The position numbers and the translations under genes were made by a program. The notes under the pieces are model-generated. The model was not told the origin of the DNA. It saw only the letters and a program-made list of their open reading frames with translations, and did not search any database. From Vishniacozyma victoriae (Eukaryota > Basidiomycota > Tremellomycetes > Tremellales > Bulleribasidiaceae), in contig JADPYG010000007.1 in NCBI GenBank assembly GCA_017654735.1, forward strand, positions 124,001 to 188,000: a stretch of 64,000 nucleotides of DNA, written 5' to 3'. Within the stretch, counting starts at the first letter, position 1. Each line of letters begins with the position of its first letter. Shown here piece after piece: positions 1 to 64,000 of the stretch.

Positions 1-145
1 TATCGGCCCATGAATTCATTGCCCGCCAACGATCATCCTTTCATCGGAAGGAGCTGAGTCAAGCTCTGACACAGACTCCCTCGCCGCCCTTGCCGCCCCC
101 TGACAAACCCTGTCAGATTCTAGCATAAAACAAGGGGCTAGCAAT

Positions 146-243
146 GGATCAATGGATTGTGTCACTCCTACCTTTCTTGTAGATATCTGAGCGTGAGGCT
201 CTGGGTTCTTGACCCTTGAGGGGCGAAGATACCGCAATCAATG
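146..243 (-). repeat. Diverged duplicate segment, copy A (pair with 3913-4010)
   Basis: About 98 bases on the minus strand align without gaps to 3913-4010 at roughly 72% identity by hand count. In one frame (reading LIIDCGIFAPQG.. here and MIVHCSTPAPRG.. in the other copy) many differences fall on third codon positions, as expected of a formerly or still coding exon. It lies just downstream of six-Cys gene 1, as copy B lies downstream of gene 4. I could not build a complete gene around it: an in-frame stop follows the conserved SLTLRYLQ block, and the upstream join would need an implausibly short 21-base intron. It may be a decayed exon or part of a gene running off the left edge. Confidence 0.5.
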
Positions 244-431
244 ATGAGCAAAGTCTTACCTTGAGCTTTGAGGGCCGAGACCAGGCAGGTGTCAATTGTG
301 GGCCCACTGAGATGCTCAATTGATTACCTGACCATCCAAACATGAGGCGACCCCAGATTTGTTTTACATGATCTACTTCACGTAAGGGAACCTACACAAC
401 TACATTGAGAAAAAACTTGTCTAACAAGAAT

Positions 432-1179
432 CTAGCCTCCAGTTGACGAGTTGTGAGAAGCCGTGGTGGGCATACTTGACTGTTTGGATGCCCGGGAAGC
501 ACGTCGTTTGTCCAGACGTTTTAGCCTCTTGGCGATGTTGCGTTGCTCATTCCTCATGAGGTCTCTTCTCGCTTGTACATCGCCCATATTGCAGGCTTTT
601 GGATGGAAGGTGCCATTGTAGGTGAAGCTCTTGCGGTCCCCTCCCCATATTTTGCTCTCCGAATCTTTGATGAAGCAGTTTGCACAGACCAAGTACTCGA
701 CTTCATCGCGCCAAACAGTCTGCTTTTCCTTGGTGGTAGACTTGCGACACATTCTGCTACCGCAAGGGTTGCATCCAATATCTGAGTCGCATCGATTGCC
801 TGTCCAAGGGTCCTCATCATGTATGTCTGAGGCAAGGCTATTGCCAGCTATGAGGGTCTCGGTCCTTGATGTATCTGTATCGGGAACTGTGCGAGCATGC
901 TAAAAGAATACGTCAGCTTGGAACAAGATAAGTGTTCTGTCTTGGATCCTTAGCGATATCCCAGCTCACCCTCCAAAGCTCGCCTCGAACGTGCTCCACC
1001 TCCTGACCCGGCTCCAATCGCAAGACAGGTGCTCCGGGTGCATTGTACATCTTTCATCAGGCACTCTGCACCAAAGACATAAAGCAGCTCACAATGGATC
1101 TTCCGTCGTGGCCATGTAAAGTGAATAGAAGCTCTGAGCGACCGCTAACACCATCATTGGTGTGCTGTTGTTCGTCCAT
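432..1179 (-). CDS. Six-cysteine zinc-finger-like protein, array member 1
   Basis: Not a family I can name. Three exons: 1179-1093, 1050-970 and 899-432, giving 211 aa. The introns of 42 and 70 bp are in frame and end in AG. The start is MDEQ, as in member 2. Exon 3 carries a C-x2-C (CNPC), a single C, a C-x2-C (CANC) and a last C after FHPK. The stretch TVWRD..YLVCANC recalls a GATA-type finger (W-R .. L-C-N-x-C), but the spacing between the CxxC pairs (25) is longer than in GATA fingers. The tail is Ser/Arg/Lys-rich. Nucleic-acid or zinc binding is inference. Exon lengths (29, 27, ~155 codons) match members 2-4, so they are one tandem family. Confidence 0.75.
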
Positions 1180-1786
1180 TGTGTGGTCTGGCTTTGTATG
1201 GTTTGTTGGATGAGAATGTTGAGTGCAGAAAGCTGGTTTCCGTGGATCCCTAGCAGACTAAAAGAGACTATAAGTGAGTGACAAGCAGGATTATATCGCA
1301 CCAAGCCTGACTGGTGTGTATCATACGGTCCATGAAGTTGGTTGACTTCCCGTCGTGGCTGAAACCAGCAACTGGAGAACCTTTCATCGGGAATGGTACG
1401 TTGCACTCTTGAAGTCTCTGGTCCCAAGCCTTTGCATACAGCCAGCCTTGAACACAAGGGATTCGTTGTCCTTTATGTCCAATCAAGTGGCGGTGCAATA
1501 TCTCTTCCCCCTAGATACCGCCTCAGTAATGTTTTATGTATGAGGGGTTGGCAGGGTCATCTTCCGTCACAAGCCTACGTACGACTTTCTGGTCAGGCTG
1601 GTCAGGCTGAGTGTTGAGTCAGCTGAGTGTTGAGTCATTGCTCCAATCGTTAAGTTGCGTCAGGGGGGAAGAAACAGGGTTGCGACCCATATTGGATAAT
1701 CGCATGTCAAGGTACATTGGCATCAGGTCTCAATCACATGTGCATTGGCAAACAACATCATTTGTAGATTTGGACTTGTTGATCTT
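1180..1786. other. Intergenic between array members 1 and 2
   Basis: No gene could be built here. It holds two exact tandem duplications: a 9-mer twice at 1591-1608 and a 16-mer (GCTGAGTGTTGAGTCA) twice at 1606-1637. A minus-strand open stretch at about 1268-1498 (reading HLIGHKGQ..) has no clear start or splice partners. It may be an old fragment, or nothing. Confidence 0.4.
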
Positions 1787-2501
1787 TTAAAATGGACCTC
1801 CCTCTTTCTCCTTTGCAAGATAGGTGGTCATGCGCTGAGATTGTTGGCTGTCTACCCATTCACTCAGCTCCAATTTCTTCCCCCTGCTCCGTTCAGTGCT
1901 TGCAATGTTCCTTAGCTGTTTGACCCCTTCGTATTGGCAATCCTTTGGATGGAAGCCCATTACGTACATCAGGCTGCCGTCTGGACCCCAGTACTGGCTT
2001 TGAACGTGTCGCTCATAGCATCTGTTACAAACAGTATAATCTTTGCCGTCACGATGGACTGTTTGTTCCGCTTTGAACTGAGATGGCCTGCACTTCTTGC
2101 CGTTGCATGGCTTGCATGTGATTTCTGTATTCAACGCCGCTGAGCGATGCACAGGCTCCTGATCAATTGCCGTGCCATACAAGTCAGAGATATCAAGCTC
2201 TGTGACCTTGGTTTGCTGGGAACCGTCAAAATGCTGGAGCCAGGTAAGCAGGCTAAATGCGGATCAATCTCATAGGAAACATACAGTCCAGAGCCCGTTT
2301 TCCAGGGGCAATATTTCTTGGTCAGGATCCAGCTCAACCGTCACGTAGGATGGAATATATGTCTGCAGTCAGAATATGTCAAATAAAGAGGTAAACGGCA
2401 CTCACGATTGTTCGGCTCCAGCCATCATCGTGAAAGTAGACCTCGAATTGGGGCAAAGAGGCCTCGCTTGGGAGAAAATTGCTGAATCGCTGTTCATCCA
2501 T
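1787..2501 (-). CDS. Six-cysteine zinc-finger-like protein, array member 2
   Basis: Paralogue of member 1. Exons are 2501-2406, 2362-2285 and 2233-1787 (206 aa); introns are 43 and 51 bp with clean GTGAGT/GTATG donors and CAG acceptors. Exon 1 begins MDEQ. Exon 2 holds VTVELDPDQE, matching PVLRLEPGQE in member 1. Exon 3 carries CKPC, a further C after NGKK, CNRC, and a final C in the FHPKDC motif shared with member 1 (FHPKAC). The best-matching block is QTVxRDxxxYxVCxxC. No signal peptide or membrane segment is seen, so it is probably intracellular. The role is unknown; a metal-binding fold is inferred from the paired cysteines. Confidence 0.75.
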
Positions 2502-2949
2502 AATGTGTACCGTGGCTATCAGAGGCGAGCTTCTCTTTGTTTGGACTGGGGACTGTTGATTGGCTAGTTAATGACGATATCTGACCAGACAAATCAAGTG
2601 AAGAGTGAAGTACGCTCCTGCAAACAACAATTAATCATACATTTGATCTTACTCCACAAGGGCTGAAACCTGTGAGCAGCATTTCCTTTCACTCCAGAGA
2701 GACCTTACGCTTTCAGCGCCTTTAGGGTGGAAAAGTGTCTCGCTCCAATCCTTTGTCAAACGGGTGCAAGCCGCGCTGTACTTTATGCTGCACTCTCCTT
2801 TTGGGTCAGCAACGGTGGCGTATGGCGCCCCTCTGATCTTTCGGCCGACCGACCAGTTCGACGACATCTTTTCATCATATTGGACAATGGGAGATACGTA
2901 AGGAAATCCTCAGGCGTCACTGCCATACGCAGAGCCAGGTTCGGGATCC
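2502..2949 (-). pseudogene. Intergenic with possible C-terminal fragment of the six-Cys family
   Basis: Between members 2 and 3. A minus-strand open frame at 2649-2867 contains LFHPKGAES.VR. This resembles the FHPK-x-C ..VQ.R tail of members 1 and 2, which member 3 itself lacks. No splice in the right phase from member 3 could be found, so it reads as a detached remnant rather than a working exon. A second frame just upstream (MAVTPEDF..) is too short to judge. Confidence 0.3.
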
Positions 2950-3689
2950 TCAAGGAACAGCCTTAATATATACGCTGTCGCAATCATTGGAAATGTTGTC
3001 TTTGCCGGAGTAGCGGGCCGTTGATTGGCACCTCCTGCAGATAGTGTTTCCTCCGGTAGTAAGTTGCTGTTCCATCTCGTTGGTCCAGATGTTCATTACC
3101 GGTGGAGGTACGAAGCATCGTGTGGGCCCGTTGGGGCCCATGAGACAAGCGGTGCAGCTTCGATCTCCTTGAGCACGTCGGAGTACAGCGTCTGCGCGGG
3201 ACAAGGCGGTCCGGTCTCTAGTTTCGGAGTCTGGATTGAGGGTGGGGTTACTTGTTCTTGCTGCACCTGGACCAGCTAGCGCAGACGCAGCATCCGGTAG
3301 TCGCTCACTCTGCCCACCATCTGTTGACTGAGTTGGGATCAGTCCAGAAGATTGAACGCTAATCAGCGTATCAATTGCGGCCACAGAACCCCTTGGCACC
3401 GCCCCAACCTATGTGGATCAGGACAAAGAGCCTCAAACGGACTCACAAGCTCCCATTCGAAATTTTGATTGAGATGCACCCCCATATTGTCCGGCAGCTT
3501 GCTCAATTCACCATCCGGCTGGATCTATACCGTCACTTACGTTGTAAAACGGGTCTAAGTGTCTCTCACCACACGTTGACTTTGCGTGTCAAATTCCAAT
3601 CCAGGTCCAAAGGAATGACAATACCAGACGACTTTGGGAGGTTTGTCATCGTCATCAGGAAGCTGTTGAGCTCCGTACTTGTTTGGCAT
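2950..3689 (-). CDS. Six-cysteine zinc-finger-like protein, array member 3
   Basis: Exons are 3689-3570, 3524-3447 and 3408-2950, giving 218 aa. Both introns (45 and 38 bp) keep phase 0, as in members 1, 2 and 4. Exon 3 opens with a Ser/Pro/Thr-rich stretch of about 75 residues. Then comes the cysteine module CTAC, a C after NGPTR, CRRC, and a last C in SNDC. The FHPK motif of members 1 and 2 is missing and the protein stops 8 residues after the last cysteine; a look-alike of the missing tail lies downstream in another frame (2649-2867). Member 3 may therefore be a truncated copy. Function unknown. Confidence 0.65.
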
Positions 3690-4371
3690 GTTGAGCGTAT
3701 GAGCTAATAGTTGTATACAATAGTAAAAGTGAACTTGACGAGACTTGTGATTCTTGAGGGCTTTCCTTCATGTTTCCCGCCTTATTGGAAATACTCTCCG
3801 TTGTCCACTATAGGTCCTTTCACCCAAGGAAAGTGATTTCAAGTCTGAGGAAGGCTCTTTTGCCTGATGCCTACCTGAATGATTTTGATGAAGCACCCGA
3901 CATGATTGATTGGGGTCAATGGATTTGGCCACTCCTTCTTTTGATGTAAATATCTGAGAGTGAGTCCTTGAATCCTTGAGCCTCGCGGGGCAGGCGTACT
4001 GCAATGAACGATCATTACAGTTGTCTCGTTGTTCCTAAAGGCCAAGTCCGGTACCATGCAATATAACCGCGCTCGTACCCCAAGATCCTTACACTCAGGC
4101 GCCAAATTCAGATTTTGCGGGCGACGGTGTCGTCTGATGCCTCGCTGAACATCGGCGTGAAACGAGGATCCGAAAAAGTATCAACGGAATACGCCACTCC
4201 TACCTTTGATTGTGACGTCTGCATCAGACGGAGTTTCCGTGCTGGCTGACGCTTCCTAGAGTCTGCACACTATTACACCTGCACGAGCATTCTCTCCTGA
4301 AGCAAATCGAATCATGCACACATACATATTTGCACACACTGCCACAGTGAATAGCAATAACTGAAGCCCAT
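3690..4371. other. Intergenic between array members 3 and 4, with duplicate copy B
   Basis: No complete gene is seen. Minus-strand 3839-4105 is open (88 codons, no convincing start) and includes the duplicated segment described at 3913-4010. A shorter related stretch (AAAGGTAGGAGTGG..) sits near 4190-4210. Together these suggest local duplication of downstream flanks along with the genes. Confidence 0.4.
3913..4010 (-). repeat. Diverged duplicate segment, copy B (pair with 146-243)
   Basis: Ungapped partner of 146-243, about 72% identical. Unlike copy A it stays open past the conserved block, reading on as KKEWPNPL. It sits 3' of array member 4. See copy A for the argument that the pair shows a coding-like substitution pattern. 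Confidence 0.5.
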
Positions 4372-5105
4372 TTATTGATAGGATTGAGAATAGCTGTTGC
4401 CGCCAGAATTGTACCAGCTCTGTCCCAGTACGGATTGAGGAGGCGACCCAGGAGGTCTAGGTGGTAAAACTCCCGGTCCAAGCTTGGCAGTCCCTAGGCT
4501 CTGGCCTTGGCAATCCGCTGCAACAAAGCTCTCATCGTATGTGTATCCTGGAAGTCGACAGACCCCGGCAAAAACTTTTCTGCGGCAAGTGACACAGACC
4601 GTACGAGAGATTCTTTCCTGATCAACTAATTCCCTTTCGTGGGGATCGGACGAAAACTTGCAGCTCAACCCAGGAACGGGTACTTCGGCACAGGGTCGGC
4701 GACAGGTAGTCCGTACATTGGCTCCTCGTTGATACGGCAGCGTACCGTTGTAGGTGGGATGAGGGTATGTAGGGGGGTGTAGTGTGACAGTCTCGGACGG
4801 TGGCCGATCACTTGGCTGATATCCCAATGGTGGGGAGCCGTAGGACTAGAAATGTAGTCAGTGGAAGCTGGGATACATGATCCATGACTCACGGCAAAAA
4901 GACGGTTCCCTGATGTACTTGGCCTGATCCTCTGGTGTTGACCTAAAGGCGTCTCGGAACCATTTGGGTTAGTCTGCAGTCAACATATAGCCGGCCTGTC
5001 TCGTCAATGGTGAGAATCATCACATACCAGAATTGTCGTTCCATCGCTTCTGGTGTAGCAGCGCAAACCAGCGGGAAGCACCACCTCTCCGTGACCGAGA
5101 GACAT
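4372..5105 (-). CDS. Six-cysteine zinc-finger-like protein, array member 4
   Basis: Exons are 5105-5028, 4973-4893 and 4845-4372 (210 aa); both introns are in phase 0 (54 and 47 bp). Exon 3 has a Pro/Tyr-rich lead. Then come C-x3-C (CRRPC), a C after VPGLS, CVTC and two further cysteines (GVC, AADC), with a Pro/Gly/Ser/Gln-rich tail. The module order matches members 1-3 and the exon sizes (26, 27 and 157 codons) are nearly the same. It is strongly diverged in sequence, so the duplication is old or the genes change fast. No secretion signal. Function unknown. Confidence 0.7.
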
Positions 5106-5808
5106 TCGATTCTTGCCTATTGGTATATATTGGCTTGGGAGTCAAAGAGGACACACGAATCGGTGTATATGGTGTGTAGCAGAAGAAAACGATTGTTCTG
5201 TGGTGATGGGAAATGGGCACGCACTCTCACCCCAAAGTATAAATAGGCTACTCGCCGACGGGCCGCTCGCCACCTGCTACGGGCTTAGCGTTGCAGTCCT
5301 TTGATCTGAAGGTCATGATCCGTTCATGTCAACAAGACTTTCCACTCATCTAAGCTTTGCGTGGCAAGGCGTTCAGATGCGTTAACCCTTTGACCAAATA
5401 GACGTATGTATTAATACACACCAATCCTTTATATACAACGAACCTGCACGGGGAGAACAGCATTCGATCCATTGATCACTATCCCTTGGACAGAGGTATC
5501 GGCTTGAGATCCTTTGGTCGAGAGCAATTCACCTGACACTGAAAGCCGGATGACCGCGTTCTTTAATAAGCAAGAACATACTAGTGTTTAGAGACAACAT
5601 CATGATCCGGCCGAGTAGCCTGTATGATGACGATCTGCTGTAATTAACTTGATCATATGTACCATGGTGGAACTATACGGACATAGCAAGGAATCCAAAC
5701 CTCTGCTCTGCACGCGCTCCACGCACTCCATCGGCAGAGGAGATTATTGAAGGCATTCGATTGAAAAGATCTTTCATCAACTTCAGCGATAAGACAAGGT
5801 TGTATTTA
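5106..5808. other. Intergenic, left copy of a direct repeat
   Basis: No coding region supported. Contains the 28-base element at 5601-5628 that recurs with one base missing at 6709-6735, so the pair brackets array member 5. Confidence 0.5.
5601..5628 (+). repeat. Direct repeat, left copy
   Basis: Begins CATGATCCGGCC and ends AGTAGCCTGTATGAT. It matches 6709-6735 except for a single inserted G. About 1.1 kb separates the copies and gene 5 lies between them. Confidence 0.8.
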
Positions 5809-6405
5809 TCATGACACCTCACTCCCGCCCTTGAAATCGACGGTATTGATCCCGCTCCCGCCTACATCACCCATTCCCACATCAGTCATTCGATCGGCAC
5901 CTGGCTGAGTATTCCCTGCTGCCCGTGTGGCACGACCCGAAAGATCCTCGGCCCTTTGACTCGCGACTTCTCCAAAATTACAATCGTTCCAATCACTCTC
6001 GTGAGCCACCATGATTCGGGAGCGAGAGCAGCCTGAACAGAGGACTCCCTTGGAATTTCGGGGTGGGGTTGAAATCCCAGTAGCTGGGTCAGTGATAGCT
6101 CTAGCGGCTAAACACCATTGATTTCGGGTGATACAAGGATTGCATCTGTAGCGTTGTTTTTTTGTCGGCGGAATCGAGCTCTCAGCTTCGAGGTTTGTAG
6201 TCTTGTCGGCCTAAGTTATCAGCCCAGACTTGGCAGGAGACAAGGTACATACCTTGTCAATGAGATCCTGTAAGGCTGTATTCTGCCTCGGACCGAGTCC
6301 TGCGCCTTCCAAGATATGTGCGTCCTCGCTCATGGTTGTATATGCTCTCCGTTGGACGACCAAAGAATTCGGGGTCTCGTATGAGGGTTGTTTTCTTGTT
6401 GGCAT
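5809..6405 (-). CDS. Six-cysteine zinc-finger-like protein, array member 5 (divergent)
   Basis: Two exons, 6405-6253 and 6210-5809 (184 aa), joined by a 42-bp intron with branch-like GCTGATAAC and a TTAG acceptor. Exon 2 carries CNPC, a C after RNQW, CSGC and a last C in NDC. This is the same order and similar spacing as members 1-4, and it lies on the same strand in the same array. The N-terminal half is not recognisably related and the two small leading exons are absent. The tail is Gly/Asp-rich. The start at 6405 (MPTRK) is a choice: the frame is open further upstream, and MSED at 6333 is an alternative. Function unknown. Confidence 0.6.
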
Positions 6406-6708
6406 GATGGCTTGTCTTGTTTTGGGTTGGGAATTGAGCCAATACAATAGCTGCTGACACAAACGATAAGCAGCGGGATCGCGATTGCGGCCAGCAAACC
6501 TGGCTCCACATCCCCGTCGACGAAGGCGAGTGGCTACCAAACTCTTTCCCAAGGAGCTTGCTCCCATCCTTTGACGCTTTCCCGACAATCCATAGATGAC
6601 TTGACTCGGGCACATCATCTCCCGTCTTATGCTTTGAATCCGTCGTCCACCGCCCATTGGCCTCTCAAGCTGAATGATGATGAACATATCAGAGTATCGA
6701 TACAACTG

Positions 6709-6735
6709 CATGATCCGGCCAGTAGCCTGTATGAT
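6709..6735 (+). repeat. Direct repeat, right copy
   Basis: Second copy of the element at 5601-5628, one base shorter. It lies 27 bp before the 3' end of the rhodopsin-MFS gene and upstream of array member 5. Confidence 0.8.
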
Positions 6736-6762
6736 CTATGTTACTTACTTACATTAAATACA

Positions 6763-9700
6763 TTATGATAAAGTTATGCGTTCCCCAGATCCAGACCCAG
6801 ACCCCGATCCACTCGATCTAGACCGTTCCTTCAATTCCATCGAGGTCCCCAGTTCATCACCATTGATGACAATATCCGGCATATGCGCCACGTACCCTTT
6901 CTCCGATACTGGCCAAGCCCATCCTGATGATTTCCTCCGCCCTATTGGAGTTACTGACCATTTCGGATCTAACCATCGGCGCATGACGCGGGGTTGCCAT
7001 GCTGCTGGAATGAGGACTGATACTCCATATAGCGCTACCATGACTTTTAATGCTTGTCGTATTGTTCCAGTCGGGTCCGGGTTGAGAGTGACCACTCCGT
7101 AGGTTACACTTGGCCATACTGCCCCACCCGAGATCGCCATGGTAAGAATGGAAGAAGCGAGTTTGGTATTATGCCCTTGATTCCTCAAAGTCATGGCGAA
7201 TAGAAGTGGAAAGATGGCTGATTCGAAGAAAACCGTCAAAAGCAACATCGTCAATGGCGCGTTTCCGCGTGGCAATAATAGTCCAAGGAGGGAAGTAATA
7301 AACGCCCCCGATATCGAGATGGCGAGTAATATTCGAGGTGGGATACCGAGGTAGGCAAAGAATGAAATTAAGAACCGACCAAAAGCGAATAATCCATGCG
7401 AAATGGCACTGTTCCAAAATGAATCGGTCCCCGGTTTGACGGCTTGCATACTCTCGTCCCAGAAGTACGAGACTGATTCCTGCGCGCCGACATAGAGGAA
7501 CATGGCAAGTGCACCGGTAGCGAGAGCAAAATGGCCAAGCTTGAATTTCTTGAATATCCGATCCTCGTGATCCAATCCAGCGAGATCCATTCGTTGTAAT
7601 GCCACTGTTTCGAGGTCGGCATCGGAAGCTTCGGAGAGTGGGACGTAGAAGAAGACGACGGCGAGAAAGGTAACGAAAAGCGCAACGGCGAGATAACACC
7701 ATTGAACCCTAAATAAGTCGATCCCTTCCACTCTCTGGAACAGCGCTTTCTGAGCGAGTATAGGCGAGCTGAATCCTCCAATAGCTTGGATACCCTGGGC
7801 GAAACAGAGCCTAGCTTCCGACATTCGACCAGGGCCAGCGATGGTGATGAATGGATTAGCAGCGATTTCCAGTACACTCAGACCACATGCTATCATGAAG
7901 TTTGAAATAAAGAATCCAGCGTATGACCGAAGAACGGATGAGGGCCAGAATGCCATGGCGCCACATGCGTAAATGGCCAGTCCCGTCATGAATGCTGCCT
8001 TGAATCCGGAGCGGGTGAGGACCCAATGGCCAATAGCGGGTGGGCCGATGAGGTATCCAAGCCAATATGCGTTATGCAGTGCGATAGATCGAGCGGGCGA
8101 GATGGAAAGGAGATTAATGATTTCGCTGTTGAGTGTTCCGAGTAGTCCATATGCGAATCCCCATAGGAAGAATAGAATGGATACTTGTTCGTCAGCCCAT
8201 TGTCTGGATCAGGAACAGACAGGACTTACCAAAAAGTATCGGCCACCAAGCCTCCCTCGCCGACAACTCTGTCAAAGGCTTAGTCCCGTTCATATTGACG
8301 AAATCGAAAAAGTTCTGCGTCGGTTCCTGGGTAGGATCAACACTCTCCTTTCTAGTTCGGGTACTAATCATAGTAGCATGTCTGGTAAATTTCCGGCTCA
8401 GATTCGACATGGTAGCCTTCGGATCCATAGGGGGCGCAGGAGGAACTTCGGTAGTGGGTGAAATCAATTCTGTCGGGAAAGCAAGGGGAGCGACCGTGTT
8501 AGGCAGAGTGACATGCCTTGGTGCCGCGCTTGTTTGAGGATCGGCAGCTAGCATTTGGAAGAAATCCATTCCGTCTTCCTCATCTTCATCTCCTATTCCC
8601 GGGACTGATGGTGATTCGAGAATAGTTCCCATATTGGGGTTGGGCGACATTTTATCCTTGCTCGTCATTTCCGGAGTGATTTGCGCCATTGACATTTGTG
8701 ATCTCGTTCCTCCTCCCATCAAACTAAGTGACCTCAGTCTCCCTCCACTAATATTTCCATCTCCAGTGACATTACCCCTCGATCCAGTGATATGAGAAAT
8801 CGAAATCGAATTTCGATGACTATGCAGTAAGATCGGTACTACTTTCATAATCAATGGTTTGAGGACCAAGACGCAACAACACATCAATCCCACACTAACT
8901 TCCACAGCGGACCACATGAGACTGAAACTTGCGTGATATGTGAAATCTTTCGATTTAGTCGCTATAGCAGTATTGTCTGCTCCTATCGAGTTGATCCCTC
9001 CATCTCCAGTTGAAGCTAGGACTTCCTCTTTGAGGGCATCTTGTAGATATGCGATCCTGATAACATCGACGATCGTAACGAAAGCCCCAACCGTGAATGT
9101 AGCGACTAATGCGACTTTTTGGCGAAACTCTAATCGTAATCTCGTAAGAATCGGTAATGGTAATAATAAAATGGCGAGATCGGTAAGAACATTGATAGGT
9201 GCCGAAGATAGATAAAGTGATACGACATCAATACAAGTCCCTGTATCTCGATCGAAAGCGGCTCGGACAGGTCGGCATTGGAAGAGATTCAAAAAGGTAA
9301 GGACGATACCGGCGGTATTGACTACTCCAAGTGTAGCATATGAGGCGTAACGGAGGAAAGGGTGTGCAGCGGCCATTCGGATATAGAGGAGTAAGATTGC
9401 TGTTTTCGTAGCCATAAGTGCCGGGTTGTAGAGTACCGTGACTGCGTATATTGATTTCTTGAGTGTCATTGCATCTTCAGGTCTGATCTCTGGGACGTCA
9501 GTATATCATTATATGTCATAGTATAGTGACGCACCGGAATCAGGAGCACCTAAACCAAATTTTGCTCCTACCATAATCGACGTACTTAATCCCATCATCA
9601 ACACCTACCTCGTCAGCACTGCCTCAATATGACGTGGTGTGACTTACCCAGGCGATAATAGTAAACACATCATCCGAGTTGTTCCTCTTGACCACTATCC

Positions 9701-9809
9701 ATTTCGACGTTATCCTCAATCCAACAAATACAGTAGCCACAACGGCAAGTACCAATGTGACATTGAAAACAACAGTCGCACGACTATGTAAAATCTCCAC
9801 CTCGCTCAT
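6763..9809 (-). CDS. Fusion of a fungal rhodopsin-type 7-helix domain with an FHS-family (L-fucose permease type) MFS transporter
   Basis: Exons are 9809-9648, 9604-9535, 9489-8230 and 8183-6763, predicting 970 aa. Residues ~1-270 are a seven-helix fungal rhodopsin-like domain (FVGLRI, KTAILLLYIRM, FQCRPVRAAF, LPILTRLRL), a family known from fungal integral membrane proteins. A ~190-residue disordered cytosolic-type linker follows. At REAWWPILF the frame crosses a 46-bp intron (8229-8184, branch GCTGAC, acceptor AAG) into SILFFLWGFAYGLL, the standard start of FHS sugar permeases, then about 470 residues of MFS. REAxxPI just before FFLWGFAYG is itself typical of FHS transporters, so the permease is split by the intron and complete only in the fusion. 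The tail has an alternating Ser-Gly run. Substrate unknown; sugar/H+ symport is inferred. Confidence 0.8.
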
Positions 9810-10556
9810 CCTTCATCCTATGCCGTATTGCCAAGATGTGAACAATTGATGTCGATGATTATTGAGACATTTCGAAGGGTTTTTACGTTTAGTCTAACTG
9901 ACAAGTTGATGTATAAACGAGTTTTGAAAAGTAGATAGTCAAGGCATCTAGGTTACTCACTTGGCCTGAACCATTCGTAACCGGTCGATGTGGCCCCATC
10001 ATCAATTCAGTGCAAACTCCCGGTACGGGCTCTGGACCATTGTAGTCGTCATCCAAGCGTGATCACCCAGGTCTTCAGGGATCGATTAACATTTTTGATG
10101 GCGTTAGTCACTTACTCCCGCCACCCGCTATACTCAGGAAAGTGGAGGCGGCAGTGGCGGTCTAAGTGGCTTTACCTGAACTCTGGTGATTTCTTCTAGT
10201 TGTTCCGAGTTTTGAAGCAAGCATTCCACCAGTATGGTACCACTGCGAAGGCGGCGTGTCGGGGTCCACGCTCCATCTGCACAGATTCTGAATCTCAATT
10301 TCTGCCGGCGAACCTTACCCTGAGGAAAAACTCCGCTTTTCCAGCTCCAGCTTCGACTCTCCTCGCAACGACGGGAAAAGCATCAACTGGAAATGTAAAA
10401 GATGCGAGAGTGACAAGTCGCCATGCATTATAATATACATCAAAATCCCATGAATCGCATCCCAGCTCCCCATGCAAGCGTATCATCTTCCTCCCCGCCT
10501 TCACCCAATCATACTTGACTACCTCCCTTGCGGGAATGCAGCTGACGCTGCATCAC
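9810..10556. other. Intergenic, nothing recognised
   Basis: It holds the promoter side of the rhodopsin-MFS gene and the 3' flank of the importin gene. Short open frames on both strands have no supporting splice signals or recognisable products. Confidence 0.5.
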
Positions 10557-13500
10557 CTAAGCACCCATACTTTTCCTAGATTGCCTTCCCCTCTCTTTCT
10601 GCCGCCTTGCAGCTCGTACCAAGTTCCTCAGAGCTATTCGTAATCGATCACCAGTGGGGTTTGACAAGTATCTAGCAATCAGCTCCTATCCAATTTACGA
10701 GTATCGCGAAAGATCCATCCGTTCTCGCTTCGACCCTAGCGGGTCTAAGACTCACTCGTGTAATTCTCCCATAAATACCCCCCGATCATTGACCGGAACC
10801 ACATTTCCCCCAACTCCACTTAACGCTTCACCCACATACCCCTCCCCATCACTCCCACAAACTCCAAGAGTTCCAACTAAAATCCGTTCAATCTCCTCCA
10901 TTGAATCTTCCGGGAAATCCTGTATTAACCCCTGTAATACAAGGGTGATTATACCTTTACCATATTGTTGGAAAATAGGTGATAATGTTGGGTTCGGTAG
11001 TGATTGTGCGAGTTTGGCGAGGACGTCTAGGGATATTCTGATGATTGAGGGTGAGGGGCATGAGAGCGAGGATAGGACATGGGTTATGGCTAGGGGGAGT
11101 GAGGGGAGGGAGAGTGTGAGGGAGGGGGTTGTGGTGAGGTACGACATTAGAAGGTGGGAGTAGTCGTCCATTACTGCTAGTTAGCTTTGTTGAGCGGAAC
11201 GAGACGCAGCGGAGTGGGTAGGAGCCGAGCGACATCGGAAGCCGGTGGAGGCATCTGGGGATCTACATCTAGCGAGACGTGCTCGACAGCTGGGCCGAGA
11301 CCTTCTCCGGTATGGCGAATTGAGGAGATCGGATGATGGAAGGATTACAAGAAAGTAAATGGAGATGGAACAAGGATTCTGAAAGATGAGGAAAGAAAAG
11401 GACTCACCATCAGGCATCTCAACAGCAGTCTTCTCCCCCAACCTCCTCCCCAATACCTGGGTAACTTTCTCGAAAGCCCCACCCAACAAACCAGCCAACG
11501 CATCTCCTCCAGGCCCAATAGCAGCCTCTCCAAATTTAGAAGTAACCTTCCCAATAATCCATAAATAACATGCGAACCCTGTCTCGTCGAAACAACTTGC
11601 CATCCGTTCCATTAGAGGTTGTAATACCGGCTGAAGAGCTTCTGGTGGAAAGAAAGCCAGACCGCGTCTGATTGTTGAGGAAAGTCTGTCGGAAATGAAA
11701 TAAGTTTTAGAGTGGTTTTGGAGGAGTGTATCGAATATCCCATAGACTGCTGCGGCTGTTGGGTAACATGATGCTGGGAAAGGTGATAATGTTCGGATCG
11801 GGGTCAAGAGTGAATCCAGTTGTTCAAGAGCGTCTGCTCGTCAGTGGACGCCTTATAGTGCTTGATCACTAGGGGGACTCACCAGCAACTTTCATCAACC
11901 CCTCTTTCCCTTCTGTCGGACTAGCAGCCTGAACCCTCTGCAACAAAGGTTGTGAGAACTGCTGCAATGCCTGCGCTCCCTCCTCGGCAGGCATACTCGA
12001 AACGACATATCCAATAGCTTCCATAACTTCAACCATATCGGCCTGTTCCAATTTATCCCCAACACTCCCCACAAAAGTATGTAATTGAGGCAAAAAGGGA
12101 ACCAAATGTAAATGACAATCCTGACACATGAATTTCATTGCCTGTGCCGCTGCTGCCGATACATTCTCGTCGGCAATTTCGAATCCGGCAGATACGTATT
12201 GTAATTGGAAAGCCAGATTTTGAGGATGTCGATTGATCCATTGTGTATAACGTGATATAACGAGGATAGCGGCGTATCGAATCCTAGGATGATCGGGTAG
12301 TTGAGGCAACATCTCCATGATATGCGGAAGCACCTCTTCATCATCATTATCGACTTCAGCACCCATGGATCGCATAGAGAATAAAGGAGCTTCAATCTCT
12401 TGCCATGATGGTGTTGGTTTCGATAAAGCAGAAGCGACCATGTCGAATGATTTCCGTAAACAGACAGTAGCCCCAAGGACATGACAACAGTCTTTCAACG
12501 TATCGCCCATTCGATGTCTAAACATTCTGAATTCGTCCCTCTCCTGTGCGGTTTGCTGTTCATCATCCCCTGGGAAATGAAGGCGGCTGATAATGACTGA
12601 TTGTAAATTTGCGTAAATGGCGAGTATAGGTTGGAATCTTGGATCTTGAGGTGTCCGACCAAGAGCAGTAGCGAGGTTGTACCAGAAATTAAAAGTGATT
12701 TGAACAATCTCCAAATCTTCATAGGCCGCACATTCCGCCACAGCTTCCACCAATGCCAGTAGATCATCCGGATGACGGGCGATTAAATCGGTATATGTTT
12801 CTCCGGCTTCACAGAATAATCGACAGTATCCACGTATACGATCCGCATCGTCGATATGGGTTTTCAGTTCCGGTCGTAGGGCCACTAAACGGGGGATGAT
12901 GATTTGGATGACATCGACATTGTCGTCAATCTCTTGCGTTTCGTGAATAAGGTCGCAGAGGAGGTCAACGGCTGAATCAAACAGTTCATCGGATGCGAGG
13001 GATGTGAATGCGCTTTCGAATAATGGCGTCTGGGCGACTTGGGAGGGAATGATTTCACCAGCGGCTAGCCAGGAGGAGAGTGTTTCGAAAATGGCCGTTG
13101 TGATTTGAGCCGTCAGACCTGATATCAGCTTCCCCTTTGCGCCGTGCGATAGACTCACCCTGAGCCTGGATATACATGGCAAGGACGCCCAACACACTCT
13201 CTGCATTCCCACTGATCATATGCGTTAAATTCGACCGAGCCTGTTCACTCTATTCATCAGCTCTCATCTCCTCTTTTGAATGTTCAACCTTGTGTCTTTC
13301 TTTCATGAGGAAAATGAAAGGAGTTAGATTAAAGCAAGTGAGTCACGTACCGAAATAGCAATCCTCGGATTCCCAGATTCCTCAACTAGACATTTCAAAA
13401 ATCCCAAAAGCACCCCTACGGTCCTCGCATCACTCCCAAATTGATCAATCATCCCTTGTACCACATTCTCCCATTCGGGCATCTGAATTGCCAAATCACT

Positions 13501-14006
13501 CAAAGCTAATGATAGCTGGGTCGATACCGCCCTTGAACCTGTTGGTGCGGTAGGTGATGTTAAAGCTGTCAACGCTGCGATGAGTGAATCTCGGAGTGGA
13601 GGGAGCTGTTCTCGTGGGAGTTGAGCTAGGTCGTATGTGATCTGTTATTAGCTTCCTTTCGATAGATATTGCTCGAAAGCGAGTATAGCAGGAAAGAAGG
13701 AAGGGATAGGGACATACTTTAGCTCTAAATGTCTGAGCTGAGAATAATCGCCCTTCAAGTGGAGAGTCGTTATCACTCAACAACTCATGACAAGTCTGCC
13801 ATGCTTGTTCCTACTCAATCAGCCCCTTCACTTTCTCCCAAGGAACTCGCGGTGCTGGCGCACCTCGAGGCTAGACTGACACTATGTTGAAATTCCTCCA
13901 ACCACTCTCCAGCTCTCTTTTTCGCTATTGGATCCGGATCCACATAGAGTGTTTGAAGTACCGACATGACATGTTGTGAAGTACTTGCCCCTCCATTACT
14001 CGACAT
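10557..14006 (-). CDS. MTR10: Transportin-3/Mtr10-type nuclear import receptor (importin-beta family)
   Basis: Karyopherin of the Mtr10/TNPO3 type, which carries SR-type RNA-binding proteins into the nucleus with Ran-GTP. The N-terminus LQTLYVDPDP.AKKRAGEWL..FQ.S then EQAWQTCHELL matches the family's importin N-domain. HEAT-type helices follow throughout, e.g. MPEWENVVQGMIDQF, DLIARHPDDLLALVEAV and LPQLPDHPRIRYAAI. At least eight exons; the longest spans about 13100-11890. The last exon is spliced from LHE into YLSNPTGDRLR..LRNLVRAARR and ends at 10557, giving the basic C-terminus of the family. The join around 11170-11400 is not settled: the CTAAC branch near 11185 is clear but the donor is ambiguous. 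Expected length is about 950 aa. Confidence 0.9.
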
Positions 14007-14156
14007 GATTGTATAAGATACTAACTATATGATATAATTACTGCCTACCTCAATAGATGAAGTCGCGTAAGAGAGGGAGGGTGGAGGGTACACGTGGTAT
14101 TTCGGGATTATACATTAAATCAATTCAATAGTATATTATACAATCAAAGTGGCACA

Positions 14157-14172
14157 TCTATCTATCTATCTA
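14157..14172. repeat. TCTA microsatellite over the hydrolase stop codon
   Basis: Four TCTA units (GATA on the coding strand). The stop codon of the gene that ends at 14166 lies inside the repeat. GATA units give a stop once per 12 bases in every frame, so unit gain or loss would hardly change the protein. Confidence 0.9.
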
Positions 14173-16050
14173 TCTTCCATCATTCTAATGATCCCTTCTA
14201 ATACTTCCTCGGGGCACTCTTCCGCTACATAATGACCACTGTTTAATCCTATCCCTATTAATTCTGTTGAGTCACTGACAAAGGGTTTCCAGGATACTGA
14301 TGCGTCTTTGACATGACCTAGGTTTCCAGAGACTACGTATAGTCGAGGTAAAGTGATCAAGAGGCCTGCATCACGGGATTCACGATCGTGTTCTAGGTCG
14401 ATGGTCGCTGCGGCGCGATAATCTTCCACCGTCTCATATTAGCTGAATCCCATGCCATTAACGGGGCTGATGACATGTGACCTTTGATTTGTACTTGAGG
14501 AGAGTGGGAGTGACGGGATTGAGAGCAATGGAGGGTAGGTGCGTTCTGTTCATTCATGAGGTAGAACGAGGGAAGGAGGAAGGGATAAAGGCGAGGGAAA
14601 GATGGGATGAGACGAGAAGGGAATAAAGTGAGAGGTCGAGGAGGACCAGAGACTCACGGCATGAACCCCATCTTTCGTCTCCAACCCGCCACGATACTCA
14701 TCCACATCCTCATCAGACCATTTAACCAGCGAAAAGGTGGGTCGATCATGATACATATCCCACCATATCCGGGGTTGGGAGAGAATGAAGGTTTCCTGAA
14801 TGTCAGCGGTGGTCAAGCGGCAGGCGGCGATAGCATCAATCGTTGAGGTGACGTGAAGATGAACATGGAAAGAGGATGAGTGGGCTTTTCGGGGGATCGA
14901 AGACGGAGACAAGCGGTGGTATGGCGATAGAGGTGTGAATCCAGATGGGTTGGAAAGAGACAAATGCTTGGAGGAGGGCGAACATACGATATGAGGTGTT
15001 TCCTGACTTAGGAGGAGCCAATGCCATTTATCAGATGCCTATCATCAGCTCGTTCTGTCAAGCGGGTACAGGTTGAGGTAGGTAAGCGATCATGAAAAGC
15101 GTCTGACCGATGAGGTGGACATTGAGTGAACCTGCCGAGGTGGAAAGACCAAGAAAGAAGGAGGGAGGGAGAGAGGAGGGAGGAAAGGACTCACAGATTT
15201 ATGATTCATCCCCTCAAAAGCCCCCAATGTAGGTGCTATATCAAGTACCATCAATCTCGTTACTTTATCCGGATGGTCAAGGAACAATCGATGAGCCACT
15301 CTCCCTCCTCTATCATGTCCTGCTATCGAAAATTGAGTGTGACCAAGTTGCTGCCTATTATTAATACCTTTTCTATACTAGTAACAGGGAGAGGTGGGCT
15401 AGGTGACGGAGATGAATTGGTGAGGAGAGATGGGAGAACGTACATCAATTGAACCATATCGTCCGCCATCACCCTCTTACTGTATTCGATATGAGAACTA
15501 GATCCGTGGGGTTTATCACTCTGACCATATCCTACCATTAGCTTCTTGTTTAACCTCATCTTCCTCCTCTTTTTCTCCACCTCCTCCTCCTCTTCTCTAC
15601 TACTTCATCCCTCACGATTCCATCTTCGAGCTCTTCGAGCTCTGCGGTTCCACCCCTATTTCCCCCGGTTCATCCTTGAACGGAGCATGATGGCCACTGA
15701 GGATAGAGCAGACGTACCTCTCAGATCTGGAATTACGACCGTATACCTCTCAGCCAGTTGGTTCGCGATCTTATGCCACATCCTACAAATCAGTTCGGAA
15801 CATGAAGAAGCGGAGATGTGACCGGGAGCCAGGATACTGCCCGACCACCGGTAGAGGGAAACGAAGCAGGTGTGAGAGAGAAAGGAGGAAAAGGGGAGAA
15901 GACTACTCACCGCCCAGTCTGTGGATATCCATGTAACAACAATAAACCCTTTCCACTCCCTTTGGTCCTTACATACAACTCCACTTTCCCAGGTGGATGA
16001 GTTGAGGATACGGTAATCCGCGTCGTATCGAAATTATTCAAAGCGGTCAT
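14166..16050 (-). CDS. Alpha/beta hydrolase, haloacetate dehalogenase/epoxide hydrolase type
   Basis: The start MTALNNFDTTRITV lies at 16050. The exons read LLLLHGYPQTGR (oxyanion HGxP), then MWHKIANQLAERYTVVIPDLRG spliced in phase 1 to YGQSDKPHG. Next come AGHDRGGRVAHRL (nucleophile Asp in GHDRGG), WHWLLLSQETPHI (cap domain) and a last exon with IGLNSGHYVAEE (catalytic His). These are the family's hallmarks, in order, over at least seven exons. The gene acts on an ester-like C-X or epoxide bond; the true substrate is unknown. The WHWxxLxQ cap and GHYxAEE box point to the fluoroacetate dehalogenase branch rather than to lipases. The stop lies in a GATA microsatellite. Confidence 0.85.
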
Positions 16051-16534
16051 CGCATCGCTTCTACTTCTTTCCTTCTCTGCTTCTTCCTACTTGTTTGTGT
16101 TGAGTCCTCGTGGTCCCGAGTCGATAATTCGAGGTGTTGGAACGATAAAGTCGTTTCTTATAAACTCGGCGAATCTACCGCCGGTTGGATGTAAGCCGGT
16201 CATATCCCTATCCTTTATTCGGGGGACTGGATGCAATTAGAAGCAAAGTGCACCAAAACCTCGTGTATGTAAAAGAAGGAAGCCTACTCATCGTCATCAT
16301 AATATGACTCTGCATGTCAATTACCACAATGCATGTACTCGTACAATATCCACACATACAGATGTTACACGCCTTCGGGCAATTCGGCTTCGGCTTAAGA
16401 GTTGACCCTAGTTAAGTAGCCGAGACCGGACTAATCGGATACTTACATACATACACACATCAGCATGAAACGAGGTCAGTAGTAATTAACATATAGGGGG
16501 GTCCGACAGTCAAACACGACATTCACCTTACTTT

Positions 16535-16555
16535 GAGTCGAGTCGAGTCGAGTCG
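16535..16555 (+). repeat. GAGTC tandem repeat in epimerase promoter
   Basis: Four head-to-tail GAGTC units about 55 bp upstream of the epimerase ATG. They could be a binding site array or a simple repeat. Confidence 0.7.
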
Positions 16556-16607
16556 TAAACTATCACTACAACAACAATATCATCCAATTTCATAACGCAA
16601 AAATAAG

Positions 16608-18360
16608 ATGTCACCCACTACCCCACCTACCGCTACCGCTACCACGACCGACGATGGAAGGAAATTGATAATTGCAATAACAGGAGCAAATGGAATGGTA
16701 GGCCAGGGCGTCACTGAAAAGGCAGTAGCAGATGGGCATAAAGTAATAGCATTGGATATGGGACCGACATCGCTCAGGCAAGTCAACAAGTCAACGATTC
16801 CCGAGCCGAAGGCGAGGGGCGATGAGAAGGATGGGGAAGGGATCTACAAATATCACCAACTTGACGCTACCGACTATCAAGCTTATTACGATATCATCAA
16901 GTCAGAGGGATGTACAGCCATTATCCATTTGGCTGCTACATTCAATAAATTCGGGCAAGATGGGGAATTAACAAGTAACGTTCATAGTCATGTAAGGTCC
17001 CCATTCCATCCTTCACAATACAACTCCCTATCCCCTCAATGAGTGGAATGAATCATGATAAGTATCATATACATCAACAGAAGGACTCGGGACTATGGAC
17101 GAGGGGGGCGCTTACCCACCTACCTACTTGGTTTCATGGCTGATCATAGATCGTCTACAACAAAAACTCTGCAATGTCATGGAATACCCTTGAAATAGCT
17201 GGTGAATTGGGTATAAACAGGGTAGTAGTGGCTAGTAGTGTTAATTCAATCGGAATGAGTACGTCCTCCCCCCTCTGATACCACTTCTCCAGAATCTTAT
17301 ACCATTCCACACTCGACGCACACTAGCTCCTCCGGCTCTGAGCAAGCGTCACCGCCCAACCTCTCAACCCTCTAGTTGAGCTCCCGAGCGACCGCTGATG
17401 ACTAGTCTACTCAAAACGACCTCGATTCGATTATCTTCCCTTGGACGAGGAACATCCTTTCTACCCAGAAGACGCTTATTCAGTATCAAAGCAGTATGTC
17501 CCATCTCCCTTCCTCCATATATTTCATTCTCCTGGGAAGATCACGGAGTGGGGATAGTGTCCCATGTACCGAGGTTCACCCCTGGGATCGTGGGACGAGC
17601 CTTCCTATCGTATCGCTATCTGCTTCCCATCTCTTACTATCCATCGGTGACACCTGAAAATATCATGATACATTCCTGTTCAATGCCATGTACCACTTTG
17701 ATACTGGCCTTCCGTTCAATTCCTCCTCAATGATTAGGTATCGTCTCGGTATACACCAATAACGCCATCCCCACTGAACCCCACCTGTGTTCTTCCTCTA
17801 CTCAACCCTTAAAAGCCCATCACCTCAATCACTTTCAGAACTCTGACCCATCGGTCCAACATCTTCAGGACTTCTCTCCACTCCTAGCCCTTCTCTCCAC
17901 TCCTAACCCTTCTCCCTTCGGTCGAAGGCTAATACCCAGCGCATGCGAGATCCAATCAGACGCCTTCGTCCGACGATATCCCTCTCTCCGAGTCGCTTCC
18001 CTCCGATTCCACGCCGTCACCTCCGACGACCTCTGCACCACCCCCACTTTGAACGCCAGGAAAGGTCTCTGGAAAGATCTCTGGGGATGGGTCTCACTCT
18101 CATCAACCGCCGCCGCATGTCTCTCCGCCTTGACTGTCTCCGAAGACAAGTTTCCATTGGGTCACGAAACGTTCTTTATTGTTGCTCCTACCACTATGCA
18201 ACAGGTCCCTACTATCGATTTATTGAGGGATGCTTTCCCGGAACTTGTGGAGAAGTATGGAAAGGTGGTTGAAGGTAAAGGGAATCAGGGGTTGATTAGT
18301 ACTGCTAAAGCAAAGAGGATGTTGGGTTGGGAAGAAAGTATTAATAACAGGATGGAATGA
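16608..18360 (+). CDS. NAD-dependent epimerase/dehydratase (extended SDR)
   Basis: Exon 1 starts MSPTTPPTA and holds the Rossmann motif ITGANGMVGQG, then D in LDMGPTS and the strand IIHLAATFNKFG. Later exons give VYNKNSAMSWNTLEIAGELGI with VVVASSVNSIGM (active-site Ser) and DEEHPFYPEDAYSVSK (YxxxK catalytic pair). The last exon covers about 17945-18360, reading VASLRFHAV to the C-terminal AKRMLGWEE. The order and motifs fit extended SDR sugar-nucleotide or uronate enzymes. Internal borders between 17000 and 17940 are only partly resolved. The exact substrate cannot be called from sequence. Confidence 0.75.
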
Positions 18361-18910
18361 GGAGAAGTTGAATTGGAGGATAGATGGAGTACCTGAGATA
18401 AAATTTCAATATGAGAACGATTAAAGAATAAGTAGAAGTAGACATATCATAACAGTAAGGATATAAACGAGATATTGAGGAATAGGACTAGAATATATAT
18501 GAGATGCAGCATTTTCGTTAAAATTAGCCTTCATTCTCACTCTGACAATCACTTATGGTTCCACTAACGTGTATACACTGGTAAGACCCATCTGTATCGT
18601 CGACAAGCCCGTCGTGGGCAACTCCTCAATAGGTACTACCACATCGCCGACGTTCACGTCCATTGAGTGGGCTTCTCGGCGATGACACAATATCCCTGGT
18701 CAGGGCTGTACAAATCAGCAGTTGAATATTTACCTCCCTTGATCAGTGTCCTCAAATCTCGCCCTCTTCCCGTCCGCCTTCAGTCGATCACGTTCAAGCA
18801 TGATACAATCGATGCATGGTCCGATCTCATTCTCATTCCCAATTCTAATGTCAATCCCGGTTCCCATTCGTAGACATCTCTAGTCCTTTTCTCAACCTCC
18901 TATCTCTATC
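18361..18910. other. Intergenic with an undecided small ORF
   Basis: Between convergent genes. Plus-strand 18667-18873 is open (68 codons, including SAVEYLPPLISVLKSRPLP), and minus-strand 18555-18663 opens with VNVGDVVVPIEELP. Neither can be linked to further exons with confidence, so no gene is called. Confidence 0.35.
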
Positions 18911-19791
18911 CTATGCGTTGACAGCTTCAATGACGGTGATGTTATCTCCTTTTAATAGAATTCGACCTGTTTATTAGTTTCTCTTCTCGGATCATCCTAA
19001 TCTCCATTCTCTGCCAGCATCACCTCCTCCTCCTCCTCCTCTGTCTAGTTTCCTGTATTTCCCATAATCGCATCACCACCTTCTTCACTATCCAACACCA
19101 ACACATACTCCTTGCCAACGGCGCCTTCCCCAAGTCCTCAATCAAACAGCTAGTCCTCAATCACTTACCTAGATCCTGCCTTGCTTTCGTCTCTTTACCC
19201 GATTTTTCAATGTATACCTCCTCCGCATCATCCAGTACGAGATTCATGAATTCGTCAAAGCCCTGTTGTGCGAACGCGAGACCGGAGGTCGATCAGCGAG
19301 TAGAAGCGAGGCAGAAGGGCGAGCATGTCAGGTAGAGGTTGAGCATGAGCAAGAAGGGGCGATGTCGAGATTGAGCGGTATAGTGTAATCAAGAGAGGAT
19401 GCGATTAAACATGAATTGTTGACATTGTATAATTGAGTGGATGTTGTAGCAGATAATTGAGAGAACACTGTTTAGCTTTTTCCTAACCCAAGGTAAAGGA
19501 CATACGATGATGAATGCCTCGATACGGAACTCGTTGTTGTCAAACAGCCAGACTGACACGCGGTTATGCTATATTGAGAAGAGGTAGTCGTGTGCGAGTG
19601 AGAATAGATAGTCGAGGTACATTGTATGTTTGATGAAGAAGATCTAGTTCAGCTTATATTCTCAATACGTCTCGATCCAAACTGACCTTCTGTAGGTGGT
19701 TGAAGATAATGTTGATGGGCTATATGTTAGCTTGATACTTGGACGCTCTAGAGTTATGACATACCTGAACCATCACTTTTCGTCCACTCAT
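18911..19791 (-). CDS. SME1: Small nuclear ribonucleoprotein E (SmE)
   Basis: Core component of the heptameric Sm ring on U1, U2, U4 and U5 snRNAs. Five exons: 19791-19765, 19719-19687, 19568-19506, 19262-19169 and 18966-18911, giving 90 aa, the normal SmE length. Sm1 motif: KVMVQPINIIFNHLQK then [33 protein letters not shown]. Sm2 motif: LGRILLKGDNITVIEAVNA. The N-terminus is shorter than in animals. The introns (up to ~240 bp) are larger than elsewhere in the window, a density of introns for a 90-codon gene that is common in basidiomycete core genes. Confidence 0.95.
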
Positions 19792-20071
19792 CTTGGCTAG
19801 AAGTTTCTCCTGATTATATAGCTCGAAGCGTTGAATGCGAGTGTCCTCTTATATGTTTCTATCGGTATATATGCCGTGAGGGTGATGCTAATGATGATCT
19901 AGTGATGTATAGTATAATGATCAACAGGTTGTAGGATGAGGAAGAAGTCGAGCATGAATCCATTGATCTGATAATAACACGTCATCATATCATTGAATCA
20001 ACTGAGTCAAAAGTCATTCCTATACCCATATCCATAACCGTATCCGTACCCTACCTATACCCACCCACACA

Positions 20072-21356
20072 ATGAGCAAGAGCTACAAGATCCACGTGCC
20101 AGCGACAACAGCAAACGTAGGACCAGGATTCGATGTTTGCGGTATCGCCCTCTCCTTAGCCCTCACGGTCGAAGTAACAATCCCTACTTCCCCTTACGAC
20201 AAAGATTTACTACCCGTAATCACCTACACCGGTCTCGACTCTTCAAATGTCCCCCTATCTCCTTACAAGAATTTGTTGACCCGAGTCGCACTCTACGTAT
20301 TACGATCACATAACATCACCACTTTCCCATCCGGAGTTCTTATCCACGCACACAATGAAATCCCCTTTGGCCGAGGATTAGGATCATCAGGAGCAGCAGT
20401 CATTGCTGGTGTTCTCCTCGGTGACCTACTCGGTAATCTGAAACTATCAAAAGGAAGATTACTCGATTTCGCATTAATGGTCGAACGACATCCGGATAAT
20501 GTAACCGCAGCATTAATTGGTGGATTCGTCGGATCATACCTCAAAGAATTATCACCAGAAGATACATCCGCAGCTTCAGTACCTTTAGCAGAAGTATTAC
20601 CCGAATACCCACCAGACGCAGGACCAAGCTGGGGACAGGATCCACCGAAAGCACCATTGGGGATTGGGCATTATATCAAATACGGATGGGCGAAGGAGAT
20701 CAAGGCTATTGCCGTTATGCCGAGGTTCGAGCTGGCTACGGCGAAAGCGAGGGGGGTACTACCAGATACATACTCCAGGCAGGATATGGTAAGTACCTAT
20801 AATATCTTCAACAATTCACAAGCTAATATCAGGTATTCAACTTGCAACGACTGGCGGTATTGACGACTGCTTTGGCTAGATCACCACCAGACCCAGAACT
20901 CATCTTTGAGGCAATGAAGGATAAGATCCATCACCCATACCGAATGCCACTGGTACGTTTATCAGTTCCTTAAGATAACCTACATCTCCATCACCATCAC
21001 TGTCACCATCAATACCCAGACTACATTGCCTAGGACCCAGAGTAGTCACCCGCCCACGCACACAGATACCCAGCCAATTCTAGCCGCAGCTCGTACCCTC
21101 GCTCTTCACGCGGGAAATCGCTAACAACCAGATCCCCGGCCTGCCCAAAATCCTATCAACCCTAACACCCACAACCCACCCGGGTCTCCTAGGAATCTGC
21201 CTCTCAGGAGCAGGTCCAACAATCTTAGCTCTAGCCACGGAGAACTTTGATGGGATCGCGGAAGAAATTATCAGGTTGTTCAAGGAGGAGAATGTTGAAG
21301 TTGATTGGGAGTTGTTGGAAGTTGATGAGCGGGGTAGTTGGGTTGAGGAATTGTAG
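20072..21356 (+). CDS. THR1: Homoserine kinase
   Basis: GHMP-fold kinase that phosphorylates L-homoserine with ATP, the step before threonine synthase in threonine synthesis. Exons are 20072-20788, 20833-20952 and 21084-21356 (369 aa). Motif 1 is PATTANVGPGFDVCG near the N-terminus. The ATP-binding GHMP loop is PFGRGLGSSGAA. The C-terminal motif is GLLGICLSGAGPTILAL. The last intron (131 bp) is longer than usual here. Length and motif order match fungal enzymes, so function is secure. Confidence 0.96.
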
Positions 21357-21553
21357 GGCTAGTCTGGAATACAGGGCTAAATGGGAAATGCATGGGCGGA
21401 TACGGATCTGGATCCGGATACTAATGGATGAAGCTCGGGTTTTGGGTCATAACCTGATACTAATACAAACCAGATGCTACTAACACCAAACAGGTCTCAC
21501 GATACGTCATCAACTTCTTCAACTACGATCTCACATTGACGCTACTGACTCGA

Positions 21554-22440
21554 CTATTGGATACTACAAAGACTCTCATTATTCCATGGATTGGATTTAT
21601 CAACAGTCATCTGGGGTAGTAGATTGACCATACGGGCATGGAGGGGGACCACGACTCCGCCAGGAAAAGAAGTACCAGCTGGGAAGTATCTGGGTATCAG
21701 CGCGTTCCTTTCCCTTCTATCTTCATCTTCGTCCCGACTCAACCCTCTCTTTCTCCCTATCTCTCATTGAGTTGGGGGACGTAGTACACCAAAAATGAAC
21801 GAGGCAAGACTTACCCGCCATATTTCAATACCGTCATTTCAGGCATCGCAGCTCCTAATGGTAAACTCCTATCCATCAGCTCTCACGTCGTTCCAAATAC
21901 CACTAAATTACATGCAAGGTGAATGTGGGGGAATGGTAAATCGGATCAAGATGGAAACAATACGAATGAGGGGGGTGGCGATGAGAAGATGATGAAAGAG
22001 AACGTACGTTCCGGCCGGAGCGAAAAATCCGTCTTTCTCCTTTCCTGCGTCAGTGACGTTCTTGAGGCATCCATCCGCATCCTGATATCAGCTATTCGAC
22101 ACGGAGTTGATTCATCCTTCAACCCTCCCTTCCTCCTCTCTCACCTAAAGAGCTCAACCAAAATGATCGGGCTCCAACGAGCCTGGACTAAACTGGGAAT
22201 ACACAAACGGCCTATCGGCCTTATTTGACTCACAAACTCAACCTTTGCCCAATTAGGTCCCCAGTCCCCATCTTTCATCCATGTCTGTTCCAACGTATCC
22301 GTATCAATTTCCTCAGCAACAGTCGTTGGATCATATTTCTTTTTGTATACTTTCTTAGCAGCTTCCATGTCTAATTTTTCTTTTTGACGTTTTTTGAGAA
22401 TTAGGTATTCTTCTTGCGACATTCCTGGTGGGGCTGGCAT
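21554..22440 (-). CDS. Conserved-looking small protein of unknown function
   Basis: Not recognised. Exon 1 (from 22440) encodes MPAPPGMSQEEYLILKKRQ, a charged helical region with many Lys/Glu, and ends near WGPNWAKVEF. A small exon reads KEKDGFFAPAG and the next TSLPLGAAMPEMTVLKYG. The last exon reads YFPAGTSFPGGVVVPLHARMVN..LPQMTVDKSNPW and stops at 21554. Phases join cleanly across three introns, giving about 150 aa. No signal peptide or strong membrane segment. The repeated PAGTS/PLGA..M pattern in the two C-terminal exons suggests an internal duplication. Exon 2 and 3 borders are my choice. Confidence 0.55.
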
Positions 22441-22722
22441 CTTGATTTCTAGTGATCTAATTAGGCTGACGGTGGTTGTTGAGTAATTGAAAGCAGGGAG
22501 AGGTGGGAGTTTGGTGAGGTGTTGAGGTGGGACGGGATCCTTTGATGCGATTGACTTTCTGATCAGCGAGACGTCCTTTGTTCTCGAGGCTAGAATGGTC
22601 TTGCTGATTTACAACATGCAAGCCGCGAAGTCTAGGCCCTCCGGAAGGAAATCATATCAACAGCTCATTCAAGTCTTTGAATTATACTAATTGCCCACCA
22701 ACCCCAACGTGTCTTTCATTGT

Positions 22723-24450
22723 TTATCGCAACAACGCGGTTCTCTCGTTCACCTCCTCGTCACCTCCCACTTGATCATCATCATCGCCTTTCTCAATAGT
22801 AAGCTGATGAGGTAAACAAGCACTAATCATCAAAGTCAAGCAAGCGATGATCATGGACCAGATCCAAACGATCTGTCTCCCGAGCGTTCCAGCGAGGTAT
22901 TGGCTAGAGAGAACGAAAAGGCGACTGATTTCAGCTACTGGACATTTGATGCGCATACCTAGATCCAGCGACTCCGAGTATACAGCCCAGATTACCACTT
23001 TGTTCCAGTATCCCAGCTGCAATAGCCCGATCAGCTGGATTGGGGTACAGGGCGACAGTCAGCGAGCCTCGTAGTCTATCATAAGCCATGATCAGCTCTC
23101 AAAGGGATGATATACGCCCACCAAGTCATACCGACCGCATGACCGATATACCAAAGAACATAAATTGGTGTCTGTCGCGGTACATTTGCGATCTGAGTGG
23201 CTATTGGGAAGAAGATCGCTGGAAGCAGCCATGCCGACGAGGAGATTATGAGGATGGCTCGAGTCGATACTTTATCCGAGTAAAGTGGGAACAGGAAGAT
23301 TAAATTGATCGAAGTGAGTAAGGGGGTGAGGAAGAGGATCGTTCCGATCGTCGGGACCTGCTTCATCAGGAACAATCTTGGCTTTATTGGGGACTTACAC
23401 TCAGACCTCCTAATTCCGGAGACAATTTCCCAGCTGTCGACTATTGGTTAGCTAGATGAATCGGCAATGAGTATGGAGATATATACCATCAACGAAAGGC
23501 ATGTAAAGAAACATGCTTTGTTCACTAGATGTCAACACCCTAGCCCATCGGGTGGCTCGGTGTACTCACAAAGGTCAACGATGTTTAGGTTCCAGAATCG
23601 AATGTCTAGCCATAGGTCCTTGAGAGTAATGGATCCCTCACTATCCGCTAACAATGGCTCATTCTCTTGATCTTCCGTCGATGCAAGGACCTTGTTACAA
23701 TACTCTCGGTTCGTCTTTGAATCAGCAACATCCATATTCCTGTCTGACGACTCACCTCAGGAACAAAGAGCCAAATCGCAAAAGCACAAAGTACGGTCAA
23801 AACGCACATAGTCAATCCAGGAGCAATATAAGGCCTGTCCCTAAACATCTCTATTCTTCCCAAGAATGGAACCCGACCAACAGGCTCAGCCAGATACCCA
23901 CCAACCATAGATCCAAGCATAGCACCCAAGAACGTAGCCGAGGCAAATAATGAAAACGCTTGTCCTCCTCCTCCTCCTTCTTCTTTCTTTACCACCTCAC
24001 CCAAAGCTATGCTTGCTAGAAACCCCCCAAAACTGAAGAGGGCGGTAAGAGATCTCAAGAGGAGGATATGCCAGATTTGGTTGGAGAATCCCATCAACGA
24101 AGCGACTGCGCCGCTGAGGAGAAGGGAGGTGATCATCAAATATCGATGCGGGAACCATTGGATCACCTTGATGTGCTGGATATTAGCCTTCTTTGTTACC
24201 TTGGTAGCTGTGAGACTGACTAGGGGTAGGAAGATAAGATCACCAAATGATACTAGACTTTCTGCTAGACCGGAGTATGTCGCCACTTTCTCAGGGGGGA
24301 CATCGAGAGAGAGCAGAACTTTCATCAGATTGATTAAAGAGTTGACTTACAAGCAGCAATGAATGGGAATGTGTGGGTGCTAAGCGCGATGATTAGGCAT
24401 TGGACTGCGCAGAGAGCTAGAACTGAAGATAGTAGTGTTCTTGACAGCAT
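22723..24450 (-). CDS. MFS transporter, tandem paralogue 1 of 3
   Basis: Twelve-helix major facilitator, many exons. The start MLSRTLLSSVLALCAVQ at 24450 is a membrane helix, ending in FPFIAA at the first intron. The central exon (about 24325-23750) has the conserved block GGYLAEPVGRVPFLGRIEMF..RPYIAPGL, shared with paralogues 2 and 3, then a helix ending in FVPE. A cytosolic loop carries an acidic stretch with EPLL. The C-terminus is acidic and ends NERTALLR, an [DE]xxxLL-like vacuolar or endosomal sorting tail. The fold resembles the TetA/ZIFL-type branch of MFS, but the usual D-R-x-GRR loop is not clear. Substrate unknown. Confidence 0.7.
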
Positions 24451-25058
24451 GTGGAAATTGTTGACGATGGAAGTGACGTGAGAAATGCTGGAAGCATGAA
24501 GCGTCGCACAAGTCGGACATATTTTCAGCCAGACTCAAGGGGTATAAAGGATGCTTGCTCCTTTCATTGTTGGGGACTAAAGAATGCATAGTGGCAGAAA
24601 TGACCCTTTTGAAATGAAAATCAATGCCTGACATTTGTGACGTCTCCACTCATCCTGGTATGGCTACATCTCATGGCGCGAATTATTGGGTTTGACATAC
24701 GTTAGTAATCACAACTTCGATTCCCGGCAAAATCCTCTCCAGAGCACCTTGCAGGCCCTGCAGGCCCTGCGGGCCAATCTTCCAATCTGTGTGTATGTAT
24801 AGTACAAGCCGAGCGGAGATTGCACAATGATGACAAATATTGCTGATGATTCCGAGAATACTCAACATCTCCCGGCTCAACACGCTACACCGAATGTGAG
24901 GCGCCGAACCGTCGGCGCGGATTGTTCTTCTGAAAGTTCTTGCCAAGATACTGTACCTTCTGATTTAAAAACAAAATGGAGGTATAGTGTCTGTCACAAT
25001 GTGTCTGTAAGATGAATATGGTTACGGTTTGAATACAGTACTATGTCCAGGCCAGCTT
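24451..25058. other. Intergenic, nothing recognised
   Basis: Promoter side of MFS paralogue 1 and 3' flank of the secreted-protein gene. A short GCAGGCCCT duplication lies near 24750-24770. Open frames here are short and lack start/splice context. Confidence 0.5.
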
Positions 25059-26024
25059 TCAAACCACCCTCACGTTCACTTCATCAGTAGCATTATAAAA
25101 CAGGTGTTGGTCTTTCCCATGGTTCCCTTCTATAGCCGGCAACATCCAGTTACCCGCGCTGTCGACTGACAAAAATGAAATTGTCTCGGTATTGGAGCAT
25201 TTGAGGAAGAGGACGATCAGTGACGAGAGTGGGAGGTCAATTGGGGTGATCGTTGTGTTTGATTTCCGAGTTTCAATATCGGTGAGACCTATCAGGTTTC
25301 TGACGTAAGGGACCCAAGAGCCGTTTGCAGTGCGTGACTGGGCTAGTTCGACGGTTTCAGTCCCCAGCCATTCGTTCAGGCTTGTGAGGGTCGTAGTACG
25401 CTCCTCGTTCTCGTCCTTGTTTTGTTTGTACCAATCAATCCCGTTTCGTTCCTGGTACCATACGGTCAAATGTGTGGAACGTGATTGAAGCGCAACTCGA
25501 TTCTCAGCTATTCCCTTCCTGTAACCTAGCGAAATAATCCGATAAATGGGCAACACCTTGACACTGTCCAAGCCATCCTGTTGATCGACTTCTCCTGACT
25601 CTCCTTTCAATAACTTCAGTTCTCCGAGCGACTTGTTGTACGACCAAGTCTCAAAACGTGTCTGACTGATTCGGCAATCGAAAAAAACCAAGTCGGGGTT
25701 AGACCATAGGGCGCTCTCTTGCTCATCCTGTAGGAGAACGTCGCCTGTTGGTGGGGCTGTGAGATGTCGTTGAAGGAGCGCTTCGAGGTCTGGACGAAAG
25801 CTGGACGCTGGTAGGAGTAGGTGCCGAGGCAATGGAGCATATGTGAGAGTTTTCATAAACTGCGAAATCACATCTTGGATCTCTGCAAAGGGTAATCAGT
25901 GATCCCGCCGTCAGTCTAGGGTCCAGCTTACGTTCCTGTGAAACAGATGACATGAATGAAGAGGTATTGAGTACGATGCGTAGTCAAAAGCTAGGAGAAG
26001 CGAAATGATAACACTTAGACGCAT
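25059..26024 (-). CDS. Predicted secreted protein of unknown function
   Basis: Two exons, 26024-25932 and 25880-25059 (304 aa), with a 51-bp intron. The N-terminus MRLSVIISLLLAFDYASYS is a classic signal peptide with a short positive n-region and a hydrophobic core. The mature part has several N-x-S/T sites (NGS, NTT, NAT), few cysteines and no further membrane helix, so a soluble glycoprotein of the secretory pathway is likely. It does not match a family I know; the repeated W/Y-rich strands (FETWSYNK, LTVWYQERNGIDWY) suggest a beta-rich fold. It sits in the same orientation between two MFS paralogues. Confidence 0.65.
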
Positions 26025-26527
26025 CTTGATTGCTCCACCAAAGACAAAAGTAAGCAAAGTCAGGGTGCCTAGTTCATGGGAGAAACGCTTCGAGTCGGCC
26101 GGCAAGAGACGATAACCGGGAACTCATCTGTACCAGATTCTGAAGCATGTCCTAAGCCACTGATAGAGCATGAATGTGTTGCATGATTTACCCAGATACT
26201 GGATTTCTGAAACCCCGCATGTCACCCGACATACTTTTTGCCAACGGTCTCAACTGACGATGAGGCCTTGTCTTGCAAGCGCTTATTCCGAGAGTATGAC
26301 AGATAGTTGCCTAATCAGTCAAGCGTCAGATTGGTTGGACAATGTTTCAGATTGAGGATGACAGCTGCAGCGCCATGTTCTTTCTTCGTTCTCTCACACT
26401 CCAACCTGAAAGCTCTTCGTCGAGATTCAAGGCAGAAGCGCCCTCTACAGGTGCAAGCAGTACCAAGCAACCACAAACGATACATGCGCTGGATTCAAGT
26501 AGAAATTTCTTTCCTGCCTCTTGAAAG
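26025..26527. other. Intergenic, nothing recognised
   Basis: About 500 bp between the secreted-protein gene and the end of MFS paralogue 2. A plus-strand open frame (26307-26633) overlaps the MFS 3' end and looks like a shadow of it. Confidence 0.5.
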
Positions 26528-28371
26528 TTATGCCGCAGCTTCGCCGTCATTCCTCAGCAAAGGAGTCTCCTCATCAACTGGTCCCGAACCAGCTTGTTTA
26601 AGAACAGGATCCGCCTCTTCCATCTCCGGCTGACTAAGTCCAACGGCGAAAGTGAGAACAGCAAGACCACCAAGGAAGATCCAGGCGAGCTGACGACCGA
26701 TTGTCCCGTCAGCGAATCCACTTGCGATGCTGAACATTTGCCTGCCTGTCAGTTCCTATAATCTCTGATTTTGGGAGGACACACGTTGAGTCAGCTGCTC
26801 CGGTGATAATACCTGCATTTGTGGCTAACCTGATGATTCCAGTAGCCAAGGTTCTACCATCCGAGTGAGGATAAAGGCGAAGCAAAAGTAGACTCTTCAG
26901 GCTATCATGCCAGTCAGCTTTTCGTTAATGTATCAGAGATGTGACGCACGTCCACCAAGTCATTCCGCCGACTTGTCCCACATACCAAAGCCCATACACC
27001 CACCCTTCACCTGGAGTGGGATGAGTAGCGTAGTAAGCGGCGATCGGAAAGAACGCAGCTGGGAGAAGCCAACATCCCGAGCTGATGGCGGAGATGAGTC
27101 GGAGGGAGATGTGCTTGGAGTAGGAAGGAAACAGAATCAGGAGGTTGATGAGAGTAAGAAGAGGGGTTACAGAGAGTACGGAAGCGATTTCGGAGATCTA
27201 GATGGAATCAGCATGTAGTGCAACCTAAACGTTGACAGGGCCAATCTACCTCGAGGCCGAGACCACCGATTGAAGGCGATAATTTTCCGGCGGTGGACTA
27301 ATCGTCAGTATTGGGCATCAGCTCTGGAGAACCGACACTTGCAAACAAGGCAAGACATCCGAAAACGCAAGCGCGGTTGACTGGTCTCAGCGATACATAT
27401 CAACCCACAAGATAGAAGACTCACCGAATTCCGCAAGGCTGACTTGCAAGAACCTTCGACTTCGTAATATCGTTCTCGTTGTTAGCTTGCCCTTTAGGTG
27501 TTTCGCGACCAGGGCGTCTTCAGGATCGTCCACGGGTAGTGCGATGGCACTGTGCCGGTGATTCGTCTAGAATGAGATATGTTCATGAGGTTGGGGGGGG
27601 GGCTTCATCACGTACCTCTCTGACAAAGAGCAAAACTCCTGCGCTAGCCAAGATCGTGGTCCCACAAAGTAGCAATCCAGGAGCGGCATACGGGTAATGC
27701 TGGAACAGCTTCATTCTTGATAACACCGGGACTCGCCCGAATGGCTCGGAGAAATAGCCACCAATAACCGATCCAAGCATTGAACCTATTGCGTTTCCTC
27801 CAGCGTGCCAAGAGAAGGCTAGAGGTCAGTCCCCGGACTGTATCATATCACGTACCTTCATTTCGTGATTCTTCGTCCACAATCTCCCCTAGCCCGATGA
27901 CCGACATGAACCCGCCAAAATGGACCAGTCCCGTCAATCCACGTAGGGCGACCAGTTGCCAGGGAGAGGTACAAAATCCCAAAAGGGCGGCAATTCCACC
28001 CGACAGGATCAGAGTCACAACAAGGAGCTGTCGGTGGGGTAAATGACGGATGATTCGAACATGCTAGTTGATCAGTACGTTGTAAAAGCAATCGAATTTC
28101 TGGTCAAACTTACGATTGGGAGACAAATGATATCTGCGATTGAAATGGTACTATCCGCCCAGCCGGCATAAATGGGTACTTCGGGCTCATCAATCTTCAT
28201 CGATAATAAGACTGCGGGTCAGCAGGTATATACAATCTACGACAAGTCATTATCGTCGAAACAAGACTTACGAGAAGCGACAAAAGGAAAGATGAAGGTA
28301 ATGAGAGCAGTCGAAATCACTTGCTCAAAGCATAGTGTCAGAACAGGAGCGAGCAGAGATTTCTTGATCAT
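26528..28371 (-). CDS. MFS transporter, tandem paralogue 2 of 3
   Basis: Start MIKKSLLAPVLTLCFEQ at 28371 with first exon ending FPFVAS before a GTAAGT donor, the same position as in paralogues 1 and 3. The central block reads GSVIGGYFSEPFGRVPVLSR, then YPYAAPGL and FVRE. The C-terminus is acidic and ends in VDEETPLLRNDGEAAA, again an acidic dileucine-type tail. At least ten exons. Sequence has diverged a lot from paralogue 1 outside the shared block, so the duplication is not recent. Probably a vacuolar or plasma-membrane proton-coupled carrier; substrate unknown. Confidence 0.65.
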
Positions 28372-28672
28372 GTTCGGAGAGTGTTGGTGGGATTAATTAT
28401 ACCAGTGAAGAATGCCGGACTATACTGATTCGATGTTATGAGGAGAGACAGCGACGTACCATATTATGGGTCATATATACCCGATTTCGAGTCGAGACCC
28501 GGACAAAGGAACGACTCAACGTCTCGAGTCGTGAAAAAACGGATGGACGGTGAAAGGAGTGTTTCGAAGCTCGCATGCCTGCTGTCCACGAGAGACATCA
28601 AGATATACAAACGATACATACACATTATAGTTGATACTTATATTCAATCTCTGCCTCTTCGGATCGCCTTTA

Positions 28673-30432
28673 TCAGTGCCTGTTGTCAAGCAATCGTTGC
28701 CTCTCCCCGTCATCCTGCGGCTCATCGACTTCGGTAATCGGATCGGGCTCGGTGATGTCAGGTAGCATGACGGAAGCGACAATCGCCATGATGGCGATGA
28801 ACCCACCAAAGATCCAGATAGTCTGCCTGCCAAGTGATCCAGCGTCATAATGAGAGGAAATCCCAAAGATTCGCCTGGGAAATTAGCGAATCTGAATGTT
28901 CGGAGATCAGCCACTTACCCATATAGGGGAGCTCCGAGAGCATTGGCGAGATTCGTGCTCTGCTTAGAGACTAACGTCGCTCGTCCTCGATGATGAGCCT
29001 GCGGGTAGAGTTTCAGCATGATAATCATCTGCATCCTGATTGTCAGCAGTGTCGGCATGTAGACTCACGTCCACCAGATCCTGCCGAGTATTTGACTGGT
29101 ATACCACAGCAAATCCACATAGACCAATGGTTGAGTGGTATGTATAACCCAGTAGTTGGCGAGTGGAAAGTACAGAGCGGCTAATATCCCACCCAATGCG
29201 GAAGTGATGACAATCTGGCGAGTAGAGTATCGCTTGGTGACTCTGGTGGTAAACAGCAAGATGCACAGCATGATTGGAATGGGCGTGATAGCGAGGATCC
29301 GGCCAATCTGGGAGAGCTGATAGAGTCAGCATATCACGATTCACGCCGGCCTTGATTTACTTACCGTCATTCCAATACCACCCAGATCAGGACTGAGCTT
29401 TCCTGCCGATGACTGTCGTCAGCAGTGTCTGGAGACATGAGACCTTACCAAAAGAGCCATGCATCCGAAAAAGGTCATCTTGAGGACTGCAGCGTCAGTT
29501 AGCACTGTAGCTATTCTCATCGGGGCGTGGCACTCACAGAAGTTGACACTGAGAAACGAACGGAACACATTGCTAGACGCAAGGCGTCGGTAAGAGAGTG
29601 TGACTTTCGCAGATCCCGGATCATCATCTTCGGCTTCGACCTGATGGACGGCATTGGTCTATCTGATTAGCTTGGATTCCCTAGACGTATTCCTCTACTT
29701 ACCTCGGGAACGGTAATGTATACGGCCAAGGCTGCCAATACAGCGACAAGAGCGATGGTCAATCCCGGTAGCAGATATGGCTTCTGCTTGAATAATTCGA
29801 TATTCCCGAAGATAGGTACCCTTTCAGCTGGTTCGGCGAGGTATCCACTTAACCCAGCACCGCTCATGACACCAATTGAACCCGCGATTGTGAGCCATCC
29901 GAAGGCTGATATGTCAGTACAAAACTACTCTAGGCGAGATGGAGCTGACCTTGAGAAGATGACTCTGAGTCGGTGATTTCCCCTAATATGATCGCCTGCA
30001 TACCTCCTAGACCAAATACACCCATCAGACATCGCATAGCGGCTAGCTGCCAGGGAGAGCTAGCCAGCCCAAATGAACCAGCAATCATACCGGGTATGGC
30101 GATACTCAAGACTGATAGCAAGCGGTGTGGAATCCACTCGATAGCGAGTACATGCTACCGATCAGGAAGGCTCGCAAATGTTGACTCACGAAATGTATCA
30201 TACCGACTTCCGTCAATGCTTCCAAACCTTCCATGACTCCAACATAGGTGGACACCTCCCTTGGCTCCACACCCAGGGATAGAAGGTCTAATGAGTGAGC
30301 TTTAGACACAAGCCAGGTGATATCCGACTCACAAGAAGCAATGAAAGGGTTGATGTACATGTTCAGTGCCGTACATGTCCCTTGAGCGAGACAGACTGCC
30401 AGAACAGGTAGAATAAGATGTCGAGCAACCAT
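28673..30432 (-). CDS. MFS transporter, tandem paralogue 3 of 3
   Basis: Start MVARHLILPVLAVCLAQ at 30432; first helix ends in NPFIAS at an intron placed as in the other two copies. Later exons give YVGVMEGLEALTEVGMIHF, then MRCLMGVFGLGGMQAIILGE and the family block SGYLAEPAERVPIFGNIELF..PYLLPGL..VPE. The acidic tail (DPITEVDEPQDD) ends GERQRLLDNRH, keeping the E-x-x-x-LL arrangement. The second half was traced only through short exons, so individual borders are uncertain. Same family and presumed role as paralogues 1 and 2. Confidence 0.65.
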
Positions 30433-31338
30433 CGTATGAGATCTTGTAATTTGGATTGATATTAAGATATCGACTGTGTGGTAGAAGCGATGAAGGAAAG
30501 AAGAGGTTGTGTGTCTTTGTCGGAGTCCAGTGCCTCCTTTCTTCCTTCCCCTCGACAACGACCGTCCTTTGTAGTCCCAGTCTCCTTGACAGCTATGCCG
30601 TTTCGCCGAGCTATCTCGCAGCGCGGTCGACGGACCCAAAAGAATCGGTTCTATCAGGCAGGGGTCAGGACCTCGAGTATCCTGAGTCCGATTAACAGAC
30701 AGCCTGCGTGTCATATTGTCGCCGATATCCACCATGCCTGTTGTAAGAATCGGAGCGATAATGATATATCGCTATCACGGTCGACGTAGCTATTTGTGGG
30801 TAGAAATACAGAGGACTTGCAGTGCGGGGTGTGTGCGGAGGAGTAAATCGTCGTTGCTGATCTTATGGGCAGGCATACAGCCATATCTGCGTCTCTTAAG
30901 TGATTTGATCGTCGAGAAGCTGAGCCGTGACTGATAGCCGCCGGTTCCAGAGTGTCCGATATGGTAGCGAGGTAAGTTAAGCGGGATGAATTGATAATAC
31001 CGATAACGGTTGCCGGCGGAGCGGTGATCTATCGTCTCCACAAATCAGTTGGAGGTGTCCTAAGCTTAAGCTGGAGTACGGCTCGTTATGTTATCTGTGC
31101 CCCTGGAAATCTAGAGCACTGGAAGACTCCTGTGAGGGTGAGCTCAGCCTCCTCAGTTGAATAGCGCATGAAGTCTTCCCCGGATAATCGGCCGATCAAC
31201 CTAACACACACAACAATAGGGTTTCGGAGAACAATACCCCATTTCTATCCTTCACAAGCTGTTCATGTCCATTTATCTCCACATCACGAGCCAGTCTCTT
31301 GTCCAGCATCTTGTCGACGAGTGTATTACGATAGATCA
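30433..31338. other. Intergenic (~900 bp), nothing recognised
   Basis: Shared upstream region between divergent genes: MFS paralogue 3 to the left and the F-box-like gene to the right. Short ORFs on both strands have no recognisable product. Confidence 0.5.
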
Positions 31339-33578
31339 ATGCAAGAGGTGACTAGATTGGGCAACGTCCAGGTATGTTTACCGGTGATAGGCTTGAGGTG
31401 CCGGCTAACAGCTAGGCGCGATTTCAGGGTCACACCGAAGTACTTCTCCGAATCCTCGAGTTGGCCGATCCATCTGCCATTCTATCTTGTTTACGGGTCT
31501 CGCGCCGATTGCATGCATTAGCCTATCAACATATCGACGTACTGTATCGACATGTCTTTGTTGACCGTGATACAGTTAAATCAGTCTTTCAAGGGATAGA
31601 ATGGGCCCGGCTAGAAGAAAAGTGGACCGTGGCTCCTCGCCGTTCGAGATCATACGATGGATACAGCGATGACGACAATGAGCTTGATTCCTTGGACAAT
31701 GATCAGGGAATCGGTCTCAGTGAACACTGTTCCTCGCCATCGGACTCAAGTCAACAATCTACCCGGAGCTCTAGCTCGACAGGTACTTGGGATCTCGACA
31801 TCAGGCGATTGAGGAATCTTGGAAGACGTTTTGTCCCCGATTACTCGGATCTGGAGAATTCAGGAGAAGAGGGTGATGGCGAGCGGACATTCTGCTATCT
31901 AGCAGATGAGAGCCACTGCGGAGACGGCGAGGAGCGCCACTCATATGGCGGCTCTATATGGTCGGAGGGGGAGAGTGGGGTCGGGGACGAAGAGTGGGAT
32001 TGGTTGGTCTCAGACTTTATGTCGCCTTCGCGTGTCATTGAAGTCGGAGAGGCGGAAAATGAACAGGGAGGCAAGCGCAATCATTGCTGGACCGAGGAGG
32101 GAGACGACTGGGACGATCTGGCCGGGGTCGCCTCTCGCAAGCGGCGGCGCCGTTGGTCGAGAGACGAGAGTGATCCCAACAGAGAATGGAGTGAGGGATC
32201 GGAGGGCGACAGCGAATCGTCAAGGTCAAATTGGGACATCACAAAGTCTTCAGCCAACTCCCGTTCCCCTTCGCTTGATCATACTTCTTCTGAAGACGAG
32301 TGCGACCGCGAGCCGCTGCATTCGAAAGCCCAGACGGTGCCGCTCATGGACGCTATTCCTCGCGTAGATGAGCCAGAATTACGTCGTCCGAGCCTGCCGA
32401 TAAGCCCTGGTTCCTCGCTCTTCCCTTGGGACTACGAATACAGTTCGGACGGCGATGCCCAACACACCCGAAAGTCCTACGCCCTGTCAAAGTGCCAGGT
32501 GCTGACTCTATCGGATAGATGGAGCAGAACCGACCTGCGAGATCACTCTCACAACATCCTTCACAACGGTAAAGCCCACCAACTGCTTGCTGCGGTGACC
32601 TCTCTACGGATACTACCACCACCAGATTCGACGAACAACATTGACAACGATGGGATCACGGCGCTATGCGAGCAAGAGGGTCATTGCCGTTTCGTTCGTG
32701 AGCTGTCACCGCGCAAAATCGTGCACCGGAACCTCGGAGACGCCGTTGCGGAGCTTCTGTGGGAGAAGGCTGTGGATGAGCTAGTTTTATTTTTGCCCTT
32801 CGCAGGCTGGACGGATCCGACTGATTATCCCGAATTCTCGACTGAGTACGGTATCGCATGTTCACGAACAAAAGCCTCCACGATAGTTCTCGGACCCGGC
32901 ATCAAGAAGGGTAGTCAGACCCGCAGACCAGTTTCCGGCTATCGTGAATGGCGACGATCGCCTGGATATGAGACCCTCGAGAGTCTCGTTGAGCTGTTTC
33001 GAGCAGCGGCCTACAGCTCCGAGAGTTTGACCATCTACGGCCTGGAGAGAGTCAAGGTCTGGCGCGACGGCCTCACCGATCATGACCAGACCGACCTAGC
33101 ACCACAACGCGAGTGGAGATGGTACGACCGCTCCCACAAGAAAATGTCATACGGTCCTCAGGAGCTATCAGAATTGGTTGAAGACCATCTGAAGCCGACA
33201 CATGACTCGTCCAAAGCATCCAACTACCGAAGCTCCAAACCGTGTAACATCGAATTTCATACTATCGAAGAATACGTTGCCAAACAGCCGGACGACGAGC
33301 TTTTTCTGTGTGAGCTCCAGCTCAAGACGGTGACCGGCACTGCCAATGAACAATGGCTATTCTCAAACTACTGGAAATCAAGATTACTTTGGTTCGAATC
33401 GGAACCCATCCCGGACCTTGGTGAAGGGGATTATCATGAGTCGGACACCGATGAAGAGACCTCGGTCAGGGCACGCAGCCGCTATCATTCACCTTATGAT
33501 CCGTGGAAAGGCCTCACAGATGCAGAAGTCCGGGAGGCTTGGAAGAAAGAAGACGAAGAGGAAGAGGCTTGGGATTGA
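31339..33578 (+). CDS. F-box-like protein with a large acidic insert (paralogue of 35660-37098)
   Basis: Exons are 31339-31371 and 31428-33578 (727 aa). Right after the intron comes GHTEVLLRILELADPSAILSCLRVSRRLHALAYQHI, with the shape of a fungal F-box (L..I...L....L..CLRVSR..). A region of about 270 residues, very rich in Ser, Asp and Glu with an Arg-rich patch (RKRRRRW), is absent from the paralogue. The shared domain then resumes with SYALSKCQVLTLSDRW, HNILHNGKAHQL and SPRKIVHRN. The C-terminus is acidic. F-box proteins recruit substrates to SCF ubiquitin ligases; that role is inferred. The intron lies just before HTEVL in both paralogues. Confidence 0.7.
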
Positions 33579-34062
33579 GATCATCCCCCACCTTCCACAG
33601 CAGAGGTGAATCTCACATGGCGTCGTGAGAACGGCTACGAGCCTTGGTAGAGATCGATTAATGCAATGGTTAGATGTTATGCACGAGCATGTTGGTCCGA
33701 ATGTGCATGCCAATCTGAATGGGCGTCGTTATTCTGCATACCCTTGGCGATCGGCATAATCTTCGGGGCACGAAAGGAGAGGCTGAGATCGATCAATACG
33801 TGCAAGACGCGTTTGTGTCTCAGCGCTACCAATGGCGTGCCTCGCGTTGCCTGATCTTCGCTATGTAGGTGAAACGAAGAAACCGATATCTGAAATGTTG
33901 GTCGGGCCGGGTACTATGCTCGGGCTGGGCTACGTCATCTCTTTACCTGCACCTAAAGTTGTCAATTCGCATGCATTGAATTCGTATACATACCACTTAT
34001 TTACCATTCAGACCGCTTCCAAGACTCTCAAATCGCTCTCGTGGATTCAAGATCCGAGCGCA
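33579..34062. other. Intergenic; possible N-terminal extension of the amidohydrolase
   Basis: The amidohydrolase frame is open back to 33832 (77 extra codons) but that part matches nothing expected of M20 enzymes. It is treated as 5' leader. Confidence 0.4.
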
Positions 34063-35349
34063 ATGACTGGCGACCCACATACATCCCATCTGGACAACAT
34101 CCTGTCTGGCCTGAGCGACACTATACCATCTCTCGAAAATGTCTACAAGGGCCTCCACTCTCACCCGGAACTGTCAATGCAAGAGCGTCGTACGGCCGAG
34201 ATCGCTGCGAAACATCTCGAGAAGTACGGCTACCAAGTCACAACCGGAATAGGGGGAACTGGGTTGATTGGCGTTTTGGAGAATGGGAAAGGGCCTTCGG
34301 TCATGTTACGCGCCGATATGGATGGTCTACCGCTAAAGGAAAACACCGGACTCGACTACTCCAGTACCGCTACCGGAGACGATGAGGATTCATCACCGAT
34401 AGCACACGCATGCGGACACGATATGCATGTCACTTGGCTTATGGGCGTTTCCCAGCTTTTCGCCAATAAACGAGAGGCATGGTCCGGAACGTTGGTCATC
34501 TTGTTTCAACCAGGGGAAGAGACGGCGGAGGGTGCCAAGGCGATGCTGGATGATGGATTACACGATAAACTACCCAGCGGAAAACCGGAAGTAGTGTTAG
34601 GACAACATGTAATGGTGGGACCCGCTGGAACGGTTGCTGGTTCTTCGGGACCCATTACCTTTGCGGCCGATAGTCTCGAAATTCGACTATTCGGCAAAGG
34701 AGCTCATGGGTCAATGCCCCAATCGAGTATCGATCCAGTAGTCATGGCAGCTTCCATCGTCCTCCGACTCCAGACTATCGTTTCGAGAGAACTCAGTCCT
34801 TCGGAATTGGCAGTTGTTACGGTCGGAAGTATTCAAGCTGGAACGAAATCGAACATCATCCCTAATGAAGCGGTGATACAAATGAATATCAGGACGCTCG
34901 ACACGGGCGTACGTAAACGGGTCTTGAAATCGATAGAAAGGATAGTCAACGCCGAAGCCCAAGCATCCAATGCCCCAAAAGCACCGGAAATCAAGACAAT
35001 CGATAGTTATCCATTGAACGTCAACGATGAAAAGGCAAGTCATCGAGTCAAAGATGCGATGTCGGAGTACTTTGGGCCTGAAAGAGTCAAACATACAGGA
35101 CCAAACCCTGCTAGCGAGGACTTTGGTTGTTTCGGGACGGAATTGGGTATTCCAAGTGTGTATTGGTTCGTCGGCGGTACGGATCCTGATGTCTACCATA
35201 AGGCGAAGGAAGAAGGGACGGTGCATCAACTACCGGTCAATCATAGTCCGGACTTTGCGCCCGTGCTCCACCCTACTCTGGAGACGGGTGTTGAAGCAAT
35301 GACTACCGCCGCGATGGCATGGCTTCAGAAGTCTAGAGATGAAAAATAG
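34063..35349 (+). CDS. M20D-family amidohydrolase (hippurate/IAA-amino acid hydrolase type)
   Basis: Intronless, 428 aa from MTGDPHTSHL; family proteins begin about here. Two-metal peptidase fold that cleaves N-acyl or amide bonds: LHSHPELSMQE, then LRADMDGLPLKE, HACGHDMHVTWLMG (metal ligands H and D) and FQPGEETAEGAKAML (Glu base). Next come GKGAHGSMPQSSIDPV in the lid/dimerisation domain, and SEDFG plus NHSPDF near the end. All key metal residues are present. Probably cytosolic, as no signal peptide is seen from this start. It lies between the two F-box-like paralogues, so it was either inserted or caught between duplicates. The true substrate is unknown. Confidence 0.9.
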   Translation: MTGDPHTSHLDNILSGLSDTIPSLENVYKGLHSHPELSMQERRTAEIAAKHLEKYGYQVTTGIGGTGLIGVLENGKGPSVMLRADMDGLPLKENTGLDYSSTATGDDEDSSPIAHACGHDMHVTWLMGVSQLFANKREAWSGTLVILFQPGEETAEGAKAMLDDGLHDKLPSGKPEVVLGQHVMVGPAGTVAGSSGPITFAADSLEIRLFGKGAHGSMPQSSIDPVVMAASIVLRLQTIVSRELSPSELAVVTVGSIQAGTKSNIIPNEAVIQMNIRTLDTGVRKRVLKSIERIVNAEAQASNAPKAPEIKTIDSYPLNVNDEKASHRVKDAMSEYFGPERVKHTGPNPASEDFGCFGTELGIPSVYWFVGGTDPDVYHKAKEEGTVHQLPVNHSPDFAPVLHPTLETGVEAMTTAAMAWLQKSRDEK

Positions 35350-35659
35350 GTATTGACATCCGTATTGTCGACCATCAAAGGCAGTGAGTATCAGCGGTAA
35401 AAGGTATGCATCAGCATCAGATAGAATCGTTGATGGAGTCTCGGCAAATGTAGCTGAGCTGACGCAGTCATAGGGCGCAGGGCCGGAGGCCGAACCGGAC
35501 AATAAGCTCAGGCCACGAAAAGTGGTGTGTTTCCTTTTGTGTGTATGGATTTGGTATGTTTCAACCTATTGTAGGGAGACGATATGCATTCCCGACCAAT
35601 TCAAGTATCTGATCATCATCGATTCAACACCCTCTATAGCGCATTGAGTTCGAGCTGAG

Positions 35660-37098
35660 ATGTCGGCAGCAGTAAGTTATCCCCCCTTCAAAATGACGCG
35701 ACTGATACTGACTAGACGCGTCTCCAACAACACACCGAAGTTCTATCACATATCCTGTCATTCACCAATCGTCAATCATTGTTACCATGCCTACGAGTCT
35801 CAACTCAGTTCCACGCCATCGCATCGCTGTATATCGACGTGATATACAACGACATCACGATTGGCCGAGATACCATTGCGTCGGTATTTGAAGGGATTGG
35901 ATGGGAGGATCTAGATTACAAGTGGACGCAGGATGCTGAGCGAAAGAAGAAGACCCGGGGGCAGAATGCAATCAAAAACACAGCGGTGCGAGCTTTCAGC
36001 TATGTGGCTTTGCTCGAAGGGACAAGCTGGGATGATATGGATGAGGGATGGAAGACACCCAAGGAGTCTAGAAACAGTCCACCTTCACCCGAGCAGCCAA
36101 CCTCGGGACCACGACCTCCCATCTACGGTGTCACCAAGATCCAGCGGTATGCTTGGAAAGTATACGCTTTGTCCAAGTGTACGAAATTGACGATGTGCGA
36201 TACTTGGACGACCTCAGGTCTCGACACACGATATCACACCCACAATCTCCTTCACAACGGGAAGGCTCATCAACTATTCCCCTTGGTTGAGACGGTCCGA
36301 ATCATTCCACTTGCATCCGCTCATAAGCAAGTCACGCCTCTCTGCTCCGCCCATGGATCTTGTCCATTCATACAAGAGATTTCGCCGAAGAAGCTCATTC
36401 ATCGAAATTGTACGGCCAACGGCTTTGCCTTGACAGATGAGCCAGTGGACGAAATGGTCTTGTTTCTACCCAATGGACAATGGCCAGATGACATGGAATA
36501 CGACTACCGAGTCCAAACTTTAGAACAGAGGCTCGGTGGAGTGAACTGTAATATCATCAAACTCGTCTTCGGTCCCTTACTCCTCGACAAGAATCGCTCT
36601 GAGCATCATAAACAATATCGTCGAGGGCATCGACCTGGGGAGGGTCTTGAAAATGGTCATATCCCCCTCGAGCGACTCATAGCGATTCTTCGGACCGCCT
36701 GTTCCGAATCGAAAATGACCCTTATCTTTGGATTGAACAAAGTCCAAGTACCAAAGCCCGATGATTTCTTCCGAAGGACTCGAGGACCTCAACAAATGCA
36801 TAGTCACATTGAGTTACTGGCTGTCATCAGGTCGGAAATGCAGGTAGAAAGGGAGGAAGACGATATGGATGGGAATTATGTGCCCCCGGGACCTTATGAA
36901 AATTACCAGATTCATTCACTCGACCAATACATATCAAGCCATCCCGACGACGAGCTGCTTGCGCATGAGATAGATGGTAGCGACTGCTGGCAATGGAAGT
37001 CCACCAAGTACTGGCTGAAGGCTGGAGGGCAAGGCCAGGGCAAGGGAAGTCACAGTAAGACCACGGGAGCAAGGACCAGGAGGAGATATGGCAAGTGA
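35660..37098 (+). CDS. F-box-like protein (shorter paralogue of 31339-33578)
   Basis: Exons are 35660-35671 (four codons, MSAA) and 35716-37098, giving 464 aa. The protein starts RLQQHTEVLSHILSFTNRQSLLPCLRVSTQFHAIASLYI, an F-box-type helix set. The shared domain follows: VYALSKCTKLTMCDTW, HNLLHNGKAHQL, SPKKLIHRN and DEMVLFLPNGQW. It lacks the 270-residue acidic insert of the first copy and has a basic Gly/Lys/Arg-rich tail instead. The same intron site and orientation prove duplication. A role as SCF adaptor is inference; no leucine-rich repeats or WD repeats are evident. Confidence 0.7.
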
Positions 37099-37593
37099 GG
37101 ATTGTCGGTGGAACGAGAACACCTTTTATATCAGTGTCTATCCCAACACTCTCTTGAATAAGATATCAAGGCTCAACGTCTCTCTGATCCATTTTACGCA
37201 TACCTTTGAAGCCCTTACGGGCGAGCTCGAGTGACCGATTGCTGGTGTGGTTCATTGCATTTCATCGTCATTGCTTTCTAGACCGGCACTCCTTCGACCG
37301 GACTACTAAATCTTTTACGATTATGACGACAATGATGTGTCAGACCACTGATTGAGGTTCAGCCTCCTTGCGTTCAAATGACCCTCCGCCTATCACCCTC
37401 TTCTCAGTCCCCATCAATTGGTACCGCGAGAAAGGCCACCTGACACCCAGTCCGATACCTGTGAACGCTAATCCTCCTCGATATCGCATGGTCCAGGATT
37501 TCTTGATCTCGAATCGATCGTTCCGCATGTCGTCTCTTTATGGTCCAACATCTCGTCTCTCGGACCCACTATATCCGACCGCTTCCAAGAGCG
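37099..37593. other. Intergenic between convergent genes, nothing recognised
   Basis: 3' flanks of the F-box-like gene and of the DUF218-like gene. No supported gene. Confidence 0.5.
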
Positions 37594-38478
37594 CTACCGT
37601 CCTCCTCCGTTCGCTTTGAGTCTGATCCAGCTCTCCAGCACGTCCTCCGGAACATCGACATGCCCAATGAAACCCTTTCCATTCGGTCCATAACCATCCA
37701 CATCATCGTTCAACCTAGCGATCTCCCCAATGATCAATCCTAGAAATCGGTCCATCGTCCATAACTCGTTCACTGAAGCGTTCTTGTCGCAGAAATCGGT
37801 GATATCCCATCTCACGATCTCGTGATCCAGCGATAGACGGGGCGTAAACGTGGACCATGGGATAATCTGTTTCGGTTTGAAGTTCGTTGCAAGGCTGTCG
37901 TAGGCTTTTTCGAAACTTGCTACTGTCCTTCTCATCATCGTTGGGTCTTGGACGATTATCAGGTTTTCCGGCGATGTTTCTCTCGATACCATCAAGTCGA
38001 CTGCTAGATTGGCGTTGGCTCCACAGTTTGTACTCTCCTCCTCTAACACGTATCCAATCTCCCCTCGGTCAATCCTACCGCATAAACCCGGCCAAGCCAG
38101 TCGCATCGCCTTTTCAAATATCCTCGCTTCTGATAATCCCTCCACTTCCTCTCGGGTGATATTCGGATACGCCTCACAAATGGCATCACGGAGAAGGGAC
38201 GTCGAGTGACCTATACCACCGCATAGTACTAGCGTGAAGGACGACGTAGGTGTGATATCGATGTCGAGCAAATAGTCGAAGACAGCCCGCATTGTCGCTA
38301 AAATCGCGCTGCCGGCCAGAACGATCGCCGTGTGGCCGCTAGTGATATGTGTGGGGATTCCCGCACACTGCGACAAGTACGACGCCACTGTGTTTGCGTC
38401 ATGACCGGCAGTGGAGGTCATGGTCCAGGTTGAGAGAGAGAGAGCAAACAATAACTGTGCTTCTTGGCCGACGGTCAT
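37594..38478 (-). CDS. DUF218/YdcF-like protein
   Basis: Single exon, 294 aa. It shows the DUF218 core: TLVLCGGIGHSTSLL near residue 80 (Gly-rich loop after a strand), EEESTNCGANANLAVDLM, and LIIVQDPTMMRRTVASFEKAY (the D-P/T-x-x-x-R-R...SF helix). A C-terminal extension of about 60 residues includes MDRFLGLIIGEIARLNDDVDGYGPNGKGFIGHVDVP. Length and order match E. coli YdcF-type cytosolic proteins, which bind S-adenosylmethionine; the biological role in fungi is unknown. The absence of introns is unusual for the window and may hint at a bacterial origin. Confidence 0.75.
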   Translation of the reverse strand: MTVGQEAQLLFALSLSTWTMTSTAGHDANTVASYLSQCAGIPTHITSGHTAIVLAGSAILATMRAVFDYLLDIDITPTSSFTLVLCGGIGHSTSLLRDAICEAYPNITREEVEGLSEARIFEKAMRLAWPGLCGRIDRGEIGYVLEEESTNCGANANLAVDLMVSRETSPENLIIVQDPTMMRRTVASFEKAYDSLATNFKPKQIIPWSTFTPRLSLDHEIVRWDITDFCDKNASVNELWTMDRFLGLIIGEIARLNDDVDGYGPNGKGFIGHVDVPEDVLESWIRLKANGGGR

Positions 38479-38658
38479 GACTCGGCTGTTCCGCGGAAAA
38501 TCAGTCTAACCTCCACCTCCACCGCCGGCCTCCACTGTCGAACACAGGTGGAGTGAGGCCTTTCAAACCTCTATAATTGAAGATGCCATCGTGAGGGGAA
38601 TCCAGTTCTTCCCATAAATATCATATACTATATACACATACAAGCCACAGAATAAGAA

Positions 38659-39787
38659 ATGGTTACCACTCTCAATTTCCAGGACCTCAAGGTCCCCACT
38701 CCGGGTTTCGGGCAAGACCTTGACATTGTTTACGAGATCATGACTGATCCAGACCAGGGTTATGAGTCTATCAGGGACCTACGGGGAAGCTAACGACGAG
38801 GAATCTCTGAATGTGCTCAAAAGAGCGCTTGATATCGGATGCACCTTTTGGGATTCGGCGGTGGTGTATGGAATGGGCCACAACGAGGAGCTCCTCGGAC
38901 GATTCTTCAAGGAAAATCCGGGATCTAGGGAAAAGGTTTTCCTAGCCTCCAAGTGCGCTTTTGATGTACGTCAACTTTGTAATTCTTCTTTCAAGAGTCT
39001 CGAGCTGAGATCTAGATCGATTTCGAAGCCAAAACGGTCAAGGCGACGACCAACAGTGCTGACCATATCCGGTCCTACTTGCAGGCTAGTACTGAGCGAC
39101 TTGGCTCGGCTCCGGACCTGTATTATCTCCATCGACGAAATCCCGACACCCCCCTGTCCGAATCGATTGGGACCCTTGGTCAGCTAAAGAAGGAGGGTAA
39201 AGTCAAATACATCGGTCTGAGCGAGGTCAGTGCCGAAACCCTCAGGGAGGCTTGCAAGAGTAGGTCAAGCGAGCTCGCAAGCAAGGCTCTTTAGCTTACA
39301 GCTAGTTGCCCACATCGACGCACTCCAAATCGAATACTCGGCTTTCTGCCTCGATTATGAGAACAACGGTCTAATTGCGACGGCAAAGGAACTCGGAGTC
39401 CAAGTTGTCGCGTTCTCTCCTCTCGGTGCAGGGTTCCTTACTGGGAAATACAAGGATCCCGAACAATTCAAGAATGACATCCGAGGCGACGCCGGACGAT
39501 TTGCTCAAGAGAATCTCGACAACAACCTGAGATTACTCCACGCTCTGGAGGGAATTGCCGAAAAGAAAGGATGTACACCCGCCCAGCTTGCTCTGGCGTG
39601 GGTGAGTGCCCAGGGCGCGATCCCCATTCCTGGGACGAGGAGCGCTTCGAGGTTGGAAGAGAATTTCGGGGCGACAAATGTGAGAATTAGCGAGGGAGAG
39701 TTGGGAGAGATTAGAGATATTCTGAACAAGAACCCTGTCAACGGTGGTAGATGGGGTGAATATATCACATCGGCTATGGGCAAGTAG
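38659..39787 (+). CDS. Aldo-keto reductase
   Basis: Exons are 38659-38711, 38758-38965, 39016-39259 and 39306-39787 (328 aa). NADPH-dependent carbonyl reductase with a (beta/alpha)8 barrel. [16 protein letters not shown] gives catalytic Asp and Tyr, FLASKCAFD gives Lys, DLYYLHRRN gives His. The cofactor end reads [23 protein letters not shown]. The first intron (38712-38757) has a GC donor (GG|GCAAGA): only this joins PGFG to VMSLSGTYG in frame, and no GT donor nearby has the right phase. It resembles pyridoxal reductase/YakC-type AKRs; substrate uncertain. Confidence 0.9.
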
Positions 39788-39961
39788 GCTTCAGTAGCGT
39801 TAAACCGTATGTAGGCATCTATTCAGTCAGAGTGTTAGTCACGTGACCCATATCTTCAAGCCGGCAGACTCGTACAAGCACCGAGTCGATCTCACCTTTC
39901 TCACCGTCGTGTAATCCAGTCATGTAGATCAACAACGCCAAGGTACCCGGGAATACAAAGG

Positions 39962-41388
39962 ATGACTCCGAACGAGGAGCAAGATAGCGCAATGGAGCTC
40001 AATGAGCCACCAACATATAGAGCCCCAGACCCACCATCTCCAGCCGCGACAATCAGAGATCCTGATGCGTCAGTCTTCATCAAGTACTCCTTCAAATCTC
40101 CACTTACTGATACAGGCGAGCCATTGTCATCTGTCTGGCATGTTTCACAGTAGTCTTTACAGCGTGTGGAACGCTCTTCGCCTTTGGGGTATTTCAAGAA
40201 CTCTACGAACAACTATCCCATCAGCCCAATAACCCATTCACAAACGCATCACCTGCTCAAATCGACTTGATAGGAACGCTGTCCATGGCATTCATGACCA
40301 TATTCGCCCCATTCGCAACTGCATGGTCAAAACGTTACTCTCCCCGGGTCATAGTCGCTTCCGGTGGTCTCCTATTCGCTTTATCATCGATTCTAGCAAG
40401 TTTCAGCCAGCGATTATGGCAATTCCAACTTACCCAAGGCCTGTTATTAGGGATAGCTACTTGTTTGGCATATATGACAGCTGTGACTGTTGCTCCGACC
40501 TGGTACTCGAGTAGGAGGGGGGTTGCTATGGGCATTATCCTATCTGGGACAGGAATCGGGGGATTAGTCTGGGCACCGGCTATACACGCCATGAACAACC
40601 ATATCGGATTTCGGAACGCGTTGAGGTTATCAGGAAGTCTATCCGGAGGCTTGATAGTGGGAGGATCGATTGTGCTAGACTGGGACCCAACTACAAAGGC
40701 AAGATTAGATGCCGAGCGACTCCGACAACCTCAAGCAAAGCTATGGCAAGTCCCGCTGATCGATTGGCGTACCGCCAAAACCCGTAAATTCGCCCTTCAA
40801 CTCTTAGGATCATCCCTTCAATCGGCAGCATACTATACACCCATCTTCTTCTTTTCGACGTACGCCCGCACCCTCAGATTCTCCTCGACGGCTGGAGCGA
40901 ATTTTATAGCAATCAACAACGCATGCAACGCAATCGGCAAGATCGTCATTGGCTTGATTGCCGACCGGTATGGGAGGCTCAACACTCTATTTGCGACTAC
41001 AGCAATCAGCGCTATCGCCTGTTTTACATTGTGGCTCCCATCAAGTCTGTCAGTAAACAACGAGACCAGTCGAGGGCTGTTCATTGCCTATTCAGTCTTG
41101 TACGGGATATTCGCCAGTGCTTTCGTCTCGCTATTCCCTACATCTTTGGTCGAATTGTTCGGACCAGCACACTTTGCAGGGGTGAATGGGGCTCTGTATA
41201 TGGCTAGGGGACTTGCTACTCTGATCGGAACGCCTACTGCTGGACTGTTGATCAGGAGCTCAGGTGATGGTCAGATGCCAGACAGTTATTGGAGGACTAC
41301 AATGATGGTTGGATGTCTGCTAGGAGGTGCTTCCGCAGCTGTCCTATGGGTCACTGTCGACGCAAAGCGAGCCGTCGGCCGAATCTAG
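39962..41388 (+). CDS. Monocarboxylate-transporter-like MFS protein (MCT/Mch type)
   Basis: Exons are 39962-40068 and 40116-41388 (459 aa); intron 47 bp. The N-terminus is a Pro/Glu-rich cytosolic lead, then twelve helices begin at RAIVICLACFTVVFTACGTLFAFGVFQ. MCT-type features are FGVFQELYEQ in helix 1, the sequence YSPRVIVASGGLLFALSSILASF, and VAPTWYSSRRGVAMGIILSG between helices 4 and 5. The second half holds IGLIADRYGRLNTLF (D-R-x-G-R loop). Related to the fungal Mch transporters (riboflavin or monocarboxylates); actual substrate unknown. Confidence 0.85.
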
Positions 41389-41428
41389 GCAATCCATCGT
41401 TAAAGTCATTACGTCTAGAGGACTTGCG

Positions 41429-42667
41429 CTACGTCTTTGTAGCGACCCAGAATTCGGCATGATACACTCTCCGGAACGTTCCCATCTTATCCGCTGTGTA
41501 TTCACATTCGACCGTCTTCCTTCTATACCTTTCCCCGACCTCCGCTTCTTCACCAATAATCTCAAATCCGACCTCCTTCGCAATCTCCAAAATTTCCTCT
41601 AGACTCAACTCCATCGCGACCGAGCCCCCGCCCGTCCAAAGTAACGGACCTAGATTGATCCACTTCCCACCTTCCTTCAACAATTCCCTGATTTGCTGTA
41701 GAGTCGCAACGACGTTCGATCCGGTATCAATAAAGAACTGAGTCACGATATAATCATACTTCTCTCCGACTGGTTTGTGTTTTAGGAAATCACCTTCGGC
41801 AATCTGGAAATGGGTCGAGTAGCGGGGCAAGACATCTGGGAAAGTGATTTCGCGAAAGAGATGTGTATTTGATCGTTGATTTGAGAACCGATGGGAGAAG
41901 GGTTGTAGGGTATGTTGGTGTGTTGTTTGTGTTGCTGAGGGGTGTATGAGGAAACGGAGACCTAGGTTCATATACCACGAAAGCTCGTTTGCTGTTGCTC
42001 GATATCCTTCGTATTAGCTTAGGCTTGGCAAAGGGTACTAACCAAGTTGCGAGATCTCCCATGCTAGTCTCGCCAATCCTGACCCGGGCACTAACACTTT
42101 CATATCTCCCCTCTTACCCACTTCCATCTCCCTCAAGACTTCGAGTATAGGTGCGAAAATGACATTCCGCTCAGCCGCTCCTTCCTCGCTCCAATCCCTC
42201 ACGAAATGTAACAAAGTCTCCCTCTTCCTAAATAGCGATCCCCCTCCTCTCGTTTCCAGCTCAACAGCATCGGAACCGAGTTCCCGAACCGCAAGGTCGG
42301 CAATACCACCAGCCACCGCTCCGTTCATCCGGGTCGCTTCGTCCAGCTTGTCAAGCTTAATATCGTAATTGACTGAATGGGCTATACGCGTCTGATTGAC
42401 CGTCAACTTTGCATAAGATGTTCGCATTCGGGTTGTTTCAGTATTGGCGAATTGCTCGTACCGCCTGAAAGCAGCAGCAGCCGTAGTCAGACTCCAAGGA
42501 TCCGGTCTTGCGTTTGTCGAAACAATGGGTACCTTCCCCCATATCCTCGGTACCCCAAAGTACTGTACTTGGTAGGCCAAGATCCCTAAGCTGGCGATGA
42601 AGATAGTCAGGATCAGTCCTTGATGCTGTCCCATCGTATAATCCGGTATGGAGAGATGTGTGAACAT
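41429..42667 (-). CDS. Carnosine N-methyltransferase-like SAM enzyme (N2227 family)
   Basis: Two exons joined near 42030-41980. An N-terminal membrane helix (LILTIFIASLGILAYQV) is followed by a helical region. The SAM-binding loop MKVLVPGSGLARLAWEIS and, across the intron, NELSWYMNLGLRFLIH form the family signature. Then come DYIVTQFFIDTG and LLKEGGKWINLGPLLWTGG, typical of carnosine N-methyltransferases, which methylate the imidazole N of carnosine/histidine peptides. The physiological substrate in fungi is not known. The start at 42667 gives MFTHL; MGQHQG at 42634 is an alternative. The membrane helix is unusual for the family and suggests ER or mitochondrial anchoring. Confidence 0.85.
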
Positions 42668-43546
42668 GATAATGAGAGTCAGAACATTCTGAAGATTATC
42701 GCTTGAGGACCTGTCCGGTCAAGGCCTTCTTGCGTTCTTGGGAGATTATTTGAGTTCTCAGTATCGGCTACGAGGCCATCTCCTTTCATCTGGTGAGGTG
42801 ACAGGAAGGAACGACGGCTGAAGTACATAAGTGGTGCAGCCGGCGTTTTCTCATAATTTCTCGATAATCCCGTTGTCCCGACGCGTCTTCGCGTTACCTT
42901 GCTGTTCGTTCTCCCCCACCCTCCGGAGTTATAGCATGTATTTATCGATAAATCCGTTGTCCTAGCTCATACAACCCGCACCGTGCGGTAACGCCGAGTT
43001 TGTAATCCCGTTGCATTGGCTTGCATTTGCTGGATTCCGTTTCGGGCGCCCGAAATAGTATTTAGTGCTATCAGATATAACACGTTGTTACTCCTGAGTA
43101 TGTTGAACGATGTGACCAAATGCTGGAATCATTCCACAGTCCTTCATCGCTTGTCCAACGTGGCCCGATGGGTTGACTCGGCTGTTCATCTGACCTGGTG
43201 CAGCATTGCTAGGAGGTAGCAAGGATAGGAACGGCGTCCCCTCGGTTCCAGCAGACCCCATTTACGTTATGCATGTACCTCATTCATCATCCCCACTACC
43301 ATGCCCCCCTTGAGATCTCGTTACCCCCCTGCCCAACCGAGATAATACGAAGAAGAGAGGTTGATGGATGGTAGCGAGGCAGGTCAACTACGTCACCGGG
43401 AGTACTTTACGGTATCAACTTACCTCAGCCTAGCCTTGGCTTAAGATTGAGACACACACTCCTTTCTTCTTCTCGCTTCTCTTCTCTTTGTTATACTTCT
43501 ATCTATCCTCTTACTACTTACTCTTTACACATATCTATATATCAAT
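42668..43546. promoter_or_regulatory. Divergent promoter region with a three-copy motif and CT-rich tract
   Basis: No gene seen. TCGATAATCCCGTTGTCCCG at 42861-42880 recurs as TCGATAAATCCGTTGTCCTA at 42946-42965 and in part as TTGTAATCCCGTTGCATTGG at 43001-43020, all in the same orientation. A pyrimidine tract at about 43455-43500 lies just before the SDR start, as in strongly expressed fungal genes. The repeated core could be a regulator site for the SDR or the methyltransferase. Confidence 0.5.
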
Positions 43547-44897
43547 ATGCCCGTCTCTTGTGAGTACATCCTACTGCTTCAAGGATCACGCTGATACTAT
43601 AGTCGACTTCTCTGGCTCGACCATCATTGTTACCGGCGGTAACCGAGGTATGTCACTCAACTTTCCCATCCCTCCCAGGCCTAGTCGTCTGTCTCGTCCC
43701 ATCTATCCATCCATCTATACATCCGAGCCATATCACCCTCCCCACCTGCATCACTTGCCGTATACACCGCATTCACAGCCGCCTAGGAGCTTGATTAAAT
43801 CCCACCATATTGACTCCTTCCGGTCATTTCGCCTCGAGAAGCAACGCTAACAATCAGGTATCGGATTCGCAATCTCCGAGACCCTCGCCCGAGCTTCCGC
43901 AAACGTAGCAATCATTTTCAACTCTGCCACCGACGCCCACGACGTAGCAGCCGACCTCGCAAAGAAGCACGGTGTCAAGGTCAAGGCTTGGCAATGTGAT
44001 GTTGGAAACACCGAGAAGGTCAAGGCTACCTTCAAGGAGATCGACGAGACCTTCGGACCTGTTCACGGTGTTGTTGCCAATGCTGGTGTTTCCGTTGTCA
44101 AGGATGCTTTGGAGATGGAAAAGTCTGATTTCTCTAAAGTCTGTAAGTCTACCTTCACCATTTGCTCTCCGTTCGGGGAGGACGGATTGGCGGAGACTGG
44201 GAGGGTGACGGGAGAAAGGGATTTGGCGATTGTCAACTCATGCCTTCCAACCCCTTCCTTGTCCTTTATCCTTGTCGTATCCTCAATATCGTCCAGTCAG
44301 CTCCGAGATCTGCGCTAATCTACAGACGACGTCAACGTCTGGGGACAATTCGCCTGTGCTCAAGCCGCCGCCGACCTCTGGACCAAGTCCGGCTACAAGA
44401 AGGGATCCATCGTCCTCACTTCCTCCATGTCTTCTCAGATCGTCAACAAGGGAATCCACCAGGTCTTCTACAACTCTTCCAAGGCCGCTGCTTCTTCCAT
44501 CGTCAAGCAGCTCGCCGTTGAGGTATGTCATCTTTCTCCTTTTGGTTCTTTTAGCCCAGCTGACATCTCAGTGGGCTCCTCACTCTATCAGGATCAACGC
44601 CTTGTGTCCCGGTTACGTCGCTACCGACCAAACGTAAGCTTTTCTGCTACCAATCACCTACAATAAGCTGACGTTCAGCGCCCACATGGACCCCAAGCTC
44701 CTCGACTGGCAGAAGAAGGACCTAGTCCCTCTCCAGCGATTCTCCGAGCCCGAGGAGCAGGCATACATGTGTCTTCTCCTACTCGACTCTACCATGGGTG
44801 CTTAGTACGTTCTCTCATCCGTACTTGGTGATCAAACTGACGGAATAGCTGTACTGGACAGGAGTACTTCGTTGATGGTGGTGCTCAGGCTTGGTAA
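43547..44897 (+). CDS. Short-chain dehydrogenase, sorbose reductase/polyol dehydrogenase type
   Basis: Starts MPVS at 43547; at least seven exons, about 265 aa. Cofactor loop GSTIIVTGGNRGIGFAIS (TGxxxGxG) spans an intron. GVVANAGVSVV is the NAG motif. GSIVLTSSMSS gives the catalytic Ser, and VFYNSSKAAASSIVK the YxxxK pair. IRINALCPGYVATDQT and the C-terminus GQEYFVDGGAQAW match NADPH-dependent L-sorbose reductases and mannitol/arabinitol dehydrogenases. Codon choice is strongly biased to C- or G-ending codons compared with its neighbours, which with the CT-rich leader points to high expression. The polyol it uses cannot be told. Confidence 0.9.
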
Positions 44898-45118
44898 ACT
44901 CCTCGCCTGGAGAAGATGTAGCAGTGTGAATTTGTAGCCAAGTAGAAAAGGCAGTGAAATGATGCATTATACGTGTCTGTAAAAAGCAGGGTGTTACGTT
45001 GACAAGAGATGTCATGAGATGTGGTGACTATACAACTTCCCATCTCAGATTCATCAACCGCAGCTCCAATGTCCAAACAATACCGGAGCAATTCCCCACC
45101 GTTATGCTTGGTCACTAC

Positions 45119-45683
45119 CTACTCCTTAGGATACAAATAACCTGCCGGAGGGGTAATGAATTCTTCAACAACCACTCGCCCTTTATCCCAAACTCCAGCA
45201 GTATAATAAACATCACTCCTTATCCTCTCTAATGCAGACTCGAGGGTGTCGGAATGGAAGATCATCATTGAGCCTGCCATTGGCTGAATACCCTCGGGCA
45301 GGTTGACGTTGTGTGGTGGGGCTGAGGGGGATGGTTTGAACCCGAGACCAAAGACTTCTATCAGCTCACATATCAATAAATCTCCTCAAATATCGAAGGG
45401 AGTCAAAAAGAGATATGTTTAGAAGTAGAGGTGCATCGGAAGACGGCAAGAAGAATGAATCGGACTGGACGGAGTAGAGGGGAGCTGACGTACATCCTCT
45501 TCCGGATTCCCGATCCTGCGCCCATCGCTTCAAATGCTCCTGCCTAACTTCTAAACGTTTTGCGAGAACTCCGGAGGCATCAGGGCAATATGCCATAAAG
45601 AGAGGTAAGCGTCTGATAGCTGCTAGTGAACTCATTGTGGTGGTTGAAAAATAGGAAGAGGTAACGGAGTTGGTTGTAATCAT
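45119..45683 (-). CDS. YciI-like (YCII-related) protein
   Basis: Two exons. Exon 1 (from 45683) gives a short lead with likely second start MSSLAAIRRLPLFMAYCPDA, then VRQEHLKRWAQD (R..H...). The second exon gives FFGLGFKPSP, GSMMIFHSDTLESALERIRSD and YTAGVWDKGRVVVEEFI. This is the ferredoxin-like YCII fold, with H in the first helix region and D in the F..D..E.A strand-helix, found in small cytosolic proteins and dehydrochlorinase-like domains. Fungal members are of unknown role. The lead before MSSL may be a mitochondrial signal, but this is weak. The intron end is chosen so that the frame continues without stop. Confidence 0.75.
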
Positions 45684-45813
45684 TACCGGCCATTATTGCC
45701 GACGGTCTCTCTCTTTAAAAGTACAATTCGCAAGCAGGCTTGAATTTCTTAGCACTTCATCAAATGCATGTATGTTTGCACTCCCGCAGTACAGTGCAGC
45801 AAGGTATTGAGAT

Positions 45814-47596
45814 CTACGATATCAAAGCCATATCCCCATCCCCGGTCTCAGGTATCTCTCCTTCCACATGCACCTTTGACCTAGAGGGCCAAACCCCAAC
45901 CTTGCCAGAAGCCCACATCCACCCCTCCCCCTCATCTTCTGCGTCCCCTTCATCACCCTCGTCGATCTTGCGCTTCTTGCCCTTCCCAGACCGTCTCATC
46001 CCGCTCCGTCTGATCTCGGGAGGTAACGTAAAGCGACGATGGGATGGTGCTACGTGTCCTGCTTTTACTGTAGTTGTAGTTTGACGGGATTGGGATCTTG
46101 GGGTATTTCGACTTTGAGCGTGCATCTCCGACAAAGAATCCAAATGGGCATAGTACTCGTTCAACTGCTATTAGCTATGCCGTCTGGTTTTGGACGAGTT
46201 AGCTAACCTTTTCAGACCGCCAAGATGGAGTACGGACTTCCAACACCTTCATCCCCAATCCCATGCCCCATCCGTACTCTTTTCCGGTACCACTAGGTCC
46301 AGCTTCTGCATTTCTCATACTCTCCCACAATTCTTTTCTCCTTCTCACTTTCTCCTGATGGAAGGCATCGTCCGAATCGGAAGAATCAGACCCGGGGGAG
46401 GAATATTCGGATGATTGATAATTGAACAAGAGAGCCGATTGGGGTAGGGAAGTATATGGATGGGAGGGTTCTAGGTGATTTCGAGCTTTTGATCGTTTTT
46501 CCTGTTTCTGATGATTAGCTCTGACCAGTCTGATTTCTTTTCAACAAGGTGAACGAGCGAATCAGACAAGATCGTACCAGACAGAGGATTTCGGCCAGAG
46601 TGAAGGGTGGAATGCAAAGAGGGACAGGAGAGGCTGAGAGGAGAAGGGAAAGGAAGAAGGTGAAGCAAGTATACTCACCAAATCCTTCCTGGCCCATCTT
46701 CGCCTATTCTTGGCATATCTCGCTTTCCTCTCTGCATGTGTACTATCATTCTCGCTCTTGTACCGCTTGACGTAGTTTGCGAATGTGACCTTGACTGCTT
46801 CCTTCTCGTCAGCGCATGCTCATGTATAAGAGAAGGTTACTCACAAGGATGGTGGGTAGATCCTTATCGTCCTCTTCGACTTTTTGATATGGATTCGACT
46901 CGGATTGCAGGGTCTGAGAGAGTTCTGATGCTATAGATTCCATCCACTTCTCCGTCAGCTTGTTCTGAGGAATGAAAAGATGGATCGTACCCTTGCATTT
47001 GCGCCATCTCCAACTGGGGCTTGCCAATCCGGTACTACCCATACTGTGTGATCGGCACTCGATGTCGCTGCTGACATAGGGGCTGGCAAAGGGTCCGACT
47101 CTTTTTTCATCCCCATATATATCCTCATCTATTCTTCAGCTAGACTCGAAGCCGTCTAGTAACTTACCGTCTGCCTGATAGCCTTATACAGCTCCGTCTT
47201 CCTATCCCTTTCTACCCTTTTCCCAGTTTGGCCATCCACTCTATTCTTTTCCGTGACGGCAGCTTTCGCTCCATCGCGCCTCCTCCTTTTCACTGGGGGG
47301 ATGTTTTCACTTGGAGATCCCGAGGCTGAAACCGATTCCTGATATACTAGTCCCCTCAATTTGAGTACTTCGGCTTCCAATTCCCCTCTTGTCAATCCTC
47401 CCAAGTCATGTCGATCACTGACTTCCTGATTCGAGAGAAGGGCCGAGTATTGATCCAAGTGATTGGATGCATGTTGTTCCTCCTGCTCTGCGCCGAATTG
47501 AGACAGAGCATGTATGATAGTCTCTGCTGTTGCAGGCTGATCGTCGTCGTTCATGTTGTAGGGAGTGAGGCTGACACTTGAAGAAGGGAAATTCAA
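45814..47596 (-). CDS. Probable nuclear protein, basic and acidic regions, unknown function
   Basis: About five exons. Exon 1 (from 47596) starts MNFPSSSVSLTPYN and holds a leucine-spaced helix (RGELEAEVLKLRGLVY) and a strong basic cluster (PVKRRRRDGAKAA, then RVERDRKTELYKAIR), likely a nuclear localisation signal. The next exons read WRWRKCKGTIHLFIPQNKLTEKWM and FANYVKRYKSENDSTHAERKARYAKNRRRWARKDL, an Arg-rich helical segment. Then comes a Ser/Asp-rich stretch (SSDSDDAF) and a C-terminus with GMRRSGKGKKRKIDEGDEGD. No known DNA-binding fold is evident. A chromatin or transcription role is only inferred from composition. Confidence 0.55.
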
Positions 47597-47994
47597 ATTG
47601 TCAGGTCAATTCGGATAAACTGTTGAATCAGCCCCACTCCCCCTTTCCCCCTTCTACAGCGACCCGATGATTCATCAACCTATGTCCCGGGAAGGTAATT
47701 GCCGTGATTCTCGGTGCCAACTTAGTGCTTCCCGAAATGTAGAATGCCCCATGCTGCCCCAGACCCGTCAACAGCAGAATCCAGCTAGTTCAACTTGTTC
47801 GCAGGATATCCGGCGGATTATCATCCACCTCCACATCGTCAGTCGGTCGATTCTTTGAAGCTAGTCTGGAACCTTGAACACGAGAGGCTTGGCTTCTTAC
47901 GATCGAGAAGCTCGCAGCACACGATCACATCACGATGTCGGAAAGATGTCGGTGGATACGGGCGGAGGTAGACTTTTCAATGTCGTCGTAGAAG

Positions 47995-48004
47995 CTATAT
48001 AAAC
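47995..48004 (+). promoter_or_regulatory. TATA box of the xylanase gene
   Basis: CTATATAAAC about 90 bp before the xylanase ATG. A good match to TATAWAW at the distance usual for inducible secreted-enzyme genes of basidiomycetes. Confidence 0.7.
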
Positions 48005-48095
48005 TCGCGAAATTGCGAGTGGTATTGAACATCATCAAGCTCATCGCTTCCAGCTCATTACACCCCACCCCACATACACCAAAACCTCCTCCGCG

Positions 48096-49348
48096 ATGCT
48101 CGCTACTACTCTACTTGCTCTGCTTCCTTTGGTCGCTGCCTCACCCGTAGCTCGACAAGACGGAGTCAACCCCGAATCCCTAAAAGTCTTAGCACAGAGA
48201 CAAAACAAATACATTGGGACGGCCTATCAATCCTTCTACCTCGCCGATGAGAGGTTCGAGCCCATTTTAGATGGCGAGTTCGACCAGTACACCCCCGAGA
48301 ATGAGATGAAATGGGAGGTCATCCAAGCTGAGAGGGGCGTCTTCAACTGGACAGGATCGGACTTGGTGAGCTGTCTTTTAATCTTTATGGGTCTTTATGC
48401 TAATGCGCAGATCATTGAACAGGCGCAGAAGACTGGATCAATTGTCAGGGGTCATAACCTCGTTTGGCACTCTCAGTTGCCCCTCTGGGTGCAGAATATC
48501 ACCGATCCTGAAGACCTCAAAACCGTCATGAAGGGTCACATCGATGCTGTGTTGGGTAGATATGGGGACAAGCTGGCTCATATGGATGTCGTCAATGAGC
48601 GTAAGTCTGACAGTCTGGCTCCGATGTCGACGCTCATCTCCAGCCTTCTTGGACAATGGTACCTACCGAGATAGTGTCTGGTACAACCTCCTCGGAGAAG
48701 AATTTATTCCTCTTGCAGTATGTCTAATTGACATTATGTTCTGTCTGAGACTGACGACTAGTTCCAATACGCCCGTGAAGCAGCCCCCAATCTCAAGTTG
48801 TACATCAACGATTACAACATCGAATCAATGAACAACAAATCCATGGTCCATGCTGAACTTGCCAAGTCTATGCTTGCTGCTGGCGTACCCATCGACGGAG
48901 TCGGCTTCCAGTGTCACTTCATTGGCGGGACCGTTCCCGAGGATCTAGCAGAGACTATGGCCATGTTCACCGACATGGGTTTGGAGGTAGCTCTCACCGA
49001 GTTGGACGTCAGGGTGCCTGTCAACAACAGGGGTGTCACTAATTCCACATGGTTGGATATCCAGTATGTATCCTTGAACATCACTTCGAACCGAGCTCAT
49101 GACCCAGAGCTAAGGACTACGCAAATGTTGTTCAGATCTGCCTTGACAACGACCTCTGCCCAGGTGTGACTGTTTGTAAGTCCTTCATCTCCTTGTAAAT
49201 GTTCTTGAACTGACGGACAGGGGGTTTCGGTGACGAAACCAGTTGGGTCCCCGGAGTATTTGTAGGCGAAGGCGCAGCTACAATCAAGGACTTTGATTAC
49301 AAGCCCAAGCCAGCTTACTTCTCGATCCAAGATGCTCTCCGAGGCTAG
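48096..49348 (+). CDS. GH10 endo-1,4-beta-xylanase, secreted
   Basis: Six exons, about 340 aa. The signal peptide MLATTLLALLPLVAASPVARQ is followed by a likely dibasic-free cleavage after ASP. The GH10 barrel begins KYIGTAYQSFYL. Substrate-site motifs are NEMKWEVIQ and GHNLVWHSQLPLWV. The acid/base Glu lies in HMDVVNEPF (split by an intron after NE) and the nucleophile Glu in VALTELDVRV. The end is VWGFGDETSWVPG..PKPAYFSIQDAL. No carbohydrate-binding module is present. It hydrolyses xylan outside the cell; the strong TATA box at 47995 suggests induction. Confidence 0.95.
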
Positions 49349-49637
49349 ATCGGAAATGCAAATGCAGAGTGAAGCAGGTATTATTCAAGGGAACAGACGT
49401 GAAGAAGGTAGCATGAACGAGAAGCGACGGAAAGAACGTATAATATATAGTCGTGATGCATATTATTAGCAGGTATCATGACAACGGTCGGAGGTCGGGG
49501 TCGGATGCGGAGCAAATTCGCCGAGACAATACCCCACTTTAGGACTACGCTTGGCTAGCCCGGGGATGTCCGCTCGAATCTCACATATATGACTTCAGTC
49601 GGTCCCATGGCGCCCAACTCCCAGCTCACCTCCCAAC

Positions 49638-51726
<2,089 letters not shown>

Positions 51727-51817
51727 TTGCATACATGCAATGGAAGATGTCCCTTGGACACCAGTGATAACATTCGAGATACATAAGCTACAATGTTGCA
51801 ATACTACAAGTCGCCGA

Positions 51818-53018
51818 TCAGTAGGCGTCTACGCCTGCCAATCGTCGTCCGAGGGGAGTCAGGACTGGATTCTGAAGCTCGGTCACTTTAGGATGCGAGC
51901 TCGTGGGATGACCAGCAGGTGGCGCTCTAGCGTTCATGTTGAACGTAATAGGGTCATGTGTTGTCTCTACCTTGCCATCCCATGCTTGTTTGCGGTGTGC
52001 TAGCACGTCGGGAGTAGCGAGAGATGCAGGTTTATAACAGACGTCTGACTTGTCAGATCGAATCGTAGACCATGACTCACAGCTTGCTATTCTGGGATTT
52101 GTAGAGCTTGGTGTGGCTCCGTAGTGAACGGTTCGCTATCAAGATCAGTTCCAGAGTTATCGACAGCCGTGTCAAGATGCTTACACTGTCCCATAGAAGT
52201 AGGTCTCCGGGATCGGCGGTAACCTTGTGATACTCGCATCCATGATCAATGAGCCACTGGATCTGTTCCGGGGTATGATCGTGGCGATCGTGTTTGTTCC
52301 ATCCGCCCTCTGGCTGTCTATCCTCAAACTCGTCGTATAGCTGGGAGTACAAGGCAGAAGAGCCTTTCAGGACCATCAACCCGCCATCCTCCGGTCCATT
52401 GGGCAGAAGGTTGACAATGCCCTGTACGCAGTGTAATCCCTTGACGAGCGGACTTTGATCGACATGTGGCCAAGGAGCAAAGTCCTCTTTTGGTCGATTG
52501 GGGATTGGTAGGGATATATTGATGCCGTCTGTGGTCAGCTATGAAATCGAAGGCTGCTCACCATAGGAAGCTAGCAATTTTTCGGTACCCCAGATCTCGG
52601 CGAATGCGGATACGACCGCTGGATCTTGTCTTGACAAGTCAGTGACAGGCTTCATCACCCAAAGGTATCGAGACTCACTTTATGTCCCAGATAAACTGTT
52701 CATGCCCAACTCCATAGTTGACGTACAGGCCCCCTTTATAATGGTGCGGCATCTTATCGGGTGTCCATGTGGATCGATCGTTGCGGTCGAAACCAAGCCC
52801 GAAAGACTCGAGGTACGCATACGCTGCCGATGCATGCCTATCTGCCCTTTCGCGTGGAATAGCTCCTCGAACAACGGTCCATCCTACCTCGTTAGCCGCA
52901 GACTGGGGTGAGGTGAGTGAGTCTCACCTTCTGTATCCAGCTGCTTTTTCCATTCTGGGACTTCCTCGCCCCGTAGCGTGAGTCTACCAGTCTCTACTTG
53001 TGTCTGTGTTGTACTCAT
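51818..53018 (-). CDS. Phytanoyl-CoA dioxygenase (PhyH)-like Fe(II)/2-oxoglutarate oxygenase
   Basis: Starts MSTTQTQVETGRLTL at 53018; five to six exons. GWTVVRGAIPRERADRHA is the N-terminal PhyH helix. The iron ligands H and D lie in PWPHVDQSPLVKG (H-x-D) and the distal His in WDSRTVHYGATP, across an intron, with the 2-oxoglutarate Arg in NPRIAS. All three ligands are present, so it should be active. Similar fungal proteins are often annotated as PhyH but act on unknown small molecules. It is convergent with the alpha-glucosidase (92 bp apart) and divergent from the sugar transporter. Confidence 0.85.
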
Positions 53019-53328
53019 GATGATATGATAGGTATAGTTGACATCTCATTACTCGAACTCAATCGCTATCTTATGCCTTCACCGGTCCAAACTCACCCAC
53101 CAACTCGTCCGGGTGGCTGATAACTCGCCCGTCCGTATCTCCGCCGGAAAACGGTCCCGAGCTGTATTCCGACGGGTGAGATTGCGGGAGAATGCGGATT
53201 TACACTTGTCCAATGCATGATACCGTAATTCAGAGGGTTCAACTTATCTTAGATGCGCAGGAACTCATGCATATAAATAAGCATTCGGGTCGGACGAGCC
53301 TGGGACAACAGTTCTCACCCGATCAGAA
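53019..53328. promoter_or_regulatory. Divergent promoter, PhyH-like gene and sugar transporter
   Basis: Contains a TATA element, ATATAAATAA at 53271-53280, 49 bp before the transporter ATG. No ORF worth calling. CGG-rich spots near 53130 could be Zn2Cys6 regulator sites, but this is not shown. Confidence 0.55.
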
Positions 53329-55086
53329 ATGATTCAACATCTTCAAGGTATCACCAAACATGGCGTAGCATGTATGCTGCTCGCGTCCATCGGAGCCATC
53401 CTCTTTGTATGTTCATCGGGTCTCCACTGGGACACAGTGCTGACGTTCAGGGTTTTGATAATGGTTGGTGGGGAACGATCTTAGGTTCTCCGAGATTCCT
53501 CAAAGACTACGGCTCTTGTGCCATGGTTGAGGGGGTCGAGGTATGCAACCTTTCCACCCCTCAGCTTTCGGCGGGAAGTTCAGTCCAGTCTGCTGGAATC
53601 AGTAAGCCTACGCTGGTGAGACGTATCTGACAAGACAGTGGTTGGATGCTTGATGGCAGCCTATATCAACAACATTATCGGTCGTCGATGGTCCCTTGTT
53701 TTAAGCGCCATTATCTCTCTCACCGGGGTCACCATCGAGGCAACCAGTGCCATCGGCAGTCCGGCCCGGTACACTCAATTTGTGGTCGGCAAGGTCATTG
53801 CATCGATCGCCATGGGTATGGTGGTGAACATTGTTCCTGTCTACCTATCAGAGACTTCTCCTCCAGCAGCTCGAGGATTCGCCATCAGTCTATACCAGAA
53901 TGTTCAAATTATCGGTGTCATTGTGGCCGCCGGATGTGTCTTTGCGACTTCTGTCCGAAACGATCCTTCCTCATATCTCATCCCAATGTGTGTACAAGCT
54001 ATCGCCCCTGGTATCATGCTGCTGGTTACTCCCCTTATCCCCGAAAGTCCCAGGTGGCTCGTTCTGAAAGGGTAAGTCGCTGAAGACGATCTGCCTTGAG
54101 TCAAACCCCTGACATGTAGTCGTATGCCCGAGGCTCAACTGGCATCCCAGAAGCTCTTCGGTACCAACGGTTTCGATCCAGAGGAGTACTGCACCAAGCT
54201 AGCTATCGCTTTCGAGGAAGAGAAACAGACCGAAAGCTCGACATCTTGGGCCGACTTGCTCCGAAACCCGGACCGACGACGTCTTTTGATCGCTGTCGGA
54301 ATACAGTGTCTTCAACAAGCACAAGGATCGTCCTACATGAACTCATATGTGGTATCGTTCCTGCAAAGCAATGGTATCACCAACGTGTTCCCTGTCATCA
54401 TGGGGCTCTACTCGCTTTACTATGTCGCGATTCTCACCGGTCATTTCCTTCCGGACATGTACGGTCGAAGGATCATTTTGATGACGACTGGTGCTTTCTG
54501 TGCCGCTTGTTTGATCATCGTGGCAATCATGACCACTGTCATTACCGTGCCAACCAAAACGACTGCCAACGCTGCCATCGCCCTCATTTTTCTCTGGGAA
54601 TTCTCGTTCGGAGTCCAATCACCACTCATTTGGATTGTCACCGCCGAGTCGGCTCCCACCAGGAACCGAGAGAAGGTGCTATCCATGGCTACCTTCTGGG
54701 GGTTTGGAGTATCCCTTCTCATCACTTCGGTCTCGCCTTACCTTCAGAATGAAGGTTATGGGAATCTCGGCAGCAAGATTGTAAGTACCTCATATTGCGC
54801 CAGATACGAAGAATCCGCTGACGGCAAGGGCTTTATCTGGGGAGCGTTCTCGGTCGTCACGGTTGTTTGGGTCTTCTTCATCGTCCCGGAGTGTAAAGGT
54901 TTCTCGCTGGAGCAATTGGATCATCTCTTTGCCGAAAACGTCCCGACAAGGGCTTTCGGTTCGTACAAGTTCACGGACGATGTCCTATCGGTTGCGGTCA
55001 AGGAAGGGGATGAGGAGGCCGCAGGTATAGATAAGGATGAGAAAGACTTGTCGAGCACATATGTCCAGGGGTTGGACCAGAAGTAG
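53329..55086 (+). CDS. MFS sugar transporter (hexose/disaccharide porter family)
   Basis: Starts MIQHLQGITKHGVACMLLASIG; twelve helices. Sugar-porter signatures are GFDNGWWGTILG in helix 1, NNIIGRRWSLVL (GRR loop), VPVYLSETSPPAARG (PESPR-type PET site between helices 4 and 5) and LIPESPRWLVLKG. In the second half come IQCLQQAQGSSYMNSY (QQ motif), MYGRRIILM and FFIVPECKGFSLEQLDHLF. An in-frame intron at 54781-54828 (48 bp, GTAAGT, branch CTGAC, AAG) contains no stop, so the open frame reads through it; removing it restores the expected helix 10-11 loop. It probably imports mono- or disaccharides released by the neighbouring hydrolases. Confidence 0.9.
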
Positions 55087-55504
55087 ATCGGGCGAAAAGA
55101 GGGGATGATGGGATTATATTTGTAAATTGGTGAATTTGGGGAGTCGCTCAGATACATGCATGATTGTATGAATTTAGTCGACAGGCGTTTAATCTCCCCT
55201 GTGCTCGTCCTTTCTGCAACTGTCTTAGTCTGCGCTCTTCAAACAAATGACCAATATGGTATGAATGAATGAACATTTCGAAGTGTTCGAGGACAGGAAG
55301 ACGTATTGAGAGTATCCGATAGCAGACTCAATAAAACTCAATGGAAACCACGAGCTGGTGACTATTTGGGATGGCTCGAGACTAGACGCTGCTCGGCACT
55401 GGATAGCAGTGTTGAAAGACTCTAGCTGTACATACGAAGTCTTATTGTATGCGCAGGACATTAATATATTTCAAGCCATAACAAGACGCTGACTTCCGGC
55501 ATAA
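55087..55504. other. Intergenic between convergent genes, nothing recognised
   Basis: 3' flanks of the sugar transporter and the Zn2Cys6 regulator. Confidence 0.5.
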
Positions 55505-57580
55505 TCACCCCGCATTCGGCATGATCTGGCCAAGCAATCTAGCAAAGTCAAAATCGATGTCGGATTGACTGAACATGTCGCCATCTGTTCCAGTGCTCCA
55601 TATTCGCGGAGGGTCTGACGCGTCGCCGCCCAAGTTGATGTCGTCCTGCCCAAGTATGTCTGTGAACGGAACATTGGAGTCGTACTGGTTCGGATCGACT
55701 GGCTGTTGTTGCCAAAGTATATCGTTCGGCACATAGGCGCTTTGAGACGAGGTCACCAGCTGCAGTACAGCCTCACGAGTGAGGGTGACGTCTTGTACCA
55801 GACCCAGTCGACGTTGATCGCCGAGAACAAGGAGGTGGTCAATCAGGTTTGCGCCACGACTGGCGATACCGGAAGGATCCTGCAATCGGCGGAGTCTGTC
55901 TGCAACAGCAGCCACGACAGACTTTTGATCTTGCTGACCGTTCGACTTAGTTGAGATTGGTTTCAAGATGTGATCGAGCGCCAGAATGATTCCTGACGCG
56001 ACGACCATAACGGCAGTATTCCACATGAGAAGACATTGCCGAGGAAGTTGAGTATGTGAAATGGCGTTGATAATCTTGGCAGCATCGATGCAAGCAATAT
56101 ACGATCTGGAATAGCGTGGATCCGTTAAAGCTTTCACAAAGTATAGTCGGTGGCATTGATAATCCCGATAAGCGATAGTCATGTCGACCAGGCTCTTTTG
56201 TACCTGGAATCCAGGATGATCTCGAGGACCATGTTCGGCGTGCTCGCGGCTGACGTCCTTTCTGATCTCATGGATTCGATCTGATGCGGCGATCACAGCC
56301 TCGTAGAGAGGATCCTGATTCAAAGCGAGGTCTCCAAAAAGATCGCACAGCACTCTGGCCGCCCGGAAGCAGACCAGACGATATTTGAGTGTAATATTGG
56401 GGGCGGAATTGGGGAGCACGGTGGTAAAGTGACGGGGCGAGATAGCTATTTTATAAGCTTGAATGGTACGCAGTCAACCTGAAGGGTACTCACTACAGTA
56501 TCGATTGTATGGCAAAAAGCTCCAGTCCGGCTCTACTATGTTCCACCAAACAAGCCTGCCAATATCCTGCTCCTTCCCAATGTCCCTCGTCGAAGTCTTC
56601 CCTAACAGATGCAGATTAAGCGTCCTAGCATGGCTAGTGATGATTGGCACCAGCGATCGATGGAGTTTGGTGTTCGATGTGAAATGAAAAGCTGGTCCAA
56701 GCGTTTGGATAGCCTGACAGAGGACCATGGAGGAATGGGTGATGCCATCCATTCGGAAGATGGTTGCGATAGCAGCGTCGAAGCAGGTTCGCCCGAGATT
56801 ACGCAATTGCGAAACTGTCATGTTCACCATCGAGGTGTGGTCCTCGTTAACGAAGAAGGCCGACACGCTCAAGACTGCGAAGTAAAGCGCGAGCCATATG
56901 TCGTCGCGATAGCTGTTGGCTTCTAGCTGAATCCAGAACGTATCTTGTTGTCTGCGCAATGTGGGAAGATGGATCGACCCTGTGATCCAAGCTGCGTTCT
57001 CTTCGTATAGACTGACCAAGGCTCTCGACTGCGATTGGGAGGGTAAGACGGCCAAGCCGGAGTGTAATGTCTTTGGACCGTACCATCCGAGATACACCTC
57101 TCTCCCTTGGCGTGATTCTTCCGGTTGAGGCTCGCCCCATCTTGATGTTTCCCCGATCCCAAGTGCTGCTTCCTCCATTACACCTGGAAGCCTGGTAGTA
57201 TCCACATCTATCGGCGAAGGAGCTCGGCTCGTTCCATTCGCTTCTTCCGTCCCTGCAAACCGTGTGCCTCTTTCCAGCTCCTTGACTCGATCCGAGAGGT
57301 GGTTGACCTGGAGAACCAGTTCTTCAAAAGTCGTTCTCTTTGCTGGAGATACGGCACGGTTCTGTAGTTCCCCTTTGACGGCGACCTCCTCCCTCCGGCA
57401 ACCCCGATCATCCCCTCTGTCGATACATGGCCGGCAAGGTATGGACCTGTCGCACTTGATTTTCCGCCGAGAACATTCTACACAGCTAAGCGGTAGACGC
57501 TGAGTGGTTCTGACGCCTGTAGTGGTCGATGGGCCGACACGCTGACGTTTGGAAAAGGTGGATTCATGGTGGTTCATCAC
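55505..57580 (-). CDS. Zn2Cys6 fungal transcription factor
   Basis: N-terminus with a basic lead (KRQRVG). The Zn2Cys6 cluster CVECSRRKIKCDRSIPCRPC is followed by a C eight residues on (C-x2-C-x6-C-x5-C-x2-C-x8-C). Then comes a coiled-coil dimerisation helix (FEELVLQVNHLSDRVKELE). The middle homology region reads ENAAWITGSIHLPTLRRQQDTFW through RLVWWNIVEPDWSF. An intron near 56420-56480 leads to the second exon, a helical regulatory part ending SQSDIDFDFARLLGQIMPNAG, an acidic activation-type tail. The full length is about 680 aa. It lies within the catabolic block and may regulate adjacent genes. Confidence 0.9.
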
Positions 57581-57793
57581 TCGAATACAAACGGACGAAA
57601 CAGGCCCGCGACTGAGCAGTCTCTATTAAGGGTAAAACTCGGTTCCGACGATTCCGGACCCTGACGCTTATTGTTTATTGTGCGTCGCCGATAAGTAAAC
57701 ATGTTGCATTGCATCCTGGACACCGACCAGACCAGAGTCCTCTAGCTAGTATGATGTACGGCATGCTCGCGGTCATTGACGGATCTTCCGCGC

Positions 57794-59171
57794 TCATACC
57801 TCGACGCACACCTTTCCGAAGTGTCTGCCCTCCTGCATGTACCGGTAGGCGTCTTGCATCTCCTCAAACTTGAAAGTCTATAAAGTCAGCGGTTACACAG
57901 ATATAGAGAGGAATCTGTTGACCTTGTCTATTACGGGATGGACACCTGCAATAGCGAGTGCTGAACTCATCCTTTTGAATTCTTCTCGGTTACATACAAA
58001 TACACCCCTCACATTTGCGGCGGAATAAAGGATGGTCTTTGCGATGTCTGGTACTCAGCACAAAATCATGAAAGCACGCACCTTCCTTATAAATCTCCTC
58101 CGGTATATGAGAGTAGGTCGACATGTATCCTGCCGTCGTCAGGTAAGATACTGAGGATGTTTCGGGCTGACTTGCCGGATACCGCGATGAGACCACCCTG
58201 ACGAGTGCTCCTTATGCTTCGCCCTATGGTCCCACGACCCGCTATCTCAATCACAAAGTCGACTCCCATCCCACCATTCAATCGCTTAACCTCGACATCC
58301 CAGTCGTCCACCTTCGAATAGTCTATTGTCTGCAGAGTGTCGGCAGCGCCCTCAACTCGTAGTAGTGGCCCCAGAAGGGTGACCGCCCGATCAAGTTTGG
58401 CCTGAGAAGAAGAAGTCAAAATGACTCGAGCACCGGCAATCAACGCCAGCTAGATGTCGTCAGTCGTGATCACATCTGTCTGGCTCAAAGGCCCACCTGG
58501 GCAGCGCAAAGGGAAACTCCGCCTGTACCTAGACATAAAACCGTTTGGCCCGGCTGTAGTTTGGGCGAATGCGAGAATAGACTTGACCAGGCTGTGGTGT
58601 ACGCGACAGCAAGAGTCGATCCTTCCGCGAATGTGAAATGCGCCGGTAGGTGTACTGCTTCTTCCTCATTGCACACGAAGTATTCAGTAGCTACTCCGTC
58701 GATTCCCCCTCCGAGGCCCCGTTTGAGGCTTCTAAGAGCCATATCCTCCTCCTGTCATTAGCAGCTGGTCTATGCAGTAGAAGGACTCTATGCTCACGTA
58801 GTCATGCCCTTGTGGGAAAACGGGAGCTACACGATCCCCAACCTTGAACAAAGTGACCGCCTCTCCGACGGCCTCCACAATACCGCTGCCATCTACGATC
58901 AGCCTCATAAGGATGTTCGACCTACCAGAAACGGGGACGACTCCTTTGGGTACATCGTGAGGAGCTGGATAATCGTTTGTAGCAATCTGTAGATCTCGAG
59001 CGTTCAAGGATAGACATTTGATGTTTATACGTATCTTGTCGTCAGCTTCACCACCCAGTCTCTGCTCGAGGCACATACGTCTTTAGGGTTCCGTAAAGGC
59101 GGAATCGAGACATCCGTCTTGAGCTCGAGGCCCTCTATACCGTTGCGATGGGCTAGAATATATTGCTTCAT
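57794..59171 (-). CDS. Zinc-type (medium-chain) alcohol dehydrogenase/quinone-oxidoreductase-like protein
   Basis: Starts MKQYILAHRNGIEGLELK at 59171; at least seven exons. GroES-like N-domain: LSLNARDLQIATNDYP and GSGIVEAVGEAVTLFKVGDRVAPVF (G-x-G-x-x-x-x-G...GDRV). Cofactor domain: FAEGSTLAVAYTTAWSSL and TVLCLGTGGVSLCAAQ spliced to ALIAGARVILTSSSQAKLDRA. The C-terminus reads FKFEEMQDAYRYMQEGRHFGKVCVEV. The Cys/His set for structural zinc is not apparent, so a zinc-independent NAD(P)H oxidoreductase of the MDR family is more likely. Its substrate is unknown. Confidence 0.85.
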
Positions 59172-59317
59172 TTCGGTGCTGTTTTAAGAGCTAGACGACG
59201 GCTCCGTTGAGCATAATATGAGCACTGGTCATTTCCGAAAACTAGGACTATACTCGGAATGATACGCTGATCGCTTCTTATGTTCCGAAACCCTGGATAA
59301 AGAGGACTATGCATTTT

Positions 59318-61398
59318 CTATCTACGCGTATGTGATTGTACACACGTGTCCAGGGCCTGCTCCTCGTCACGGCTTTTCTCGTCATCACTCTCCGTTACCT
59401 GAGATGCTGTCAAAACAGCAGGCGGCGCCTCCAGGGGAGTATCCTGGCCTGTCAGTTCGAGCCACTTTGTGAGACACACCTTGATGAAGAGCGACATGAT
59501 CAAGCACAGACCGACGATGGGTACGAAGAAGATGAATACCTTGTTGAGTCCGCTCATATCTGGGATCAGCGCCCAGTTAGAAATATAGACATATAGACAT
59601 ACATGAGTCGATAACCTCATCTCGTTGAATGGGTGAAAGGCTGGCCGGCAGGTCGAAACTACTGCGCAAAGAAGCCAAGACCGTATCGCTCAATGCCGGC
59701 AGTCCACTGACGTAGACGTTCTGGAGAACAGCATTCCCGAGTGCCAGTCCGATAGCTCCTCCGCTCTAGACAGCGTCAGCTTTCCATAGATCTCAGAGCC
59801 ATCTGTAAACTCACAGTCCTCGCAAAACTACGGGGTCAGCCTGATCTCATATTCAACCTTTAACATATCACTCACTTTCGGACCCCAGTAATTGCGGCTC
59901 TATCAGCGGACGCTCCCGAAGCTTGAGCCAGAACTAGAGCTGACTGATCAGCCGTGATATGGTGAGATCATTGATGACTGACTGCTCTGAATAGTTGCAC
60001 CGATACCCAATCCTTGTACCAGTAGACACCCCACAATCGCACCTCTGGTAGTGCTTCGGTCGAAGGACAATTGGGCGCCCTGCCCGGCCAGCCATACCAC
60101 AAATCCAGCCAAGAAAGACTTGCGGGCGTGTCCTGTCCACTTGATTACGTAGCCAGATATTACGGTGGTAACGACCTGGGATAGGACCAGAGGCAAAAGC
60201 AATGCTGCGGACTCGATGATACCGAAGCCCCTGACATTCTGAAGATAGAGAGGAGTAAAATAAACTTGAGTAAGCGACCCGATACGCAAGCTGGACCTAC
60301 TGCCTCCGTAATATACCATGCCTACCAGCCAGGTCTGAATGACAATGAGGCAGACGTTTCTATTCCGGAGCCTGCAGCATGTTCAGCGATAATCGGAACC
60401 TCTCACTCACAATCTCCCCGGAAATAGAGGCAGCGAAGCCACCCATCCTTCGACCCAAATAAATGCCGTCATAGATAGAACACCGACTACCAGCAAAGCG
60501 ATCACGGTCGGGCTAGACCAAGCAAAAGTGGAGCCGCCTCCGCTGATTGGCACCTAGCCGTCAGCTCTGGAACATTGACCATACCCACCAGTATGCAAAC
60601 CGACATCGAAAGACTGAGCACGGTTCCAAGCCAGTCCATCTGTTTGGTCTTTTGCAGTAGGTTCCCAGCCAAAGGCTTTTGGGGTACGGTAAAGTGAATC
60701 AAGACAATAGTGAGAGAAGCGACTATTGTTAGGATCCTGCAGGCTGCTTGACGTACTGGGCGCCATCATCCAAAACACCCAGCGCCAGCTGGCTTCCTGA
60801 GCCAAAACAGCACCAAGAAAAGGTCCGGCCGCTATACCAAGTAAGCAAGCTGAAAATCTCCGGAATCCAAGCACCTACCTGAGCCCGCTGCAATTCCAAC
60901 TCCAAGCAGCGTGAGATATTTGCCCCGCTCCCTAATGGGTACAACATCCGAGACAATGATCATCGATAGCGAATTTATACCTCCTCCGCCGATACCAGAT
61001 ACGGCCCTTGCACAATAAAGCCATATCTTGTTTTGTGCAAACCCAGCGAGAAGACCCCCTACACCAAATATCCCTCTAAAAGTCAGTCGAGACACTCTCT
61101 ATATGGCCTACAGTGACCCGATCAAGACGATCTTCCGGCCAAAACAATCCGACAGGCGCGACGTGACAATCTGAAAGCTCGTATTGGCGACGAGGAATGC
61201 CGTACCCGCCCAGGTGATTGACTCTGCCGCATCAAGATCGGTTCCAATGACTGGCAGGATGGTGCTGACACTGGTCGAATCGACGAAAGAGAGGAATAAC
61301 GCGATTTGCAGCCCCAGGAAAAGGAGTAACAGTTTCGCTGTCGGAAGAGTCGCCGACTGGTCTTGGAGCTGTGTCTCAATCTTGGGCATTGTGTTCAC
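59318..61398 (-). CDS. DHA2-type MFS transporter (14 helices)
   Basis: Starts MNTMPKIETQLQDQ (MPKIE at 61389 is an alternative). Helix 1 carries LFLSFVDSTSVSTILPVIGTDL (motif D1, LDxTIVNVALP-like), then WAGTAFLVANTSFQ and SRLSDCFGRKIVLIGS (motif A). RAVSGIGGGGINSLSMIIVSD is motif B, and PIRERGKYLTLLG follows. A motif C-like Gly/Pro stretch (GPFLGAVLAQEASWRWVFW) is spliced from an earlier exon. The C-terminal helices and an acidic tail (SDDEKSRDEEQ) end at 59318. Many short exons, several borders approximate. Exports drugs or small acids, or imports nitrogenous compounds. It shares a divergent promoter with the deacetylase/allantoinase-like gene. Confidence 0.85.
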
Positions 61399-61659
61399 CT
61401 TCAGTTGCAGCTCGACCGTCCCCGTCCTTCTGTGGTGACTTAAGCAAGGACTGGAGAACCTTTCGGATTCATGTCGGAATAGTCGGAACGGTTTGGCGGA
61501 AAGCCTGCAATCGCTTCGGCTCAGCTTATCTAGCTTCCTATGTCGCCTGATAAGGGGTGTACATGGTATATATGGTCCATGTTTGTAGTGCCCAACCGAT
61601 GAAGAGATATCACCTTGTCATAACTTTCATCGATTAAAACACACCAGAACAACAGTATC
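61399..61659. promoter_or_regulatory. Divergent promoter, DHA2 transporter and PuuE-like gene
   Basis: 260 bp between the two start codons. A TATA-like GGTATATATGG lies at 61565-61575, about 85-95 bp before the PuuE-like ATG. Tight divergence suggests shared control. Confidence 0.5.
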
Positions 61660-62895
61660 ATGTCTTACGATAACGCCTGGATGGATCGTGATCTCATCGG
61701 CTACGGCCCGGATCGGCCGGATGCTAAATGGCCAAATGGAGCCAAAATCGCTGTCAACTGTTAGTCAGCTCCTGTTCTGTACTTTCCACTTGGGCTAATG
61801 GGTAGTCGTGCTCAACTATGAGGAAGGCGGAGAGCGAAGCTGCGAGGATGGTGATGAGCATGCTGAGACGATGTTACATGAGTTCGGGCAAGTGGTGAGT
61901 CTGAGGTCTTCAGCGTGTCCGCATAGCTCATGTCTTTCAGCTAGCTGCAGAGCCGGGCGTACGGGATCCCGCGACGGAGTCCCAATTCGACTACGGATCT
62001 CGTGCAGCGATCTGGCGAGTCATGCGGAGCTTTGAAAAGCACAACATCCCCATCACTTTTTACGCTGTAGCTCGGGCATTCGAAAGACATCCGGCCGTAG
62101 CTAGATATGCGGAGGAGCATGGTCACGAAGTCGCAAGCCATTGTTATAAGGTGAGCACTTGACCGGGACTTTCTTTTCAGTGCTGACTCGTACAGTGGAA
62201 AGCGTATAGCGGGATGTCGGATGAGGAAGAAGAGGGCTATATCCGAAAAGCGGTCGAGGCATTCAAGACACTGTCTCCTTCGGGCAAAGTTCCAGTAGGC
62301 GTAAGTCATTTATCGGAAGACAATTGAACGATAACTGATCCTGTAGTGGTATTACGGTCGACCCTCTGAGCGGTCGGCGCCTTTGGTCGCCAAAGTGTAT
62401 CGGGAATTGGGACACGAGCTTCTGTATTGGGCCGACACCTACGCCGATGATTTACCATACTGGACCGTCAAACCTGGGGGCAGTAAAGATGAGGGCTTGG
62501 TGATGATGCCCTATACCCTGGACTGCGTGAGTCGAGGTGACCCGTTGAGGTTTATGTGCTGACAAAAGTAGAATGATTTCAAGTTCTGGCAGGGACAGGT
62601 CGGCTCGGATGATGCATTTGCCCAGCACTGCATTAACGCTTTCGAGTAAGCCACACGACCGTCTTCGAAGAATCCAGCTCATCATCTAGTGTCATTAGGG
62701 AGGAAGGACTGGAAGGCAAACCTGCGTATATCACTGTTGCCCTCCACACTCGATGGATCGGTCGACCAGGGCGTTTTGTAGCACTGAAGAGAATCATCGA
62801 GCATTTCACGGCCCACAACGATGTTTGGTTTGCGACTAGGGAACAGATCGCTCGCCATTGGGCAGAGACCCATCCATACAAGCCTAAGCAGTGAA
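61660..62895 (+). CDS. Polysaccharide-deacetylase-fold hydrolase, PuuE allantoinase-like
   Basis: Exons start at MSYDNAWMDRDLIGYGPDRP and run to PYKPKQ. VNFVLNYEEGGERS is the first strand with metal/active residues, then DYGSRAAIWRVMRSFEKHNIPITFYAVARAFERHP. EEHGHEVASHCYKW carries the H-x-x-x-H zinc pair, and GWYYGRPSERSAPLV the substrate loop. YWADTYADDLPYW, MPYTLDCNDFKFW and VALHTRWIGRPGRFVALKRIIEHF follow. These are the marks of the PuuE branch (cofactor-free allantoinase) within the NodB superfamily rather than of chitin deacetylases. No signal peptide, so cytosolic. It likely acts in ureide or pyrimidine nitrogen use. Confidence 0.85.
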
Positions 62896-62933
62896 AGGGT
62901 GTATGCAACAATGCATATAAATATACGTAGATC

Positions 62934-64000
62934 TAGAGCATGTTCGGAGTAGCGACCGCTGGCGAGAACATAGCGAGATCCCAAAGAGAATCCGCGAATG
63001 GGTTGGTGGGAGCGGCGAGGCCGTCGTTTGCTCCCAAGCCTAACTCCTTGAGGAATGATGTGTAGTCTTCCGCCGTTTCCGGAGCTATCGATTAGCCACC
63101 AAGTGACCCCAATTTGCACAAGAATGTCACTCACCAAGATTACTCGTGGCTTGCGCCGAAGCCGCCTGCCAATCCTTCGGTGCGGCATGGAGGCTAGGCG
63201 ATGACTCCGCTCCATACGCTCCAATCTTATCCATACATGCGCTTGACAACTCCTCAAAGACGTCGTGTAAGGCAGCTGAAGACGTGTCTGATTGGGAATA
63301 CGCGAACAATGTCGCGGACGCGGCCTTGACTGCTAAAAAGACTTCACGAAGTGGGAGAATACCGGGGTTCCGGAATAAGGCGTAAAGCAAGGCGAGTCCG
63401 CAGATAAAGGTGGAGTGCACCGACGTACTCGATGTAGGCTGACCATACTGATGCGTCTTCTTTCTGAATCTTAGCCTAGTCTGGGCTCGGGACTCACTGT
63501 AGCTCGCATCCCTTAGCGGCGTTCTTGGCCAATAGTACCAGATGATCTCTGGACGTTTCTCCGCTTCCAGTGCACATTGGTCGCAATAGGTGGAGTCGCG
63601 CTTCTATACCACGAAGTTGGAACCAGTCTTTAGAACAGCAGGGAAACCCATCTCGATCAGTATTCGAGGCTTCCGCAGGAATGTCTGCTTCCCATTGGTC
63701 GAGCAGGACGAGAAGAGGTTGGGACGACGCCTGGGCCTGGACTCGATCTCGTCCAGCCACAGTGTAGAATGTTCTCTGTATCTGACTTTCCAGTCGTTTC
63801 AGCCCGATGTAGTGGACCGCCGATACCATGCTTTGGGCCCGCATTTCCGATAAGGGTAGGTTCAGCGGCTCGACTAGGACATTTGGGAGCGAGACGTCGA
63901 TGTCGTCGTCGGAGATTCCAGGAGGTCTACCGAGCGTCATACTCATCATGCGATCCAGTACATAACTGGTATGAGCACAGTATAAACGGGACCTGTTCGG
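62934..64000 (-). CDS. Fungal transcription factor, C-terminal part (partial, runs off right edge)
   Basis: Only the 3' exons are in the window. The first visible exon has MMSMTLGRPPGISDDDIDVSLP, the well-known end of the fungal_trans middle homology region, then LDQWEADIPAEAS. Next come EYVGALHSTFICGLALLYALFRNPGIL and KIGAYGAESSPSLHAAPKDWQ. The last exon reads FLKELGLGANDGLAAPTNPFADSLWDLAMF and stops at 62934. The DNA-binding domain, presumably Zn2Cys6, lies beyond base 64000. It is convergent with the PuuE-like gene and may regulate it. Confidence 0.85.

Follow-up and report, generated by a model that had tools for sequence, protein, structure and literature searches.

Two families of membrane protein bear on the locus described here. 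In the parts of the FucP literature consulted, Asp46 of the Escherichia coli L-fucose:H+ symporter FucP, a member of the FHS branch of the major facilitator superfamily (MFS), is tied to proton-dependent active transport, and Glu135 is given as a site of both protonation and substrate binding. On the receptor side, the sections of a 2026 review that deal with PF20684 (PMC13308352) group this family with the Pth11/Pth11-like GPCR class (class XIV: CFEM, PF05730; fungal rhodopsin, PF20684), and a term search of the main text of that review gave no occurrence of MFS. Pth11-like receptors are called exclusive to Pezizomycotina in the relevant section of PMC12842992; since the table there gives CFEM as the domain of this class, the ranges of Pth11-like receptors and of PF20684 are not strictly comparable. 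Receptor and transporter activities usually reside in different genes or are combined in a single protein.

Architecture of the fused gene

The window analysed is a stretch of 64,000 nucleotides from Vishniacozyma victoriae. A preliminary description of it, made from the letters alone, had placed a gene joining a receptor-like domain to a sugar permease at 6763..9809 of the minus strand; these coordinates and the strand proved right. The features of the gene are:

6763..9809, minus: whole gene, four exons, 970 aa (open reading frame of the joined exons)
9648..9809, minus: exon 1, ATG at 9809; TM1 and the start of TM2
9605..9647, minus: intron 1, 43 bp, GTAAGT..TAG, CTGACG near the 3′ end
9535..9604, minus: exon 2
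9490..9534, minus: intron 2, 45 bp, GTGCGT..CAG, CTGACG near the 3′ end
8230..9489, minus: exon 3, remaining 7TM domain, entire linker and REAWWPILF
8184..8229, minus: intron 3, 46 bp, phase 1, GTAAGT donor, AAG acceptor; linker-permease junction
6763..8183, minus: exon 4, permease and C-terminal tail; stop TAA at 6765-6763
8846..9719 (introns included), minus: Fung_rhodopsin domain (PF20684), residues 31-292 (profile match; seven helices and helix 8 in a homologue model)
8252..8845, minus: linker, residues 293-490; little of it conserved, and modelled with low confidence (disordered) in the homologue P0003
8549..8575, minus: linker motif A, DGMDFFQML (MMDFLTTP in many ascomycete rows; printed alignment rows)
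8291..8311, minus: linker motif B, FFDFVNM, both phyla (printed alignment rows)
8237..8257, minus: REAWWPI, run-in to permease TM1
6961..8257 (intron 3 included), minus: FHS/FucP-type permease core, residues 489-905 (profile and FucP matches; homologue model)
8137..8139, minus: Gly513, at the FucP Asp46 position (locally ungapped alignment)
7867..7869, minus: Glu603, at the FucP Glu135 position (alignment to FucP)

Joining the four exons gives a single open frame of 970 codons whose one stop lies at its end, and an in-frame stop is found immediately upstream of the start ATG. CTGACG begins 12 nt before the end of the intron in all three introns (43, 45 and 46 bp). Between 8100 and 8300, four GT..AG pairs of 30-120 nt connect the linker and permease frames without a stop; a GTAAGT donor occurs in just one of them, and the same pair alone yields the reading of the relatives, REAxxPIxxVSILFFLWGF(AYG). 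The phase-correct 46-bp intron proposed earlier was thus upheld (8184-8229, phase 1, GTAAGT donor, relatives' reading restored), and REAxxPI lies on its far side as had been noted, exon 3 ending in REAWWPILF, which leaves the permease whole only after splicing. FFLWGFAYG, said to start directly after the acceptor, is present there at a remove of about four residues (V-S-I-L).

The closest relatives, P0001 (94% identity, covering 67% of the query) and P0002 (91% identity, covering 62%), carry in their deposited sequences a 45-nt stretch translated as 15 residues at the site of intron 3. The read-through peptide differs between the two, being GKSCLILIQMMADCE in P0001 and GKYYWPLVQMMADLV in P0002, and it is flanked by 34 residues before and 23 after that are identical to the window protein. 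Such divergence between invariant flanks is the pattern expected for an intron.

A Pfam scan of the 970 aa returned only PF20684 and MFS_1 at E<=1, with no opsin family and no CFEM domain (PF05730), the N-terminal mark of Pth11 proper. Fung_rhodopsin was matched at E=3e-53 over the full profile (181.2 bits against a cut-off of 27) and the FucP structure 3o7q at E=1.2e-26 over residues 493-860, so the domain matches exceed chance. The "rhodopsin-type receptor-like domain" of the preliminary description therefore stands as a PF20684 match, "rhodopsin" being just the Pfam name, and a reading as an opsin or light sensor was dropped for want of any opsin family match in Pfam. With both domains matched in a single open frame, one gene carrying two membrane modules is confirmed as an observation, and from the sequence the fusion is near certain.

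Exon 3 holds the 7TM part, the linker and the permease run-in in a single ORF, which speaks against two adjacent genes wrongly joined by a gene model or by read-through, with a start belonging to the permease and a stop belonging to the 7TM gene. Such a reading could draw on the halves being separate ORFs in the raw DNA and on the many relatives deposited as separate pieces; several of these pieces share contigs of equal size, e.g. P0123/P0248 (94049) and P0129/P0255 (100295), and are probably gene models split at introns, and P0089 carries both domains in 2496 nt of coding sequence on a 2693-nt contig. Domain order and linker motifs moreover recur across both phyla. Given the exon 3 reading, the splice consensus and this recurrence, we rejected the gene-model artefact, which we regard as very improbable.

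Structure models were made for the homologues P0246 and P0003 rather than for the window protein, and helices were assigned from these models rather than from the hydropathy scan, which detected six of the seven receptor helices and eight of the twelve permease helices. With the homologue 7TM model, Foldseek gave a weak GPCR resemblance (one of 1304 matches at E<=0.001); a designed helical filament stood at the top of the VIA list, and the "viral" fold search, which returned chiefly MFS-type and other viral membrane proteins, added nothing. A conserved Cys pair (C149, C163) falls in a predicted extracellular loop and conserved K/R residues (32, 36, 124, 196, 200, 202) in predicted cytosolic loops; further conserved K/R (10, 106, 222, 288) lie outside the loops used for this topology argument. 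The C-tail of a 7TM domain and the N-terminus of an MFS domain are both cytosolic, so a tether between them would be topologically sound.

The linker varies in length among relatives, and the P0003 model places a short helix within it. Motif A is a patch of an acidic residue followed by M-D-F, read as DGMDFFQML in the window and MMDFLTTPDM in many ascomycetes, and both motifs recur in both phyla among 26 printed rows, some rows being without them. By regular expression, 24 of the 32 Tremellomycete rows and 30 of the 41 ascomycete rows contain the two motifs; these patterns are loose, and the motifs are accordingly offered as an observation and not as a statistic. As the linker is cytosolic by topology, the motifs could dock a partner or one of the two membrane domains.

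Distribution and inheritance of the two halves

The whole-protein search scored only the 7989 candidates with the most words in common and gave 123 matches at E<=0.001, and both Pfam domains were present in 109 of the 120 listed. A search for the same architecture in other basidiomycetes, suggested in the preliminary description, was borne out by Tremellomycetes: named fusions come from Naematelia, Saitozyma, Kwoniella, Cryptococcus, Cryptotrichosporon, Filobasidium, Naganishia and a Tremellales isolate. Many Pezizomycotina are also among the named fusion matches, and no group beyond these two appears among the named matches from the 7989 candidates scored. For the comparisons below, 73 named rows (32 Tremellomycete, 41 ascomycete) were picked by source name; the lineage of four was looked up, and the remaining rows were assigned from their names. 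Within Cryptococcus, the fusion is listed in C. amylolentus, C. depauperatus and two further species; the names listed, some of them truncated and all drawn from the part of the candidates that was scored, include neither C. neoformans nor C. gattii, and loss there is possible.

Searches at single-domain length returned many fragments that are probably pieces of the fusion and a few free-standing FHS proteins, e.g. from Aspergillus. P0232 (Saitozyma podzolica), which carries a CHAT-domain annotation, holds an FHS piece of the fusion family and is either another fusion or a gene-model error. In the genome of the window, where profile-search counts are lower bounds, the FHS and PF20684 matches obtained trace to the gene at 6763..9809, bar one scrap: a fucP match of 59 residues at E=0.005, below the cut-off, at G000:C11:2858094-2858285, possibly a remote MFS relative. 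The sugar-transporter family PF00083 gave at least 10 matches in the same genome, so the profile search works there.

The surroundings of the gene gave no sugar gene cluster, since three of eight neighbouring ORFs have Pfam matches (a TNPO3/IPO13-type importin, a GHMP kinase and an MFS piece) and five have none. The TNPO3/IPO13-type nuclear import receptor lies upstream on the same strand as the fusion gene (11869-13215, minus), and a GHMP kinase N-terminal domain is found at 20006-20863 (plus). A second MFS exon of the window lies at 23648-24346 (minus; MFS_1 E=1.1e-9), and a Sugar_tr (PF00083) transporter at 53638-54930 (plus; E=1.9e-64) contains two in-frame stops that are probably introns.

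All trees were of the "quick" kind. The permease tree, built from 50 of the 120 listed relatives, the window protein and five standalone proteins, is, of the permease and 7TM trees, the one rooted by an outgroup; in it a branch supported at 100* separates the 51 fused rows from the five standalone ones, and the Tremellomycetes with five further rows form a clade (100*). Comparison trees for the two halves used 42 relatives and the window protein, and the 7TM tree separates Tremellomycetes from ascomycetes at 97*. Distances in the permease and 7TM trees are correlated (r=0.71 for 18 Tremellomycete rows and r=0.85 for 25 ascomycete rows), and none of 2000 permutations reached as high a value in either group. 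A single ancient fusion, passed on intact, would be the simplest history. Tremellomycetes cluster in both trees and, in the permease tree, do not fall inside one ascomycete class; deep vertical descent with losses and a single old transfer between phyla both remain as routes that could have led to this pattern.

Over the 73 named rows, mean column identity is 0.595 for the 7TM domain, 0.563 for the permease and 0.198 for the linker, and 72 of the rows have a higher identity with the window protein in the 7TM part than in the permease. Tree paths of 1.90 against 1.71 and of 1.68 against 1.60 make the 7TM part slightly faster than the permease. The 7TM half is thus about as conserved as the permease half.

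Asp46 and Glu135 positions in the permease half

The earlier assignment to an FHS sugar permease held: TIGR00885 (E=1e-36), TIGR01272 (E=7.9e-25) and the FucP matches identify the permease half as FHS/FucP-like and place it in the FHS branch of the MFS. The fucP equivalog TIGR00885 scored 127 bits against a cut-off of 280.4, and since that cut-off was missed we do not claim L-fucose specificity. Since 68 of the 73 named fusions carry Gln at the position of FucP Asn162, L-fucose is not to be presumed as the substrate.

Of the two residues associated with proton symport in FucP, the window protein keeps the Glu135 equivalent (Glu603) and has Gly513 in place of Asp46, as placed by a HMMER alignment to FucP that is ungapped over the first helix. 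Glu is found at the Glu135 position in all 73 named fusions. At the Asp46 position, D occurs in none of the 32 named Tremellomycete fusions, which show G in 25, S in 2, V in 2, N in 1 and a gap in 2; it occurs in 30 of the 41 named ascomycete fusions, the rest of which have N (8), Q (1), G (1) or S (1). When 102 of 121 aligned rows (>=780 aa, with letters at the test columns) were placed on a tree with five standalone proteins, the column itself being masked, Asp was absent from 55 fusions and kept in 47, and at least seven changes were needed, at least five of them forced by starred branches. As 47 fusions retain the Asp, lost coupling would not be a property of the whole family.

Two controls point to the ancestral state. 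Standalone FHS proteins have D in 8 of 8, a small sample that is mostly Aspergillus (six of the eight). P0196 (443 aa, without PF20684) has G at this position; because its run-in resembles that of the fusions, it was taken for a likely fusion piece and not counted among the standalone proteins. Bacterial FHS loci, fetched by an Asp-free pattern, have D in 23 and P in 2 of 25; of 57 loci, 50 were readable by pattern and 7 unread, and the 25 counted are those with VTILFFLW after subtraction of the Asp-containing pattern, the other 25 readable loci, which hold or were fetched by an Asp-including pattern, being left uncounted. With D kept in standalone and bacterial FHS proteins and absent from 55 of 102 fusions, the residue appears to be generally kept in FHS proteins and to have been replaced repeatedly in the fusion family, the direction of change being taken from the outgroups. 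Absence of the Asp46 equivalent is a new observation for receptor-permease fusions, and its repeated loss is not described in the literature searched.

Another residue could carry the proton instead, for example in the acidic column 751, which is D or E in 25 of 32 Tremellomycete and 9 of 41 ascomycete rows and lies, in the P0003 model, at the start of TM8 or immediately ahead of it; we doubt that this column replaces Asp46. A decaying, functionless gene, in which Gly for Asp is damage, would account for the absence of a residue important in FucP; the position is non-Asp, mostly Gly, in all 30 named Tremellomycete fusions with a letter there, its surroundings are conserved and the frame is open across 970 codons, which makes decay scarcely credible. 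Artefact and decay together take up a very small share of the probability.

The repeated lack of the Asp46 equivalent would also be odd in a plain uptake system. It thereby weighs against a reading in which the protein is a sugar transporter and its 7TM half a regulatory or targeting part, serving folding, trafficking, turnover or gating, with no receptor signalling of its own; so does the conservation of the 7TM half, which roughly equals that of the permease and extends to polar and charged residues, beyond the need of a simple tether. We consider such a transporter a serious possibility, if on balance a doubtful one.

Proposed function and known systems

We favour, at a probability of roughly 0.5, a real, old two-module membrane protein that acts as a transceptor-like sugar sensor and is not proton-driven in the window lineage. 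It would consist of a 7TM domain of the Pth11/PF20684 kind followed by a cytosolic linker and a 12-TM FHS (FucP-type) permease. In the window lineage, the permease half would bind and move sugar without proton-driven accumulation, candidate modes being facilitated diffusion, exchange or binding only, and the 7TM half and linker would report the conformational state or the substrate of the permease to the cell, by which the protein would act as a transceptor-like sugar sensor. The sensor or transceptor role, raised in the preliminary description, would fit an Asp46 equivalent that is repeatedly absent beside a Glu135 equivalent that is kept.

Extended to the family, a more tentative proposal, and one we think rather unlikely to hold in full, is that in Tremellomycetes and Pezizomycotina a Pth11-type 7TM domain reads the permease attached to it, and that proton coupling was lost independently in Tremellomycetes, a Leotiomycete/Sordariomycete clade and some other lineages, leaving a sugar-sensing or passive module. 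If this holds, the family would represent a type of nutrient sensor without a described counterpart in the literature searched. The conserved covalent pairing would connect PF20684, an orphan family of fungal receptors, with a sugar and so give a direct handle on what these receptors detect, and lineages without the proton-coupling residue would be natural variants in which transport can be separated from sensing.

Both halves belong to known families, and fusion sequences are public with both Pfam labels; their conserved covalent pairing is undescribed in the literature searched. Open-access full-text searches found, among the papers listed, no description of a 7TM-permease fusion, and one may exist elsewhere. 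The permease half differs from E. coli FucP (PDB 3o7q/3o7p) in Asp46 to Gly, Asn162 to Gln and Tyr365 to Phe and, unlike FucP, the window protein bears a 7TM domain and falls short of the fucP equivalog cut-off. It resembles Pth11 and Pth11-like GPCRs in its PF20684 domain (E=3e-53) and perhaps in the modelled 7TM bundle of a homologue, which is weakly GPCR-like; unlike them, it has no CFEM match, is fused to a permease and occurs in Tremellomycetes. Yeast nutrient transceptors, as presented in the relevant sections of PMC3824880, combine sensing and transport as proposed here, but there the transporter itself is the receptor, whereas in the window protein a separate 7TM module is attached. 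The fungal rhodopsin-guanylyl cyclase fusions, in the account given in the pertinent part of PMC12941744, likewise join a 7TM sensor to another functional module, with the difference that they couple a retinal opsin to an enzyme and the window protein couples a non-opsin 7TM domain to a transporter.
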